Below are positions 1-64,000 of a DNA stretch of 64,000 nt, piece after piece. Position numbers and translations under genes: made by a program. Within the stretch, counting starts at the first letter, position 1. Every line of letters begins with the position of its first letter. The DNA comes from Clostridia bacterium. Its GTDB lineage: Bacteria > Bacillota > Clostridia > Christensenellales > Aristaeellaceae. The notes under the pieces were generated by a model that did not search any database, had not been told where the DNA came from, and was given only the letters and a program-made list of their open reading frames with translations. The stretch lies in NCBI GenBank assembly GCA_017395685.1, contig JAFQOD010000004.1, positions 1-64,000 on the forward strand, read 5' to 3'.

Positions 1-20
1 CGGCGCTGCTTCTTTTTATG
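1..20 (+). terminator. tail of an upstream terminator (partial)
   Basis: The first bases end in a CTTCTTTTTAT tract. The same tract follows the complete terminator hairpin near 2094-2133, so this is probably the U-tract of a similar terminator whose stem lies outside the window. Only the tract is seen; the rest is inferred. Confidence 0.3.
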
Positions 21-38
21 TAAGAATCAGGAGGAACA

Positions 39-236
39 ATGACGAAAACTACCCCTATGATGGAAATGACCCGCCAATACGGGCATACCGTTTACACGAT
101 CTGCGCCTTCGGAAGCCCCGAAAGCGCCTGTACTTATGAAGACCGGCTGCTGAATCTGATCCAGCATGAAGCGGATAAAATGGACAGCTGCAAGAAGAAC
201 AGTGATGATTCCGAAACCAAAGTCAACAAAATCTAA
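39..236 (+). CDS. small TnpW-like mobile-element protein
   Basis: This 65-aa protein has a strong AGGAGG ribosome site 4-5 bases before the ATG. Its core (YGHTVYTICAFGSPESACTYEDRLLNLI) resembles, from memory, the small TnpW-type proteins of clostridial conjugative elements, which carry a G-[HN]-T-x-Y-x-[IV] stretch and a terminal helix. No catalytic motif is visible and the function is unknown. Its place just ahead of the partition genes fits a mobile-element accessory gene. The assignment rests on general resemblance and context. Confidence 0.5.
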   Translation: MTKTTPMMEMTRQYGHTVYTICAFGSPESACTYEDRLLNLIQHEADKMDSCKKNSDDSETKVNKI

Positions 237-313
237 AAGAGCAAGTATTGTGAGATGGCATACTGAAAGGCGGCCTGCAGCACCCTGCGTCGGTCGTCTT
301 TTGCATGCCTGGA

Positions 314-338
314 ACTTCGCGCCAACTTGGCGCGAAGT
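314..338. promoter_or_regulatory. 12-bp-arm palindrome upstream of parM
   Basis: A perfect inverted repeat has 12-base arms (ACTTCGCGCCAA and its complement) around a single C. The core GCCAACTTGGC recurs 54 bp downstream, centre to centre. The position ahead of a parM/parR operon suggests an operator or a partition-protein site. A factor-independent terminator is unlikely because no T-tract follows. Confidence 0.5.
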
Positions 339-372
339 CTGCAAACCCAGTAAAATCAAGGCTTCCAACTTC

Positions 373-387
373 GTGCCAACTTGGCAC
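373..387. promoter_or_regulatory. second GCCAACTTGGC palindrome upstream of parM
   Basis: A 7-base-arm inverted repeat (GTGCCAA-C-TTGGCAC) shares the TGCCAACTTGGCA-type core with the palindrome at 314-338. It ends about 20 bp before the parM start. Two spaced copies suggest cooperative binding of a dimeric protein; which protein is unknown. Confidence 0.45.
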
Positions 388-407
388 ACCTCATTCAGAA
401 AGGAAAA

Positions 408-1357
408 ATGATTATGATGAACATGAAAAACAAGCCCGTTGTCATCGGCATCGACCATGGCTATGGCAACATGAAAACCGCCCACTGCTGCTTCCGAACC
501 GGCATCATGCCCATTGACGGAAATGAGCCGGTGTTCAGCAGCGACATCCTGACCTACGATGGTAAGTCCTATGTGATCGGTCAGGGCCACAAGGAATTTA
601 CCGCCGACAAAATGCTGGATCAGGATTACTATCTCCTGACGCTGGCAGCTATCGCCCGCGAGCTGCACATCCGTAACCTGACCACCGCCCGTGTGGTGCT
701 GGCGGTCGGCCTGCCGCTGACCTGGGTGTCCGCGCAGAAGGAGAGCTTCCGGGCATACCTCATGCAGCATACCTCATGCAGCATGAAACCGCCGACTTCA
801 CTTTCCGCGAGGCAGCATATCATGTGGAGTTCGCCGGCTGCGAGGTGTTCCCCCAGGGCTTCTCTGCTGTGGCTGCTCAGCTGCGTGATTTCTCCGGCAT
901 CAATATGCTCTGCGACATCGGCAACGGCACCATGAACGTGATGTACATCAACGACCGCAAGCCCATCCCGCAGCGCTGCTTCACGGAGAAATACGGCGTC
1001 CACCAGTGCGTGCTGGCTATCCGGGAGAACCTGATGCGCACCCATGGCGTGACCATTGACGAGGCCATGATCGAGCGTATCCTGCGCACCGGCAAGGCTG
1101 AGGTCGGAGACAAGTACATGGCTGTCATCCGGCAAACCGCTGAAGAGTACATCGGCGGGATCTTTCGCAAGCTGCGCGAGCATGAATACAACCCCGATCT
1201 GGTGAAGCTGTACGTCATGGGCGGCGGCAGCTGCATGGTGAAGCAGTTCGGTAAATATGACCCGTCGCGCGTGAGCTTCAACCACGACATCTGCGCCACC
1301 GCCAAGGGCTATGAGCTTCTGGCAACGGAGCGTCTGCGAAAGGCCGGTGAGCTGTGA
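408..1357 (+). pseudogene. parM: ParM-like actin-family segregation ATPase, frameshifted
   Basis: The two halves together encode an actin-like plasmid segregation ATPase of about 311 aa. The N-terminal phosphate-1 motif GIDHGYGNMKTA lies at about residues 12-23, a phosphate-2 motif DIGNGTMN lies mid-protein, and an adenosine-type GGGS lies near the C-terminus. The frame breaks at 754-781, where the 14-bp unit CATACCTCATGCAG is present twice in tandem. Removing one copy restores SFRAYLMQHETADF in a single frame. ATG 408 (or 414) is preferred over an upstream TTG because GAAAGGA lies just before it. The stop overlaps the parR start. The break may be real, phase-variable or an assembly error. 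Confidence 0.75.
754..781 (+). repeat. 14-bp tandem duplication disrupting parM
   Basis: The unit CATACCTCATGCAG occurs at 754-767 and again at 768-781 with no mismatch. Fourteen bases shift the frame by two, and the downstream frame is exactly the ParM C-terminal half. An internal ATG at 776, within the second copy, opens the downstream frame but has no evident ribosome site. Confidence 0.9.
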
Positions 1358-1713
1358 TGAAGCGTATCTTCACCACGACGCTACGGCTGGACATGACCGA
1401 TGAGGAAGACCGTCGGGCATGGTCGCATCTGCAGCGGATGGACAAGAAACAGTACCGATCCTACAGCAAGGCGATTGTGGCAGCGGTCAACGACTATTTC
1501 GGACGGCAGGAGCAGCTGGCAGCAGACCCCTATCTGGAAACCCGCGAGAAGGAAGATGCTTTCCTGCAGCGGATTGAGAGTGCGATCTGCAATGCGCTGC
1601 GTTTTACGCCTGTGACGATGGCGGCAGTACAGCCATCCGCGCCCATGCAGACCGAACCAGCACCGGCAGACGACGATTTGTCCATGGCGCTGGACTTCGC
1701 TGACAGCTTCTGA
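1357..1713 (+). CDS. parR: ParR-like partition adaptor
   Basis: This 118-aa protein starts at an ATG overlapping the parM stop (TGATG), so the two are translationally coupled. The N-terminal 50 residues (RIFTTTLRLDMTDEEDRRAWSHL...YSKAIVAAVNDYF) look like a ribbon-helix-helix DNA-binding domain. The C-terminal tail is low complexity and ends in acidic and hydrophobic residues (DDDLSMALDFADSF), as expected of ParR tails that contact ParM filaments. The family role is to link a centromere to ParM filaments. The call rests on context and domain shape. Confidence 0.7.
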   Translation: MKRIFTTTLRLDMTDEEDRRAWSHLQRMDKKQYRSYSKAIVAAVNDYFGRQEQLAADPYLETREKEDAFLQRIESAICNALRFTPVTMAAVQPSAPMQTEPAPADDDLSMALDFADSF

Positions 1714-1858
1714 TACCAGCATCGTCCCTGATTGGTATTGCTGCAATACCAGCCAGAGGCACACCTGATACCACACCTATCACCCACCAACAACGCAATA
1801 CCACCCCTGCGGCCATCTGGTATCACCCCGATACCGGATGGTCGTTCTTTTGATACCA
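1712..1858. repeat. GATACCA iteron array, candidate centromere or origin site
   Basis: Eight copies of a 7-bp motif (GATACCA, AATACCA or GATACCG) begin at 1712, 1733 (inverted), 1745, 1767, 1797, 1818 (inverted), 1830 and 1852. Start-to-start spacings are 21, 12, 22, then 30, then 21, 12, 22, so the array is two modules of the same four-site layout about 85 bp apart. The first copy overlaps the parR stop and the last sits just before the next gene's ribosome site. Iterons of this kind bind partition or replication proteins; here ParR is the obvious candidate. Confidence 0.75.
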
Positions 1859-1873
1859 GAAAGGAAAACGAAC

Positions 1874-2077
1874 ATGACTGAACACGAAAAGAAACTGATC
1901 CAGGCACGACACCGACTGGAGGAGGCCCAGATGCGCGACCGGGACAAGGAACGGAAGGCACGAACCCGCCGACTAATCCAGACCGGAGCGATCCTCGAAA
2001 AGGTCTTTCCCCAGGCACGAACCATGACCACCGACGAACTGGAGGAGTACCTGTGCAGTACGCTGAGAACCGAGTAA
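1874..2077 (+). CDS. DUF3847-like small mobilization-associated protein
   Basis: This 67-aa charged helical protein matches, from memory, the DUF3847 pattern RTRRLIQTGAILEKVFP...MTTDELEEYL found beside relaxase genes in clostridial elements. The N-terminal 30 residues (EKKLIQARHRLEEAQMRDRDKERKARTRR) are predicted coiled coil or basic helix. ATG 1874 is chosen over an in-frame GTG at 1838 because AGAAAGGA lies 9-10 bases ahead. It probably assists relaxosome assembly, but no function is proven for the family. A terminator follows immediately. Confidence 0.65.
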   Translation: MTEHEKKLIQARHRLEEAQMRDRDKERKARTRRLIQTGAILEKVFPQARTMTTDELEEYLCSTLRTE

Positions 2078-2093
2078 CCAGACAACCGACGAA

Positions 2094-2133
2094 GGAGGCG
2101 TTCCGGGCAACCGGGGCGTCTCCGCTTCTTTTT
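2094..2133 (+). terminator. rho-independent terminator after the DUF3847 gene
   Basis: A 13-bp stem (GGAGGCGTTCCGG at 2094-2106 with CCGGGGCGTCTCC at 2111-2123, with G-U wobbles) closes on a GCAA tetraloop. It is followed by GCTTCTTTTTAT. It separates the partition operon from the relaxase leader. Confidence 0.75.
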
Positions 2134-2142
2134 ATCCCCGAA

Positions 2143-2430
2143 GGGCGCACTGACTCACCACCCGAAGGGCGGTGGTCTCCCCTGACGGGGCCGTGCGCTC
2201 TCCGAGGGTCGCCCTCGAAACCCGCAAGCGGCTTCCGAGGGTACAGGCCGTCAATGCAAGCATTGATCGGCCTTAGTCAGCCCAACGGGCTGACCTCATG
2301 GGGTATTTCGCTCTCTGCGGAGAGCGACAGGCTGTGCTGTCATATCCCCATATGCCATCCCACCCTGCGCCTTGCTGTCCTGCCACTGGCAGCACATCTG
2401 CGGCATGGCGCAACCTGCCACTGGCAGCTT
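2143..2430 (+). other. hairpin-rich leader upstream of the relaxase (candidate oriT or structured RNA)
   Basis: There is no credible gene between 2078 and 2474. After the terminator come stacked inverted repeats: 2157-2176 and 2179-2190 enclosed by GCGCAC (2145-2150) and GTGCGC (2193-2198); CGAGGG/CCCTCG at 2203-2217, whose second arm can instead pair with CGAGGG at 2236-2241; 2222-2231; 2246-2272; GTCAGCCC/GGGCTGAC at 2276-2294; TCGCTCT/AGAGCGA at 2308-2327. Two 15-bp copies of the palindrome CCTGCCACTGGCAGC follow at 2379-2393 and 2414-2428. An origin of transfer next to its relaxase, or a folded mRNA leader, would explain this; neither is proven. Confidence 0.55.
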
Positions 2431-2474
2431 GCGGGTACGACGGGGCTGGGCCGCGACGAAGGAGGTGAACGTCG

Positions 2475-4151
2475 ATGGCAATCTACCATATGCAGGCGAA
2501 AGTCGTAAGCCGAGGTAAAGGCCGGTCTGCCGTGGCTGCGTCAGCCTACATGAGCTGCTCCAGCGTGACAAATGAGTACGATGGCATTCACCATGACTAC
2601 ACCCGGAAGAAGGGTCTGGTGTGGGAGCATGTGTTTCTGCCGGAGAATGCACCAGCTGAATGGCGGGAACGTGCCGCTCTCTGGAATGCCGTAGAGGATG
2701 CGGAAAAGAGCAAGGACAGCCGGCTTGCCCGGGAGTTTGTAGTTGCTCTGCCGCGTGAGCTGAACCACGATCAGCAGATTGCTCTGCTGACGGAGTACAT
2801 CCAGCAGCAGTTTGTGGCAGACGGCATGTGCGCCGATGTGGGCATCCATGATCCGGCTCCGCCCGGTCATAATCCCCATGCCCATATCCTGCTGACGATT
2901 CGCCCGCTGGATGAACATGGCAAGTGGCAATACAAAACGGAAAAGGAATATCTGTGCATCCGTGGCGACGAGGAGCGAGGCTTCACGGCTGCTGAATTTC
3001 TTCACGCACAAGACGAGGGCTGGGAAAAGCAGTACCCCTATCTGGTCGGCAAGAAAAAGGTGTACATGACCACGATGGACGGCGAAGCACAGGGCTTGAA
3101 GCGTGCCTCCAAGCATCCGAAAAGCACTACCTACGGCAGGCAGAATCCCATCACCGAACGGTGGAACAGCGAAAGCCAGCTGATCCTCTGGCGCAGCGCA
3201 TGGGCGGATATTGTCAATCTACATTTGGAGCGGATTGGCTCCGATGAACGTGTTGACCACCGCAGCCATGCTGAACGCGGACTGGACGAGCAGCCGACCA
3301 TCCATGAGGGCGTTGCTGCCCGTGTCATGGAGAAGAAGGGCGTGATCGCTGAGTGCTGTGAGATCAATCGTCAGATTAGGGCAGACAACGCCCTGCTGCG
3401 CGAACTGAAAGAGCTGGTCAAGAATCTGTCCGAGGTTGTGGCAGATGCAGCTGCCAGTATCGGTGATAAGCTGGCACAGCTACGCGAGGACATGATCGTG
3501 TTCTGCTACCAGTTGAAACGCATCGCGCTGGGCAAGGATAAGATGACCCGCAAGCGGAATGCCGTCCAGCCGCTGCTGAAACAGTACGCCGAGGTTGTGC
3601 AACAGATCAGGCAAAAGACGAAGGCTCGCAAGGCTCTGCTGGCAGAACAGAAGAATACCTCCAAGCTGAACCTCATCAAGCAGCACGATCTTTCCAAGCA
3701 AATTACCACGCTCACGGAAGAAATTGAGGAGCTGCGTTCTGAAAAAGAAAACCTCCTGCTCAATCTTAACTGTCTGGACGATGCTGGCGTCAAGGCGGTG
3801 CAGAGTGAAGTCACCGCCATGGAGGTCAGCTTGCGCAGGCTGGATGAGCAGGAGGAGCGGTATTCAAGCGAGCTTGATGACGCTTTGCAGCAGTATAGAA
3901 CGCTGCAAACTCAAGCCGGACACCACGAACATCTGCATTTGGTTCAGCCGGAACAAACTGCCGATGCTCGGCTTAAGAAGATATACGGAGAGCGCTTTGA
4001 TCCGCAGTTGATGCGGGAAAGTGAAAAGGAAGTCAAACGGCTCTTGGGAGAAACGGATGCGCCGCGCTCTCTTCGGGAACAGATTGACACAATCAACCGC
4101 AGCCGGACTACAGACCATCACACTGTCAAGCGTTATTCTCAAGAACGTTAA
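2475..4151 (+). CDS. mobL: MobA/MobL (MOBQ) family relaxase
   Basis: This 558-aa protein is a conjugative relaxase that nicks the origin of transfer and pilots the strand. The N-terminal 200 residues carry the family features: the SAVAASAYMS segment with candidate catalytic Tyr25, and the metal-binding motif GHNPHAHILLTIR with His132, His135 and His137. From about residue 285 on it is mostly long helices (ELKELVKNLSEVVADAA, RKALLAEQKNTSKLNLI), likely coiled coil. AAGGAGGTG lies ahead of ATG 2475. No mating-pore genes are in the window, so the element may be mobilizable only, or they lie to the left. Confidence 0.9.
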   Translation: MAIYHMQAKVVSRGKGRSAVAASAYMSCSSVTNEYDGIHHDYTRKKGLVWEHVFLPENAPAEWRERAALWNAVEDAEKSKDSRLAREFVVALPRELNHDQQIALLTEYIQQQFVADGMCADVGIHDPAPPGHNPHAHILLTIRPLDEHGKWQYKTEKEYLCIRGDEERGFTAAEFLHAQDEGWEKQYPYLVGKKKVYMTTMDGEAQGLKRASKHPKSTTYGRQNPITERWNSESQLILWRSAWADIVNLHLERIGSDERVDHRSHAERGLDEQPTIHEGVAARVMEKKGVIAECCEINRQIRADNALLRELKELVKNLSEVVADAAASIGDKLAQLREDMIVFCYQLKRIALGKDKMTRKRNAVQPLLKQYAEVVQQIRQKTKARKALLAEQKNTSKLNLIKQHDLSKQITTLTEEIEELRSEKENLLLNLNCLDDAGVKAVQSEVTAMEVSLRRLDEQEERYSSELDDALQQYRTLQTQAGHHEHLHLVQPEQTADARLKKIYGERFDPQLMRESEKEVKRLLGETDAPRSLREQIDTINRSRTTDHHTVKRYSQER

Positions 4152-4185
4152 TATGTGATGGAGAACAGCTGCAGAGCAAAATAAT

Positions 4186-4230
4186 CTTGATAAAACCTTG
4201 AGAAATGAAACGCCTCTATTCTGCTATAAT
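4186..4230 (+). promoter_or_regulatory. CTTGA direct-repeat promoter of the nitroreductase-apbE operon
   Basis: CTTGA occurs at 4186-4190 and 4197-4201, 11 bp apart, which is the helical repeat typical of OmpR/PhoB-type response regulators. An extended -10 (TGC-TATAAT, hexamer 4225-4230) starts 24 nt after the second repeat. There is no good -35, as expected for an activated promoter. The same arrangement precedes the flavoprotein and SUMF1-like genes. Confidence 0.7.
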
Positions 4231-4254
4231 GATTCATAGAAAGGGGTGTATACC

Positions 4255-5202
4255 ATGAAAAACACAAGCATCACCAAGTTCCTCGTTTTTGCTCTGGCAA
4301 TCATGATGGCAATCAGCCCCATGAGCGCATTTGCGGAGGATACTTCCGCGTCGATTGATCTGATCCCGTGGATGCACACGGCCTACCAGTCCATTGACTC
4401 CTTCGATCCCGATCCTGCCATGAAGCCCTCTGTGGAGGACATCAACACCATCATGGAGGCTGCCTGTCTGGCGCAGAGCTCCACCAACACCCAGCCCTGG
4501 TACTTCCTTGTCCTGACGGACTCTACCCAGTACGACATTACCAAGACCGGTCTGGGCTGCGCCACCTTCAACGAGGGCTCTGTCGCCATCGTTGTCTGCT
4601 GCGCGGAAGCCATGGGCAGCGGCTGGCTGTTCGTCAATGGCTACTATGATACCGGCGCTGCCGTTGGCTACATGACCCTGGCTGCTGCCAGCAAGGGCTA
4701 CGGCGTACACGTGTACAGCAAGACCAAGCCCAATGATTACGTCAGCGCGCTGGTTCCTGATGGCTACGTTGCCAAGGCCATCGTCGTGATGGGTACGCCT
4801 GCGGTTGATTCCACCGCCTCTGGCGAGTTCAAGGGCGTGCGTCATGCCAACTGGGGCATCGACGGTGTGAACGCTGATGCCGAACTGTTCAACACGAAGC
4901 TCGTTGTCAAGACCAAGCCCTCTGTGAAGGAATACGCCACGCTGGCTGATACCATCGACCTGAGCGGCCTGGTGCTGAACATCTGCTACAATAACAACGT
5001 TCTGCTGGAGACGGTGAAGTACGACGAAGCTGATCCTGCGCTGTTCACTGCTGAGTTTGTGCACCAGGGTACGGCGGTTGCCGTATCCTACACCTACAAC
5101 GGCGAGGTCTACACGGCTGAATACGCCGTAACCGTGCAGAATACGACGGATGTTACCACCAGTGCCACCACGGACGCCTCTTCCGGTGCTTCCGAGAAGT
5201 AA
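4255..5202 (+). CDS. secreted nitroreductase-fold protein
   Basis: This 315-aa protein begins with a signal peptide (KFLVFALAIMMAISPMSAFA, cleavage near residue 24). Residues about 35-190 match the nitroreductase family: IMEAACLAQSSTNTQPWYFLVL corresponds to the FMN-contacting A-x-L-A-P-S-x-x-N-x-Q-P-W region, and GAAVGYMTLAAASKGYGVHVY to the later helix. The usual N-terminal RRSxR phosphate-binding motif is replaced by YQSIDSF, so FMN binding may be altered. The C-terminal 100 residues form a beta-rich extension with a Ser/Thr tail. AGAAAGGGG precedes ATG 4255. It lies 46 bp upstream of apbE under a shared promoter. Nitroreductases in the cytoplasm use NAD(P)H; outside the cell the donor must differ. 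Confidence 0.75.
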   Translation: MKNTSITKFLVFALAIMMAISPMSAFAEDTSASIDLIPWMHTAYQSIDSFDPDPAMKPSVEDINTIMEAACLAQSSTNTQPWYFLVLTDSTQYDITKTGLGCATFNEGSVAIVVCCAEAMGSGWLFVNGYYDTGAAVGYMTLAAASKGYGVHVYSKTKPNDYVSALVPDGYVAKAIVVMGTPAVDSTASGEFKGVRHANWGIDGVNADAELFNTKLVVKTKPSVKEYATLADTIDLSGLVLNICYNNNVLLETVKYDEADPALFTAEFVHQGTAVAVSYTYNGEVYTAEYAVTVQNTTDVTTSATTDASSGASEK

Positions 5203-5248
5203 GCCCTGTGCTTTGAATCGAAAAACCTGACTGAAGGGAAGAGAACCT

Positions 5249-6385
5249 TTGAAACGATTGCTTTGCTTGCTGCTGATCCTATGCTGTGCATACAACATAC
5301 CACAGGGACAGGCAGAGAATCTGAGCAGCAGAAGGTTCTCTTCCCTTGATTGTTTTGGCTCTGTAGCTACGCTTGTCCTGTATGACGATTTTTCTACACC
5401 TGAGTCGCTTGACCGAGCAGCGTCAGCATGGCAGGAGATCCTTGATCGTTTTGATGAAATCGAGCGCAGCATCAGCCTTGATATTGCTGACAGCGATGCA
5501 ACTCGGTTTACTGCTGCAAAACCGGGGGAAACCATACAGGTCAGTGAGCATTTCTTTCTGTTGACAGAAATGGCGCTTGATCTTCACGCAGAAACGGAGG
5601 GGATGTACAACCCCGGTGTGGGCCTGCTTGTTGATCTCTGGGGATTCTCGCCGCGCTTTCTGGAGGACAACACAAAAACTACGCTGCCTTATGACCGGCC
5701 CTGGCTGGAAGGACATCCGCTGTTGATGCCCGGTGAAGAATATATCGCAGCATTCACACAACTGGCGGCAGCGTTTCCGAATGTGATCTGCACAGAGACG
5801 GACACAGGTTTCTTCGCGACCAAACCCGATGAGGCTTATGTCATCGTCGGTGACGAAACGTATACGTTGATGCTGGACTTCGGTGGAATCGGAAAGGGCT
5901 ATGCCTGCGACCAGGCGATCAGCATTCTTGAAGCATACGGATATGAATATGGTTATATCAGCGCAGGCGGCAGCAGTATGCGTTTCCTGTCCAAGCCGAC
6001 GCAGGATGGCAACTGGTCGGTCGGCATTCGCAATCCCTTCACAACCGATACGGCAGATCATGTCTGTGCATTGCTGCTGCAGAATACATCCATGTCTACC
6101 AGCGGCACATACGTCAACCGCTACACACTGAACGGAAACACATATCACCACATCATTGATCCGGAAACAGGGTATCCGTCAAAGGGGAAGCTGGTCTCTG
6201 CAACCATTATTGGTGAATCTGCTGCACGGTGTGATGCGCTCACAACGGCGCTGATCGCAATGGACGCTGAGCGAGCGCAGCGGTTCGCATCGGAGAATGG
6301 GCTCCTTTGTCTGCTGGTGTTCCAGTCGGGCGATTCCCATTCGACCTTCACCACGATGGATGACACTATGTTCCAAGCCAGATAA
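5249..6385 (+). CDS. apbE: secreted FAD:protein FMN transferase (ApbE)
   Basis: This 378-aa protein has an N-terminal signal sequence (MKRLLCLLLILCCAYN). ApbE transfers FMN from FAD to a Thr or Ser in FMN_bind proteins outside the membrane. Family motifs are visible: DFGGIGKGYACD (about residues 210-221), HHIIDPETGYPSKG, and the metal site DALTTALIAM near the C-terminus. It starts at TTG 5249 after GAAGGGAAGAG. Its probable substrate is the flavoprotein encoded next, which carries two target motifs. It is co-transcribed with the nitroreductase-like gene; a separate regulated promoter then begins before the flavoprotein. Confidence 0.92.
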   Translation: MKRLLCLLLILCCAYNIPQGQAENLSSRRFSSLDCFGSVATLVLYDDFSTPESLDRAASAWQEILDRFDEIERSISLDIADSDATRFTAAKPGETIQVSEHFFLLTEMALDLHAETEGMYNPGVGLLVDLWGFSPRFLEDNTKTTLPYDRPWLEGHPLLMPGEEYIAAFTQLAAAFPNVICTETDTGFFATKPDEAYVIVGDETYTLMLDFGGIGKGYACDQAISILEAYGYEYGYISAGGSSMRFLSKPTQDGNWSVGIRNPFTTDTADHVCALLLQNTSMSTSGTYVNRYTLNGNTYHHIIDPETGYPSKGKLVSATIIGESAARCDALTTALIAMDAERAQRFASENGLLCLLVFQSGDSHSTFTTMDDTMFQAR

Positions 6386-6399
6386 GTAGGGCGTATGAT

Positions 6400-6444
6400 C
6401 TTGAGAAAACCTTGAGATTTGCGCCCTGTTTTCTATGTTAAACT
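6400..6444 (+). promoter_or_regulatory. CTTGA direct-repeat promoter of the flavoprotein gene
   Basis: CTTGA occurs at 6400-6404 and 6411-6415 (11-bp period). The extended -10 TGT-TAAACT (hexamer 6439-6444) starts 24 nt after the second repeat, exactly as at 4186-4230. It lies between the apbE stop and the flavoprotein ribosome site. Confidence 0.65.
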
Positions 6445-6491
6445 ATTGTCAGGAAGGTGGCCTTTCCACCGATTCGAAAGGAGAGAGACAC

Positions 6492-9400
6492 ATGAAGAAG
6501 TACATGGCAGCCCTTCTGGCGATGCTCATGCTGCTGACCACGGTGTTCACCGCCTCTGCCGAGGAAGTCTGGCAGGGAGAGACTATGGGCTTTTTAGGCA
6601 ACGTGACCGTCACGCTGGTGAAGGACGCAGCAACTGGTCTGTACACCGTGACCGTCACCGGCGACAAAGAAACGCCGGATTACGGTGGTGCAGCGATCCC
6701 GAAGCTGCAGGAAGCCCTGCAGGCGGCTCAGAGCCCGGACATCGACGTGGTGGCCGGCGCGACTGTGACCAGCAACGCCGTCATCAAGGCAGCCCGTCAG
6801 GCTTTCGACGCGGCCAAGGGCGTGGAGAAGGTTGAGACGCAGGTGGCCGATGGCGTGTACACCGGCGAGGCTGTGTCCTACAGCACTGTTGCTGCGTACA
6901 AGGATGGCGAGGTCAAGGTTCTTGGCGGCATCATGCGCGCTGAAGTGACCTTTGAGGGCGGCAAAATCGTCAGCATCGCCCTGGCCGAGTCCAAGTATGA
7001 CAAGAAGTCCGGCGAGGTGACCTGGATCACTGATGTGAACAGCATGGACACCAACGGTCTTGGCAGCGAGGCGGCTGTGCAGATGCCTGAGCGCATCATT
7101 GCTGCGCAGACGGTTGGCGTGGACACCGTGTCCGGCGCGACCATCACCAGCAATGCCATTCGTCTGGCCGTAACCCGTGCGCTGGAATCCGCCGGTGCGG
7201 GCGATTCCTTCTATGCGGCTGCGACTGAACCCGAAACCACCGAGCAGGTGCTGTACACTGACGTGGTGGTCGTGGGCAGCGGCGCATCCGGTACGGCGGC
7301 GGCATTGGCTTCCATTGAAACCGGCGCAGAGGTCATCTGGCTGGAGAAGCTGTCCATCACCGGCGGCGCAGCACAGACCTCCGGCGGCGCGTTCCAGGCC
7401 ATGTCCACGCTGAACCGCGAGGGTTATTCCGACGAGTCTTATGAGACCGTGGAGTTGTACCAAGAAACCCTCTATGACGATCTGACCGACGTGTCCCACG
7501 CCCAGTTCTGGCATGAGCAGTTCAAGGGCGTGCAGTCCACCGAGCTGACCTACGATTGGGTCAGCTACCCGCTGAACCGCTATCTGGCGCAGAACGGCGA
7601 CCGCATGATCCGCTGGATTCAGGAGGATCTGGGCATTGAAATGCTGCCGCCCACCAGCGGCGGCGGTTCCGGTGCGATGTACCGTTCCTACCGTCCCACC
7701 ACCACTGTCACCTACAACGACGGCACGGCGGTCAAGGGCGAGGGCGGACGTCGCCTGCTGGATCCCCTGCGCGAGGACTTTGAGCAGAACTACGATGGCC
7801 GCGGCACACTGTTTGTCAACACCCGCGCCCACACGCTGATCATGGACGAGAATAACGCCTGCATCGGCGTGAAGGCCACCGATACCCTGAACAACATCGA
7901 GTACACCATCTATGCCAAGGGTGGCGTGGTGCTGTGCACCGGCGGCTACGAGAACAATGAGGAAATGATGCTGGAGTATGCGCCTCTGGGCGTGCATACC
8001 GTGACCCTGGGCGCTGATTCCGGCGACGAGGGCGATGGTATCCGCATGGGCATGGAGGTTGGCGCGGACTACTACTTCTCCGGCTACTTCCCGGATGCGG
8101 GCGACACCTTCGCCAATGCACCCGACGGCCAGCAGAGCACCGTGCTGTCCGCCCTGCTGAAGGTCAAGACCCCCATCGTGACCGACCTGGGCTACCGCTT
8201 CGGCAACCTGTCCACCAACCATCTGAAGATGTTGGCGGCCTCCGAGCAGAACCTCATCACCCACTCCGTGAACGGCGGCTTCTACAAGATCTTCGCTTCC
8301 GGCATGCCCGGCATCACTGAGGAAAACTACGCTTACCTTGAGTTTGGTACGGAGTTCGGCGGCGTGTATAAGGCTGACACGCTGGAGGAGCTGTGCCAGA
8401 TGATGGGCTTCAACTACGAGAACATGCAGGCCACCATCAATACCTGGAACGCCATCGTTGACGGCACTGTCGAGGATGAGTTCGGCGTGAAGCAGGCGGA
8501 TGCGGCGGCTGTTGGCAAGCTGGAGAACGGCCCTTGGTACTGCTTCAAGTACGGCCACGCCAACAACGGCACCTTCGGCGGCCTGATGGTCAACCTGGAC
8601 GGCCAGGTGCTGCGCAAGGTTACCGATCATGCTGCGAACGAGCTGGTTGAGTCCGGCGAGCCCATTGTGGGTCTGTACGCGGCGGGCGAAATGACCACCT
8701 GTGAATTCTACGGCCAGAAGTATGTGTCCGGCGGCACCTCCATCGCCTTTGGCATGACCATCGGCAAGGCTGGCGGCGAACATGCGGCCAACCGTGCGCT
8801 GGGCGTCAGCAACGGCACCAGCATCACCCGCGATGCGGCAAAGACCGGCGGCGACCTTCAGTACAAGCTGGGCAACGGCTGGGCGATCTTCTCCGGCGCG
8901 AAGGACGGCGCTGATCTGGGCATCACCCTGACCGCTCCCGCTGAACTGGCTGACGTTACTTCCGTTACCGTGAAGACCGCGCTGGTGGACGGCGTGGATA
9001 TGGACGATCCTCTGGTATTCGCGGCGAACATGGCTGCCGGTACCTCCTATGCGGAGCTGGTCTGGCAGGACTACGACGCTGTGCTGGATGGCCGCAGTAC
9101 CACCGTTGTGCTTCCCTTCACGCAGAAAAACACCATCTACCTTGTGTCCGTCAGCTGGAATGGCGGCGCGCAGGAACAGATCGTCTTTGAGTACGTCAAC
9201 CCCGAAGGCACCATCTACGGCGCGGCTGTCACGGCGGATGAAGCCCTGACCACCGTCGGCGGCGAGAATGTCAAGGTGACGATGCACTCCGCCTACGGCA
9301 ACATGCTGGCCCGCGAGGCAAAGGTCACCGGCAGTGTGGCGAAGGACGCGAACGGCGTGTACCGCGCTGGCGTTGAAATCCGCGTACCTGAGCGCGTGGC

Positions 9401-9686
9401 TCCCAGAGAGGAGTTCACCGTGACCGTCACTGACGAGACCGGCGCTGTCTGCTACGAGATGAAGGGCTGGAAGAACGGCACCGATGCGCTGTATGGCCGC
9501 TCCATCTCCGTCAAGCCTGATTCCATGACCGGCAAGAACACCGGCACTTCCACCATCTACTATCTTGAGTTCGCGCCCGAGGTTACCGCAGGCAACAAGA
9601 CCTACACCGTGACCATCAGCTACACGGACTATCAGCCCCTGGACGATGTGTTCACCGTTACCTACGAGGGTATCGTGCTTGAGTAA
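6492..9686 (+). CDS. secreted FMN_bind / fumarate-reductase-type flavoprotein
   Basis: This 1064-aa protein has a signal peptide (residues 1-23). Two FMN_bind-type segments follow, with ApbE target motifs DVVAGATVTS (candidate Thr91) and DTVSGATITS (candidate Thr217). A large FAD-dependent domain begins at DVVVVGSGASGTAA (about residue 258) and ends with GLYAAGEMTT...GGTSIAFGMTIGKAGGEHAANRA near 785, the arrangement of fumarate reductase/urocanate reductase-like enzymes. About 260 C-terminal residues are beta-rich and unrecognised. AAAGGAGAG precedes ATG 6492. It is probably an extracytosolic terminal reductase with covalent FMN relays; the substrate cannot be told from sequence. No membrane anchor or sortase signal is seen. 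Confidence 0.88.
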   Translation: MKKYMAALLAMLMLLTTVFTASAEEVWQGETMGFLGNVTVTLVKDAATGLYTVTVTGDKETPDYGGAAIPKLQEALQAAQSPDIDVVAGATVTSNAVIKAARQAFDAAKGVEKVETQVADGVYTGEAVSYSTVAAYKDGEVKVLGGIMRAEVTFEGGKIVSIALAESKYDKKSGEVTWITDVNSMDTNGLGSEAAVQMPERIIAAQTVGVDTVSGATITSNAIRLAVTRALESAGAGDSFYAAATEPETTEQVLYTDVVVVGSGASGTAAALASIETGAEVIWLEKLSITGGAAQTSGGAFQAMSTLNREGYSDESYETVELYQETLYDDLTDVSHAQFWHEQFKGVQSTELTYDWVSYPLNRYLAQNGDRMIRWIQEDLGIEMLPPTSGGGSGAMYRSYRPTTTVTYNDGTAVKGEGGRRLLDPLREDFEQNYDGRGTLFVNTRAHTLIMDENNACIGVKATDTLNNIEYTIYAKGGVVLCTGGYENNEEMMLEYAPLGVHTVTLGADSGDEGDGIRMGMEVGADYYFSGYFPDAGDTFANAPDGQQSTVLSALLKVKTPIVTDLGYRFGNLSTNHLKMLAASEQNLITHSVNGGFYKIFASGMPGITEENYAYLEFGTEFGGVYKADTLEELCQMMGFNYENMQATINTWNAIVDGTVEDEFGVKQADAAAVGKLENGPWYCFKYGHANNGTFGGLMVNLDGQVLRKVTDHAANELVESGEPIVGLYAAGEMTTCEFYGQKYVSGGTSIAFGMTIGKAGGEHAANRALGVSNGTSITRDAAKTGGDLQYKLGNGWAIFSGAKDGADLGITLTAPAELADVTSVTVKTALVDGVDMDDPLVFAANMAAGTSYAELVWQDYDAVLDGRSTTVVLPFTQKNTIYLVSVSWNGGAQEQIVFEYVNPEGTIYGAAVTADEALTTVGGENVKVTMHSAYGNMLAREAKVTGSVAKDANGVYRAGVEIRVPERVAPREEFTVTVTDETGAVCYEMKGWKNGTDALYGRSISVKPDSMTGKNTGTSTIYYLEFAPEVTAGNKTYTVTISYTDYQPLDDVFTVTYEGIVLE

Positions 9687-9700
9687 TAAGCCCTAATAAA

Positions 9701-9732
9701 GGCTCCCGGAAGCCCACAAGCCTCCGGGAGCC
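9701..9732. terminator. hairpin between convergent genes
   Basis: A perfect 10-bp stem (GGCTCCCGGA at 9701-9710 with TCCGGGAGCC at 9723-9732) lies between the flavoprotein and the convergent histidine kinase gene. No strong T-tract follows on either strand, so it may act weakly or in both directions. Confidence 0.55.
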
Positions 9733-9747
9733 GAAATTCTATTGAGG

Positions 9748-11541
9748 TTATCTGGTCAGCGGCAGGTATACGGTAAAGGTCGTACCATCGCCCTGTTGGC
9801 TCTGTGCTTCGATGCGTCCATTCAGCGCCGTGATGATTTCATGGGCAATGGTCAGCCCCAGGCCCGTAGAGCGCTGATTGCCGCTGTGGTAGTAGCGCTC
9901 AAAGATGTGGGGCAGATCCTCCGGCGCGATGCCCTTGCCGGTGTCGCTCACGCTGATGGCGGCTTCTCCCACCGCTTCGGTCAAGCGCAGGGCGATCGTT
10001 CCGCCATCGGGAGTGTAGTGGAAAGCATTGTCCACCAGATTCTCAAGCGCCTGGCGCAGACGGAAGGGGTCAGCGGTGACGGTGGGGGTCGCCAGCACTT
10101 CAAGGTGCAGGGTGATGCCTCTCTCCGCTGCCCGGACGGCAGCATGGGCGCCGATATCCGTCACAACCGGCTGGAGCGGTTCCTCCGACAGGACAAATGT
10201 GATCTTTGACTCCTGCAATTTCGCCACCAGGAACAAGTCCTCTGCCAGATGATTCAAAGCACCCAGGCGTCCGGCGAGGATGTCTATGGTCTCCTGATCG
10301 TAGTGAGCCTGCAACATTTCCGCACAGCCCAGTGCGCTGAAGATCGGCGTTCGCAGGTCATGGAGCAGGTTCAGCATCGTCTGGCTGCGTTGCTGCTGCT
10401 CTTCGCGGATTTGAGCATTGGCTGCCTCAAGCTCTGCGGTTCGCTGCTGCACGCGCTGGTCGAGGGTGATCGTCAGCTGCTCGGATTCGGCAAACTTCTG
10501 CCCAAAGCGGCGATTGGTCGCCAGCATCAGGAAGAAAATGAACAGGATGCACCCAAACTGCCACACATAGAGGAATGCGGGCATTGCTCCGCGCAGGCTG
10601 CTGCTCTGCTGGGCGTACGCCTGATAATACTGGTTCACGCCCGTCAGCAGTGCCAGGCCGATCAGCGGCAGCAGGGTGTTGGCCTTGCGTCGGGCATAGC
10701 CCAGCAGCAGCACGCCAATGCCCACCAAGGGCAGCCCGTCAATCAGGATGCGAGTTATCATATCCAGCCCGGTGAAGTGACACAGGAGCATCACCCCATA
10801 CAACACTGCCGCGCCAAGGACGAAGAATCGCTCGCGCACCCGCCCCAGCAGGAAGGGCGAGATCAGCATGCAGCAGCAGACGGTCAGCACACGCAGGAGC
10901 ATCACCAGCGGCGTTTGCAGCATGCGGAAGGCACTCTCAGTGAACAATGCGGAAGGATGGCTGCTGCAAAGCAGCGTCAGGACGAAATTGCCCAGCGTCA
11001 GCGCCGCCAGGGAGAGCAGATAATGCTCGCTGGGCTTGCTGATGTACAGAGATAAGGCATAGATCAGCACGATCAGCTGCATACCGATGGAGATGTTGTT
11101 GATCATCTCCGTCTGGGAAACAAATCGGTTGATGGTTTCTGTTGTCCCCAGCATGATGCGCATGCTGCCGCCCTGCAGGGCAACCTCAAGCTCCTCCTGT
11201 GTCTCCGGTAAGGGAATGGTATGAAGCCGCTGATACGGATGCTCCGTGGTGTACTGGTAGATGACTTCGCCGCCGATTGTCAGCGTGAAGGGCGTTGCCT
11301 GGGAAATCACCAGGGATAGCGGTTCGTCGCAGGGAGGAAGATTCAGAATGATCTGCCGCTTTTTCTGCGCGTAATCTTCCACGGACAGACAGGTCTCGTC
11401 CATGTTCTCCGGCCAGGGACTGCCGTTTTTCCATGTCTGCTTGGGGAAGAAATACTCACAGATATAGAAAGTGCCTGCCACGACTGCCATCAGGCAGAGC
11501 AGCGCACCCCCCATGCGCAGAATGCTTTTGCTGCACTTCAT
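9748..11541 (-). CDS. membrane sensor histidine kinase
   Basis: This 597-aa protein has one N-terminal membrane segment (about 10-30), an extracytoplasmic beta-rich domain of about 115 residues, and roughly seven further membrane segments (about 150-340), a 7TMR-DISM-like layout. Cytoplasmic kinase domains follow: H-box LLHDLRTP with His394, N-box NLVDNAFHYT with Asn505, G-box DTGKGIAPEDLPHIFERYY, and GLGL. A short coiled coil (about 350-385) links membrane and kinase. AGGAGG lies ahead of the start. It is divergent from its response regulator, with 74 bp between starts. It probably senses a signal at the cell surface linked to the flavin reductase cargo. Confidence 0.88.
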   Translation of the reverse strand: MKCSKSILRMGGALLCLMAVVAGTFYICEYFFPKQTWKNGSPWPENMDETCLSVEDYAQKKRQIILNLPPCDEPLSLVISQATPFTLTIGGEVIYQYTTEHPYQRLHTIPLPETQEELEVALQGGSMRIMLGTTETINRFVSQTEMINNISIGMQLIVLIYALSLYISKPSEHYLLSLAALTLGNFVLTLLCSSHPSALFTESAFRMLQTPLVMLLRVLTVCCCMLISPFLLGRVRERFFVLGAAVLYGVMLLCHFTGLDMITRILIDGLPLVGIGVLLLGYARRKANTLLPLIGLALLTGVNQYYQAYAQQSSSLRGAMPAFLYVWQFGCILFIFFLMLATNRRFGQKFAESEQLTITLDQRVQQRTAELEAANAQIREEQQQRSQTMLNLLHDLRTPIFSALGCAEMLQAHYDQETIDILAGRLGALNHLAEDLFLVAKLQESKITFVLSEEPLQPVVTDIGAHAAVRAAERGITLHLEVLATPTVTADPFRLRQALENLVDNAFHYTPDGGTIALRLTEAVGEAAISVSDTGKGIAPEDLPHIFERYYHSGNQRSTGLGLTIAHEIITALNGRIEAQSQQGDGTTFTVYLPLTR

Positions 11542-11615
11542 GTGTTTCCTCCTGTCGGCATTGCAAATCAGCGCCGAAACGTTTATAATGGAACCAATTC
11601 AAAAGGAGCATATTT

Positions 11616-12327
11616 TATGGAGAAGATCAGGATTTTGCTGGTGGAAGATGATCCGGTGATGGCGCGGATCATACAGTTCTACCTGTCCCAGCAGCCATCA
11701 CAGGAGGTCACCTGGGTGCAGACCGCCACTGATGCGCTGGCGTTATCGGATCGTGCCTTTGATCTGCTTCTCTTTGATATTCTCCTGCCGGATTCTGACG
11801 GCATTGCCCTGTGTAAGCAGATGCGGGAAACGACGTCCTGCCCCATCATCTTCATGAGCTGCCTGGATGATGAGGATACCATCATCCGCGCGCTGGAAAC
11901 CGGAGGTGATGACTTCCTCGCCAAGCCCTTCAACAACAAGGTGCTGCAGGCCCGCATTGACGCGAACCTTCGCAGGGTGGCTATTGAGCGGAAAAAGCAG
12001 TACACGCCGCCGCGACGTTCTCCGGATTTCACGCTGGACATGAGCACCCGCGTCCTGACCCGCGATGGTAAGGATTATCCGCTCACGCCCATTGAGTTCG
12101 GCCTCTTGTATTACCTCATGGAGCATGAGGGCCAGGTAATTTCCTCCCGCGAGCTGTATGAATATGTTTGGGCGCAGCCGGACATCGGTGACCTGCGTAC
12201 CGTCGTGGCGCATATGCACACGCTGCGCAAGAAGCTGGAAAAGAATCCGCGCTCGCCTGTCCACATCCGCGCGATCCACGGAAAGGGCTACTATTACACC
12301 AGTGATTATACCAGCGATACCGAATAA
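11616..12327 (+). CDS. OmpR/PhoB-family response regulator
   Basis: This 237-aa protein has a receiver domain (residues 1-118) with acidic pair Asp11/Asp12, phosphoacceptor Asp54 (LLLFDILLPDSDG), Ser81 and Lys103. A winged-helix DNA-binding domain follows (about 138-232), with the typical LTPIEFGLLYYL and GKGYYY ends. ATG 11616 follows AAAGGAG; a TATAAT lies at 11584-11589. This class binds direct repeats with an 11-bp period, which is what precedes three neighbouring genes. The kinase gene is divergent. Confidence 0.92.
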
Positions 12328-12350
12328 TGTACAATGGTTTCCCTGTGATT

Positions 12351-12396
12351 CTTGATTTTTTCTTGAGGAACGAATTGCATATACCCGTGCTATAAT
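12351..12396 (+). promoter_or_regulatory. CTTGA direct-repeat promoter of the SUMF1-like gene
   Basis: CTTGA occurs at 12351-12355 and 12362-12366 (11-bp period). The extended -10 TGC-TATAAT (hexamer 12391-12396) starts 25 nt after the second repeat. This is the third copy of the arrangement seen at 4186 and 6400. Confidence 0.7.
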
Positions 12397-12453
12397 GACA
12401 GCGGTGACAGCAGATCGTCACTGCTGTCATACTTTTATTGGGAGGTGCAAAAC

Positions 12454-13464
12454 ATGAAGCGCTTCTATTTGATCCTGGTTGCCCTACTCCTTACCCTGTC
12501 CACAGTTTATGCTGAAGATGAAGCGATGCAGACCGACATCACGGATCGCCTGGTGTTGATTCCTGCCCGAGAAGATTTTGCCTTCGCCCGTGACCTGACC
12601 AACACTGCCGAGGGTGAAGAATCGCCCATCACGGAGGATTATTACCTTTCCAGCACCAAGGTCACCAATGCTGAGTACAAGGCTTTTGTTGATGCAACCG
12701 GTCACAAAGCGCCGAATTACTGGACGAATGGCATGTATCCCGAAGGTAAGGCGGATCACCCGGTGATTTCGGTTTCTTACAGCGATGCTGTGGCATACTG
12801 CGAATGGCTGACAACCCAGCACGAAGGCTGGATCTTCCGCCTGCCTACCGAAGCTGAATGGGAGAATGCTGCACGCGGCACGTTCTACGACGATCCCTCC
12901 GTCAAGTATCCCAATGGTACAACGCCCGCTTACGATGCAGAAACCATGACCGTGACCACGGACTTCAACTTCAACGGCGTGATCGCTTCCGAGCTGATGC
13001 GTACGCTGGGAGCTGACCACATCGTTCACTATGTCAAGGGCGACTACAAGGGCGAAAGCGAGACGCTCGCTGAATGTATCTCCATCAGCAAGAGCGGCGG
13101 CGTGACCAACTGGGCCAACCATGGCGGCAATGCTACGCGTGGTTATTTCCTGCAGACGGATGTGTACGCTGGGATTTCCGCACAGGGTGGCAATACCACG
13201 CCGGTTGGTAGCTATCCCGCAAACACGTTGGGCCTGTACGACATGGCCGGTAACTGCTGGGACTTGACCAGTAGCGTTATCCTTGCCAACAACGGCCTCG
13301 AGCAGGGCGTTGAGTGCTACGCTGTGCGCGGCGGCTCCTGGTACGCAACCAGCCGCAGCTGCACCATGACCTATCGCGGTGAGGGACGCAAGGATCATCC
13401 CTCTGCAACGGTGGGATTCCGTGTGGCGGCAGATAAGGTGGAGACTGTAAACGCCGGAGAGTAA
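12454..13464 (+). CDS. secreted SUMF1/FGE-fold protein
   Basis: This 336-aa protein has a signal peptide (MKRFYLILVALLLTLSTVYA) and a formylglycine-generating-enzyme-sulfatase domain: YYLSSTKVTNAEYKAFV, HPVISVSYSDAVAYCEWL, FRLPTEAEWENAARG, GLYDMAGNCWDL and RGGSWYATSRSC...GFRVA. In true FGE two cysteines lie in this last segment; here only the second position is Cys and the first is Ala, so classical oxidase activity is doubtful. Other members of the fold bind ligands or act in sensing. GGGAGGTG precedes ATG 12454. It shares the regulated promoter design of the flavin genes, so it may be a surface partner or sensor for that system. Confidence 0.8.
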   Translation: MKRFYLILVALLLTLSTVYAEDEAMQTDITDRLVLIPAREDFAFARDLTNTAEGEESPITEDYYLSSTKVTNAEYKAFVDATGHKAPNYWTNGMYPEGKADHPVISVSYSDAVAYCEWLTTQHEGWIFRLPTEAEWENAARGTFYDDPSVKYPNGTTPAYDAETMTVTTDFNFNGVIASELMRTLGADHIVHYVKGDYKGESETLAECISISKSGGVTNWANHGGNATRGYFLQTDVYAGISAQGGNTTPVGSYPANTLGLYDMAGNCWDLTSSVILANNGLEQGVECYAVRGGSWYATSRSCTMTYRGEGRKDHPSATVGFRVAADKVETVNAGE

Positions 13465-13491
13465 AGGCGGCAAGCAAAGCAATAAATTAGA

Positions 13492-13536
13492 CGCATAGAA
13501 GCTGACTGTGTGAGCAGTGGCTTCTATGCGTTTTTT
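13492..13536 (+). terminator. rho-independent terminator after the SUMF1-like gene
   Basis: An 11-bp stem (CGCATAGAAGC at 13492-13502 with GCTTCTATGCG at 13520-13530) is followed by TTTTTTCTT. It is close to the probable right end of the mobile element. Confidence 0.88.
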
Positions 13537-13576
13537 CTTACGCGTCAGTGAGAAATCCGAAGAAAATGTCTTTTGA

Positions 13577-13590
13577 GGATAAATTTATCC
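13577..13590. repeat. 14-bp perfect palindrome near the element end
   Basis: GGATAAATTTATCC is its own reverse complement. It lies just beyond the terminator and overlaps the last codons of the truncated sigma gene. It may belong to the element's recombination end, or be chance. Confidence 0.35.
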
Positions 13591-13833
13591 TTGACAAATC
13601 ACATTCCAGGTGTTCATTGCGATCCGGATTAACCAGGTCTTCTCGCTGCTCTCTCTACGGAAGGAATCCAGCGCCTTATATGCTTTGAGGAAAGTATCCT
13701 GGGTGGCATCCTTCGCCATTTCCATATCCCGCAAGGAAATATAACACATGCGGAGCAGCAAGCCCTGATATTGGTTCACCATTTGAACCAGCACCTGGTC
13801 ACGGTCGTTGCCCGGATCCTTGACAACTTCCAT
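13585..13833 (-). pseudogene. truncated ECF sigma factor (region 2 only)
   Basis: This frame encodes 82 residues beginning MEVVKDPGNDRDQVLVQMVNQYQGLLLRMC after a good AAGGAGGTG site. It carries sigma region 2 motifs (AKDATQDTFLKAYKALDSF, KTWLIRIAMNT) and then diverges to WNVICQG and a stop. ECF sigma factors are normally 160-190 aa with a region 4 that binds the -35; that half is missing. The homology stops at about 13,600, where the mobile-element-like sequence begins, so insertion of the element probably cut the gene. Confidence 0.75.
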
Positions 13834-13938
13834 TGATTGCTCACCTCCTTCAATTATGTAGACGAAACAGCGCAGTCATTATGTCAATGTTTCTTGGAAA
13901 AAAGTGAAAATTGCGCAGAATAATTTTTCTCTGGCCTC

Positions 13939-13992
13939 TTGACAGGGAATGAACAGGATTATATAATATAATTAACATTTAGGTTAAATGTT
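13939..13992 (+). promoter_or_regulatory. consensus promoter with operator for the ArsR/SdpR-SdpI operon
   Basis: TTGACA (13939-13944), a 17-bp spacer and TATAAT (13962-13967) make a consensus sigma-A promoter. AACATTTA-GGT-TAAATGTT (13974-13992) overlaps the expected transcription start and is a likely operator for the ArsR-family repressor encoded next, giving autoregulation. Confidence 0.75.
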
Positions 13993-14017
13993 AAAGATTA
14001 AGAAGGGAGATTGGAAG

Positions 14018-14302
14018 GTGTCACTGCAAAAGACCATGAAGGCCCTCAGCGATCCCATCCGGCGGGAGATATTGGGCATTCTGAAAAACGGGCCCCTGGC
14101 GGCGGGGGAGATATCGGGGCATTTCCCGGTGACGGATGCCTCCATCTCCCGGCATTTATCGGTGCTGAAGGAAGCGGATTTGATCCGGGATCGCCGGGAG
14201 GGGAAATTTATTTATTATGAGCTGAACACATCGGTATTGGAAGATGTGATGATCTGGATCAGCGCATTGAAGGGGGAGGATAAAGATGCTGAAAAAGAAT
14301 AA
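14018..14302 (+). CDS. ArsR/SdpR-family repressor
   Basis: This 94-aa winged-helix protein has the compact ArsR form: LQKTMKALSDPIRREILGIL, a recognition helix in VTDASISRHLSVLKEADLI, and the wing RREGKFIYYELN. No metal-binding CxC is seen, so it is closer to SdpR than to metal sensors. GTG 14018 is preferred because GAAGGGAG lies 9 bases ahead; ATG 13988 lies inside the operator. It overlaps the next gene by 17 bp, the sdpR-sdpI arrangement known from Bacillus. Confidence 0.82.
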   Translation: MSLQKTMKALSDPIRREILGILKNGPLAAGEISGHFPVTDASISRHLSVLKEADLIRDRREGKFIYYELNTSVLEDVMIWISALKGEDKDAEKE

Positions 14303-15368
14303 GGGATTGCTGATTGTGACCTCTTTTGCCATTTTGCTGCCCATTCTGGCAGGATTGATTTTTTATGACCGGCTGCCCGATTCTATGAATATTCACTGGA
14401 ATCTGCAGGGGGAAACGGATGGCCAGGGCAGTAAGCATCTGATGATCTTCCTGATGCCCTGCATCCTGCTGGCGGTGCATTGGCTGTGCATTCTTGTAAC
14501 GGTAAAGGCGCCCAAAGGCTATGGTGAGAACGATAAGATGTTCCGTCTGATGCTGTGGTTCATGCCCGTATTATCCCTGCTGGTAAACGGTATGATGTAT
14601 CTTTCTTCCGCCGGGCAAGGGGAGAATGCGTTCATGCTGATGCCGGTGCTGCTGGGTGCGATGTTCATCGTCATTGGCAATTATATGCCCAAAACCAAGC
14701 AGAACTGGACCATGGGCATCAAAATCAAATGGACGCTTTCCAGTGAAGAAAACTGGTATGCCACCCACCGCCTGGCAGGAAAGCTTTGGGTGCTGGGCGG
14801 GGCGCTGATGATTCTGGCCGTTCTGTTGCCTGGTAATGCCATGATGATTGCGCTGTTTTCTATTCTGGCGGTGATGGTGATGGTGCCCTTCGTATATTCC
14901 TGGCGGTATTATCAGAGGCAGCTGCGGGAGGGCAAAAAGATCGAAACGGTCAAACTGCCCTTCAGCAAGGGGGCAAAGATTGCAAGTGCTGTGATGCTTT
15001 GCGCCGTTCTCATTCTGATCTGCGTGCTGATGTTCACTGGCAGCATGGAAATTGAATATGATCAGCATTCCTTTACCCTTCGCGCCACCTACTGGCAGCC
15101 CATTACCGTCGCCTATGATCAGATTGAATCGATGGAATACCGGGAAAACTGGCAGGCCGGCAGCAAGGTAAGCGGCTTTGATTCCGCCAGGCTGCTGCTG
15201 GGATCCTTCAAAAACAGTGAAGTGGGCAATTATACCAGCTATTGCTATCGGGCACCGGAAGGCTGTGTGCTGCTCACCGTGAACGGCCGGTATCTGGCCC
15301 TTTCCGGCAAGGATGAAGCGGCCACCCGGGTGATTTATAATACGCTGCTTGCAAAGATGGGCGAATAA
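14286..15368 (+). CDS. SdpI/DUF1648-type membrane protein with C-terminal PH-like domain
   Basis: This 360-aa protein has a DUF1648 start (GLIFYDRLPDSMNIHWNLQGETDG), then several membrane segments with the SdpI-type motif NYMPKTKQNWTMGIKIKWTLSSEENWYATHRLAGKLWVLGG. After a last membrane helix (about 235-255) comes a soluble domain of about 105 residues resembling bacterial PH domains. SdpI gives immunity to the Sdp toxin and signals to SdpR. Overlap with the ArsR-like gene and the ABC transporter behind suggest a self-protection or peptide-sensing unit. No toxin gene is visible nearby. Confidence 0.78.
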   Translation: MLKKNKGLLIVTSFAILLPILAGLIFYDRLPDSMNIHWNLQGETDGQGSKHLMIFLMPCILLAVHWLCILVTVKAPKGYGENDKMFRLMLWFMPVLSLLVNGMMYLSSAGQGENAFMLMPVLLGAMFIVIGNYMPKTKQNWTMGIKIKWTLSSEENWYATHRLAGKLWVLGGALMILAVLLPGNAMMIALFSILAVMVMVPFVYSWRYYQRQLREGKKIETVKLPFSKGAKIASAVMLCAVLILICVLMFTGSMEIEYDQHSFTLRATYWQPITVAYDQIESMEYRENWQAGSKVSGFDSARLLLGSFKNSEVGNYTSYCYRAPEGCVLLTVNGRYLALSGKDEAATRVIYNTLLAKMGE

Positions 15369-15395
15369 TCCTGTTATCTGAAGGAGGTGCTTTTT

Positions 15396-16313
15396 ATGGA
15401 TTGCGTTCTTTCTATCCATGGTTTATCCAAAAAATACAAAAAACAAATGGCGGTCAATGGGGTGGATATGCACATCGACCGGGGGGATATTTATGGCTTT
15501 GTAGGGGAGAATGGATCGGGCAAAACCACGGTGATCCGTTTGATCACAGGGCTGATTTTTCCCCATGCAGGCAGCTTCCGGCTCTTTGGGGTGAATCACG
15601 ATTCCAAAGAGATCATCAAGGCCAGAAGCCGCATCGGCGCTATCGTGGAAACCCCTTCCATTTACATGAATATGTCCGCCTATAATAATCTGAAAACCCA
15701 GTGCCGGATCCTGGGAGTAGATGACGATGAAAAGATCCGCTCGGTGCTTTGCGACGTGGGGCTTGGGGAGCTTTACGGGGAAAAGAAGCATGCCAGCAAT
15801 TTTTCCCTTGGCATGCGGCAGCGCCTGGGCATTGCCATGGCGCTGCTGGGGGACCCGGAATTTCTGATCCTGGATGAGCCCATGAACGGGCTGGATCCGG
15901 CGGGGATTGTGGAAATCCGGGAATTGATTCTCCGGCTCAACCGGGAGCGGGGCATCACCTTCCTGATTTCTTCCCATATTCTTTCTGAGCTTTCCCTGGT
16001 GGCCACCAAGTACGGCATCATTTCCAAGGGCAGGCTGATCAAGGAAATCACCGCTGAACAGCTGCATAATGAATGCGCCAAGGCTGTCGCCATCAGCGCG
16101 GATGATCCCCAGAAATTGGCCCGGGTTGCGGCTGAAGCGGTGGATAACAGAATTGAATGCACTGCAGAAGGCGTGAAAATTTTCGGGGATACTGATCTGA
16201 ATGCCCTGTTGTCAGCCATTATCGGCAACGGCATCCGGATCCTGAGCGTTCATTGCAGCGAAACCAGCTTTGAGGATTATTATCTGTCAGTGATTGGGGG
16301 TGCAAGGGCATGA
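15396..16313 (+). CDS. ABC transporter ATPase, bacitracin/lantibiotic-immunity type
   Basis: This 305-aa ATPase shows Walker A (GENGSGKT), Q-loop region, signature NFSLGMRQRLGIAMAL, Walker B FLILDEPMNGLDP and switch region LISSHILSEL. Length and signature match BcrA-type antimicrobial-peptide exporters. AAGGAGGTG lies 6 bases before ATG 15396. It is followed by its permease with a 4-bp ATGA overlap. Confidence 0.9.
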   Translation: MDCVLSIHGLSKKYKKQMAVNGVDMHIDRGDIYGFVGENGSGKTTVIRLITGLIFPHAGSFRLFGVNHDSKEIIKARSRIGAIVETPSIYMNMSAYNNLKTQCRILGVDDDEKIRSVLCDVGLGELYGEKKHASNFSLGMRQRLGIAMALLGDPEFLILDEPMNGLDPAGIVEIRELILRLNRERGITFLISSHILSELSLVATKYGIISKGRLIKEITAEQLHNECAKAVAISADDPQKLARVAAEAVDNRIECTAEGVKIFGDTDLNALLSAIIGNGIRILSVHCSETSFEDYYLSVIGGARA

Positions 16314-17146
16314 TGAACCTGCTGAGGGCGGATTTCAGGCGGATCAGGAAGGATAAATTGCTGCTGGTTATGGGCATTCTGGCTGTAGCCTTTGCCCTGA
16401 TCACTCCGCTATTGTATTCCATCCTTTTTTCCAGCACGGATGTGGCAGATGATCCCATGGTATCTTCCATGCTTTCCGGCTATATCACCGCCAAATCCCA
16501 GTTTTTTGCCTCTTTCTCTCTGGGGAATAATCTGGGCCTGGCGATTCCCATTCTGCTGGTCATCATTCTGTGCAAGGATTTTTCTTACGGCACCATCCGC
16601 AATAAAATCATCGCCGGGAAAAGCCGCAGTGCAATTTTTATGTCGCTGTTTATCAGCTGTTCGGTGCTGCTGACTGCGGTGATGCTGCTGCATGCCTTTA
16701 TGACGCTGTTTGTCAGCCTGATTTTCTTTGATTATCAGGCCACGCCCTTTACCCTCGGGGATTTTTGGTATTTCCTTGCTTCGCTGGCATTTGAAATTCT
16801 GATACTGCTGTGCATTGCAGCCCTTCTTTCCTGGCTGTGCGCTGTGATGAAGAATGTGGGGCTTGTGATTGTGCTGTATGTGGCCTTTATATTCGCCCTG
16901 ATCATCATCGGCAGCATTCTGCAGGTGGTGATTGGTGTAATGGAAATGACGGGGGGCGATGAAAGCACCCTTTCCATCCTGCGCTTCTTCGACAGAATCA
17001 ATATTGCAAGCGCTGCATCATACATCGGTATGGGAAATTCCTATTCTATACAGGATGTGCTTTATTTTACCCTGCCCTCTCTCCTGGGAATTGCGGGATT
17101 CGGCGGCCTCGGGCTGATGAAATTCAGGAAAAAGGATCTGAAATAA
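16310..17146 (+). CDS. ABC-2 type permease
   Basis: This 278-aa protein has about six membrane segments, the first after a short cytoplasmic start (MMNLLRADFRRIRKDKLLLVMGILAVAFALITPLLYSIL), and a conserved DFSYGTIRNKIIAGKSR loop typical of ABC-2 permeases of the bacitracin/lantibiotic type. It overlaps the ATPase stop, so it is coupled to it. It likely moves or excludes a peptide together with the SdpI-like protein upstream. Confidence 0.85.
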   Translation: MMNLLRADFRRIRKDKLLLVMGILAVAFALITPLLYSILFSSTDVADDPMVSSMLSGYITAKSQFFASFSLGNNLGLAIPILLVIILCKDFSYGTIRNKIIAGKSRSAIFMSLFISCSVLLTAVMLLHAFMTLFVSLIFFDYQATPFTLGDFWYFLASLAFEILILLCIAALLSWLCAVMKNVGLVIVLYVAFIFALIIIGSILQVVIGVMEMTGGDESTLSILRFFDRINIASAASYIGMGNSYSIQDVLYFTLPSLLGIAGFGGLGLMKFRKKDLK

Positions 17147-17153
17147 ATCAATA

Positions 17154-17190
17154 CCGCTGCAGATTTTCATCTCTGCAGCGGTTATTTTAT
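17154..17190 (+). terminator. rho-independent terminator
   Basis: CCGCTGCAG (17154-17162) pairs with CTGCAGCGG (17173-17181), followed by TTATTTTAT. It ends the SdpI/ABC operon and faces the rnz gene end. Confidence 0.75.
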
Positions 17191-17201
17191 ATCAAAGCAA
17201 C

Positions 17202-18131
17202 TTATTCTTCATCAAAAACTAGCGTGGCTTTCATGCCGTCCCGGCCGCAATAAGTATCGGGGAAAATGGCGGTAGCATTGGCAAGAAAATCTCCCGGATT
17301 ATCGATCATGGGAGAAAAATGGGTAAGCCACAGGGCCCGGGGCCGGGCTTGACAGGCCATCTGCGCCGCCTGGGAAAAGGTGCTGTGGCCGTATTCCTGG
17401 CCTCTTTCCATGTGTTCATCCGTTCCGAAGGTGGCCTCGCAGATGAATAGATCGGCATCCCGGGCAGCTTCCACGATGGAGGCGCAGGGGGCGGTATCCC
17501 CGGTATAGACTACTGACAGCCCGCGTCTTGGCCCTTCCATCACCTGCCGGGGATGAATGATGCGGCCGTCCGCTTCCACCATCTGCCCCTGCTGGAGGAT
17601 TTTCCACTGTGCAACGGGCACCCCAAGGGCACGGGCATTTTCCGGAAGGAATTTGCCGGCCCGGGGCAATATCAGCTTATAGCCCTGGCTGGCAACGGGG
17701 TGATGCGTGGGGAAAGCGGTCAAGCGGGCATGGGAAGGCCAGGCGGAGGAAAGATCCTGCAGGGAAATCCCTTCTTCCGGAAGCTGCATCAGCCGCACCT
17801 CATATTCCAGATTGGCGCACATGGAAAGGATGGGGGCAAGGGCCTGATCCAGTCCTTCCGGGCCAAGAATGTACATGGGATCCGTTCTTCCTGCGATGTT
17901 CAGGCTTTGCAGCAGACCGGGCAGGCCGAAAATATGATCCCCGTGATAATGGGTCAGGGCAATGGCGGCGATTTTCATCAGGCTGACCCCAGCGGCCCTG
18001 GCGGCGGATTGGGTGCCCTCTCCGCAATCCAGCAGCAGCGTATGCCCATGCAGGGTGAATGCAGCGCAGGCCAGGGCGCGGCAGGGCAGGGGCTGCAGGG
18101 CACCGGTGCCGATCAGGGTAATATCGATCAT
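17202..18131 (-). CDS. rnz: ribonuclease Z
   Basis: This 309-aa metallo-beta-lactamase-fold nuclease trims the 3' end of tRNA precursors. Metal motifs are clear: LLLDCGEGTQ, LTHYHGDHIFGLPGLL, VYTGDTAP and LWLTHFSPM near the end. The start at 18131 (MIDITLIGTGALQPLP) places GGAAAGGA about 11 bases upstream and matches the family N-terminus; an earlier in-frame start at the overlapping AGGATG has no site. It is divergent from uvrA. Confidence 0.9.
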   Translation of the reverse strand: MIDITLIGTGALQPLPCRALACAAFTLHGHTLLLDCGEGTQSAARAAGVSLMKIAAIALTHYHGDHIFGLPGLLQSLNIAGRTDPMYILGPEGLDQALAPILSMCANLEYEVRLMQLPEEGISLQDLSSAWPSHARLTAFPTHHPVASQGYKLILPRAGKFLPENARALGVPVAQWKILQQGQMVEADGRIIHPRQVMEGPRRGLSVVYTGDTAPCASIVEAARDADLFICEATFGTDEHMERGQEYGHSTFSQAAQMACQARPRALWLTHFSPMIDNPGDFLANATAIFPDTYCGRDGMKATLVFDEE

Positions 18132-18294
18132 AGGGGGAAACATCCTTTCCGGGAAATTATGATGCTTTAGTTTAGCATAGAAATGGGGAAAACTCAATCA
18201 CGGGAAGCAGAGGAAAATGCTGTTCCAATAAAAGAGGATATTTTTCACCTCGGATAAACACCCTGATAATTGCGTATTTCCTCTTCACAAATGG

Positions 18295-18312
18295 GAACAT
18301 ATGTGCTATAAT
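18295..18312 (+). promoter_or_regulatory. uvrA promoter with near-consensus LexA box
   Basis: GAACATATGTGC (18295-18306) matches the Gram-positive SOS box GAAC-N4-GTTC with one mismatch. It abuts TATAAT (18307-18312), with TG at 18304-18305 giving an extended -10. A LexA dimer here would block RNA polymerase, as expected for uvrA. Confidence 0.7.
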
Positions 18313-18342
18313 ATCCTGGAACCCAATCCAATGGAGGCAAGA

Positions 18343-21153
18343 ATGGAAGATAAGATTATTGTCCGGGGCGCCCGGCAGCATAATTTGAAGAATGTAGATA
18401 TAACGATCCCCCGGGATCAGCTGGTGGTGTTTACCGGGCTTTCCGGCTCGGGCAAATCCTCCCTGGCCTTTGATACCATTTATGCAGAGGGGCAGAGGCG
18501 GTATGTGGAAAGCATGTCCTCTTATGCCCGTCAGTTTTTGGGGCAGATGGATAAGCCGGAGGTGGATTCCATCGAAGGCCTGTCCCCGGCCATTTCCATC
18601 GATCAGAAGACCACTGCCCGCAATCCCCGGTCCACTGTGGGCACGGTGACGGAAATCCACGATTATCTGAGGCTGATGTATGCCCGGGCCGGTGTGCCCC
18701 ACTGCCCCCAGTGCGGCAAGGAAATCAAGCAGCAGACGGTGGATCAGATGGTGGATGCCATTCTGGCCCTGCCGGAGGGCACCAGGCTGCAGATCATGGC
18801 CCCGGTGGTGCGGGCACGGAAGGGCGAGCATACGAAGCTGCTGGAGGATGCCCGGAAGGGCGGCTTTGTCCGGGTGCGCATTGATGGGGAAATGTATGAA
18901 CTGGATGATGTGCCTGCATTGGATAAACAGAAAAAGCATCAGATTGATCTGGTGGTGGATCGGCTGGTGGTGCGGCCCGGCATTCAGCAGCGGCTTTCCG
19001 ACAGCCTGGAAACGGCCATGCAGCAATCCGGGGGCCTGGCTGCCGCCCAGATTGTGCCGGATAATACGGAAATGCTTTTTTCCCAGAATTATGCCTGTCC
19101 CGATTGCGGCGTGAATATTGAGGAACTGGCCCCCCGGATGTTTTCCTTCAATAATCCCTACGGCGCATGCCCCACCTGCAGCGGCCTGGGGGAATTGCTG
19201 AAGGTGAGCGCCGATCTGGTGATGCCTGACCGCAATCTTTCCCTGAATGAAGGGGCCATATCCTGTATGGGATGGAGCAGCAGCCAGGAGGGCAATTCCT
19301 CCGCCCATGCCATGTTCCAGGCCATTGCCGATCATTACGGCTTTTCCATGGATACGCCGGTAAAGGATCTGCCCCAGGAAATGATTGATAAGATCCTCTA
19401 TGGCACCGGCAGCCAGAAAATCAAAATTAAATTTGATACCGGTTCCTATCAGACCACCTTTGAAGGGGTGATCCCTTCTCTGGAGCGCAGATACCGGGAA
19501 ACCCAGAGCGATGGCATGAAGGCCGCCTATGAGGAATATATGGCCCATGAAACCTGCCCGGATTGCAAGGGACGGCGGCTGAAACCGGAAGCCCTGGCCG
19601 TTACGGTGGGAGATAAGAATATTGCCGAAATCAGCGAATGGAATATCCGGAAGACCCGGGATTTCCTTTCCAGTCTCACGCTTTCGGAAAAGGATACCAT
19701 GATCGCCACCCCCATCCTCCGGGAAGTGGATGCAAGGCTGGGCTTTCTGTGCGATGTAGGCCTGGATTATCTTACCCTCTCCCGGGCGGCGGCCACCCTT
19801 TCCGGCGGAGAGGCCCAGCGCATCCGTCTGGCCACTCAGATTGGCAGCGGCCTGGTGGGCGTGCTCTATATTCTGGATGAGCCTTCTATTGGTCTGCATC
19901 AAAGGGATAATGCCCGGCTGCTGAAAACGCTGCGGCATCTGCAGGAATTGGGCAATACCCTGATCGTAGTGGAGCATGATGAAGAGACCCTGCGGGCGGC
20001 GGATTTTCTGGTGGATATCGGCCCGGGGGCCGGGGAGCACGGGGGCCATATTGTGGCCAAAGGCAGTGTGGAAGATGTGATGGCCGTCCCTCAATCCATT
20101 ACCGGCCAGTATCTCAGCGGCAAAAAGAAAATCTCTGTGCCTGATGCCCGGCGCTTGCCCCAGGGATGGCTTACGGTAAAAGGCGCCCGGGAGCATAACC
20201 TGAAGAATATTGACGTCAATTTTCCCTTGGGTCTTTTCTGCTGCGTTACCGGTGTTTCCGGCAGCGGCAAGAGCAGCCTGGTCAATTCTATTCTGTATGG
20301 CGCCCTGGCCCATCTGCTCAACCGGGCCCGTCCCCGGAAGGCAGATTATGACGGAATTGTTGGCGTGGAGCAGCTGGACAAGATCATCAATATCGATCAG
20401 TCTCCCATCGGGCGCACTCCCCGGTCCAATCCGGCCACCTATACGGGGCTGTTTGATCTGATCAGGAAGGTATTTGCCCAGCAGGTGGAGGCCAAAATCC
20501 GGGGGTATAAGGAAAACCGTTTCTCCTTCAATGTGAAGGGGGGGCGGTGCGAGGCTTGCAGCGGCGATGGCCTGCTGAAAATTGAAATGCACTTCATGGC
20601 GGATATTTATGTGCCCTGCGAGGTATGCCGGGGCAAGCGCTATAACCGGGAAACGCTGGAGGTGAAATTCAAGGGCCTGTCCATTGCGGATGTATTGGAT
20701 CTGACGGTGGAAGAAGCTATGGGCGTCTTTGAAACCCATCAGAATATCATGCAGAAGCTGCGCACCCTCTACGATGTGGGCCTTGGATATATGCGGTTGG
20801 GCCAGCCCAGCACCACCCTGTCCGGCGGGGAGGCCCAGCGGGTGAAGCTGGCCACGGAACTGAGCCGCAGGGCTACAGGGCGCACCCTGATTCTGCTGGA
20901 TGAACCTACCACCGGATTGCATATGGATGATGTGAGCCGGCTGGTGAAGGTGCTGCAGCGGCTTACCGATGCAGGCAATACGGTATTGGTGATTGAGCAT
21001 AATCTGGATATCATCAAGACAGCCGATTATATCATTGATCTGGGGCCGGAGGGCGGCGACGGCGGCGGTACCATCGTGGCCCAGGGCACCCCGGAGGAAG
21101 TAGCCAAGGCGGATGGCAGCTATACCGCCAAATTCCTTCGCCAGGTGCTGTAA
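18343..21153 (+). CDS. uvrA: excinuclease ABC subunit A
   Basis: This 936-aa damage-recognition ATPase of nucleotide excision repair has two ABC modules. The first has [24 protein letters not shown] and [15 protein letters not shown]; the second has [24 protein letters not shown] and [15 protein letters not shown]. Zinc modules CPQCG, CPDC...CPTC and CEACSGDG...CEVCRGKR are present. Length fits the family (about 940). ATG 18343 follows GGAGG; a nearby upstream ATG overlaps that site. The promoter carries an SOS box. Confidence 0.98.
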
Positions 21154-21172
21154 GAGGCTCAGGCTTCATGAT

Positions 21173-21212
21173 CGGTTTTGCGGGGAGGGACTAAACCCTT
21201 CTCCGCAAAACG
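21173..21212. repeat. inverted repeat after uvrA
   Basis: GTTTTGCGG (21175-21183) pairs with CCGCAAAAC (21203-21211), with partial pairing inside. No T-tract follows, so termination efficiency is doubtful. Confidence 0.4.
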
Positions 21213-21218
21213 ATAAAA

Positions 21219-21230
21219 GAACATATGTTC
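21219..21230. promoter_or_regulatory. perfect LexA (SOS) box
   Basis: GAACATATGTTC is a perfect palindrome fitting the Gram-positive LexA consensus GAAC-N4-GTTC. It lies about 30 bp upstream of the radical SAM gene start and shares its GAACATATGT core with the uvrA box. Confidence 0.75.
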
Positions 21231-21260
21231 TTGATTGGAAAATGATGGATATAAAAGGCG

Positions 21261-22160
21261 GTGAAGGCAGTGGAATATATTCCGGCCAAAACGATTGTTT
21301 CTTCCCGGTATGAGGGGGGATGGTTTGGCAGCAATTACACCATGAATCTGTATAAGGGCTGCTGCCATGGCTGCATCTATTGCGACAGCCGCAGCGAATG
21401 CTATCAGATCCGGGATTTTGACCGGGTCAAGGCCAAGGAAAATGCCCTGGAAACCATTGCCCGGGATTTGCGGGGCAAGCGGAAAAAGGGCATGGTGATC
21501 ACCGGCGCCATGAGCGATCCCTATAATCCTTTTGAGGAAAAGCTGCGTCTTACCCGGGGCGCCCTGGAGCTGTTGGATCGCTATGGCTTCGGCGCGGCCA
21601 TTGATACCAAATCCCCGCTGGTCACCAGGGATACGGATATCCTGAAAAGCATTCAGCGTCATTCGCCGGTATCGGTAAGCATCACCATCACCACGGCGGA
21701 AGATGAATTGTGCAGGAAAATTGAGCGGCATGTGCCGGTAAGCACTGAACGGTTTGAGGCGATTTCGGAATTATCCCGGCAAGGCATTCCCTGCGGCATT
21801 CTGCTGATGCCTCTGCTGCCCTTTATCAACGACACAGAAAAGAATGTGCGCGCCATTGTACGCAAAGCAAAGGAAGCGGGGGCCAGATGGATTTTTGCCT
21901 ATCCCGGCATGGGGGTGACGCTGCGGCAGAATCAGCGGGTATATTTTTATGACCGACTGGATGAAAGCTTTCCAGGGATGAGGGAAAAATATCTGCAGGT
22001 ATACGGGGATCAATATGACTGCGTTTCCCCAAGGGCTAAAGACCTGTGGCAGGAACTGATCCGTGCCTGTGATGAAAACGGGCTGCTTTATCGGATGGAG
22101 GATATCAGCCTGTTTCTTCATGCCCCTTACCGGGTGCAGCAGACATCCCTGTTTGAATGA
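21261..22160 (+). CDS. radical SAM protein of the spore-photoproduct-lyase-like family
   Basis: This 299-aa protein has the iron-sulfur motif C-x3-C-x2-C in YKGCCHGCIYCDSRSECYQ (about residues 33-40), then GAMSDPYNPFE, DTKSPLVTRDTDIL and TITTAEDELCRKIE. These match the SPL-like radical SAM proteins (COG1533), which generate a 5'-deoxyadenosyl radical; the substrate of the non-SPL members is not established. The start is GTG 21261 or 21270. It sits just behind uvrA with its own perfect SOS box, suggesting a DNA-damage role. Confidence 0.8.
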   Translation: MKAVEYIPAKTIVSSRYEGGWFGSNYTMNLYKGCCHGCIYCDSRSECYQIRDFDRVKAKENALETIARDLRGKRKKGMVITGAMSDPYNPFEEKLRLTRGALELLDRYGFGAAIDTKSPLVTRDTDILKSIQRHSPVSVSITITTAEDELCRKIERHVPVSTERFEAISELSRQGIPCGILLMPLLPFINDTEKNVRAIVRKAKEAGARWIFAYPGMGVTLRQNQRVYFYDRLDESFPGMREKYLQVYGDQYDCVSPRAKDLWQELIRACDENGLLYRMEDISLFLHAPYRVQQTSLFE

Positions 22161-22231
22161 ATGGTTTTCTTGACCGGGCGGCCATTCAATTGTATAATAT
22201 ATCCAGCGAAAAATTGAAAAGGGGTGGGCTT

Positions 22232-23362
22232 ATGGCCTTTGAAAAACTGACGGCATATCTGGATCAACTGGATCAGCATGGCATTCCGGCCCGGGATCTG
22301 GTGATTTACCGGGATCATGAATTGGTCTATCGCCATTTTTCCGGTGTTTCCGATGGGGCAGGCAAGGTGCCTGTGCAGGGAAAGGAGCATTATCTGCTTT
22401 ATTCTTGCACCAAGGTATTCACTACCTGCTGCATGATGCAACTCATCGGCCAGGGGAAAATCGGCCTGGATGATCCGGTATCCGATTATCTGCCAGCCTA
22501 TGCTGATCTGAAAGTGCGGGATGGGGCCATCTTCCGCCCGGCAAAAAAGATCATGACCATCCGTCATCTGATGAGCATGCAGGGCGGCCTGGATTATGAT
22601 ATGGAATTTGCCATGCGGCTGGTAGTGCCTCATGTTCCAAAGGGAGAGGCTACCACCCGGCAGATGATCGATGCCCTGGCCCTCAAGCCCCTTTCCTTTG
22701 ATCCTGGTACCGATTGGCAGTACAGCCTGTGCCATGATGTGCTGGGGGCGGTGATCGAGGTGGTCAGCGGGAAGAAACTTTCCGAATATATGAAAGAGAA
22801 TATCTTTGATCCCCTGGGCATTTCCGGCCTTACCTTCCATCCCGATGAGGATACGGTGAAAAATCTATGCGCCCAGTATCAGTATCATGGGCAGGATCAG
22901 TCCTTTGAATTGCTCCATGAACAGGATGAAGAGGATCCCGCCCCCCTCTATGAAAGCGGCGGCGGGGGGCTGATCGGCAATGTTTCCGATTGTATCCGGT
23001 TTGCGGATGCCATTGCCTGCGGCGGCAAGGGCTGGAACGGGGCGGAGATCCTGGCCCCCAGCCTGATTCAATTGTGGCGGGCAAATCAGCTTTGCCCCAA
23101 GGGAAGGCAATCCTTTGACCATTGGAACCGGCATGGCTATTCCTACGCCCTGGGTGTGCGCACCCGTGTGGATACGGAAAAGGGCGGCCGGGGCCCTGTC
23201 GGGGAATTCGGCTGGGACGGCGCTGCCGGCGCCTGGATGATGATCGATCCTGAGCATCATCTGTCCGCCTTCTATGCCCAGCATGTGCGGGGCTATGGCT
23301 ATAGCTACGATGTGGTGCATCCCGATCTGCGCAATCTGATCTACGAGGCGCTGGAACTGTAA
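22232..23362 (+). CDS. serine beta-lactamase-fold hydrolase (class C-like esterase)
   Basis: This 376-aa protein has the SxxK motif in LLYSCTKVFTTCC (Ser nucleophile, about residues 61-64), a YSL in place of the usual Y-x-N (QYSLCHDVLGAVIEVVSG), and WDGAAG in place of the H/K-x-G triad near the C-terminus. No signal peptide is seen, so it acts inside the cell, as many class-C-like esterases do. The substrate is unknown. AAAAGGGGTGG precedes ATG 22232. It probably forms a unit with the small hydrolase gene behind. Confidence 0.82.
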   Translation: MAFEKLTAYLDQLDQHGIPARDLVIYRDHELVYRHFSGVSDGAGKVPVQGKEHYLLYSCTKVFTTCCMMQLIGQGKIGLDDPVSDYLPAYADLKVRDGAIFRPAKKIMTIRHLMSMQGGLDYDMEFAMRLVVPHVPKGEATTRQMIDALALKPLSFDPGTDWQYSLCHDVLGAVIEVVSGKKLSEYMKENIFDPLGISGLTFHPDEDTVKNLCAQYQYHGQDQSFELLHEQDEEDPAPLYESGGGGLIGNVSDCIRFADAIACGGKGWNGAEILAPSLIQLWRANQLCPKGRQSFDHWNRHGYSYALGVRTRVDTEKGGRGPVGEFGWDGAAGAWMMIDPEHHLSAFYAQHVRGYGYSYDVVHPDLRNLIYEALEL

Positions 23363-23387
23363 TGTTTTTGGGGTTAAAGAAGAGAAT

Positions 23388-23930
23388 ATGAAAAAGGTAT
23401 TGCTGCTGGGGGATTCCCGCAGGATGGGCTATGAGCCTTTTGTGCGGAAGCTGCTGGAAGGAAAGGCAGAGGTATATGCCCCCAATGAGAATGGCCGCTG
23501 GGCGGGATATACCCTTAATTCCCTGCGCTTCTGGCTGAATGATTTTCCGGCCCCTGATATTGTGCATTGGTCCTGCGGGCTTTGGGATCTTGGGGATGAT
23601 TATCATATCGGCCGTCCCTTTTCTCTTCCCGAGGAATACGAGAGCGCTGTAGAGCGGACAGTGATCGTGCTACGGAAATTGTTCCCTGGGGTCAAGATTA
23701 TTTTCGGCACCACCATGCCGGTAGGGGCCGGAGATGCAACCGGTATCCGTAATTATAATGCCATTATGTCAAGGGTAGCAAAAAAAGAAGGCATCCCGGT
23801 GGATGACCTCTTTTCCCTCATGCACGATAAAATGGTGACTTATGACCGGGGGGACGGCCTGCATCTCAATGACGAGGGCAACGCCATGGTGGCCGCCCAG
23901 GTGGTCAGTGCCATCGAAGAATATCTATGA
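23388..23930 (+). CDS. SGNH/GDSL-family hydrolase
   Basis: This 180-aa protein has block I LLLGDSRRMGYEPFV (Ser nucleophile), a central WSCGLWDLGDD in place of the usual G-x-N-D, and block V DGLHLNDEGNAMV with catalytic Asp/His. No signal peptide is present. It is probably a deacetylase or esterase. It starts 25 bp after the beta-lactamase-fold gene, so they are likely co-transcribed. Confidence 0.82.
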   Translation: MKKVLLLGDSRRMGYEPFVRKLLEGKAEVYAPNENGRWAGYTLNSLRFWLNDFPAPDIVHWSCGLWDLGDDYHIGRPFSLPEEYESAVERTVIVLRKLFPGVKIIFGTTMPVGAGDATGIRNYNAIMSRVAKKEGIPVDDLFSLMHDKMVTYDRGDGLHLNDEGNAMVAAQVVSAIEEYL

Positions 23931-23937
23931 AATACGA

Positions 23938-23970
23938 AAAAAGGGGTCTGTGCAATCACAGACCCCTTTT
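23938..23970. terminator. bidirectional terminator
   Basis: A perfect stem (AAAAGGGGTCTGTG with CACAGACCCCTTTT) around a CAAT loop lies between two convergent genes. It has A-run and T-run flanks that serve both strands. Confidence 0.9.
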
Positions 23971-23988
23971 GCTATATGGGAATCAAGA

Positions 23989-26709
23989 TCAGTCAATGAT
24001 GGCCATCATGGCAGCGATTTCATCGGCATTCGCGGAGAACCGCTTGACACCAATGCCTTCGATATCATAGTGGGCAGTCAGTTCCACAGCGATGATCACC
24101 TTGGTATCAGCGCCGAAGGTTTCAGCAGTATTGATGGCAGCTCCATAGGAGGCTTCTATAGCATTGCCAGCCAGCAGATCGGCCTTGGAGGCATAGAGCT
24201 TCAAGGTTTCGGCGACAACTTTGATCTGCCAGGAGTTGGTATCATAGCTCACGGTGAGGGTGCCGTTGGCAACCACGACGGTGACAGTACCAACCTCATA
24301 GCGGTTAGAAGCAACCAGGGGCAGGGCGTAGGTGGCGTCCACAGACAGATCGATGGGGGTAACACGGTTCCAAACATTGCCGCCCAGTTCCTTCATGGAG
24401 GGGCCAAAGGCAGTCAGGGTGGCGTTATACTTCATGTTGGAAATGGGGGCGATCACTTCGGTCTTGCCGGACTTGGCGCCGCAAACAGAGCAGATTTCTT
24501 CCTTCAGGCCATCACTTTCGGTGGTGGGTTCCTTGGTAATAACCATTTCCCACTTGTGGCCCAGAGCATCCACAACTTCCTGAGCAACCAGTACTTCGTT
24601 GCAAACGGAGCAATGCTTACCTTCGGTCAGGCCAGTTTCGGTGCAGGTGGGGGCAACAGCAGCATCCACAACTTCAGTATGGCCCAGAGCATCCACAACT
24701 TCCTGAGCAACCAGCACTTCATTGCAAACGGAGCAATGCTTGCCTTCGGTCAGACCAGTTTCGGTGCAGGTGGGAGCAACAGCAGCATCCACAACTTCGG
24801 TGTGGCCCAGAGCAGCAACTACTTCCTGGGCAACCAGAACCTTATCACACTTTACGCACTTTTCACCTTCGGTCAAGCCGGTTTCGGTGCAGGTGGGGGC
24901 AACAGCGGGAATCACTTCGGTTTCCTCATGGAAGCAGGGCTTGTGCTCAATTCGGCCGCACAGTTCGCAGATGTAGCCGTTGGGCGTGAATTCCTTCCAC
25001 TGATGGGGGCAATCCTCGTCGCCTTCGGGCAGATCGGGGCTGGGAACGGGATCGGGCTTATCGGTGGGATTGTTATTGGTGACCTTGCCGCACTTCTTGC
25101 AGAACCAGCCGCCAAAGCTGAAGACGACCCAATCATGCTCGCAGGTATCTTCTTCGGGTTCTTCGGGCTCCACAACGGGGGGATTCACAACGGACTCGTC
25201 CGTGGTGGTCGCGCCGCACTTGGTGCAGAAGTAACCATTGTGGGTCACCTGCGTCCAATTGTGCTCGCAAGGATCTTCTTCTTCGGGCTCTTCAAAGAGG
25301 GAATCATCGACGGAGATGTAGCCGCACAGCCGGCAGTAGCCAGCGCCGAAGGAGAACTCAATCCAGTCGTGCGCATCGGGATCGATGGGCAGTTCCACAT
25401 TGTCGTTCAGCACTTCTTCGCAGATATCGCAAACTTCCTGGCCAACGCCTTCCTTCTTGCAGGTGGCGGGGGTCAGAGTTTCAATGTGAGAATCCGCATG
25501 GTCGCATACTTCGGGTTCCAGGGGATCGAGATCGGTGGAATTGGCGCCGCACTTGATGCAGTAGTAAGCGCCAAAGGAGAGGGATACCCACTCATGCTCG
25601 TCGCAGGGGTTCTCAATGGGCTTGTCTTCTTCCAGATCGTCGGGAGTGACAACCTTGTCCTTGACCGCGCTGCAGATGGTGCAGAAGCTGCCGGGGCCGA
25701 AGGTGATCCAGTTGTGGGCTTCCGCGTCAACGGGAATAGACTCGGTCTCAACCACAACGCCGCAGGCGTCGCAGATCACATTCGCGGTGCCTTCATTCAT
25801 GCAGTCAGGCTCGGAAACGGTAACCTTGCTGGTGGCGGTGTGCTTGCAGACGAAGCTGCAGTTGGTGCAGGCGCCGTTTACCAGGTTGTGCATGGAGGCA
25901 GCCTCGGTGGTCACCTTGCCGCAAACGGTGCACTTCACGGGAATGGTGCAGTCGCCGGTGTTCTCGCCGGGGATGTGGGAAGACGCAGCGGGGACAGCCT
26001 CCTTGCCGCAGATGGCGCAAGCGACCGCGGTGGTGCAATCGCCGTCGTCCTCAGCGGGGGTGTGGGCAGCAGCGCCCGGAGTCACGACCACATCACAGTA
26101 AGCGCATTTGATGCCGGTCGTGCAGTCACCGTCGTCGTCACCTTCCACATGAGCGTTCCTGCCGGGAACAGCATCCTTTTCGCAATTGGCGCAAGGAATG
26201 GCAGTGGTGCAATCGCCGTCATCGGCAGAGAGCGTATGATAGGTGGCAGCAACAGCCTCCTTGCCGCAAACTGCGCAAGGAATGGCAGTGGTGCAATCGC
26301 CGTCATCCGCAGCGGGCGTATGCTTACCCGCAGCCACAGCTACCTTACCGCATACCGTGCAATTGATTGCAGTGGTGCAATCGCCGTCGTCTGCGCCAGG
26401 GGTATGCTCAACGGGCTCATGAACAACCTTCGAGCAATTAGGGCAGTACACCTTTTCGGTGCAATCAGTGACCACTGCGTTTGCGTGGTTACAAATCTCC
26501 ATTTCACGATGGCGACTTTTCGAGTGTCCACACACGCATCTACCTGTGAAATTCAAAACATCCGGATCTTTTTCGTAACTGGTACAGTCGCAACCTAGGT
26601 CTGTACAAACAAGCGACGTTTCCGCATGCGCATGCTGATGCACATCCAGCACAGGCATCATGGTCAGCAGCATTGCCAGAACCATGACCAGAGAAAGACT
26701 TTTTTTCAT
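23989..26709 (-). CDS. large secreted CxxC-repeat protein
   Basis: This 906-aa protein has a signal peptide ending in a His-rich stretch (DVHQHAHA). Three cysteine repeat families follow. First come about six 28-29-residue units of H-T-P[18 protein letters not shown] (about 95-270). Then come about six H-x-W-...-C-x-x-C units separated by acidic, Pro-rich linkers (about 315-600). Last are three 41-residue units with [14 protein letters not shown] and CSVC (about 620-730), 123 bp apart in the DNA. The last 170 residues lack cysteine. The paired CxxC motifs suggest metal or disulfide stabilised surface modules; function is unknown. AAAGGAGAGG precedes the ATG. Its promoter region looks invertible. 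Confidence 0.85.
24580..24880. repeat. 123-bp direct repeats inside the CxxC gene
   Basis: Near-identical 123-bp units (41 codons) recur; for example CTTCGGTCAG at 24621 and CTTCGGTCAG at 24744 begin equivalent points. Such repeats can change copy number by slippage or recombination. Confidence 0.8.
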
Positions 26710-26752
26710 GTTACCTCTCCTTTTTTGTTTTTGACACTGTTTTTTGGGAATA

Positions 26753-27538
<786 letters not shown>

Positions 27539-27591
27539 TCATTTATATTTTTCCGGAAAAAGGATATAGAAAAAAATGTCACACGTATGCA

Positions 27592-27631
27592 AAAAGGGCT
27601 TTTCGGTTTTTTCAAACCGAAAAGCCCTTTT
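27592..27631. terminator. bidirectional terminator with an 18-bp stem
   Basis: AAAAGGGCTTTTCGGTTT (27592-27609) pairs perfectly with AAACCGAAAAGCCCTTTT (27614-27631) around a four-base loop. It is downstream of rimO and insulates the recombinase gene from it. Confidence 0.88.
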
Positions 27632-27683
27632 GATGATGATGAAAAGATGAAAAAATTCGATTGTAATCTGGCAGAGGATGCAT

Positions 27684-29003
27684 TCATTCTTCCGCCTGGG
27701 CGGTGAGATCGTAGGTATCCGCGCCGGTGATGGTGGCGGTGATGAATGTGCCTTCTTCCAAAGGCCGATTGCTGAAGAGGAGGATTTCTCCATCCGCATC
27801 CGGTGCCTCCCATTGGGAGCGGGCGGTGTACACATCGCCCCTGAAGCCGGTGACCAGCAGTTTTTCTTTTTTTCCGATCCGCTTTTCATTGCGGGCAAGG
27901 CTGATCTTTGCCTGCAGATTCATCAGCCGATCCAATCGTTCTTCCTTGATTTCTTCGGGAATCTGATGGGCCATCAGAGCGGCGGGGGTGTCATCCTCGG
28001 GGGAGAAGGTGAAGGCGCCCATCCGGTCAAAGGCCATTTCCTCGGTGAAATCCATAAGCTTTTCGAAATCATCCTCTGTTTCCCCGGGGAAACCCACGAT
28101 GAAGGTGGTGCGCAGGCAAAAACCCATATCCCTGGCGGCAGTAAGCATTTCCTTGATATGCTGGATGGTGCCCCGCCGGTTCATCTTTTTCAGCAGCCCG
28201 GGGGAGGCATGCTGCAGCGGCAGATCCAGATATTTGCAGATGTTATCTTTGGCCGCCATGGTTTGGAGCAATTCCATATTGGTTTCATCGGGATACATAT
28301 ACAGGGCCCTAAGCCAATCCACCCCCGGGATATCCGAAGCCTCCTTCAGCAGGCTGGCGAGTGAATCCCCCGTATCAATGCCGTAGCGGGTGGTATCCTG
28401 GGCGATGAGGATATGCTCCCTGACCCCCTGGCCGGAAAGGGCGCGCATTTCATTGAGAATGGCTTCCCGGGAGCGGGAACGATAGCCGCCCCGGATCAGG
28501 GGAATGGCGCAGTAGGCGCATTTGTTATCACAGCCGTCCCCGGTTTTGATATAGGCGGAATAGGGGGGCGTGGTCAGCACCCGGCCGCACTCCAGGAAGG
28601 CATTATTCCGTTCCGTGGCCATGGGACGCTTTCCGGAAAGGGCATCGGAAAGATGCCTTATCAGATCAGCATATTGGGATACCCCCAGCATACAATCGAT
28701 TTCCGGAATCTGATCCATCAGATCCTGATCATAGCGCTGGGCCAGGCAGCCGGTGACGCAAAGCAAGCGGCAGCGGCCGGTTTTTTTATATTCAGCCATT
28801 TCAAAAATGCTGTCGATGGATTCTTCCTTGGCCGGGGCAATAAAGCCGCAGGTATTGACGATCAGGATATCTGCCTGGCCGGGATCGGCGACGATCTGGC
28901 AGCCCGCATCCTTCAATTGGGAAAGCATCTGCTCCGAATCCACCCGGTTCTTTACGCACCCCAGCGAAATCATGCCCACATTCAGGCCCTGCAAATTTTT
29001 CAT
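27684..29003 (-). CDS. rimO: ribosomal protein S12 methylthiotransferase
   Basis: This 439-aa radical SAM methylthiotransferase modifies the universally conserved Asp of S12. The N-terminal UPF0004 domain has cysteines in SLGCVKNRVDSE, VNTCGFI and CVTGCLAQRY. The radical SAM motif C-x3-C-x2-C is in GDGCDNKCAYCAIPLIRG. A C-terminal TRAM domain ends the protein. The IPLIRGGYRSR signature separates RimO from MiaB. It is divergent from the FAD oxidoreductase gene. Confidence 0.93.
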   Translation of the reverse strand: MKNLQGLNVGMISLGCVKNRVDSEQMLSQLKDAGCQIVADPGQADILIVNTCGFIAPAKEESIDSIFEMAEYKKTGRCRLLCVTGCLAQRYDQDLMDQIPEIDCMLGVSQYADLIRHLSDALSGKRPMATERNNAFLECGRVLTTPPYSAYIKTGDGCDNKCAYCAIPLIRGGYRSRSREAILNEMRALSGQGVREHILIAQDTTRYGIDTGDSLASLLKEASDIPGVDWLRALYMYPDETNMELLQTMAAKDNICKYLDLPLQHASPGLLKKMNRRGTIQHIKEMLTAARDMGFCLRTTFIVGFPGETEDDFEKLMDFTEEMAFDRMGAFTFSPEDDTPAALMAHQIPEEIKEERLDRLMNLQAKISLARNEKRIGKKEKLLVTGFRGDVYTARSQWEAPDADGEILLFSNRPLEEGTFITATITGADTYDLTAQAEE

Positions 29004-29158
29004 GGCTTGTTTCCTCCCTTATGGTTGCGAATTATTGTATCACGTTTGCAGGGGGCAGCACAAGAGGAAGAAAGGATATTCCCTCATTTCCCGCTGTTAT
29101 TTGTTTGAATTCCCTGCGGATTCATGATATAATGCATTCTGGGAAAGGAGGGCATGAA

Positions 29159-30763
29159 ATGCTTCGGGTGATCAATTTGAAGGTGCCCCTGGATGCGGGG
29201 CAGGATTTTCCCCTGGAAATGGCGCTGAAAAAGCTGAAAACCGGCAGGGAGCAGGTGCTCTCCTGGCATATCAGCAAAAAAAGCGTGGATGCACGGGATA
29301 AGGGCGATGTGCATTTTGTGATGGCGGTGGATGTGAAACTGAAAAAGGAAGACGCCGTTTTTCGCGCCCTCAAGCCCGGCGTTGCCCAGCAGGTATCGGA
29401 AAAAATTCCCGGTATCGTGCTGTCCCGGCAGCCCGTGGGTCCCCGGCCGGTAGTGGCAGGATTTGGCCCCGGCGGATTATTTGCCGCCCTGATTCTGGCC
29501 CGGGCGGGGCTTCGTCCCATCGTGCTGGAGAGAGGAGAAAGGGTGGATCAGCGGGCCCGCTCCACTGAAATTTTTGCATCAACCGGAACGCTCAATCCTG
29601 AAAGCAATATTCAGTTCGGGGAAGGGGGCGCCGGCGCCTTTTCTGATGGCAAGCTGACCACCGGCATCAAGGATAAGCGGTGCCGGATGGTATTGAAGGA
29701 GCTTTGCGATCACGGGGCACCGGAGGAAATTTTATATCTGGCCCGGCCCCATATCGGTACCGATAAGCTGCCGCTGGTGGTGGCCGCCATCCGGGAAGAA
29801 ATTCTGTCCCTCGGGGGAGAAGTGCGCTTTTCTACGAAAATGACCGGCATCAGAAAGCAGGCCGGCAGCCTGTGCGCCGTGGAATATATGGATGAATCAG
29901 GAAAAGGAGAAATCGAAACCGACGCCCTGATCGTGGCCATCGGCCACAGCGCCGCTGATACCCAGCAGATGCTGTTTATGGCCGGGGTGGATATGATGCA
30001 GAAGCCCTTCTCCGTGGGGGCGCGTATTGAGCATTCCCAATCCCTGATCAATCAGAGCCAGTATGGAAAATTTGCCAAACATCCGGCTCTTGGGGCTGCG
30101 GAATATCATCTTTCAACCAAGCTGAAATCCGGCCGGGGGGCGTACACCTTCTGCATGTGCCCCGGCGGTACAGTGGTGCCTGCCGCCAGCCGGGTAGGCG
30201 GCCTTTGCGTAAATGGGATGAGCACCTTTGCCCGGGATGGGGAAAATGCCAATGCGGCGCTGCTCATCGATGTGCGGCCGGAGGACTTTGGGGATGATCA
30301 TCCTCTGGCAGGCTATACCCTGCAGCGGGCATGGGAAAGCAAGGCCTTCCGTGCCGGCGGCAGTGATTACAGGGCGCCGGTGCAGCTGGCGGGGGATCTG
30401 CTTTCAGGCAGAGAAACCAAGGCCCTCGGCAGCGTAAAGCCCACCTATCGCCCCGGCGTTACCTGCGCTGATTTCAGGGCGATTCTGCCGGATTATGCGT
30501 ATCAGGGGCTGAAGGAGGCCATTCTGGCCTTTGACCGGCAATTAAAGGGATTTGCCCTGCCCGATGCAGTGCTGACGGCGGTGGAAAGCCGCTCCTCCTG
30601 CCCGGTCAGGTTGCCCCGGGATGCAAGATATGAAAGCAGCATCGGCGGTGTATATCCCTGCGGCGAGGGTGCCGGATATGCCGGGGGCATTATGAGCGCC
30701 TCCGTGGATGGCATCCGGGTTGCGGAAGCAGTATTGAAAAACAGAGGCATGATGGAGGAATAA
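29159..30763 (+). CDS. NAD(P)/FAD-dependent oxidoreductase of unknown substrate
   Basis: This 534-aa protein has an N-terminal domain of about 90 residues (RVINLKVPLDAGQDFPLEMALKKLK) and an FAD Rossmann motif VVAGFGPGGLFAALILARAG (about 97-116). The conserved ESNIQFGEGGAGAFSDGKLTTGIKD segment and a C-terminal GVYPCGEGAGYAGGIMSASVDG close the fold. This is a widespread Firmicute family annotated only as FAD-dependent oxidoreductase. AAAGGAGGG precedes ATG 29159, and TGA-TATAAT (hexamer 29128-29133) is a likely -10. Four bases separate it from dtd, so it leads that operon. Confidence 0.85.
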   Translation: MLRVINLKVPLDAGQDFPLEMALKKLKTGREQVLSWHISKKSVDARDKGDVHFVMAVDVKLKKEDAVFRALKPGVAQQVSEKIPGIVLSRQPVGPRPVVAGFGPGGLFAALILARAGLRPIVLERGERVDQRARSTEIFASTGTLNPESNIQFGEGGAGAFSDGKLTTGIKDKRCRMVLKELCDHGAPEEILYLARPHIGTDKLPLVVAAIREEILSLGGEVRFSTKMTGIRKQAGSLCAVEYMDESGKGEIETDALIVAIGHSAADTQQMLFMAGVDMMQKPFSVGARIEHSQSLINQSQYGKFAKHPALGAAEYHLSTKLKSGRGAYTFCMCPGGTVVPAASRVGGLCVNGMSTFARDGENANAALLIDVRPEDFGDDHPLAGYTLQRAWESKAFRAGGSDYRAPVQLAGDLLSGRETKALGSVKPTYRPGVTCADFRAILPDYAYQGLKEAILAFDRQLKGFALPDAVLTAVESRSSCPVRLPRDARYESSIGGVYPCGEGAGYAGGIMSASVDGIRVAEAVLKNRGMMEE

Positions 30764-30766
30764 GCG

Positions 30767-31216
30767 ATGCGCTGCGTGATTCAGAGGGTATCGGAAGCGT
30801 ATGTAACCGTTGAAGGAAAAGAAACCGGCCGGGTGGAAAAGGGATATTGCGCCCTCATCGGCGTGGAAAGCGGCGATACGGAAAAGGATGCCGTATACAT
30901 GGCGGGGAAGATCGCCAAACTGCGCATTTTTGAAGATGAAAACGAGAAAATGAACCGATCCATCCTGGATGTGGGGGGCAAGGTGCTGGCTATCAGCCAG
31001 TTTACGCTGCTGGGGGACGCCCGGGGCCAGAACCGCCCCGGTTTTACAAAGGCAGAAGCGCCGGATAGGGCCAATGAACTATATGAACTGACCTGCGCGG
31101 AGCTGAGAAAGCTGGGGGTGCCTGTGGAAAATGGCATTTTCCGCACGCATATGATGGTGCATATTGTAAACGACGGCCCTGTAACCATTTTATTGGATAG
31201 TCATAAGGAATTTTAA
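30767..31216 (+). CDS. dtd: D-aminoacyl-tRNA deacylase
   Basis: This 149-aa enzyme removes D-amino acids (and glycine) mischarged on tRNA. Its full family length and motifs are present: MRCVIQRVSEAYVTV, the SQFTLLGD active-site Thr region and NDGPVT with the Gly-cisPro gate. It starts 4 bases after the FAD gene and is followed at once by a metallo-hydrolase gene. This dtd-MBL-hemZ order is common in Clostridia. Confidence 0.96.
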   Translation: MRCVIQRVSEAYVTVEGKETGRVEKGYCALIGVESGDTEKDAVYMAGKIAKLRIFEDENEKMNRSILDVGGKVLAISQFTLLGDARGQNRPGFTKAEAPDRANELYELTCAELRKLGVPVENGIFRTHMMVHIVNDGPVTILLDSHKEF

Positions 31217-31219
31217 GCC

Positions 31220-31813
31220 ATGATGAAGATTGAAACATTGGCAGTGGGGCCACTTTCCACCAATTGCTATCTGGTTTCCCTGGAAGAAAGGGAGGATGTG
31301 CTGGTCATCGATCCTGCTGCAGAGCCGGAAAGGATTCTGGCGGCCATCGGGGAAAGGAAAGTGGCGGCGGTGCTGCTCACTCACGGGCATTTTGATCATA
31401 CCGGGGCGCTGCATGCCTTTTCGGATAAGCCCATTTATATGCATCCCTCCGACAGGATCATGCTCACCGATGCCAAATGGAGTGTGGGGTGGCGCCTCGG
31501 GGATGATGCCGAGCGGCCGGACGCCACCGATTTTGTTCAGGAAGGGACAAAGCTGCACCTGGCAGGCATGGATATTTCCGTCATGCATCTGCCGGGGCAT
31601 ACCCTGGGCGGCGTGGCCTATCGGATGGGGGATGCGCTCTTTACCGGCGATACTCTCTTTTACCGGGCGTATGGCCGGGTGGATCATGCCGGGGGCGATC
31701 TGGCGGTGCTGTTTGCTTCTTTGAAACGATTGCTGAAGATGGAAGAGGATCTGAAGGTGTATCCCGGTCATGGCCGGGCAACCACGCTGTTCCAGGAAAG
31801 GGGCCGTTTATGA
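31220..31813 (+). CDS. glyoxalase-II-like metallo-hydrolase
   Basis: This 197-aa metallo-beta-lactamase-fold protein has LTHGHFDHTGA, LPGHTLGGV, FTGDTLF and VYPGHGRATTL, a complete set of dinuclear metal ligands. It is the short YcbL-like type, lacking the C-terminal helical domain of true glyoxalase II, so the thioester substrate is uncertain. It overlaps hemZ by 4 bp (ATGA). Confidence 0.85.
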   Translation: MMKIETLAVGPLSTNCYLVSLEEREDVLVIDPAAEPERILAAIGERKVAAVLLTHGHFDHTGALHAFSDKPIYMHPSDRIMLTDAKWSVGWRLGDDAERPDATDFVQEGTKLHLAGMDISVMHLPGHTLGGVAYRMGDALFTGDTLFYRAYGRVDHAGGDLAVLFASLKRLLKMEEDLKVYPGHGRATTLFQERGRL

Positions 31814-33270
31814 TTGTCAGCCTGCATACCCCGACGGTACAGTTTGCCAATGATCTGGCGGATGTAATCCGGATTTTTCTTGGCGGTATTGAATTGAAAA
31901 TCAATGAGCCGGGGGGAGAGCTTTCCATCCTGCATACGGAAATTGTGGAAGGCAATATGCGCCTTTGCCGCATGGAGGCATCGGGCGTATTCAGCGGCAT
32001 TCAGGAAAACCGGGCAGAAGTGAATGCCGATCCCCTGTTGGAAAAAAGGTATCACAAGCGGCAGATCAAGCAGGCGCTCTATGAAGTGATGAAGACTGCC
32101 TGCGGACGCACGCCGCCCTGGGGTTCCCTCACCGGCATCCGCCCCACCCGGCTGATTTACGAAGGGATGGGCAGGGGCCTGTCCAGGGATCAGGCCATGG
32201 CGCATGTTCAGCGGGAATTTGATGTGCATCCCGAGAAGGCACGGCTGCTTTCTGAAATTGTGGATGTACAGCTTTCCCTGCCCCAGCCGGACAGGCAGGA
32301 AGTGGATTTGTATGTGGGCATCCCCTTCTGTGTATCCCGTTGTGCCTATTGCTCCTTCCTCAGCGGGGAAGTGGGAAAGGGAAAGCAATTGCCTCCTTAT
32401 GTGGATGCGCTGGAAAAGGAAATCAGGCAAACGCTGCAGCTGATTGAGGAAAAGGGGCTCAGGCCCCGGGCTTTCTATATGGGCGGCGGAACCCCTACCT
32501 CTCTTTCTGCCCCCTTGCTGGAGCGTGTGCTGAAGGCAGCCCGGCCCTTCATCGATCAATCCTGCGAGGTGACGGTGGAGGCGGGCAGACCTGATACCAT
32601 CGACCGGGATAAGCTGCAGGCCATCCGGGAAAACGGGGCCACCCGCATTTCCGTCAATCCCCAGACCATGCATGATGCCACCCTGGAGCGTATCGGCCGC
32701 CGGCATACCACCGCCCAGACGGAGGCGGCCTATCAGATGGCACGGGACACCGGTTTTCATCACATCAATATGGATCTGATTGCAGGGCTGCCGGGGGAAA
32801 ACCTGGATATGTTCCTGCAAACCTTGGAATGGAGTCGGAAAATGCACCCGGAAAGCCTGACGGTGCACACACTCTCCATCAAGCGATCCAGCCTGCTGCA
32901 TCTTTGGGAGGCGGAATTGCCCGACGGCAAAATGGTGGGCGAAATGGTGGAGGCCGGAAGGCAGGAAGCCGCTGCCCGCGGCATGCAGCCCTATTATCTC
33001 TATCGCCAGAAATACATGGCCGGCAATCTGGAAAATGTGGGCTATGCGCTGCCCGGACATGCCTGCCTGTACAACATCGATATGATGGAAGAAACGGCAA
33101 ACGTGCTGGCCGTGGGGGCCGGTGCCATCAGCAAACGGGTATATCCAGCCATCGGCCGTATTGAGCGTGCCCCCAACGTTAGTGAAATCACCCATTATAT
33201 CACCCGGGTGGATGAAATGATGGAGAGAAAACGGGCCCTCTGGGCGGAGGAATGGGGAAAAGGGGAGTGA
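31810..33270 (+). CDS. hemZ: HemZ-type oxygen-independent coproporphyrinogen oxidase-like radical SAM protein
   Basis: This 486-aa protein has an N-terminal domain of about 165 residues found in HemZ but not HemN, then the radical SAM motif VGIPFCVSRCAYCSFLSGE (C-x3-C-x2-C). GGGTPTSL and the C-terminal LYRQKYMAGNLENVGYALPGHACLYNIDMMEE follow. HemZ members act in, or are related to, anaerobic haem synthesis; some relatives are haem chaperones. It closes the FAD-dtd-MBL operon. Confidence 0.9.
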   Translation: MIVSLHTPTVQFANDLADVIRIFLGGIELKINEPGGELSILHTEIVEGNMRLCRMEASGVFSGIQENRAEVNADPLLEKRYHKRQIKQALYEVMKTACGRTPPWGSLTGIRPTRLIYEGMGRGLSRDQAMAHVQREFDVHPEKARLLSEIVDVQLSLPQPDRQEVDLYVGIPFCVSRCAYCSFLSGEVGKGKQLPPYVDALEKEIRQTLQLIEEKGLRPRAFYMGGGTPTSLSAPLLERVLKAARPFIDQSCEVTVEAGRPDTIDRDKLQAIRENGATRISVNPQTMHDATLERIGRRHTTAQTEAAYQMARDTGFHHINMDLIAGLPGENLDMFLQTLEWSRKMHPESLTVHTLSIKRSSLLHLWEAELPDGKMVGEMVEAGRQEAAARGMQPYYLYRQKYMAGNLENVGYALPGHACLYNIDMMEETANVLAVGAGAISKRVYPAIGRIERAPNVSEITHYITRVDEMMERKRALWAEEWGKGE

Positions 33271-33322
33271 ATTTTCCCCTGGAAGCAGCCTATAAGAATC
33301 TTTGCCTGTCTTCAGGATTTGC

Positions 33323-33351
33323 TTGACGGAAAGACAGGGAAATAGTATAAT
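33323..33351 (+). promoter_or_regulatory. sigma-A promoter upstream of the SecD-like gene
   Basis: TTGACG (33323-33328), a 17-bp spacer and TATAAT (33346-33351) precede the gene by about 80 bp. An inverted repeat CCTGTCTT (33305-33312)/AAGACAGG (33331-33338) brackets the -35 and could be an operator or the hemZ terminator. Confidence 0.7.
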
Positions 33352-33429
33352 AATCGGGTATATTAATGGCTGAAACGCGCTAGGCGCGCAAAAATGCATC
33401 TTGTATGCTGAGAGGAAGAGTAAGAAATT

Positions 33430-34722
33430 ATGGCAAAGAATGCAAAGATCCACAAGTCCATGTCTGCCCGCAGCAAGGGCTTTATCGGCCTGGTGCTGCT
33501 GCTGGCGATCACTGTAATCGTATCTTTCCTGTCTGTATCCGGCGTTCATTATGGTGAAGACGGCGTGATGCAGCTGCTGCCCTGGGTTCCGGTGAGCAGC
33601 AAGAACTGGCCCGAATCCCTGCCCCTGTCCCGGGCGCTGGGCGGCGGCGAGTACGTGATGCTGTATGCCTCCGTTGCTGAAGGTGAAAATCTGGAGGAGG
33701 AACTGGCTGCTTCCAAGAAATCTGTGGAAGCCCGTATTGCCGCTCTGGGCGAAACGGATGCCAAGGTGACTGTGGAAGGCAATGCCCTGCGGGTGGAACT
33801 GCCTGAAATGAATGACGAAGCCCTGCACAGCTGGATTGAATTCGTCTCCATGCCCGGCAAGTTCGATCTGCAGAATGTGTCCGGCGAAACCGTGTTCAGC
33901 GCGCCCTTCGCCAAGACCAGCGTTGCTCCCAATTCTGCCAACAATGCCTATGAAATGACCATCGAATTTTCCAAGGAAGATACCCAGGCCCTGAATGAAG
34001 CGGTTGCCGCCAACGGCGCTCTCTTCAATGCCTTCTGCGACGGCAGCGTGGTGGCCTATTATGTAAGCGTTGAAAATGGCAAAGTGGTTATGAATATGGG
34101 CCAGGATCTGAACACTGCTTCCAATGTGGCCGTGCTGTGCCTGAATCCTGTTACCGTGTCTCTGTCCTACACCCATGACGGCGAGAGTGAAGGGGAAGTG
34201 GCCGCCACTTCCGGCGCCTTCCTTTCCATCGTGCTGATTGCATGCGCTGCCCTGCTGGTGGCTGGCGCCATTTACCTGATCGGCAAGGGCAAGCTGACCG
34301 GCGTTTCCGCCATCATCACCGTATGGTGCGCTGTTATGCTGGAATGCTTCTTCTACGCTACGCTGGTGCGCAGCACCGTTACCCTGATCAACCTGCTGAT
34401 GCTGGTTGTGGGTCTGGTGCTGGCCCTGTATGCCGCCGCCCTCCGCACCAAGGAAATCAGCAAGCTGATCGGTGAAGGCAATACCCCCAAATCTGCCAAT
34501 AAACTGGGCATGCGCACTGCCGCCAAGAAGGTCTGGCTGGCCCACGGCGTTCTGCTGGTGCTGTCCCTGATCATGATGATCTTCGGCTTCTCCAAAGTTG
34601 CGGGCTATGCCCTGTGCTGCGGCGTGACTGCCAGCGCCTTTGTGACCCCCGTGATGCGCCTGTTCCAGGCCAGCTTTATTGCCATGACCGGTAAGGCCGC
34701 CAGCTTTGGCAAGGTAAAATAA
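33430..34722 (+). CDS. degenerate SecD-like membrane protein
   Basis: This 430-aa protein has one N-terminal membrane helix (about 17-37), a large extracytoplasmic region and several C-terminal helices (about 255-415). GGGEYVMLYASVAEG (about 71-85) and VEARIAALGETDAKVTVEGNALRVELP (about 99-125) follow the SecD P1 pattern, GLDLxGG and the I-x-x-R-V-x-x-L-G block. The NNAYEMTIEFSKEDTQALNEAV segment matches the second P1 half. The usual GMAVDANVLIFERI motif, with its proton-relay Asp, reads VVGLVLALYAAALRTKEI here. No secF follows, yet recJ does, as in normal secD-secF-recJ clusters. It is probably a reduced SecD relative. Confidence 0.65.
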   Translation: MAKNAKIHKSMSARSKGFIGLVLLLAITVIVSFLSVSGVHYGEDGVMQLLPWVPVSSKNWPESLPLSRALGGGEYVMLYASVAEGENLEEELAASKKSVEARIAALGETDAKVTVEGNALRVELPEMNDEALHSWIEFVSMPGKFDLQNVSGETVFSAPFAKTSVAPNSANNAYEMTIEFSKEDTQALNEAVAANGALFNAFCDGSVVAYYVSVENGKVVMNMGQDLNTASNVAVLCLNPVTVSLSYTHDGESEGEVAATSGAFLSIVLIACAALLVAGAIYLIGKGKLTGVSAIITVWCAVMLECFFYATLVRSTVTLINLLMLVVGLVLALYAAALRTKEISKLIGEGNTPKSANKLGMRTAAKKVWLAHGVLLVLSLIMMIFGFSKVAGYALCCGVTASAFVTPVMRLFQASFIAMTGKAASFGKVK

Positions 34723-34734
34723 GGAAAATCAAAA

Positions 34735-34768
34735 GGGTGCCGGCAGAAAAAACCGGCACCCTCTTTTT
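34735..34768 (+). terminator. rho-independent terminator after the SecD-like gene
   Basis: GGGTGCCGG (34735-34743) pairs with CCGGCACCC (34753-34761), followed by TCTTTTT. It lies 24 bp before the recJ start. Confidence 0.85.
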
Positions 34769-34791
34769 ACACTTTTTTCGGAGGAAATGGC

Positions 34792-37107
34792 ATGCTCAGT
34801 ATCGGGATTGCGCCCCTGGAAGGGCAGAAATTGCAGCTGGAAGGGCTGCCGGAATGGCTGGCCCGATTGCTGTATGCCCGCGGGATCCGTTCGGATGAAG
34901 AGGCGCAGCTTTTTTTGCATCCCGGACTGGATCAGATCCGATCCCCCCTGGCACTGCCGGGGATGGAGCGTGCTCTTTCCATCCTGCATGCTGCCCGTGA
35001 AACGGGGAAAACCATCGCCGTTTACGGGGATTATGATGTGGACGGGGTGTGCGCCTCCGCCATTCTTAAAGAGGCATTTTCCCTGTGCGGCCTTTCCTGC
35101 GTAACCTATCTGCCCCATCGCCATAAGGAGGGCTATGGCCTGAATACCCCGGCTGTGGAAATGCTGGCAAAGAAGTGTGATCTGCTGGTAACGGTGGACT
35201 GCGGTATCACCAGTATTGAAGAAGTGGCTGCGGCCAGGCGTGCCGGCATGCAGGTGATCGTCACCGATCATCATAAACCGGGAGATCAGCTGCCCGATGC
35301 AGATGCGGTGATTTCTCCCCTTTTGCAGGATTATCCTTTTCCCTTCCTTTGCGGGGCTGGGGTGGCATGGAAGCTGGCCTGGGGCCTGATCGGGGAGAGG
35401 GCAATGCCCCTGCTGGAGCTGGCTGCCCTGGCAACGGTGGCGGATATGGTGCCCCTGACGGGGGAAAACCGCTCCATTGTGGCCCTGGGATTGCAGCAGC
35501 TTTCCCAGACCCGCCGGCTGGGCCTGCGCGCCGTGATGGAGAGCGCCGGGATCAAAGGAAAGATGACCAGTGAACAGATTGCTTTTCAGATTGCTCCCAG
35601 GATGAATGCCTGCGGCCGGATGGATACGGCCCAGATCGCCCTGGATATGCTGCTGACCCATGATGCCGTGCAGGCCCATACCCTGGCTGTCCGGATGGAA
35701 AATCTGAATCAGGAGCGGAAAAGCCAAGAATCTCAGGTATTGGAGGATGCCCTTGCCCAGGTAGCTGCAATGGATCTGATCAAGGCCCGGGGATTGGTGG
35801 TGATGGGCCAGGATTGGAACAGCGGTGTGGTAGGCCTGGCTGCCGGAAAAATCGCAGAAAAGTATACTTGCCCCACAGTGGCCCTCTCCCGGGAGGGGGA
35901 TGTATGCGTTGGCAGTGCCCGCAGCGCTGGGGATGTGGATATCCACAAGGCCCTTTCCCAATGCGCCGATTTATTTATCCGATTTGGCGGCCACAGGCAG
36001 GCAGCGGGGCTGACCATTGAATACGCCCATGTGCCGGAATTTGCCCGGCGGTTTTCTCAGGCGGTGATGGAACAGACGGGGAACCGGGCACTGGTGCCCC
36101 AGATGATCTGCGATGGGGAATTGAGCCTGGCAGAGGTAACGGCAGAAACAGTAGAGCTGCTTGGCCGGCTGGAGCCCTTTGGAATGGGCAATCCCGCTCC
36201 CCGCTTCCTTTGCGATGGGGTGGAGGCCCTGTCCCTCCAGGCGGTCGGCAGCCAGGGAAAGCATCTTAAATGCACTTTTCAGCAGGGGAATGCCCTGCGG
36301 GACGGCATTTTCTTTGGGGGCGGGGATTGGGCCGGCCAGGCAGGCGCAGCTTTCAGAATGGTGATGACCCCGACCCTCAATGAATTCCGGGGCCGCATCA
36401 GTGCAGAATGCCAATTGCATGCGCTGCAGCTGCTGCCGGAAAATATCCCGCACGATCTGGTCCGGGAGACAGTGTCTCTGCTTTCTGAGGAACTATTCTG
36501 CAGTCATCCCCAGGCGATCGGGCCCGATGAACTGGATGATCTGATGCAGGGCAATCAGGGCACGCTGCTGGTTTGCCGGTGCCTGGAAACGGCATTGCGA
36601 TTGCACCGTCGGTTCCCTGAAGCGGATTTTTGCCTGGATAGCGCCAGGGATCCCAAGGCTTATCATACGATTTTGCTCTATGGAAATGCCATCGCCACTT
36701 GCGCAAGTTATCGTCATGTGGTATTATGCGATGGTTCCCTGGGGGAAGCGTCGGCCTATCAGGCGGCCTGCCCGGGTGCTTTGATCTATACCCTTCCGGT
36801 ATCGGAAGAAATGAAAAAAATGCTTTCCGGGATGTATTTGGATGTATCCCATCTTCGGGAATGCTACCGGATGCTCAGGGCGCATTCTTTCCGTGATCTG
36901 AAGGCTGCGGCAGAGGAGATGCATATTTCTGAAGTGCAGGCGGCTTTCGCATTCAAGGTATTTGCTATGATGGGGCTGATTCAATTTTCTTTCTACCCCT
37001 TTGCATTTTCTATCCTCCCGGCGATAAAAGCCAGCCCGGAGGATAACCCCCTATTCCGCATGGCACAGCAGGCGAAGGAGGAACACGATGGCGTATACGG
37101 CTTATGA
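34792..37107 (+). CDS. recJ: single-stranded-DNA-specific exonuclease RecJ
   Basis: This 771-aa 5'-3' exonuclease acts in recombination and repair. The DHH phosphoesterase motifs are VYGDYDVDGVCASAIL, TVDCGITS and VTDHHKPGD; the DHHA1 motif is FGGHRQAAGL. An OB-type domain follows (about 460-560). The C-terminal 200 residues (LFCSHPQAIGPDELDDL... to VYGL) form the extension seen in Firmicute RecJ. GGAGGAAATGGC precedes ATG 34792. It overlaps rel by 20 bp, giving translational coupling. Confidence 0.95.
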   Translation: MLSIGIAPLEGQKLQLEGLPEWLARLLYARGIRSDEEAQLFLHPGLDQIRSPLALPGMERALSILHAARETGKTIAVYGDYDVDGVCASAILKEAFSLCGLSCVTYLPHRHKEGYGLNTPAVEMLAKKCDLLVTVDCGITSIEEVAAARRAGMQVIVTDHHKPGDQLPDADAVISPLLQDYPFPFLCGAGVAWKLAWGLIGERAMPLLELAALATVADMVPLTGENRSIVALGLQQLSQTRRLGLRAVMESAGIKGKMTSEQIAFQIAPRMNACGRMDTAQIALDMLLTHDAVQAHTLAVRMENLNQERKSQESQVLEDALAQVAAMDLIKARGLVVMGQDWNSGVVGLAAGKIAEKYTCPTVALSREGDVCVGSARSAGDVDIHKALSQCADLFIRFGGHRQAAGLTIEYAHVPEFARRFSQAVMEQTGNRALVPQMICDGELSLAEVTAETVELLGRLEPFGMGNPAPRFLCDGVEALSLQAVGSQGKHLKCTFQQGNALRDGIFFGGGDWAGQAGAAFRMVMTPTLNEFRGRISAECQLHALQLLPENIPHDLVRETVSLLSEELFCSHPQAIGPDELDDLMQGNQGTLLVCRCLETALRLHRRFPEADFCLDSARDPKAYHTILLYGNAIATCASYRHVVLCDGSLGEASAYQAACPGALIYTLPVSEEMKKMLSGMYLDVSHLRECYRMLRAHSFRDLKAAAEEMHISEVQAAFAFKVFAMMGLIQFSFYPFAFSILPAIKASPEDNPLFRMAQQAKEEHDGVYGL

Positions 37108-39283
37108 AAGCATGACGCTGGAACAGATTCTGGAGCGGGTGAAAAAAATCGGCGGGGACGAGGAAGCCTGTTCCCTGATTGAGCGTGCCTGGAAATTTGC
37201 AGAAGAGGCCCACTGCAGCCAGGTTCGTAAAAGCGGGGAGCCTTATTTCCTCCATCCTGTATATGTGGCCAGCATTCTGGCAGAATTGATGATTGATCCC
37301 CCTACCATCGCCGCAGCCCTTCTGCATGATACGGTGGAGGATTGCGAATGGATCACCCTGCAGGGCATCCAGAGCGAATTCGGGGACGAAGTGGCCAGAC
37401 TGGTGGATGGGGTCACCAAGCTGGAAAAGCTGGATTTTGCGGATCGGGAAGAGCGGCAGGCCGAATCCCTGCGCAAGATGATCCTGGCCATGAGCAAGGA
37501 TATCCGGGTGGTGCTGATCAAGCTGGCTGACCGGCTGCATAATATGCGCACCCTGCGCTTCCAGCCGGTGGACAGGCAGGTCAGCATTTCCAGGGAGACG
37601 CTGGATATCTATGCCCCCCTGGCCCATCGTCTGGGCGTTTATGCCATCAAGCAGGAACTGGAGGATCTGTCCCTTCGCTATATTGATCCGGAGGGCTATC
37701 AGGATGTGGCCCGTAAGGTGGGCATGAAGCGGGCAGAGCGGGAGGATAATATCAAGCTGGTGATCAGCGAATTATCCCAGAAGCTGGATGAAGTGGGCAT
37801 CCAATATGAGGTTGCCGGCCGGCCCAAGCATCTTTATTCCATCTACCGGAAGATGGTGATCCAAAATAAGCCCTTTGATCAGATTTATGATCTGATCGCC
37901 ATCCGCGTGATCGTCAATACCATTCCGGAATGCTATACGGTGCTGGGCGTTATTCATACGCTGTGGAATCAGGTGCCGGGCAGATTCAAGGATTATATTT
38001 CGGTGCCCAAAAACAATATGTATCAATCGCTGCATACCACCGTGATGGGCGGCCGGCGCATTCCCTTCCCCTTTGAAATCCAGATCCGCACCAAGGAAAT
38101 GCACCGAATGGCCGAATACGGCATTGCCGCTCACTGGCGCTATAAGGAAGGCGGCCAGAAGGATGGGGGCCTGGATGAAAAGCTGTATTGGCTGCGCCAG
38201 ATTCTGGACTGGCAATCGGAAATCCGGGACAGCCATGAATTCATTGACAGCCTGAAAACCGATCTTTTCTCGGAAGAGGTGCTGCTTTTCACCCCTAAAG
38301 GGGATATTATTTCCATGCAGCGGGGCTCCACCCCCCTGGATTTTGCCTATCGCATCCATTCCCAGGTGGGCAATGCCTGTGTGGGCGCCAAGGTCAATGG
38401 GAAAATGGTGCCTTTGGATACCCAGCTGGAAACGGGGGACCGGGTGGAAATCATGACCTCCGGCGCTTCCCGGGGGCCCAGCATGGATTGGCTCAAAATC
38501 GTAAAAACCCAGCAGGCAAAGGCCAAAATCCGGCAGTTTTTCAAGCGGGAACTGCGGGGCGAAAATATGCAGAAGGGCCGGGATATGCTGGAGCATGAGG
38601 CCAAACGCCGGGGCGTGAAGCTGGGGGATTATACCAAGCCTGAATATTACGAGCCGCTGCTGAAAAAGTACATGTTCCAGGAATTGGATGATCTCTATGG
38701 CGCCATCGGCTACGGCGGGGTGACGGCTGTATATGTGCTGGCCCGGCTGATTGACGAAAAGAACAAGAAAGATGCGCCCCAGTCGCCCAAGATTCCCCAG
38801 GTCACAGAAAGCGTGCCTCCCCCGGAACCCAAGGGCAAACCCACCCATGGCATCTATGTCCATGGGGAGGCAGGCATGCTGGTGCGCTTTGCCCGGTGCT
38901 GCAATCCCGTTCCCGGGGATGAAATTGTGGGCTACATTACCAGAGGCAGGGGCGTTACCATCCATAAAGGGGATTGCATCAATGCCCTGCATACCGAGCC
39001 GGAGCGGGCCATCCCCGTTTCCTGGGCAGATGAAGGAGCAGGTACTTTCAGTGCCAATATTCAGATCGTTTGCTATGATCATCCCTCGCTGCTGGGTGAA
39101 ATGACCAATTTCATCGATGATATGGGCATTCCCATGACGGCCATCGCAGTGAAGCTGAATAAGAACAAGACCTGCACCATCACCATCACCCTGCAGGTAC
39201 AGAGCCGCGAGCAATTGGATAATGCCCTGCGCCGTGTTCAGCGACGTCCCGATGTGATTGAGGCATACCGCAGCGTCAATTGA
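37088..39283 (+). CDS. rel: bifunctional (p)ppGpp synthetase/hydrolase
   Basis: This 731-aa protein controls the stringent response. Domain order is HD hydrolase (AALLHDTVEDC, about residues 75-85, and KLADRLHNMRTL), synthetase (YDLIAIRVIVNTIPECYTVLGVIH, NMYQSLHTTVMG), TGS (LFTPKGDIISMQRGSTPLDFAYRIHSQVG), a zinc/RIS region (VRFARCCNPVPGDEIVGYITRGRGVTIHKGDC) and a C-terminal ACT domain. Intact HD and synthetase motifs indicate both activities, the normal single Rel of Firmicutes. AAGGAGGAACACG precedes ATG 37088. Confidence 0.97.
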   Translation: MAYTAYESMTLEQILERVKKIGGDEEACSLIERAWKFAEEAHCSQVRKSGEPYFLHPVYVASILAELMIDPPTIAAALLHDTVEDCEWITLQGIQSEFGDEVARLVDGVTKLEKLDFADREERQAESLRKMILAMSKDIRVVLIKLADRLHNMRTLRFQPVDRQVSISRETLDIYAPLAHRLGVYAIKQELEDLSLRYIDPEGYQDVARKVGMKRAEREDNIKLVISELSQKLDEVGIQYEVAGRPKHLYSIYRKMVIQNKPFDQIYDLIAIRVIVNTIPECYTVLGVIHTLWNQVPGRFKDYISVPKNNMYQSLHTTVMGGRRIPFPFEIQIRTKEMHRMAEYGIAAHWRYKEGGQKDGGLDEKLYWLRQILDWQSEIRDSHEFIDSLKTDLFSEEVLLFTPKGDIISMQRGSTPLDFAYRIHSQVGNACVGAKVNGKMVPLDTQLETGDRVEIMTSGASRGPSMDWLKIVKTQQAKAKIRQFFKRELRGENMQKGRDMLEHEAKRRGVKLGDYTKPEYYEPLLKKYMFQELDDLYGAIGYGGVTAVYVLARLIDEKNKKDAPQSPKIPQVTESVPPPEPKGKPTHGIYVHGEAGMLVRFARCCNPVPGDEIVGYITRGRGVTIHKGDCINALHTEPERAIPVSWADEGAGTFSANIQIVCYDHPSLLGEMTNFIDDMGIPMTAIAVKLNKNKTCTITITLQVQSREQLDNALRRVQRRPDVIEAYRSVN

Positions 39284-39403
39284 TCAAAATGACGAACTGA
39301 AAAACTTTTGTAATAAATTCGTAAATTTTTAGATAAAACAGGCAGGATTTTTCTCTGCCGTCTCGAATGATAATACAGTTATCCTTTTGATGGGAGGAAA
39401 CCC

Positions 39404-40966
39404 ATGCAGCAGCCGCCACAAGGTCAGGGGCCTTTCCAGCCCGCTGATTATGCATTTACTAACGGCCAGCCGGCGCAGTCCCAGTGGACGCAGATGGGCG
39501 TGCCCGGCCAGGGAGGGCCGGGACCGGGGTATCAGGCCCCTGTTCAGGGCCAGGGCCCCAGAATGCCCGGCCAATTGCCGCCCCCGGCCCAGATTGATTT
39601 GCCGCCCCAGATGATGCCGGTGCAGCCAATGCCCGGCTATGACGTCCAGGGAATGGGATACGGCCAGATGCCGATGCAGCCCAATCCCGGCGAAACCCAG
39701 CCTGTTTATGAAACCGCCTCTGCCCAGCATAGCGGCTATCAGGCGCCCAAGACGGGGCTTCCCCGGGCAAAACAACAGAAAAAGAATCTCGGAATCTATA
39801 TCGCCCTGACGGTTATCGTCCTGGGCTTTGCTGTGTTTGCGGTGCTGCGGATGCTTTCTCCCGGCCAGGCGGCGTACGGCTATGTACGCAATGGTTCTCT
39901 CAGCGCCCGGTATACCGGGGATGCGGTGGTTGTGCGCAGCGAAACGGTGTATCAGCATAGCGGTGCATCCCAGATCGATTATCAGGCGGAAGAGGGCACC
40001 TTCGTGGAGCGCGGCGATAAAGTGGCCACGGCATATACTTCCGGCTTCAGTGCCAAGGAACTGACCACCCTGAACAATTATCGCAATCAGATCAAGAATT
40101 ATCATAAAAATCTGATCGAAAATGCAGCAGGGGATACCCGGCTGATCAGCCTGATGGATCAGGTTTCCGGCCGTGCCATGGAAGCCCAGAAGCTGGTGCA
40201 GGGTACCCAGGGCAGCCTGTCCCAGCAGGAATCGCTGCTTGCCAATTCCATGAATGAACTCAGGCTGTATATCAAGCAGAAATATCCGGATGATCAGAAG
40301 CTCAGCCGGCTGTATGATGATGAAGAAGCCCAGCTGAACCGTATTTCCACCTGGTCCAAGCAGTATGCAGCACAGGTGGACGGTCTGATCAGTTTTTACA
40401 CCGATGGCTTTGAAAATACGCTCAATATGCATACTTATGGGGATTTTTCTCCTGCTGAGGTGCGTTCTATGTACAAGGGAAATATCCCTGACGAAGAAAC
40501 CACCTATAGCCGCAGCAAATCGGTATCCATTTACCGCCTGGTACGGCCCGAGCCCTGGGTGGTGCTGATGCTTTGCAACGAAATGGATTGGACGCCGGTA
40601 TCCGGCCGTTCCTATAAGCTGCTGATTGAGAGCTTTGATAATACCATTGTGGATGCTACGGTGGAATCCTTCACCCGATCCGGCGGTGAATTGCTGGTCC
40701 GGCTGAAGATTGAGGATACCTCTGCCCTCTCCAATGTGCTCTATATCCGTTCCTGCCAGGTGCAGCTGGGTGAAAGCGTCAACAGCCTGATGGTGCCCAG
40801 CCGGGCCATCTATGTGCAGGAAGGCCGGAAGGGCGTCATCATGAATACGGAGGGCGGCGAATACTGGACGGGGGTTGAGGTCATTTCCGATGACGGAAAT
40901 GTGGCCTATGTTATCCCCGAAAATTCCGGTGTGCTCTATGATGGGGTGCGCGTGCGCCTGTTCTGA
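39404..40966 (+). CDS. HlyD-like membrane protein with Pro/Gln-rich N-terminus
   Basis: This 520-aa protein begins with about 115 cytoplasmic residues rich in Pro, Gln and Gly, then one membrane helix (about 127-148, GIYIALTVIVLGFAVFAVL). A lipoyl-like barrel (YTGDAVVVRSETVYQ...AEEGTFVERGDKVATAY), a helical hairpin (about 220-330) and a second beta domain follow. This is the HlyD/membrane-fusion layout found upstream of yggS-sepF in many Clostridia. No partner exporter is next to it, so a role at the division site is inferred from context. GGGAGGAAACCC precedes ATG 39404. Confidence 0.75.
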   Translation: MQQPPQGQGPFQPADYAFTNGQPAQSQWTQMGVPGQGGPGPGYQAPVQGQGPRMPGQLPPPAQIDLPPQMMPVQPMPGYDVQGMGYGQMPMQPNPGETQPVYETASAQHSGYQAPKTGLPRAKQQKKNLGIYIALTVIVLGFAVFAVLRMLSPGQAAYGYVRNGSLSARYTGDAVVVRSETVYQHSGASQIDYQAEEGTFVERGDKVATAYTSGFSAKELTTLNNYRNQIKNYHKNLIENAAGDTRLISLMDQVSGRAMEAQKLVQGTQGSLSQQESLLANSMNELRLYIKQKYPDDQKLSRLYDDEEAQLNRISTWSKQYAAQVDGLISFYTDGFENTLNMHTYGDFSPAEVRSMYKGNIPDEETTYSRSKSVSIYRLVRPEPWVVLMLCNEMDWTPVSGRSYKLLIESFDNTIVDATVESFTRSGGELLVRLKIEDTSALSNVLYIRSCQVQLGESVNSLMVPSRAIYVQEGRKGVIMNTEGGEYWTGVEVISDDGNVAYVIPENSGVLYDGVRVRLF

Positions 40967-40978
40967 GGGGGATAAGGA

Positions 40979-41644
40979 ATGCTGAAGGAACGGGTGGAGC
41001 ATGTAAGGCAGATCCTGGAGCGGGAAAGCGCCCCCTGGGGAAGGCTTCCCCGGCTGATTGCCGTTACCAAGTATTCTCCGGTTGAAGATATTCTGCCCCT
41101 GCATGAACTGGGGGTAAAGGATATCGGGGAAAACCGGGTGCAGGCAATCCGGGAAAAGCTGCCTTACCTGAATGAAAAATTTTCGGTGCATCTGATTGGG
41201 CGGTTGCAAAGCAACAAAGTTAAATATATAATAAAAGATGTATGCATGATTCATTCTCTGGACAGCATATCCCTGGCCCAGGAAATTGACAGGCAGGCCC
41301 AGAAAGCAGGGCGGCGGATGCCGGTGCTGCTGCAGGTGAATATCGGTAAGGAGCCCCAGAAGGGCGGCGTAGAAGAGGAGGAATTGCTTCCCTTTCTGAA
41401 AGAATGCGCACAGCTGCCCGGCCTGAATGTACAGGGCTTGATGGCCATGATGCCCCTTGGCGCCTCCCGGGATGATTTATCCGCCCTTTTTCAACGGATG
41501 CGCACATTATTTGACCGGTGCGCAGCGGAGGCAGTGGCCAATACAGAAATGAAAGAATTATCCATGGGCATGTCCCAGGATTATGATCTGGCAGCACGGG
41601 CGGGCGCCACCATGGTGCGTGTGGGCTCTGCGCTGTTCAGATAA
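40979..41644 (+). CDS. yggS: YggS-family PLP homeostasis protein
   Basis: This 221-aa PLP-binding protein has the fold-type III Lys in LIAVTKYSPVEDI, GENRVQAIREK, HLIGRLQSNKVKYI and the C-terminal LSMGMSQDYDLAARAGATMVRVGSALF. The family binds PLP without known catalysis and buffers vitamin B6. The gene (ylmE in Bacillus) regularly precedes sepF. It lies 12 bases after the HlyD-like gene and 19 before sepF. Confidence 0.95.
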   Translation: MLKERVEHVRQILERESAPWGRLPRLIAVTKYSPVEDILPLHELGVKDIGENRVQAIREKLPYLNEKFSVHLIGRLQSNKVKYIIKDVCMIHSLDSISLAQEIDRQAQKAGRRMPVLLQVNIGKEPQKGGVEEEELLPFLKECAQLPGLNVQGLMAMMPLGASRDDLSALFQRMRTLFDRCAAEAVANTEMKELSMGMSQDYDLAARAGATMVRVGSALFR

Positions 41645-41663
41645 ATGCAGGAGGATTTCTTCA

Positions 41664-42677
41664 ATGGCAAACGGTGACTTTATCGGCAATTTGAAAGATA
41701 AAATGCGCTCGGTATACAATGGCTTCCTCTATAATGGGGAAGAGGATCTGCCCAGAAACCAGAAGGGCAATAAATATGCGCAGGGAGCGGGCTATAAGCC
41801 CCAGCCCCCGGCCCAGCAGCCCGTACAACAGACAAATGAGCAGAGGGGGAATAACATCGTGGATTTTGGCGCTTACCAGCAGCAGATGCAGCATCCTGCC
41901 CCGCAGCAATTTCAGCAGGGTTATCAGCCCCAGCCGCAGATGAATCAGCCCCAGCCTCAGCACCCTATGCAGCCCCAGCAGCCCGGGCCTCAGTCTGCAT
42001 TCCAGTCTTATCAGCGGCCTCAGCAGCCGCCTGTGCAGCAGCCCCCCATGCAGCCCCAGCCTCAGCAGCCCCCGATGCAGCAGCCGACCATGCAGCCCCA
42101 GCCTCAGCAGATGCCTCCCCAGCAGGGGATGCCCCAGATGTCCGGCCCTGCGCCCCTCAGCGCCCGGATCATCAATGCCCGGGGGATTGGGGATTGCCGC
42201 AGCGCCATTACCCTGCTGCGTAATGGGGATGCAGTGCTGATCGTGATGGAAAACATCAATGATCAGGCGGAACAGCGGCGGCTGGTGGATACTCTCAGCG
42301 GCGCCTGCTATTCCCTGACCGCAACCATTACCAAGGTTTCCCGTGCCGGCGTTTATCTGCTGGCCCCCCAGACCGTGGCCGTATATGCCGATCAGATCAC
42401 CAATCAGATGAACAGCATGCCCGGCCGCCCTGCCCCCAATCCCGGCTATCAGCCTGGATATCACGGGCAGCGCGCCCCTTATCAGCATCAGCAGCCGCAG
42501 CAGCCCCAGGTGAGCTATGCGCCGCCCCAGCAGGGATTTACCCGCCGGGCCGCCGCCCCTGAAGAGGCGCCTCAGCCCTTCTATAATCAGCCCGCCCCCC
42601 AGGCCGCCCAGGCCCCTGCTTTTACTGCCCAGCCCGTCGGCAACGGCTATGCCCCCGATGAAGCCCGGGCCCAGTAA
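41664..42677 (+). CDS. sepF: SepF with unusually long Pro/Gln-rich linkers
   Basis: SepF ties FtsZ to the membrane during division. This 337-aa version has the N-terminal amphipathic helix region (about 1-20), a Pro/Gln/Met-rich linker (about 40-162), the compact SepF core (about 165-245, RIINARGIGDCRSAITLLRNGDAVLIVMENI...GACYSLTATITKVSRAGVYLLAP) and a second Pro/Gln-rich tail (about 250-337). Typical SepF is about 150 aa, so about 190 residues are extra disordered sequence. GCAGGAGG precedes ATG 41664. It lies in the order yggS-sepF-divIVA, without the usual ylmG and ylmH between. Confidence 0.92.
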   Translation: MANGDFIGNLKDKMRSVYNGFLYNGEEDLPRNQKGNKYAQGAGYKPQPPAQQPVQQTNEQRGNNIVDFGAYQQQMQHPAPQQFQQGYQPQPQMNQPQPQHPMQPQQPGPQSAFQSYQRPQQPPVQQPPMQPQPQQPPMQQPTMQPQPQQMPPQQGMPQMSGPAPLSARIINARGIGDCRSAITLLRNGDAVLIVMENINDQAEQRRLVDTLSGACYSLTATITKVSRAGVYLLAPQTVAVYADQITNQMNSMPGRPAPNPGYQPGYHGQRAPYQHQQPQQPQVSYAPPQQGFTRRAAAPEEAPQPFYNQPAPQAAQAPAFTAQPVGNGYAPDEARAQ

Positions 42678-42778
42678 TCCCAGCCTCATGGAATTGGTAT
42701 TGTTTCCCTGAAAAGGGATCGATAATAAACGTTTTGATCATGTACCTGTAAAAGGGAATACGAAAGGAGAATAGACCC

Positions 42779-43318
42779 ATGGCTGTAACCATCGATATGA
42801 TTCTGGAAAAAGAATTCAAAATCAAAGTAAAGGGCTATGATCAGGTAGAAGTGGATAATTTCCTGGATGAAATCTGCGATACGCTGGCTGCACTGGATGA
42901 AGAAAAGAAGATGCTGCAGAGCCGGCTGGAGCAGGCAAGCCGCGCCCCCGCCCCTGCCCCCGCTCCCGTTCCTGCCCCTGCCGTTGTGCCCGTTCCCGCC
43001 CCCATCCCTGCCCCCGCTCCTGTTGCGGTGCAGCCCAAGGCTGAGGAACCCAGCGAATCTGCCCAGAAGCTGCTGGCCCGTGCCCAGAAGATCTACGATG
43101 AAATGATCGCCGACGCCCAGGCGGAAGCCGATGAAATCATCCGCAATGCCAAGGCGACTGCCGACGCCAGCATTCTCAATCTGGAAGAAGAAAAGCAGGC
43201 CCTGCAGCAGGAAGTGGATATGCTCAAGGCCGCTGCCCAGGATTATAAGGAACGCTTCCTGCGCCTTATGGAGGATCAGAAGCACATCCTGAATGCTGAA
43301 AATCAACTGTTCGAATAA
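42779..43318 (+). CDS. divIVA: DivIVA-family division protein with Pro/Ala linker
   Basis: This 179-aa protein has the DivIVA N-terminal membrane-binding domain (MILEKEFKIKVKGYDQVEVDNFLDEICDTL, about 7-36) and a coiled coil. An alternating Pro/Ala/Val linker (about 56-85) precedes a second long coiled coil (about 93-179). DivIVA marks curved membranes at poles and septa. The linker between the coils is unusual and shares the low-complexity trend of the neighbouring SepF and HlyD-like proteins. AAAGGAG precedes the ATG. Confidence 0.92.
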   Translation: MAVTIDMILEKEFKIKVKGYDQVEVDNFLDEICDTLAALDEEKKMLQSRLEQASRAPAPAPAPVPAPAVVPVPAPIPAPAPVAVQPKAEEPSESAQKLLARAQKIYDEMIADAQAEADEIIRNAKATADASILNLEEEKQALQQEVDMLKAAAQDYKERFLRLMEDQKHILNAENQLFE

Positions 43319-43401
43319 ATCAAAGAAAAGTGTCCTGTGCCGGAAGTGGCCATGCCCTTTCCGGCGTTTAGGGCGCTTTTTTGTATAAAGGAGAAAGCAT
43401 C

Positions 43402-44277
43402 GTGCGAATTGGCGCAGTAGAAGCAGGCGGCACCAAAATGGTTTTAGCCGTCGCCGATGAAAAAATGAATATTCTGAAACGGGAAACGATTCCTACGCTC
43501 ATGCCTTCCGAAACCATGGAAGCGATGATCCGCTTTTTTCAGGCGCATCCTGTGGATGCTTTGGGCGTTGGCTCCTTCGGGCCGCTGGATTTGAATCCCG
43601 CCTCTGAAACCTATGGATATATTACCAAAACGCCCAAGCTGGCCTGGTGCGATTATCCGCTGCTGCCCAGATTCCGGGAGGCGCTGGGCGTGCCCTGCCT
43701 GATGGATACGGATGTGAATGCCGCTGCGCTGTGCGAAGCGGAGATGGGGGCAGCAAAGGGCCTGAAAAATTGCGTATATGTCACAGTAGGAACGGGCATC
43801 GGCGCCGGGGTTTATTGCGAGGGCAATCTGGTGCATGGGCTGATGCATCCTGAATGGGGGCATATGCTGCTGGCCCCCCGGGCGGATGATCCCATGAAGG
43901 AGGGGGTATGCCCCTATCATAAGGGCTGCCTGGAGGGATTGGCTTCCGGCCCTGCCATTGAAAGGCGCTGGGGCGTCAAGGGAAAGGATTTGCCGCCGGA
44001 TCATCCTGCATGGGAATTGGAGGCCCATTATCTGGCCCAGCTGTGTGTGACGGCGCTGATGACCATTTCCCCGGAAAAAATCATTCTTGGGGGCGGGGTG
44101 ATGGGGCAGAGCCATCTGTTCCCCATGATCCATAAGGAGACGGAACGGCTGCTGGGCGGCTATCTTTCCTGCGTAAAGGATGTATCCTCCCTGATCGTGC
44201 CCCCTTCCTGCTATCCTGACAGCGGCCTGATCGGCTCTCTGCTGCTGGCGAAAAAAGCATGGGAGGCCAATCAATAA
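43402..44277 (+). CDS. ROK-family sugar kinase (fructokinase-like)
   Basis: This 291-aa kinase has an N-terminal phosphate loop VRIGAVEAGGTKMVLAV, the DTDVNAAALCEAEMGAAKGLKN substrate/catalytic region with catalytic Asp, VTVGTGIGAGVY, and the zinc motif HPEWGHM...CPYHKGCLEGLASG. These fit the fructokinase/mannokinase branch of the ROK family. GTG 43402 is chosen because AAAGGAG lies 7-8 bases ahead; an earlier in-frame TTG overlaps that site. Its stop overlaps the tatD start. Confidence 0.85.
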   Translation: MRIGAVEAGGTKMVLAVADEKMNILKRETIPTLMPSETMEAMIRFFQAHPVDALGVGSFGPLDLNPASETYGYITKTPKLAWCDYPLLPRFREALGVPCLMDTDVNAAALCEAEMGAAKGLKNCVYVTVGTGIGAGVYCEGNLVHGLMHPEWGHMLLAPRADDPMKEGVCPYHKGCLEGLASGPAIERRWGVKGKDLPPDHPAWELEAHYLAQLCVTALMTISPEKIILGGGVMGQSHLFPMIHKETERLLGGYLSCVKDVSSLIVPPSCYPDSGLIGSLLLAKKAWEANQ

Positions 44278-45068
44278 TGGAAGCGGAAAAAGAGCTTTTT
44301 CAGGTTTTTGATACCCACTGCCATTTGGATGATCCCAAATTCGATGCAGATCGGGAAGATGCCTATCATCGGATGCTGGAAAATGGGGTAAAGCGCTGCG
44401 TATGTGTGGGCAGCGATTTGCCCTCTTCCCGCCGCTGTCTGGAATTTGCAGAGCAGCACGATGGGGTCTATGCCGCCGTGGGTGTGCATCCCCATGAGGC
44501 AAAGGATGCCCCGAAGGATTATTTGATTCAGCTGCGGGAAACGCTCAGGCATCCCAAAGTGGTGGCCTTGGGGGAAATCGGCCTGGATTATTATTATGAT
44601 TTTTCCCCCCGGGATGTGCAGAAGCGCATTATGGCGGAGCAGATGGAGCTGGCCCTGGAAATGGATATGCCTGTGATTTTCCATATCCGGGATGCCCATG
44701 GGGATATGGTGGATTTTTTCCGGGGTGCAAAAAAACTGCCCTCCGGGGTGATTCATTGCTTCTCTGGAAGTGCAGAAATTGCAAAGGAGTATGCCAGAAT
44801 GGGTTTCTATATCTCCTTTGCAGGCCCGCTTACCTTCAAAAAGGCCCCCAATCTGTGGGAGGCCGCATGTCAAACCCCGCTGGAGCGGCTGCTGGTGGAA
44901 ACGGACAGCCCCTATCTTTCTCCGGAGCCTTTCCGAGGCAGAAGAAATGAGCCGGGACATGTGGTATGGGTGATGAGAAAAATGGCGGCCCTGCGGCAAT
45001 TGCCGGAAAAGGAGATGGCCCGGATCACCTGGGAGAATGCCTGCCGGTTTTATCGATTGAATCAATAA
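44277..45068 (+). CDS. tatD: TatD-family metal-dependent DNase
   Basis: This 263-aa protein has FDTHCHLDD, VGVHPHEAKDA, ALGEIGLDYYYDFSP, MPVIFHIRDA, GVIHCFSGS and LVETDSPYLSPEPFRGRRNEP, the full TatD/YcfH metal-site series. The family shows 3'-5' exonuclease or D-tyrosyl-tRNA-like hydrolase activities. ATG 44277 overlaps the kinase stop, with GGGAGG 11 bases upstream. Confidence 0.93.
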   Translation: MEAEKELFQVFDTHCHLDDPKFDADREDAYHRMLENGVKRCVCVGSDLPSSRRCLEFAEQHDGVYAAVGVHPHEAKDAPKDYLIQLRETLRHPKVVALGEIGLDYYYDFSPRDVQKRIMAEQMELALEMDMPVIFHIRDAHGDMVDFFRGAKKLPSGVIHCFSGSAEIAKEYARMGFYISFAGPLTFKKAPNLWEAACQTPLERLLVETDSPYLSPEPFRGRRNEPGHVVWVMRKMAALRQLPEKEMARITWENACRFYRLNQ

Positions 45069-45125
45069 TTATGAAAGCGGAAGGATTATCCCTTTCGCTT
45101 TTTGCTTGTTTTTATGCATTTCATC

Positions 45126-45154
45126 TTGCCAAATACAGGGGAAAAAGGTACAAT
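45126..45154 (+). promoter_or_regulatory. promoter of the carbohydrate locus
   Basis: TTGCCA (45126-45131), a 17-bp spacer and TACAAT (45149-45154) precede the isomerase gene by about 28 bp. Five genes follow with short gaps, so this probably drives them all. Confidence 0.6.
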
Positions 45155-45181
45155 AGAGAAAAAAGAGGGAGGATTCTCCTG

Positions 45182-45946
45182 ATGAAAATTGGCGCACAAT
45201 TATTCACGCTGAGAACCTATCTGCAAAATGAGAAGGATCTGGGCAGGGCCCTGGAGCGGGTGGCCCGGATTGGTTATACTACGGTGCAGCTTTCCGGCCT
45301 TGGCAGCATTCCTGCCAAGACGGTACGCCATCTGTGCGATGAGAATGGGCTGCAGATCGTGCTCACTCACAATCCGGAGCATCGTTTTTTGAATCAGATC
45401 GACGTCCTGATTGAGGAGCATCAGATTTATGGCTGCAAATATGTGGGCCTGGGCATGATGAGCGAAAAATATCACCAGCCCCATTGGCTACCTTGCTTTG
45501 GAGAGGATTTTTATGCCCCTGCCCAAAGGTTGAAGGAGGCAGGGATGCGGTTTATGTATCACAATCATGCCTTTGAATTTGCCCGTATGTCCGATGGCAG
45601 AACGCTGATGGATCATTTGCTGGATATGTTCCCGGCAGATGTGATGGGCATTACGGCGGATACCTATTGGCTGCAGTTTGCCGGGATAGATGTGAAAAAG
45701 TGGCTTTCAGAGCATGCGGAACGGCTGCCCTGCGTGCATCTGAAGGATATGACAGTGGCGGGATTTGAAAACAGGATGACCGCTGTCGGGGAAGGCAATC
45801 TGGATTTTGCCGGCATTATGGATATTCTCGATCACAGTGGAGTAACGGAGTATGCCCTGGTGGAGCAGGATCATTGCTATGGGCTTTCTCCCTTTGATTG
45901 CATGGAAAAAAGCTATCGCCATCTGAATACACTGGGCTATCGATAA
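45182..45946 (+). CDS. sugar phosphate isomerase/epimerase-like TIM barrel
   Basis: This 254-aa xylose-isomerase-like TIM-barrel protein (MKIGAQLFTLRTYLQNEKDLGRALERVARIGY) has candidate metal ligands in MYHNHAFEF, GITADTYWLQFAG, VHLKDM and a late acidic residue in YALVEQDHCYG. Such proteins often act with Gfo/Idh/MocA enzymes on inositols or 3-keto-sugars. GAGGGAGG precedes ATG 45182. It leads the five-gene locus. Confidence 0.85.
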   Translation: MKIGAQLFTLRTYLQNEKDLGRALERVARIGYTTVQLSGLGSIPAKTVRHLCDENGLQIVLTHNPEHRFLNQIDVLIEEHQIYGCKYVGLGMMSEKYHQPHWLPCFGEDFYAPAQRLKEAGMRFMYHNHAFEFARMSDGRTLMDHLLDMFPADVMGITADTYWLQFAGIDVKKWLSEHAERLPCVHLKDMTVAGFENRMTAVGEGNLDFAGIMDILDHSGVTEYALVEQDHCYGLSPFDCMEKSYRHLNTLGYR

Positions 45947-45959
45947 GGAGGAAAAGAAA

Positions 45960-47114
45960 ATGCGCAAGGTACGTCTGGGGATCATCGGGGCCGGTAATAT
46001 CGGTTCTGCCCATATCCGGAATATAACGGACGGCAAATGCCCGGAAATCGAAATTGTGGCCATTGCTGATCGGAAGGAAGGCCGCAGGGAATGGGCGCAG
46101 GGCATGGTGCCCGGGGCGCAGTTTTTTAACGAAGGCGCCGATCTGATTGCTGCCAGATGCTGCGATGCCGTGCTGGTGGCAACGCCCCATTATCAGCATC
46201 CCGTGCTGGCGAAAATGGCCATGGAAAACGGGCTGCATGTGATGGTGGAAAAGCCTGCCGGTGTGTATACTCTGCAGGTTCGGGATATGATGGCCGTCGC
46301 TGATCAGCATCCTGATCTGGCCTTTGGCATGATGTTCAACCAGCGCACCAATTGCGTGTACCGCAAGCTCAAGGAAATGCTGGATCATGGGGAACTGGGG
46401 GAAATGAAGCGGGTTTCCTGGCTGATCACCGATTGGTACCGTACCCAGAATTATTACGATTCCGGTGCCTGGCGTGCCACCTGGGCAGGCGAGGGCGGCG
46501 GCGTGCTGCTCAATCAGTGCCCCCATCAGTTGGATCTGATCCAGTGGCTGTGCGGCCTGCCTGTGAAGGTACGCGCCTTCTGCCATGAGGGCAAATGGCA
46601 TGATATCGAAGTAGAAGATGATGTGACTGCGTATCTGGAATATGAGAACGGCGCCACCGGCGTTTTCATCACCACCACCGGCGATGCCCCCGGCACAAAC
46701 CGCCTGGAAATCACCGGTACCAAGGGCAAGATCGTGGTGGAAAATGATGTGCTCACTTTCTGGAAGCTGAAGGCTGATGAACGGGAATGGTGCAAAACCT
46801 GCCCTGAAGGATTTAAAAAGCCGGATATGGAATGCCTCACCATTGAAACCGACGGCCAGAATCCTCAGCATGTGGGGGTACTCAATGCCTTTGCGGGTAA
46901 GATCCTCCGGGGAGAAAGCCTGGTTGCCGACGGCCGGGAGGGCATCCGCGGCCTGATGCTTTCCAATGCCATGCATCTTTCCTCCTGGCTTGGGAAGGAA
47001 GTATCCCTGCCTATTGATGAAAAGCAGTATTATGAGTTGCTGATGGAAAGATGCAAAACATCCCGGCACAAGGATGAAAAGGATATCACCTTTGATACGG
47101 AAGGGAGTTATTAA
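45960..47114 (+). CDS. Gfo/Idh/MocA-family oxidoreductase (first)
   Basis: This 384-aa NAD(P)-dependent dehydrogenase has the Rossmann motif RLGIIGAGNIGSAHIRNI and the MVEKPAG motif with catalytic Lys. The C-terminal alpha/beta domain contains the EGGGVLLNQCPHQLDLIQWLCG substrate-His segment. It likely oxidises a sugar or inositol at one carbon. AAGGAGG precedes the ATG. It is paired with a second, distinct member immediately downstream. Confidence 0.9.
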   Translation: MRKVRLGIIGAGNIGSAHIRNITDGKCPEIEIVAIADRKEGRREWAQGMVPGAQFFNEGADLIAARCCDAVLVATPHYQHPVLAKMAMENGLHVMVEKPAGVYTLQVRDMMAVADQHPDLAFGMMFNQRTNCVYRKLKEMLDHGELGEMKRVSWLITDWYRTQNYYDSGAWRATWAGEGGGVLLNQCPHQLDLIQWLCGLPVKVRAFCHEGKWHDIEVEDDVTAYLEYENGATGVFITTTGDAPGTNRLEITGTKGKIVVENDVLTFWKLKADEREWCKTCPEGFKKPDMECLTIETDGQNPQHVGVLNAFAGKILRGESLVADGREGIRGLMLSNAMHLSSWLGKEVSLPIDEKQYYELLMERCKTSRHKDEKDITFDTEGSY

Positions 47115-47118
47115 CGCC

Positions 47119-48105
47119 ATGTATCGGGTTGGAATCGTAGGCTGCGGCGGGATTGCCCAGGTGCATAGCGCCGTGCTGAATTTGCTGGAGGAAACGGAGC
47201 TTGCGGCCTGTGCTGATATCCGCATGGATCGGGCCCGGGCTATGGCGGAAAAATATCACTGCCATGCCTATTCCTCGCTGACCGAGATGCTGGAACAGGA
47301 GCAGCTGGATGCCGTTCATATCTGCACGCCGCATTATCTGCATGTGCCCATGGCGTTGCAGATTGCGCAAAAGGGCATTGCCGTATTCATGGAAAAGCCG
47401 CCCCTCATCACCAGGGAGCAGTGGCCCCTGCTGGAGAAGGCGGCGGAGCTGACCAATCTTGGCGTATGTTTCCAGAATCGTTTTAACCCCAATGTGCAAA
47501 AAGCAAAGGAACTGATTGAAGCCGGCACATATGGCGAAATCAAAGGCGCCCGTGCTATGGTCACCTGGCACCGGGAAGAGCCCTATTATGTGGAAAGTGG
47601 CTGGCGGGGAAAATGGGAAACCGAGGGCGGCGGCGTGCTGATGAATCAGACCATCCATACCCTGGATCTGCTGATTTATCTGATGGGAAAACCGGATATG
47701 GTGGACGCCCGGATGAGCAATCATCATCTGAAGGGGATCATCGAAGTGGAAGATACGGTGGATGCCTATCTGACGCTGCAGGGGAAGCCGGTGCTTTATT
47801 ATGCATCCACTGCCTTCGTCAAGGATGCTTCCGTGCTGATAGAGATCGTGCTTGACGGGGCCGTATTGCGGCTGGAGGATGACGCCCTGGAAATCCGTAC
47901 GGAGCAGGGAACCGAGCGGCTGACATTTAATCTTCCCAAATTCCTTGGAAAATCCTATTGGGGAACGGGGCATCAGACGTGCATCACTGAATTCTATCGC
48001 TGCCTGCGGGAAAAGGTGCCCTTCATAAACCGTTTGGATGCCATCAGGGATACCGCTGAAGCCGTGCTTCAGATTTATGAACAAGGAAAAAAAGATTTGC
48101 AGTAA
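47119..48105 (+). CDS. Gfo/Idh/MocA-family oxidoreductase (second)
   Basis: This 328-aa protein has YRVGIVGCGGIAQVHSAVL, FMEKPPLITREQW with the catalytic Lys, and TEGGGVLMNQTIHTLDLLIYLMG. It is shorter than and clearly diverged from the upstream paralog, so the two probably act on different intermediates. ATG 47119 is preferred (GGGAG about 11 bases ahead); a start further upstream would overlap the previous gene. Confidence 0.88.
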   Translation: MYRVGIVGCGGIAQVHSAVLNLLEETELAACADIRMDRARAMAEKYHCHAYSSLTEMLEQEQLDAVHICTPHYLHVPMALQIAQKGIAVFMEKPPLITREQWPLLEKAAELTNLGVCFQNRFNPNVQKAKELIEAGTYGEIKGARAMVTWHREEPYYVESGWRGKWETEGGGVLMNQTIHTLDLLIYLMGKPDMVDARMSNHHLKGIIEVEDTVDAYLTLQGKPVLYYASTAFVKDASVLIEIVLDGAVLRLEDDALEIRTEQGTERLTFNLPKFLGKSYWGTGHQTCITEFYRCLREKVPFINRLDAIRDTAEAVLQIYEQGKKDLQ

Positions 48106-48116
48106 GGTGATTTAGA

Positions 48117-48746
48117 ATGAAAACGATTTTATTGCAGGGAGATTCCATTACCGACGCCGGCCGGGACCGGCAAAATGATCAGAAGCCCAATTGGGGATAT
48201 GCCTCTTTGGTAACGGCTGAAATCATCTGCGACTATCCCGGGCAATATCAGGTTTACAACCGGGGCGTCAGCGGCGACAGGATTGTGGATGTGTATGCCC
48301 GGATGAAGCGGGATATCATCAATCTGAAGCCTGATTACCTCTCCATTCTCATTGGCGTCAATGATGTATGGCATGAATTTCATGAAAGCCCCAATGGGGT
48401 GGATGATGAAAAATTCCGCCGTGTATACTGCATGCTGATTGAGGAACTGAAGGCTGCGCTGCCGGAACTGAAAATCTATATTCTGGAGCCCTTCTGCCTG
48501 AAGGGTACAGCTACAGAAGCCCATTGGGATGCATTTGATCAGGAAGTGCGGCTCCGGGCTGTCAGCGCCAGGGCTGTAGCGGAAAAATACGGCCTTCCTT
48601 TCATTCCTCTGCAGCAGAAGCTGGATGATCTGTGCGCCTATTATCCTGCCGATCATTGGCTGGGGGATGGGGTGCATCCCACCGCCGCAGGACACGAAGT
48701 GCTTAAGCAGGAATTGATGGACGTCCTGAAAAAGGATCTGGCATAA
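48117..48746 (+). CDS. SGNH hydrolase (first of a tandem pair)
   Basis: This 209-aa protein has block I ILLQGDSITDAGRDR (Ser), block II NRGVSGDRIVD (Gly), block III IGVNDVWHEF (Asn) and block V LGDGVHPTAAGHEVL (Asp/His). It is a cytoplasmic GDSL esterase, probably removing acetyl or acyl groups from a saccharide. It starts 11 bases after the oxidoreductase gene. Confidence 0.92.
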   Translation: MKTILLQGDSITDAGRDRQNDQKPNWGYASLVTAEIICDYPGQYQVYNRGVSGDRIVDVYARMKRDIINLKPDYLSILIGVNDVWHEFHESPNGVDDEKFRRVYCMLIEELKAALPELKIYILEPFCLKGTATEAHWDAFDQEVRLRAVSARAVAEKYGLPFIPLQQKLDDLCAYYPADHWLGDGVHPTAAGHEVLKQELMDVLKKDLA

Positions 48747-48757
48747 GGAGAGGCAGC

Positions 48758-49390
48758 ATGAAAACCATCGTATTGCAGGGGGATTCCATCACCGATTCCG
48801 GTCGCAGCAGGGATTGCGATCTGTATCCCGGTTGGGGATATTCCAGCATGCTTAGCGGACGGATTGGGTTGAAGTATCCCGGAAAATTCAAGGTGCTGAA
48901 CCGGGGCATCGGCTCTGACCGGATTGTGGATATTTATGCCCGGATCAAAACGGATATCATCAATCTGAAACCGGATATTCTGACCATCCTGATTGGCGTC
49001 AATGACGCCGGCCATGATATGGGGGATTGGCCCAATGGCGTATCGCCGGAGAAATTCCGGATGATTTATGGCCTGATGATTGAGGAAATCAGGGCGGAGC
49101 TTCCGGATATCAAAATCTATATTCTGGAGCCCTTTACCCTCAAGGGCAGCTGTAACGAAGGCAATTTTGATGATTTTTATGCCCAGGTGCAGCTTCGTGC
49201 AGAGGGCGCCCGGTATACGGCAGAAAAATACGGCCTTACCTTTGTGCCTCTGCAGGAAAAATTCAATGCCCTCAGCAAGCTGTGCGATAATACCCAGTGG
49301 CTGATGGATGGCATTCATCCAACGCCCGCCGGCTACGCCATGATTACGGAGCAGCTGATGCAGGCCATGGAAAAGGATCTGGAAGCGTAA
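48758..49390 (+). CDS. SGNH hydrolase (second of a tandem pair)
   Basis: This 210-aa paralog of the gene before it has the same blocks: VLQGDSITDSGRSR, NRGIGSDRIVD, IGVNDAGHDM and MDGIHPTPAGYAM. The conservation along the whole length suggests a local duplication. AAGGAGAGGCAGC precedes the ATG 11 bases after the first copy. It closes the carbohydrate locus. Confidence 0.92.
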   Translation: MKTIVLQGDSITDSGRSRDCDLYPGWGYSSMLSGRIGLKYPGKFKVLNRGIGSDRIVDIYARIKTDIINLKPDILTILIGVNDAGHDMGDWPNGVSPEKFRMIYGLMIEEIRAELPDIKIYILEPFTLKGSCNEGNFDDFYAQVQLRAEGARYTAEKYGLTFVPLQEKFNALSKLCDNTQWLMDGIHPTPAGYAMITEQLMQAMEKDLEA

Positions 49391-49401
49391 ATGAAAATGC
49401 A

Positions 49402-49442
49402 ATCGCCCGTGTTCCCAATGGGGAATCACGGGCGATTTTTTA
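49402..49442 (+). terminator. rho-independent terminator of the carbohydrate locus
   Basis: ATCGCCCGTG (49402-49411) pairs with CACGGGCGAT (49427-49436), with an inner TTCCC/GGGAA pairing, followed by TTTTTTA. It lies between convergent genes. Confidence 0.88.
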
Positions 49443-49448
49443 TGGATT

Positions 49449-50177
49449 TTACCAGGACGATAAAGTGCCGCTCAATTCAAAATGCATTCTGCCTTCATGG
49501 AAGCCGGAAAAGCGGAATTGATCCCCTGCCCGGGTCAATTGCAATTCCATTTCCTGATGAGGCAGAATTTCAGCGGAATAATTGATCAGCAGCGATTGCA
49601 GGGAATGATCCCGCAGGGTATCCACCCCCAGGGCATTGCAGGCCCAATCGGCATAGCGGGTGTTATTCACGTGCTGGTTGACATCCAGATCGGTATACTG
49701 GGGCATATGGAGGGAAGAAACGGTTTCGCCCTCCAGGGTGCCTACCGTGGCAGGCAGGCCCATGGGCGGCGTGAGATCGGAATTATCCGGGATACAGGCG
49801 GCCACATCCCCGGGGGGCAGCATGGAGCGGGTATTGATATCCAGCAGCAGCCACAGGGTGCCCGCATACCCGATCATCTTTCCTTCCTGATTCCGGAAAA
49901 TAAAATACCGGGGAAAGAACCAGCGCCGGTTGGGCATGGGGAAGGTTTCCACTGTAATCTGATCGGTTACCATGGGATATTCCTGCATATGCACTTCGCT
50001 GCGGGAAAGAACCCATACGATATTCTTTTCAAGCAGTGCATTTCTGCCGCAGCCCAATAATTCGGAATGGGCGCCTGCGGCCTCCTGCATGGTTTCCAGG
50101 ATGGCGCTGGGCCGCCAGCGGCCCTGAAAATCACAGTTGCAGGTGCGCAAAATAAAGGATTCTTTGTAAATCTTCAT
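49449..50177 (-). CDS. acyl-ACP thioesterase
   Basis: This 242-aa double-hotdog protein (MKIYKESFILRTCNCDFQGRW) releases fatty acids from acyl carrier protein. The second hotdog begins near SSLHMPQYTDLDVNQHVNNTRYADW, with the conserved D-x-N-x-H-V-N-N catalytic segment. AAAGGAGG precedes the start at 50177, and an open frame further upstream is not needed. It is divergent from mnmG. Confidence 0.9.
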   Translation of the reverse strand: MKIYKESFILRTCNCDFQGRWRPSAILETMQEAAGAHSELLGCGRNALLEKNIVWVLSRSEVHMQEYPMVTDQITVETFPMPNRRWFFPRYFIFRNQEGKMIGYAGTLWLLLDINTRSMLPPGDVAACIPDNSDLTPPMGLPATVGTLEGETVSSLHMPQYTDLDVNQHVNNTRYADWACNALGVDTLRDHSLQSLLINYSAEILPHQEMELQLTRAGDQFRFSGFHEGRMHFELSGTLSSW

Positions 50178-50331
50178 GATGGTCTTTCGCCTCCTTTGGC
50201 TTATGGGATATTTTACAGCGAAATTATTTTCATTGCAAGTGCCACCTTTTTTTCGCCATAGTTTCCCTTTTGGCTGGATTTGTGCTATAATGCTATTTGG
50301 TGCAAAATGCACCTGAACGGAGGCAATTTCT

Positions 50332-52098
50332 TTGGCAGATGTAGTTGTAATCGGCGGTGGCCATGCGGGCTGTGAAGCGGCGCTTTGCTGCGCCAGAATG
50401 GGCCTGGATACCCTGCTTTTGACATTGAATCTGGAATCTGTGGCGCTGATGCCCTGCAATCCTTCCATTGGGGGGACGGGCAAAGGGCATCTGGTGCGTG
50501 AAGTGGATGCCCTGGGCGGTGAAATGGGCCTGGCTGCGGATGATGTGACGCTGCAGAGCCGTATGCTCAATACCGGTAAGGGCCCGGCGGTGCATTCCCT
50601 GCGGGTGCAGGCGGATAAACGGGCTTACCAGCTGCGGATGCTCAATACCCTTTTTGCCCAGGAAAATCTGATGCTGCGGCAGGGCGAAGCCTCTGAAATT
50701 ATGGTAAAGGGCGGCGTCGTATCCGGCGTGAAAACGCTGACAGGGGATGTGATCCCCTGCCGGGCGGTGGTGGTATGCACCGGCGTATATTTGAAGAGCC
50801 GCATTATCATCGGCGAGGCAGAATGGGAGGCCGGGCCCCAGGGGCTAATGCCCGCCACCTGCCTTTCCCAGAATCTTAAGGATCTGGGCTTTGATATTCG
50901 CAGATTCAAGACCGGCACCCCTGCCCGGGTGGCGGAAAACAGCATTGATTTTGAAAAAATGACCCCTCAGCCGGGGGATGAACCGCCCACGCCTTTTTCC
51001 TTCATGACGGATGGCGGCGTAAAGAATCTGGTAAAATGCTATCTCACCTGGACCAATGAACAGACCCATGAGATCATCCGCCAGAATCTGCACAGGGCGC
51101 CCATGTTTACCGGCTCCATCAGCGGCACCGGCGCCCGGTATTGCCCCTCTATTGAAACCAAGGTGACCCGGTTTGCCGATAAAGATCGTCATCAGATTTT
51201 TCTGGAGCCGGAAGGAAACGGATACCCCGAATGGTATGTGCAGGGAATGAGCTCCTCCATGCCGGAGGATGTGCAGTGGGAAATGTATCGCACCATTCCC
51301 GGCCTGGAAAAATGCGTACTGACAAGGCTTGCCTATGCCATCGAATATGATTGCATCGATCCTTTGGCCCTGAGCCCCCATCTGGGGGCACGGCACATCC
51401 CCGGGCTGTATCTGGCCGGGCAGGTGAATGGCACATCCGGCTATGAGGAAGCGGCGGCCCAGGGCATTTATGCGGCCATCAATGCTTCTCTCTACTGCAA
51501 GGAGAAAGAGCCCTTCCTCCTTACCCGGGATCAGGCCTATATTGGCGTGATGGTGGATGATCTGACCACCAAGGGCACCGATGAGCCCTACCGGATGATG
51601 ACCAGCAGGGCAGAGCACAGGCTGTTCCTGCGCCAGGATAATGCGGATCTTCGCCTGACAGAACGTGCCCATAAGCTGGGCCTGGCAACAGATGAACGGA
51701 TGTGCCGCACCGAACAGAAGGAAAAAGAAACGGCAGAGCTGATCCGCCGTCTGGAGGAAAACGGCCTGGCCAAGCCCCTGCGTCATCCCGGCGCAACGCT
51801 GACATTGCCGGAAGGCTGGGAATATTCAGCCGGAGCGAAGGAACAGGCAGAAATCCAGATCAAATATGAAGGATATCTGCAAAAGGAAATGGCCCAGATC
51901 CGTCAGGCACGGGCTATGGAAGAGGCGGTTTTGCCCCCGGATACCGATTATCTTTCCATGGACGCCCTGCGTTTGGAGGCAAGGCAGAAGCTGGATGCCC
52001 AGCGCCCTGTATCCCTGGGCCAGGCATCCCGGATCCCCGGCGTATCCCCTGCGGATGTGGCGGTGCTGATGGTATGGCTGAAAAGGGGCGCACAATAA
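50332..52098 (+). CDS. mnmG: tRNA uridine-5-carboxymethylaminomethyl modification enzyme
   Basis: This 588-aa FAD enzyme works with MnmE to modify U34 of certain tRNAs. Visible motifs are [21 protein letters not shown] (FAD), [31 protein letters not shown] and [17 protein letters not shown], with the C-terminal helical domain ending [18 protein letters not shown] 50332 is used as start, after GAACGGAGG. Length is slightly under the usual 620. No mnmE is next to it. Confidence 0.96.
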
Positions 52099-52186
52099 GG
52101 CAGAAAAGTGTTTCCGGGGCGTGATCCCTTGCATTGATGCATTGCGCGCGTTACAATAGTGAAACTGAAAGAAGGAGGATGCAGCT

Positions 52187-54268
52187 TTGGAACAAAAGAA
52201 AAGCACTGGCGGCTCTTATCGCAGCCTGATGACCATCGGCAATCTGTATTCTTTTCTTTATTGCATGATGGCATCCAATGTGCTTTTATCCATGCCCATT
52301 CTGGGCGGCGCTTTATTTCTGGCGGGTCAATCGGCGGTGATGTTCAGCCAATTGCAGGTGAATAAAGCCGTCAGCGCCGATTATCTGCCCAAGGGCCTGC
52401 GCAGGCTGGGAACGGCACTGCTGATTTTGGTTTTTATTCTGCTGCTGGCCCTGATGATGATCTATCCCATCGGCCTGGAAAATGCAGATTTCTGGCGTCT
52501 GGCGGGGCTGGTGCTGTGCACCATTCTTCGCCCCTCCGTTACCCGCTATGTACTGGAGCGCGGGGCGCTGAAGGGAAAAAAATCCATCCCTCTGATCGGC
52601 CGGGCGGCGCTGGTGCATCTGGCCTTTTTGCCGCCGCTGATGCTGATGCTGCTGTGGAGCCCCCTTTCCCGTTATGTTGTGTGGACGCTGCTGGGGGCAT
52701 TCATGGTCAGCGGTATGCTGGAATGCTTTTCCCTTGGCAGGGCATGCAGCCGCCTGCAGCCTTGGACGGATGAAGAAAAGCAGGAAATGCAGGCTCTCCG
52801 CGGCGTGCATGCATACCGGATTTTCCAGAATGTTACGCTGATGGTTGCTGCCGCCCTGCAAATTACCATGGTGATCGCCTATACCTATATTGCCGTATCG
52901 GCACAGGCGATGATCGTATGCATGGCCATTGCCCTGCTTTGCACGTATGCGGCATATTGGGTGGCGGGCGCCTTGCTGAAGGGGCCCCTTTCCAAGGATT
53001 CGGATCCCAATGTGCTGCTGATGCTGGGCCTGGTTTTGTTCCTGTATGGACTGCTGCTGTTTATCCGCTGCCTGAAAGGGCCGTCGCCTGTTATGGCTTA
53101 TGTGGCGCTGGGCTTTTGCACCATGGGTTCCACTGCCTGTGTTCGCGTGCTGGTGAGGATGGAGGATGATATCCGGCGGGTAGCCGCCTTTGGTATCGGC
53201 CATGCCCCCAGCAATATATTCGATCAGATGCAGCAGGTGCGCATTGATTTTGCTACCTTGATGGGGCAGATGGTGGGATTGCTGGGCCTGGTACTGATCT
53301 GTGTATTCACTGCCAATGATTTCCCTGATGACTGGGAAACGCTTTTCCGCAGTGCCAGCCCCTTACTGACGCTGCCGGCCCTGGCCCTGGTAGCTGCTGC
53401 GGTGTTGTTTGCCATTCTTTTCCCGCTGACCAAGGAGCATCTGGGCAAACTGCGCCGGTATATGGAATTGCGCAAGCAGGGAAAGGATAATCCCGCGCTG
53501 CACGCTCAGCTGGAAGAGGTGGTGGTACGCAGAAGCCTGAAGCATTACGGCGTCAAGCTGATCATCCTGATTCTGCGGCCCCTTTATTTCCATCGGATCA
53601 GGGGGAAGGAGAATATCCAGCTGGATGCGGATATCCCTTGTGTATTTGTTTGCAATCATGGGGAAATATACGGCCCGATTGTTACCAATCTGTATGTGCC
53701 TTTTTCCTTCCGGCCCTGGGTGACCTATGAAATGATGGATCGGAAGGCCATTGCTGACCGGGTATGCAATGGCACGCTGCAGAATATCAAGGGCCCCTTC
53801 AAGCCTGTGGTTCATTTCATCGTGGATAAGATTGCAGCTCCTTTCCTGGCCTGGATCATGAAATCGGTGGAATCCATCCCGGTGTATCATGATAACCCCC
53901 GGAAGCTGATGCAGACCTTCCGTGCCACCACGGCAGCCATGGAAGCGGGGGATAACATCCTGCTCTTCCCGGAAAATGCAGATACCTCTGCCGATCACCG
54001 CTATCAGCGGGAGGGAGTATCAGAATTCTTTACCGGCTTTACCATGATTGGTCAGCTCTATTGCAATAAAACCGGGAAATGCCCCCAGTTTATCCCGCTG
54101 TATGCTGATAAGCATAAGCGCACCATCACCTTCGGCGTTCCTACCCGATATAATCCCGATATTCCCGCTAATGATGAAAAGGAACGGCTGTGCACTTATC
54201 TTCGGAATGAAATGCTGCGGGTGGCCGGGATCAAGGAAGAAAAAAAGCAGGAAACGGATGCTGAATAA
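52187..54268 (+). CDS. polytopic membrane protein fused to a PlsC-like acyltransferase domain
   Basis: This 693-aa protein has about ten to twelve membrane segments (about 20-420), then a C-terminal soluble domain (about 440-693) resembling 1-acylglycerol-3-phosphate acyltransferases. Where PlsC has N-H-x4-D, this has CNHGEIYGP (near residue 490), lacking the Asp; the later FPENADTS resembles block III (FPEGxR). The fusion and altered catalytic pair leave the acceptor unclear; a lipid or cell-wall polymer acyltransferase is possible. TTG 52187 follows GAAGGAGG. It lies 88 bp behind mnmG. Confidence 0.75.
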   Translation: MEQKKSTGGSYRSLMTIGNLYSFLYCMMASNVLLSMPILGGALFLAGQSAVMFSQLQVNKAVSADYLPKGLRRLGTALLILVFILLLALMMIYPIGLENADFWRLAGLVLCTILRPSVTRYVLERGALKGKKSIPLIGRAALVHLAFLPPLMLMLLWSPLSRYVVWTLLGAFMVSGMLECFSLGRACSRLQPWTDEEKQEMQALRGVHAYRIFQNVTLMVAAALQITMVIAYTYIAVSAQAMIVCMAIALLCTYAAYWVAGALLKGPLSKDSDPNVLLMLGLVLFLYGLLLFIRCLKGPSPVMAYVALGFCTMGSTACVRVLVRMEDDIRRVAAFGIGHAPSNIFDQMQQVRIDFATLMGQMVGLLGLVLICVFTANDFPDDWETLFRSASPLLTLPALALVAAAVLFAILFPLTKEHLGKLRRYMELRKQGKDNPALHAQLEEVVVRRSLKHYGVKLIILILRPLYFHRIRGKENIQLDADIPCVFVCNHGEIYGPIVTNLYVPFSFRPWVTYEMMDRKAIADRVCNGTLQNIKGPFKPVVHFIVDKIAAPFLAWIMKSVESIPVYHDNPRKLMQTFRATTAAMEAGDNILLFPENADTSADHRYQREGVSEFFTGFTMIGQLYCNKTGKCPQFIPLYADKHKRTITFGVPTRYNPDIPANDEKERLCTYLRNEMLRVAGIKEEKKQETDAE

Positions 54269-54320
54269 ACAGGAAAACGGATAAGCATCTTTAAAATGCT
54301 AAAATTACAAAAATAAAGCA

Positions 54321-54344
54321 GAAAATTGCAATGAAAATTGCAAA
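54321..54344. repeat. 12-bp direct repeat upstream of nagB
   Basis: GAAAATTGCAA occurs at 54321-54331 and 54333-54343, in AT-rich DNA about 85 bp ahead of nagB. TGC-TATAAT lies downstream near 54380. It may be a regulator site; the binder is unknown. Confidence 0.4.
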
Positions 54345-54427
54345 ATACATCATTCCCTATTGAATCGTGAGTGCCGATTATGCTATAATAGAATCACCGG
54401 AAAATTTACACATAGGAGGATCATCGG

Positions 54428-55147
54428 ATGCAGGTACATGTATTTGAAAATGCCCAGCAGGTGGGCCAGGCAGCGGCCACTCTTTTCGCCGCACAGATTC
54501 TTCGCAAGCCCAACAGCGTTCTGGGGCTGGCCACCGGTTCTTCTCCCATTGGCTGTTATCAGAAGCTGATCGAATGGCATCAGGCAGGCATTCTGGATTT
54601 TTCCCAGTGTGTAAGCTACAATCTGGATGAATACTGCGGATTGCCGGTGGAACATGAATGCAGCTATCATGCCTTTATGCAGGATCAATTGTTCCACGCT
54701 ATCAATATGAAAGAAACTCATGTGCCCGATGGCAATGCCAAGGATCTGAATGCAGAATGCAAGCGTTATGATGCTGCCATACAGGCTGCAGGCGGCATTG
54801 ATATGCAGCTGCTGGGCATTGGCCGCAACGGCCATATCGGCTTTAATGAGCCCGCTTCCCAGCTGACTTATGGCACCCAGATCGTCAATCTGACTGAAAG
54901 CACCATCCAGGCCAATCGCCGCTTCTTCGAAAGCGAAGCGGATGTGCCCCGGCAGGCCATCAGCCTGGGAATCGGCGGCATTATGAATGCTAAAGAAATC
55001 GTGCTGATCGCCATGGGCGAAGATAAGGCAGAGGCCATCCGGGATACCGTATATGGGGATATCAATCCTATGGTGCCCGCTTCTATTTTGCGGACCCATC
55101 CCCATGTGACCATTCTGGTGGATCAGGCGGCAGGCAAGCTGCTGTAA
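54428..55147 (+). CDS. nagB: glucosamine-6-phosphate deaminase
   Basis: This 239-aa enzyme converts glucosamine-6-phosphate to fructose-6-phosphate and ammonia. LGLATGSSPIGCYQKL, VSYNLDEYCGL, LGIGRNGHIGFNEPAS (catalytic Asp/His region) and SLGIGGIMNAKEIVLIAMGEDKA are all present. The length is that of the short Gram-positive form without the allosteric tail. TAGGAGGATCATCGG precedes the ATG. It is transcribed alone. Confidence 0.96.
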   Translation: MQVHVFENAQQVGQAAATLFAAQILRKPNSVLGLATGSSPIGCYQKLIEWHQAGILDFSQCVSYNLDEYCGLPVEHECSYHAFMQDQLFHAINMKETHVPDGNAKDLNAECKRYDAAIQAAGGIDMQLLGIGRNGHIGFNEPASQLTYGTQIVNLTESTIQANRRFFESEADVPRQAISLGIGGIMNAKEIVLIAMGEDKAEAIRDTVYGDINPMVPASILRTHPHVTILVDQAAGKLL

Positions 55148-55149
55148 TG

Positions 55150-55180
55150 GAAAAAGAGGCAGAAATGCCTCTTTTTTATG
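55150..55180 (+). terminator. rho-independent terminator after nagB
   Basis: AAAAAGAGGCA pairs with TGCCTCTTTTTT around a short GAAA loop, right after the nagB stop. Confidence 0.9.
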
Positions 55181-55248
55181 CCCTAATCTTGCGCTTTTTG
55201 CTTTTTTGTCTATAATGAAGGTATATTGATCATCAGGAGGATGCAGTA

Positions 55249-56043
55249 ATGGCCTTTCTGTATGAAATGCATTTGCATACATGCCAGGGAAGTGCCTGCG
55301 GCCGTTCCACCGGGGCAGAGCATGCCCGGTTCTATAAAGATGCCGGATATCAGGGGATCTTTGTTACCGATCATTTCTTTAACGGGAATACGGCTATACC
55401 CAAAAATCTCCCCTGGGAAGAAAGAATCCATCGCTTCTGCCAGGGCTATGAAGATGCGAAGGCAGAAGGGGATAGAATCGGCCTGGATGTATTCTTCGGA
55501 TGGGAACAGAATTTTCATGGGGATGAATATCTGATCTACGGCCTGGATAAGCAGTTTATGCTGGATCATCCCGAAATGGAGCATTGGAATCGCCGGCAGC
55601 AGCTGGAGGAAGTGCATCGCCATGGCGGCTGCGTTATCCAGGCCCATCCCTTCCGGGATCGGGGGTATATTCCCCGGGTGCTGCTGGGCCGGCAATTCTG
55701 CGACGGAATTGAAGTGATCAATACCAATAATCATCCCTATAATGATGTTTGCGCCTGTCGCTATGCCAAGGAATATGATCTGACGGTGATTGTTGGATCG
55801 GATAATCATTCCCATGAATGGGCAAAAGAAAGCAAGGATATTTTGGCGGCCCTTGTGCTGGATCAACCCTTGGCTGATTCTGGTGAATTGGTAAAAAAGA
55901 TTCTTTGCCGTGAAAAAATGGGAATAAAATTTGATAAAAGCCATTTATCCGCTCCTGTGGATTCGCCTCAGAAGCCATCCTTCTGGCTGGATGATCAGGA
56001 AATGCCCTATCCAACTGACCGCAACTGGCTGGCGGATGAATAA
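55249..56043 (+). CDS. PHP-domain metal-dependent phosphoesterase
   Basis: This 264-aa protein has YEMHLHTCQGSACG (HxH), GIFVTDHFF, VIQAHPFRDRGY and IVGSDNHSHEW, the PHP metal ligands. Stand-alone PHP proteins include histidinol phosphatase-like enzymes and nucleases; the closest function cannot be set from sequence alone. The last 40 residues are a Pro-rich tail. CAGGAGGATGCAGTA precedes the ATG and TATAAT lies just upstream. Confidence 0.85.
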   Translation: MAFLYEMHLHTCQGSACGRSTGAEHARFYKDAGYQGIFVTDHFFNGNTAIPKNLPWEERIHRFCQGYEDAKAEGDRIGLDVFFGWEQNFHGDEYLIYGLDKQFMLDHPEMEHWNRRQQLEEVHRHGGCVIQAHPFRDRGYIPRVLLGRQFCDGIEVINTNNHPYNDVCACRYAKEYDLTVIVGSDNHSHEWAKESKDILAALVLDQPLADSGELVKKILCREKMGIKFDKSHLSAPVDSPQKPSFWLDDQEMPYPTDRNWLADE

Positions 56044-56055
56044 TCCCTGTAATCA

Positions 56056-56092
56056 AAATGCCTGCAGTCTTGAAACTGCAGGCATTCATTTT
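56056..56092. terminator. terminator between convergent genes
   Basis: ATGCCTGCAG (56058-56067) pairs with CTGCAGGCAT (56076-56085). AAAA precedes and TCATTTTG follows, so it can serve both strands. Confidence 0.8.
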
Positions 56093-56095
56093 GTT

Positions 56096-56860
56096 TTACA
56101 GGCCCAGCTGGTCAGCGGCTGTTTTGCAGATCAGCTGCAGAAGTGCCGGATCGGGCGTGGGGCATTCATCCAGCGGAAAGGGATGCCCTGCGGCAGCATG
56201 CCCGGTGATTGCGCCATACCAGGTGGCGGCCAGGGCATACCGGCCGTAATTCAGGCTCATATGGAAGCCATCCCGGCAAAGAGAAGGGGCGCCCTTTTCA
56301 TAATCAAAGAAAGGGGTCCTCCGCAGGGCCTGGATCACATGCCCGGAGGGAATCAGATCCGCCTGAATGGCTTTTGCGGCCTTCTGATAGGCTTCGCACA
56401 GGCATTCATACATTCTTTGCTGGCTGTATTGATACCGGGCAAAGCCGGGATGATTGCTGTCCTTTTCATAGGCCCAGGTCTGCTGGATCATGAGGCGTGC
56501 ACCCGGCGCCCAGCGGCGGATATATTCCGCCAGATGGCCCAGGAAGGGCTGATAGGTGGCATAATCGCCGCTGTCATGGCTGGCTTGCTGCAGAGTGATC
56601 ACATCCCATTTCCGGCCCTGGAGCACCTGCCAGATATAGGCCGTCACCGGCTTATCATCCAGAAGGAGGGGATGCCCGTTATGCTGTACCGCATAGGCAG
56701 GCTCATCATGGCGTGCATTTTCCCAATGAGTTTTCAGGGAACAGCCGCCGATGTAAAGATTGACGCAGTCGATCGCAATCCCTTCGGCCAGGGAAAGCTG
56801 ATGCAGATAGCGTTGGGCATCATCGGAAAAGCTGTTGCCGATGGATAATACATGCAGCAT
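56096..56860 (-). CDS. DUF4886-type SGNH hydrolase
   Basis: This 254-aa protein begins MLHVLSIGNSFSDDAQRYLHQL, with the Ser nucleophile in GNSFS, an atypical SGNH block I shared by DUF4886 proteins. WDVITLQQASHDSGD is the block III region, and CRDGFHMSLNYGRYALAATW carries the Asp/His pair. AAGGAAGG overlaps the murC stop, and 16 bp separate the genes, so it is co-transcribed with murC. The link suggests cell-envelope carbohydrate deacylation, but that is inference. Confidence 0.85.
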   Translation of the reverse strand: MLHVLSIGNSFSDDAQRYLHQLSLAEGIAIDCVNLYIGGCSLKTHWENARHDEPAYAVQHNGHPLLLDDKPVTAYIWQVLQGRKWDVITLQQASHDSGDYATYQPFLGHLAEYIRRWAPGARLMIQQTWAYEKDSNHPGFARYQYSQQRMYECLCEAYQKAAKAIQADLIPSGHVIQALRRTPFFDYEKGAPSLCRDGFHMSLNYGRYALAATWYGAITGHAAAGHPFPLDECPTPDPALLQLICKTAADQLGL

Positions 56861-56876
56861 TTGGATGCTTCCTTCC

Positions 56877-58265
56877 TTAGTTGGTGTCCCCGTGGAGCTG
56901 CATCTGTTCATTGAGCAGATTGATGTTGCCGCAGCCCATGGTCAGCACCAGATCCCCTTCCTGCCAATGCTCCCGCAGATATTTTTCGGTATCATCAAAG
57001 GAGGGGGTGTGCACCGCATTGATGCCGTGGGCGCGCATGCCTTCCACCACCATTTCCGCCTTGATATCCCCGGGATCCTTTTCGCGGGCGGCAAAAATAT
57101 CGGTGACCAGCGTATAATCGGCCACTTCGGTGCAGGTAAGGTAATCCTGGAACAGGCCCTTTACCCGGCTATAGGTATGGGGCTGCATCACGGCCCAGAG
57201 ATGATTGGGCTTCTGCTGCTTTGCCACAGAAAGAGCGGCGCGCATTTCGGCAGGGTTGTGGCCGTAATCATGATACATCTTCACCTTGTCGATAAGACCG
57301 GTGAATTCAAACCGCCGGTGCACCCCGGCAAAATGGGAGAGAGCGGAAGCCGCCTCTTTTGCATCCACGCCCAGGGCATGGGCAGAGGCAATGGCAGCCA
57401 GGGAATTGATCACATTGAAGCTGCCTGCCACCTTCATTTCCACATGGCAGATTTTTTCGCCCTTGTGGATGACGTCATACTGAGGGCAGCCGGTATCGTT
57501 ATAGATAAGGTTTTCGGCATAGTAATCATTGGTCTTTTCCAGGCCAAAGGTGCGGTATTCGCAATGCAGCTTGGAAAAGAGCCGCATGATCCTTTCATCT
57601 TCTCCCCAGCCAAGGGCCAGGCCGTGAGCAGGCAGAAGGGAAAGGAATTCGCCAAATGCTTCTTCGATATGCTCAATATCCCGGTAATAATCCAGATGAT
57701 CGGCGTCAATATTGAGCACGATGGCCATGGTAGGCCGCATTTCCAGGAAGCTGCCGTGGAATTCGCAGGCTTCGGCAACGAATACATCCTTTTTTCCGAT
57801 CCGGGATCCGCCGCCCAGGGCATCCAGACGGCCGCCGATATGCACAGTGGGATCCAGATTGCATTCCAGCAGCGTTTCCGCGATCATGGAAGATGTGGTG
57901 GTCTTTCCGTGGGCGCCGCAGATGCAAACGGCGTTTTCATGGCCCTGCATCAGCTGCCCCAGCAGGGTGGAACGCTCCATCTGAGGGATCTGCAGCCGCT
58001 CGGCCTCCACCCGTTCGGGATTTTCCGGGGAAATGGCGGCGGAGAAAATAAGCAGGTCCGCACCTTGTACATTTTCTTTATGATGGCCCACGTGCACATC
58101 AATGCCCATCTTCCGCAGCCGTTCCACCGCATGGGAATTGGCATTATCGGAACCGGTCACCTGATAGCCTTCCTTTAACAGCATTTCTGCCAGCCCGGAC
58201 ATGCTGGAACCGCCGATGCCGATCATATGCACATGCTTGCCCTGATAATCACGAATACTGATCAT
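56877..58265 (-). CDS. murC: UDP-N-acetylmuramate-L-alanine ligase
   Basis: This 462-aa ligase adds the first amino acid of the peptidoglycan stem. HMIGIGGSSMSGLAEML (UDP binding), CGAHGKTTTSSMIAE (ATP loop), EACEFHGSFL, LNIDADHLDYY and YHDYGHNPAEMRAAL are family motifs. The start at 58265 (MISIRDYQGKHVHMIG) gives the usual MurC length with AGAGGTG ahead. A TATAAT and a palindrome lie upstream. It leads a two-gene operon. Confidence 0.96.
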   Translation of the reverse strand: MISIRDYQGKHVHMIGIGGSSMSGLAEMLLKEGYQVTGSDNANSHAVERLRKMGIDVHVGHHKENVQGADLLIFSAAISPENPERVEAERLQIPQMERSTLLGQLMQGHENAVCICGAHGKTTTSSMIAETLLECNLDPTVHIGGRLDALGGGSRIGKKDVFVAEACEFHGSFLEMRPTMAIVLNIDADHLDYYRDIEHIEEAFGEFLSLLPAHGLALGWGEDERIMRLFSKLHCEYRTFGLEKTNDYYAENLIYNDTGCPQYDVIHKGEKICHVEMKVAGSFNVINSLAAIASAHALGVDAKEAASALSHFAGVHRRFEFTGLIDKVKMYHDYGHNPAEMRAALSVAKQQKPNHLWAVMQPHTYSRVKGLFQDYLTCTEVADYTLVTDIFAAREKDPGDIKAEMVVEGMRAHGINAVHTPSFDDTEKYLREHWQEGDLVLTMGCGNINLLNEQMQLHGDTN

Positions 58266-58308
58266 GATGCACCTCTGTTCAAAATTTCCTTGCTTATTAT
58301 ACGACATA

Positions 58309-58330
58309 CCCCCTTGAAATATCAAGGGGG
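58309..58330. promoter_or_regulatory. palindrome over the murC promoter
   Basis: CCCCCTTGA (58309-58317) and TCAAGGGGG (58322-58330) flank AATA. On the minus strand this covers a TTGATA-like -35, followed 18 bp on by TATAAT. It may be an operator. It is not at the end of a converging gene, so termination is less likely. Confidence 0.45.
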
Positions 58331-58402
58331 GTAGAGAATGAAAGATTGTTTCTAATAAACTTATTAAATCTCGCTGGATAAAGTAGGAGGAGTACAATTG
58401 AA

Positions 58403-59449
58403 TTATTCAAGCAGCCTGCCATTCACAAGATCAATGGTGCCGTTTTCTGCAAAGGAAGCGGGCAAATTCTGCATTCCCTTTACATTCTTTTTATAGATCA
58501 GTTTTTTCAGCATGGCCTTCTTTTCATCCGGATCCGTCAGCGGATAGGGGCGAAAATCGCCCTTTCCCTGGGTACGGCAGGGAATGACGGTGAAGTTTTC
58601 CAGTTCAGGGCCTTCATCCGTCAGTTGATACCGCAATTGGAAAATGCCGGTATCGGGATCAACGCTGCTCATGGAGCCGAAGGTGAAATTGCCGGTACTA
58701 AAAAAGATGGGCTTTCCCTGATAGAATTGCACCTGCTGCAGAATATGGGGATGATGGCCCCAGATCACATCCGCACCGGCATCCAGCACATCCTTGGCAT
58801 AGGTGAATTGCCAGGTCTGGGGAGAGGATTGCACTTCCCTTCCCCAATGGAGACTGGCGATCACCAGATCACAGCCCTGGGATTTCAGATCCTCAATCCG
58901 CTTTGCGATCCTTTTCAGATCGCTGTCCTGAGGATAGGAAAAGCCCAGCGCACCGATCTTGATCCCCTTCACTTCGAAAATTCCCAGCCGATCCTGGGCG
59001 CGCTTGGTGCCGGGATAGAGGGTGCCGAAATGGGGGATGCCGTATTGATCCAGGGCGGCAATGGTGTCGTTATACCCTGCATCAAAAAAATCCATAGCAT
59101 GGTTATTGGCGGTATTTACTGCATCCACCCCGGAATGCAGATAAACCCTGGCATAGGCGGGGGCAGATCTCAGATTGGTTTTCTTATCCGCATGCCGGGT
59201 CCGGTCGGTAAAGACCACTTCGCTGTTGGCGAAGGTGAAATCATCTGTATCCAGATATTCCCGCACCAGGGAAAAGGGCCAATCCAGCCCCTTTTCATCT
59301 ACCGTGGCGGTATAGGAGCCAGCCTTTCCGGAGGAACTGACGATTTCGCCGATACTGCAATCGCCGACAAAGGAAAGCGTGAGGGTTTCGGAAAGTGATG
59401 AAGGAATACTCAGAAACAGGATCAGGCAGGAAAGTATGATTCGTTTCAC
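58403..59449 (-). CDS. secreted CapA-family metallophosphatase-fold protein
   Basis: This 348-aa protein has a signal peptide (MKRIILSCLILFLSIPSSLS) and the PGA_cap motifs LSFVGDCSIG, FANSEVVFTDR, DAVNTANNHAMDFFDAG, VIASLHWGREVQ and VIWGHHPHILQQVQF. CapA proteins relate to poly-gamma-glutamate capsule attachment or release; no capB or capC is present here, so the role may be another envelope polymer. It lies upstream of murC on the same strand. Confidence 0.87.
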   Translation of the reverse strand: MKRIILSCLILFLSIPSSLSETLTLSFVGDCSIGEIVSSSGKAGSYTATVDEKGLDWPFSLVREYLDTDDFTFANSEVVFTDRTRHADKKTNLRSAPAYARVYLHSGVDAVNTANNHAMDFFDAGYNDTIAALDQYGIPHFGTLYPGTKRAQDRLGIFEVKGIKIGALGFSYPQDSDLKRIAKRIEDLKSQGCDLVIASLHWGREVQSSPQTWQFTYAKDVLDAGADVIWGHHPHILQQVQFYQGKPIFFSTGNFTFGSMSSVDPDTGIFQLRYQLTDEGPELENFTVIPCRTQGKGDFRPYPLTDPDEKKAMLKKLIYKKNVKGMQNLPASFAENGTIDLVNGRLLE

Positions 59450-59467
59450 GATTTGGTTCCTTTCATA

Positions 59468-59511
59468 AACGCTCCCTGCAGAGCATGAGGCCGTTGCAAG
59501 GAGCGTTTTTG
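59468..59511. terminator. hairpin between the secreted hydrolase and CapA genes
   Basis: AACGCTCC (59468-59475) pairs with GGAGCGTT (59500-59507). The T-tract is on the plus strand, while transcription here runs on the minus strand, so its effect is uncertain. Confidence 0.4.
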
Positions 59512-59519
59512 CAGATTAG

Positions 59520-60386
59520 TTATTTGATTCGTTCTACCATCCACACAGTACCGTCAGTGGCAAGACGGAGGATACCGTTTTCTGTAAAGTAATGGGTAAT
59601 TTTCTGGTCATTCAGCTGCTTGGCACCGTTTGCACTGCTGCGCCCGCTGGTAACGATTACTAGCTCCGGATCAACTAGGGAAAGGAAGTCGGGCTGCATA
59701 TCGTTGTAGCCGTGATGAGGGAATTTGAGAATATCAGACTGGATATCAGGCTGATCCTGGATGAAGAGCAGTTGGGCATCCCGCTGCACATCTCCTGTAA
59801 AAAGGATACTGCGATTCCCCAATTCGATCTTGACCATAACTGATTTGTTATTTACCCGGGCAAGACTTTCGTCTGTTCGCTGATATACGGTCATTTTAAC
59901 ATCCCCAAAGGCAATGGTATCCCCATCAGCCACACGGCGGAAGGGAACGCCCAGAGTGTGCAGATCATTGTATACCTTGAAACGGACGGTATCCCCGTCA
60001 GGATAATCTTCAGGGAAACCCAGTAAGAATTCCTGAGCAGGAATTTCTTTAAGCACATGATTGAAACCACCGATATGATCGGCATCGGGATGGGAATTGA
60101 GGGCGTAGGTCATTTCTGTAATTTTCAGTTTATCAAGCATGGCTTTGGTGTCACGCCACTGATTGCCGGCACAATCGATCAGCATGGAGTATTCGCCATA
60201 TCGAACGAAAGCAGCATCACATCCATGGATTTTGGGAAAATAAACTTCCAGCAAAGTCGCTTCTTCCGGGAATGCAAAAGAGTTGGAAGGATTTGCGATA
60301 TTATTGATAATGATTTCTTCTTCGCCAAACGCAGCAGACAGGGGAAGAAGCAGCAGTACCAGCAGCAGAGCAAAGATCTTTTTCAT
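59520..60386 (-). CDS. secreted ComEC-like metallo-beta-lactamase-fold hydrolase
   Basis: This 288-aa protein has a signal peptide (MKKIFALLLVLLLLPLSAAFG) and metal motifs LNSHPDADHIGGFNHVL, ILFTGDVQRDAQ and LKFPHHGYNDM. These match the extracellular MBL domain of ComEC and its stand-alone relatives, which are linked to nuclease or phosphodiesterase activity. Lacking the ComEC channel, it acts outside the cell on its own. It is followed by the CapA gene, transcribed the same way. Confidence 0.87.
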   Translation of the reverse strand: MKKIFALLLVLLLLPLSAAFGEEEIIINNIANPSNSFAFPEEATLLEVYFPKIHGCDAAFVRYGEYSMLIDCAGNQWRDTKAMLDKLKITEMTYALNSHPDADHIGGFNHVLKEIPAQEFLLGFPEDYPDGDTVRFKVYNDLHTLGVPFRRVADGDTIAFGDVKMTVYQRTDESLARVNNKSVMVKIELGNRSILFTGDVQRDAQLLFIQDQPDIQSDILKFPHHGYNDMQPDFLSLVDPELVIVTSGRSSANGAKQLNDQKITHYFTENGILRLATDGTVWMVERIK

Positions 60387-60416
60387 CGTATGTATTCTTC
60401 CTTCTGGAGTTATTCG

Positions 60417-61460
60417 TTAATTGTAAAAGTGATAGATGGTGGTGGTCTGGTAGGTTTCCCCGGCCTTCAGGGTGGTGGTGGGGAACTGGGGATGATTGGG
60501 GCTGTCGGGATAATGCTGGGTTTCCATGGCGATGCCGGCATAGGGGCCGTAGTGGGCGCCGTCATGGCCGGATTGATTGAGACCCTGGCCGGAATAGATC
60601 TGGATACCGGGCTCGGTGGTATACACATCCATCATGCGGCCGGAAGCGGCATGGGAAAGGGTGGCCACTTTCCGCAGGCCTTCGCCCTTGAGCACATAGT
60701 TGATATCATAGCCATCCACGGCGTCCATCAGGGGGCATTCCTTTTTCCGGGCGATGCCGTCGCCGATGCAGGCGGGGGTGGAAAAATCCAGGGGAGTGCC
60801 CTTGACGGCCAGCATTTCGCCGGTGGCGATCAGTTCATCATCCACGTCGGTCACGTAATCGGAATCAATCCACAGGGTATGATCCAATACATCCCCTTCG
60901 CCGGAGAGATTGAAATAGGAATGATTGGTCAGATTGCAGACGGTATCCTTATCAGATACGGCCATATAACGGATGGTCAGACGGCAGTCGTCATCAAAGG
61001 AATAGGATACCTGGGTCTTCATTTTGCCAGGGAAGCCTTCCTCGCCGTCATGGGCCACGTAAGTAAAGATAACCGTATCCTCTTTTTCATCTTCCAGGAT
61101 CTGGCCCTTCCACCATTTCTTATCGAAGCCTTCCCGGCCGCCGTGCAGGTTGTTTTTGCCGTCATTGGGGAAGAGAGTGTATTCCACGCCGTTCAGGGTG
61201 AAACGGGAGCCGCCGATGCGGTTGCCGTAGCGGCCAACGGTAGCGCCGATATAGGCGCCCTTCTGATCATATTCTTCCAGGGTATCATAGCCCAGATTCA
61301 CTTCGGTCAGATGGCCATTCTTATCCGGCACTTTTACGGAAACCAGATGGGCGCCGAAATCCAGCACGGAGATGGAGGCGCCTTTTTTATTGGTCAGGGT
61401 ATAGAGGGTCATTTGACGGCCGATCAGATCGATGCCAAAGGGCTTTTGCGTAATGCTCAT
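60417..61460 (-). CDS. galM: aldose 1-epimerase (galactose mutarotase)
   Basis: This 347-aa enzyme interconverts alpha and beta anomers of aldoses. RYGNRIGGSRFTLNG, NLHGGREGFDKKWW, the catalytic His in CNLTNHSYFNLSG and the catalytic Glu in GIAMETQHYPDSPNHPQFP are present. The length is normal. CAGGAGGATCC precedes the start. No other galactose genes are adjacent. Confidence 0.95.
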   Translation of the reverse strand: MSITQKPFGIDLIGRQMTLYTLTNKKGASISVLDFGAHLVSVKVPDKNGHLTEVNLGYDTLEEYDQKGAYIGATVGRYGNRIGGSRFTLNGVEYTLFPNDGKNNLHGGREGFDKKWWKGQILEDEKEDTVIFTYVAHDGEEGFPGKMKTQVSYSFDDDCRLTIRYMAVSDKDTVCNLTNHSYFNLSGEGDVLDHTLWIDSDYVTDVDDELIATGEMLAVKGTPLDFSTPACIGDGIARKKECPLMDAVDGYDINYVLKGEGLRKVATLSHAASGRMMDVYTTEPGIQIYSGQGLNQSGHDGAHYGPYAGIAMETQHYPDSPNHPQFPTTTLKAGETYQTTTIYHFYN

Positions 61461-61576
61461 AAACGGATCCTCCTGAAATCAGAATTCATTTCTATTATTA
61501 TATGATAAATTCTTCGGATTGAAAAGTATAAATTCCTGGCATTTGGCAAAAATACTGCATACAGGAGGGAAATTGT

Positions 61577-62539
61577 ATGCAGCAGATACGCCATGGAAGC
61601 GGCCTTTCGGTGATGATGTGCCTGGGTATTCTGTTTTCTCTGATACTTGCTACAGGCGCCTTTTATCCAGAGCAGGAAAGGATAGCGATCCCGATTCTGG
61701 GGGAGAGAGACGGATGGGCAGTGCATCGGGGAGCAAAAGAAATGCGGGGAAGGGAAATACATATCTCCCGGCAGGAGATGATGCAGGGCACCCTTTTGCT
61801 GATCGGGAAGGATCATCCTCTGCCGGATGATTATCCCCCGCCCAATACCCGCACCCTCCGGGCGATGGTGGGCATGTATCTGCCGGTGTGGGAGGATACG
61901 GCGCTGCTGCCGGAGGCGGTATACTCCCTTTGCGATATGAAGCAGGATTATTCTCTGGATTCAGGCATTACTTTTACCCGAGGCGCCTTGTCTGCCGCCC
62001 AATTGGAGGATTGGCAGCGCCAGGCCTTTCAGCGGTTTTCAAGGGTATATCCCCTGCAGGATGCCCTGCATCTGGCCCTTCTGGCAGTGCCTGGCGGAAT
62101 GGAAAGCGAGCACAGAACGGGCTATGCCCTGGATCTGGAATTGCACCCGCCCCTTTCCCTTGGAAAAGCGGATCCCTTGCTGAGAAATGATGTGGGCCGG
62201 TGGCTTTCTGAAAATATGTGGCGCTACGGCTGGATCTACCGCTATGGGCCGGATCATGAAGGAGGGGGCGATTGTGAGGGCATTCATATCCGCTATGCAG
62301 GGAAGGGCCATGCTGCCGCCATGCATGCATTGCAAATGGGGCTGGAGGAATATTGGGCGCTGCTGCGACAGGAAGGGGAGCTTACCCTATATCAGAATGG
62401 GATAGAAAGGGCGCGGATTTACTGCACTCCCTGTCAGGATGATTGGGAAATTCTGCTACCCGATGAATATGAATATGCCGCCAGCCTGGATAATACGGGC
62501 TGGGCGGCAGTGATCATGTATCCGAAGGGCACTATTTAA
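61577..62539 (+). CDS. VanY-type D-alanyl-D-alanine carboxypeptidase-like protein
   Basis: This 320-aa protein has a single N-terminal membrane helix or signal (SVMMCLGILFSLILATGAFY) and then a peptidase M15B domain: SEHRTGYALDLEL carries the zinc His and Asp (SxHxxGxAxD), WLSENMWRYGWIYRY matches the family, and CEGIHIRYAGKGHA carries the Glu and last His in place of the usual E-x-W-H-x-R-Y. About 80 C-terminal residues are extra. It likely trims peptidoglycan stems. ACAGGAGGG precedes the ATG. It converges on the next gene with a 4-bp stop overlap. Confidence 0.87.
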   Translation: MQQIRHGSGLSVMMCLGILFSLILATGAFYPEQERIAIPILGERDGWAVHRGAKEMRGREIHISRQEMMQGTLLLIGKDHPLPDDYPPPNTRTLRAMVGMYLPVWEDTALLPEAVYSLCDMKQDYSLDSGITFTRGALSAAQLEDWQRQAFQRFSRVYPLQDALHLALLAVPGGMESEHRTGYALDLELHPPLSLGKADPLLRNDVGRWLSENMWRYGWIYRYGPDHEGGGDCEGIHIRYAGKGHAAAMHALQMGLEEYWALLRQEGELTLYQNGIERARIYCTPCQDDWEILLPDEYEYAASLDNTGWAAVIMYPKGTI

Positions 62540-63999
62540 TCACTGGAAGGCAGCGATGCAATCCATTGATCCATCAGATTCAATCCCTTTTGCTGGGGAA
62601 TTACATGATTGGGAAGAAGCTCCTGGGTGAAAAAATCCTGGAATGCCTGGAAAAATTCCGGCTGTACAATCATGGATTCCACATGCCCTTCCGACAGATT
62701 ATAGGAAGAATTGGCATTGGACAGCATGACCCCCCTCCCTTCATAACTGGTGATTTCCAGATAAAAGGGCAGGGAATCATCCTTGGAAAAATACAGATTG
62801 AAATAGGGATTTTCGCTCATCTGCTGGCGCAGATTCGCAAGGATCTTCCGGCGCTCGGCGGGGGTAAAGGCACTCAGGGCAAAGAAATGATCGCTGAGCC
62901 GGCCAGTGAGCACAAAGCGCTGCATGGCGCTTGTGGAAAGAACGGCATGGGTCACCTTTTTCTTCGTGAAGCAGTTGCGATATCTTTGCAGATGGATGGC
63001 ATACATTTCATCCACTGCTTTTTTCATGCTTTCGCTGCGGGAAACCTTCAGCCCATTGATTGTGCGCATGCCTGCCGCCAGCAGAATATCCGGATGAATG
63101 AAGGGCAAATGGATATCCGGCTTGATGGAAAAAATGCTGTGATTGGCCTCCCACTTCCGGTTCATTTCGGCATAGCGCACATAATTATCGATTGTAATGC
63201 TTTCGGGAAACTGGGTTTGAATGGGGGAAAGACATGCTTTGTGATGATTGAGCTGATCAATCTGAAACAGGAAGGGGGAAGGATGCCGGTATTCGGTCAT
63301 GAGAAATTCATGGGCATCCGTCAGCACCAGATGATGCATCCTCTTTTTGCCGCATGCAGCCACAAAGGTACAGAAAATCCGGTTGCCGTCATAGAGGGCA
63401 AGGGCCTCCGGCGTTAAAATGGAGGCATCAGCCATATAGGCGGTGTAGCCCGCCAGCGGCAAAAAGCGGCGGACGGCAGCAATGCTCCCCAGCAGCACGT
63501 GGGGATGATCCGGCCGGTTGTGCAGATAATGGACGATACGCGCAGGATTTTCCTTCCTTGCCGCCAGAGGATAAAAATTATCCATCAGCGTATAGCGGCA
63601 GCAGCCTGTAATGATCAGTTCAATTTCTGTACTCTGTTCATAAATCTGGATCACCTCTGCCAGGCTGTGCAGGGGATGCTGCTGCAGGGCGCCGCCCCGG
63701 CACTGAATGGTATATGGTTCGTGAACGCTCTGATCCGGATTGGAAAGCAGCATCTGCCACATAATCTGATGGGACAGGTAGCGCTCTATTCCCACCCGCT
63801 GAATGCTCAGCGCCTGATCCAATTGGGCCTTTTCTTCGGGCAGGATGGAAATGCGCTGATTTTCCAGCAGTGCCTGATAGAATACATCCAGCGTTTTGAC
63901 GTTGACTTCATTATGGATGATCCGGGAAAGGGAGGTGGCGCTTTTCATATTCATCAGCCGGGCGCCCTCCAGGAGAGATAGTTCCCTGCTTTCCAGCAT
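62536..63999 (-). CDS. HTH (XRE-like) transcriptional regulator, possibly 5'-incomplete
   Basis: At least 487 aa. The first 45 residues (SLLEGARLMNMKSATSLSRIIHNEVNVKTLDVFYQALL) look like an XRE-type helix-turn-helix. The rest shows no motif I recognise; residues about 130-230 are rich in hydrophobic and histidine patches. Its only visible ATG is one base from the window edge, so the true start may lie further upstream. Ligand and targets are unknown. Confidence 0.55.
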   Translation of the reverse strand: MLESRELSLLEGARLMNMKSATSLSRIIHNEVNVKTLDVFYQALLENQRISILPEEKAQLDQALSIQRVGIERYLSHQIMWQMLLSNPDQSVHEPYTIQCRGGALQQHPLHSLAEVIQIYEQSTEIELIITGCCRYTLMDNFYPLAARKENPARIVHYLHNRPDHPHVLLGSIAAVRRFLPLAGYTAYMADASILTPEALALYDGNRIFCTFVAACGKKRMHHLVLTDAHEFLMTEYRHPSPFLFQIDQLNHHKACLSPIQTQFPESITIDNYVRYAEMNRKWEANHSIFSIKPDIHLPFIHPDILLAAGMRTINGLKVSRSESMKKAVDEMYAIHLQRYRNCFTKKKVTHAVLSTSAMQRFVLTGRLSDHFFALSAFTPAERRKILANLRQQMSENPYFNLYFSKDDSLPFYLEITSYEGRGVMLSNANSSYNLSEGHVESMIVQPEFFQAFQDFFTQELLPNHVIPQQKGLNLMDQWIASLPSSD

Positions 64000-64000
64000 G

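Follow-up and report, generated by a model that had tools for sequence, protein, structure and literature searches.

A LexA-boxed, SplB-like radical SAM gene beside uvrA in a Clostridial genome carries a putative sliding-clamp-binding tail

The locus described here bears on the role of SplB-like proteins beyond the repair of true spore photoproduct. In the window (the whole stretch of DNA analysed, 64,000 nucleotides long), a radical SAM gene resembling that for spore photoproduct lyase (SPL), hereafter ‘rSAM’, follows uvrA, and a perfect palindrome of the LexA type, GAACATATGTTC, stands before it (Table 1). An earlier note on this DNA had reported such an SOS box just upstream of the gene and a near-identical one at uvrA next door. 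Both are where it placed them, and GAACATATGTTC and the uvrA box, GAACATATGTGC, are identical at 11 of 12 positions. The note went on to propose SOS control and a role in DNA repair, a view that is well supported, though it is not new, having been published earlier for such genes. SOS control was to be expected, then; the new point, absent from the earlier note, is a short C-terminal tail of the type that binds the sliding clamp, DnaN.

Table 1. Features of the uvrA–rSAM region, with positions in the window
Feature	Position	Strand	Evidence
uvrA promoter, TTCACA-N17-TATAAT, overlapping the LexA operator	18284-18312	+	promoter scan; same-genus conservation
LexA-type operator of uvrA, GAACATATGTGC	18295-18306	+	GAAC-N4-GTGC in 25/25 same-genus uvrA promoters
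uvrA, excinuclease ABC subunit A	18343-21153	+	NCBIfam UvrA, 1544.5 bits
Strong hairpin in the uvrA–rSAM spacer, 5' of the box	21171-21214	+	z = -5.3; DNA in no relative
LexA-type operator of rSAM gene, perfect palindrome GAACATATGTTC	21219-21230	+	sequence scan
Radical SAM gene, SPL-like; 296 aa from a GTG start (alternative GTG 21261)	21270-22160	+	Pfam; relatives; AF2
Radical SAM cluster motif, C31-x3-C35-x2-C38	21360-21383	+	invariant in 78 aligned homologues
GAMSDP, residues 79-84, opposite the SPL GAATSDP segment	21504-21521	+	profile alignment with true SPLs
QTSLF (residues 291-295), putative motif for binding DnaN, the sliding clamp	22140-22154	+	111/114 homologues; Q291 conservation; disorder

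The uvrA operator lies between the -35 (TTCACA) and -10 (TATAAT) elements of the uvrA promoter. We read 25 such promoters, the window's and 24 others of the same genus, and because every one keeps the GAAC-N4-GTGC core, we regard the operator as real; the larger arrangement TTCACA...GAACA...GTGCTATAAT is likewise conserved across the genus. Elsewhere in the same genome, lexA is present (TIGR00498, 227 bits, C48), and its promoter has two sites, AAACGTTTGTTT and AAACACACGTTT, the second between -35 and -10. The dinB gene carries GAACAGATGTTC directly after TATAAT, and no box of this type occurs near the start of recA. Judged by their sequences and positions, the lexA, dinB and uvrA sites support the presence of a LexA motif of this type in the organism.

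The rSAM box lies 39 bp before the likely start of the gene, GTG 21270, which we prefer to the alternative upstream GTG because orthologues begin MEYIPAK or MDYIPAK (M[ED]YIPAK). Exact GAACN4GTTC sites number only 15 in the whole 2.83 Mb genome, and the chance that a given gene has one in its upstream 100 bp is therefore about 5e-4. Near-matches to the box, with up to one mismatch, are not above chance in the window (10 versus 14.3 expected), and so it is the position of the box that matters. A promoter scan found no good-scoring sigma-70 promoter at the rSAM box, which may therefore be weak, may use a weak promoter, or may act on read-through only. The spacer that parts uvrA from rSAM in this genome holds, besides this private box, a strong hairpin of eighteen pairs that is restricted to the window genome. 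We considered a classic terminator for this hairpin, and rejected it because no T tract follows on its 3' side.

Among close relatives, SOS control appears to be arranged differently. The nearest orthologues, in genomes G001 (75% identical), G021 (73%), and G027 and G018 (62-63%), have no box of their own before rSAM. In G001, the gene begins 22 bp past the uvrA stop, and in G021 it is separated from uvrA by a NUDIX gene. A second branch (G007, G015 and G011; 43-48% identical) has uvrA, a NUDIX-truA gene and rSAM closely packed. In these five relatives, of two branches, rSAM thus forms a tight operon with uvrA, and the uvrA operator can be read directly in all five, so control would be kept there by another route, the uvrA promoter. 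G027 and G018 have neither the box nor the operon. The earlier note had taken absence of the box from close relatives to speak against SOS control; the box is indeed absent, as we have seen, yet the five uvrA operons may point the other way, and the occurrence of two arrangements in one genus, uvrA operon or own box, adds support to SOS control. The note also asked whether LexA boxes accompany this gene family in other Clostridia; most Clostridial members are without one. Among 80 mostly Clostridial homologues from genome_contigs, a strict GAACN4GTTC scan found no perfect site, and the relaxed form, RAACN4GTTY, occurs at six loci, where about 1.2 would be expected; four of these loci belong to one clade, in which the site precedes TTGACA. 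We therefore reject a general SOS rule for Clostridia, and regard SOS control as an exception in this branch rather than a fixed property. Four homologues from Pseudoflavonifractor/Lawsonibacter (L068, L070, L071 and L072) share AAACN4GTTC just 5' of TTGACA, and are probably a separate case of SOS control.

For other phyla, SOS control of SplB-like genes has already been published, and we reproduce it here with lineage-specific boxes. The SplB-like (COG1533) gene splB is reported as an SOS gene in alpha- and beta-Proteobacteria (PMC3323433), SplB-like genes are reported as SOS members in Bacteroidetes (PMC8565304), and the core Gram-positive SOS set is reported to include ‘a radical SAM protein’ (PMC7739468). 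Perfect LexA boxes of the type proper to each lineage stand just upstream of 10 of 17 plasmid-borne homologues, versus 0.05 expected from shuffles within the same narrow span. The boxes take the form GTTCN7GTTC in Sphingomonas, Shinella, Methylobacterium, Sinorhizobium, Paracoccus and Azospirillum, GAACN4GTTC in Streptomyces and Nonomuraea, and CTGTN8ACAG in Aeromonas. The Sinorhizobium meliloti homologue is an eleventh with a LexA box, beyond these ten. The Legionella homologue has no LexA box upstream; Legionella, to our knowledge, has no LexA.

The rSAM protein belongs to the Radical SAM superfamily by its CxxxCxxC cluster motif and its fold, and matches the Pfam Radical_SAM model at 55.6 bits. 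An AlphaFold (AF2) model built from a 66-sequence alignment is predicted with high confidence (mean pLDDT 94.3, pTM 0.91), and its six best fold matches in the PDB are all spore photoproduct lyase (TM 0.62-0.66). Sequence searches of the PDB, with the protein and with its profile, found no relative; SPL emerges by fold comparison only. The closest described families are those of the SOS genes PA0069 (NF033668) and Rv2578c (NF038135), which share a radical SAM clade with the window protein (E about 1e-42) and, like the window gene, have LexA-type boxes and a C-terminal QxxL[FL] tail. The window protein scores 145 bits against the first, versus a cut-off of 360, and 143 against the second, versus 430, and is a sister branch related to these families but below both curated cut-offs. 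It is without their N-terminal extension, and possesses two cysteines, C44 (about 99% conserved) and C267 (invariant), that mark the Clostridial branch only; these are candidate hydrogen donors. With SPL itself (TIGR04070; PDB 4FHC and related), the protein shares the fold, the radical SAM motif and an aligned GA-x-SDP segment. In Bacillus subtilis SPL, this segment contains the hydrogen-donor cysteine. GAMSDP has no cysteine, a difference that is not decisive alone because Clostridial SPLs also are without one at the aligned position. The activity on thymine dimers that the earlier note suggested looking for draws no support from the active site.

The last residues of the protein, QTSLF, look like a docking tag for DnaN. 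The published consensus for clamp-binding is QL[S/D]LF or QxxLF (PMC12309361), and such motifs are often C-terminal, usually so in transposases (PMC4549789). QTSLF fits the QxxLF form and sits in a tail predicted to be disordered, where the confidence of the model is low (pLDDT 53 in the last block). The pattern Qxx[LFMW][FLIVWMP] occurs in the last 20 residues of 111 of 114 homologues, versus 30 of 1043 background ORFs (2.9%), and a stricter pattern in 105 of 114 (92%), versus six of 1043 (0.6%); these counts are not independent, because the homologues are related, and the stronger point is that tailed homologues span Clostridia, Proteobacteria and Actinobacteria at 26-30% identity. The majority residues of the tail are Q-L-S-[L/F]-F, and in the alignment Q291 is more than 90% conserved, following a linker of variable length. 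None of 20 true SPLs has a tail of this type, nor was one found in the mobile-pair B relative. Of the proteins encoded in the same genome, PolC terminates in QVTLFQL, and QVDLM lies close to the C-terminus of MutS; the short, Q-led hydrophobic motif of such clamp-tethered proteins (PolC, MutS, DinB) is what QTSLF shares. In the literature that we searched, we found no radical SAM enzyme with a clamp-binding motif. The nearest parallel is an archaeal SplB-like gene that lies beside the gene for NreB, a PCNA-binding protein, and for which crosslink repair has been proposed (PMC4929162). The link to a sliding clamp is common to both cases, but the archaeal clamp motif belongs to the Nre protein next door, whereas the window enzyme carries its own putative one. 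Clostridium acetobutylicum, too, has a radical SAM ‘DNA modification/repair’ gene with predicted LexA control (CAC3343-CAC3344; PMC3828012), but this is probably of another radical SAM family, the DUF4130-linked one.

Given the boxes, the uvrA operons, the SPL-like predicted fold and the near-universal tail, we consider it probable that the window gene encodes an SOS-induced radical SAM enzyme that docks on DnaN and reverses DNA lesions. LexA would hold the promoter region off until its RecA-driven cleavage, and upon DNA damage uvrA, for excision repair, and rSAM would rise together. The disordered tail would dock the enzyme on DnaN, and so bring it to the replication fork or to post-replicative gaps, where the [4Fe-4S]/SAM centre would generate the 5'-deoxyadenosyl radical, and a damaged base or base crosslink would be reversed in place. 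Its nearest relatives suggest that the organism lives anaerobically in the gut; if that is the case, it sees little UV, and so crosslinks or adducts seem likelier lesions than photoproducts.

Several other explanations deserve consideration. One is that the box before rSAM is a chance occurrence or a relic, and that expression is constitutive or due to read-through from uvrA. The absence of the box from the closest orthologues, the want of a clear promoter and the unremarkable number of near-matches in the window all favor this, and yet the site is a perfect palindrome, all but one of its positions match the uvrA operator, and it falls in the short uvrA–rSAM spacer, where chance would seldom put it; read-through, moreover, would still place rSAM under the LexA-controlled uvrA promoter. 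We judge this explanation distinctly unlikely. Somewhat easier to entertain, though still unlikely, is the notion that QxSLF is a structural element, or a docking site for some other partner, and that the enzyme works elsewhere than at the replisome. The case for clamp binding comes from sequence, between 0 and 9 residues follow the motif in different homologues, and at position 4 about half have F rather than L. Fit to the consensus, conservation of the glutamine beyond a variable linker and predicted disorder argue for the clamp instead, as does the fact that neither SPL nor the mobile-pair B relative has the motif.

The two remaining explanations concern the substrate. The earlier note had framed the gene as one from outside the spore formers, and this framing does not suit the genome (G000), which has spoIVA and spo0A but, by TIGR04070 search, no true SPL. 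The rSAM protein might then be a substitute, repairing spore photoproduct during outgrowth of a spore former that has no SPL of its own. It alone in the genome matches TIGR04070, and its closest solved fold is SPL, but the match is weak (22.8 bits versus a curated cut-off of 400), the donor position has no cysteine, homologues with clamp-type tails are common among Proteobacteria and Actinobacteria that form no spores, and the control indicated is SOS rather than forespore. This makes a substitute SPL very unlikely. Least probable, in our estimation, is that the enzyme acts on a damaged nucleotide pool or on tRNA, as the NUDIX hydrolase or NUDIX-truA genes directly 5' of rSAM in several relatives might hint. 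That neighbour is a lineage-level association, and SOS control in several phyla, the SPL fold and the clamp-type tail all point to DNA. A DNA lesion met at the replisome remains our preferred reading.

More tentatively, SplB-like radical SAM proteins across bacterial phyla might form a class of replisome-docked, lesion-reversing enzymes, tethered to DnaN through a conserved C-terminal clamp motif, under SOS control in many lineages, and directed at a non-UV lesion such as a crosslink or adduct. We rate this wider proposal as possible, at somewhat less than an even chance. It would make the tail of the enzyme a parallel to the archaeal SplB/PCNA link, and the near-universality of that tail indicates where the lesion should be sought: at replication forks and gaps, and not in dormant DNA.

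A number of side observations were made in the course of this work. An archaeal homologue from Methanobinarius (L090), with a reading frame broken by an internal stop, has the C-terminal sequence VQKNLFDF, similar to the PCNA-binding motif QxxLxxF. A YtkD/MutT-like NUDIX gene, in some cases fused or merged with truA, lies directly 5' of rSAM, with or without uvrA, at seven loci (L099, L100, L106, L107, L108, L110 and L016); six are of this genus, and the NUDIX protein of L016 (genome_contigs) is identical to that of L100. FtsZ, similarly, is a neighbour at seven loci, and we take neither association as functional evidence. On the 3' side of rSAM in the window (22232-23930) are genes for a serine beta-lactamase-fold hydrolase and a GDSL lipase-like protein, neither of which occurs beside rSAM in the relatives searched. 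Beyond them, on the minus strand (23989-26709), is a gene for a large, secreted-looking protein of 906 aa that consists of repeated CxxC units, with near-identical blocks.

Finally, a LexA-type box (RAACN4GTTY) occurs approximately 225-310 bp 5' of spo0A at 11 of 15 same-genus loci, versus about 0.02 expected per locus. Sites of this kind lie at L014 (1501-1512), at L220 (G000:C56:34643-34654), and at the same-genus loci L229-L237 and L239. They recur even though both the core and the flanks differ and the upstream sequences change from locus to locus. The boxes suggest an SOS input to the master regulator of sporulation.
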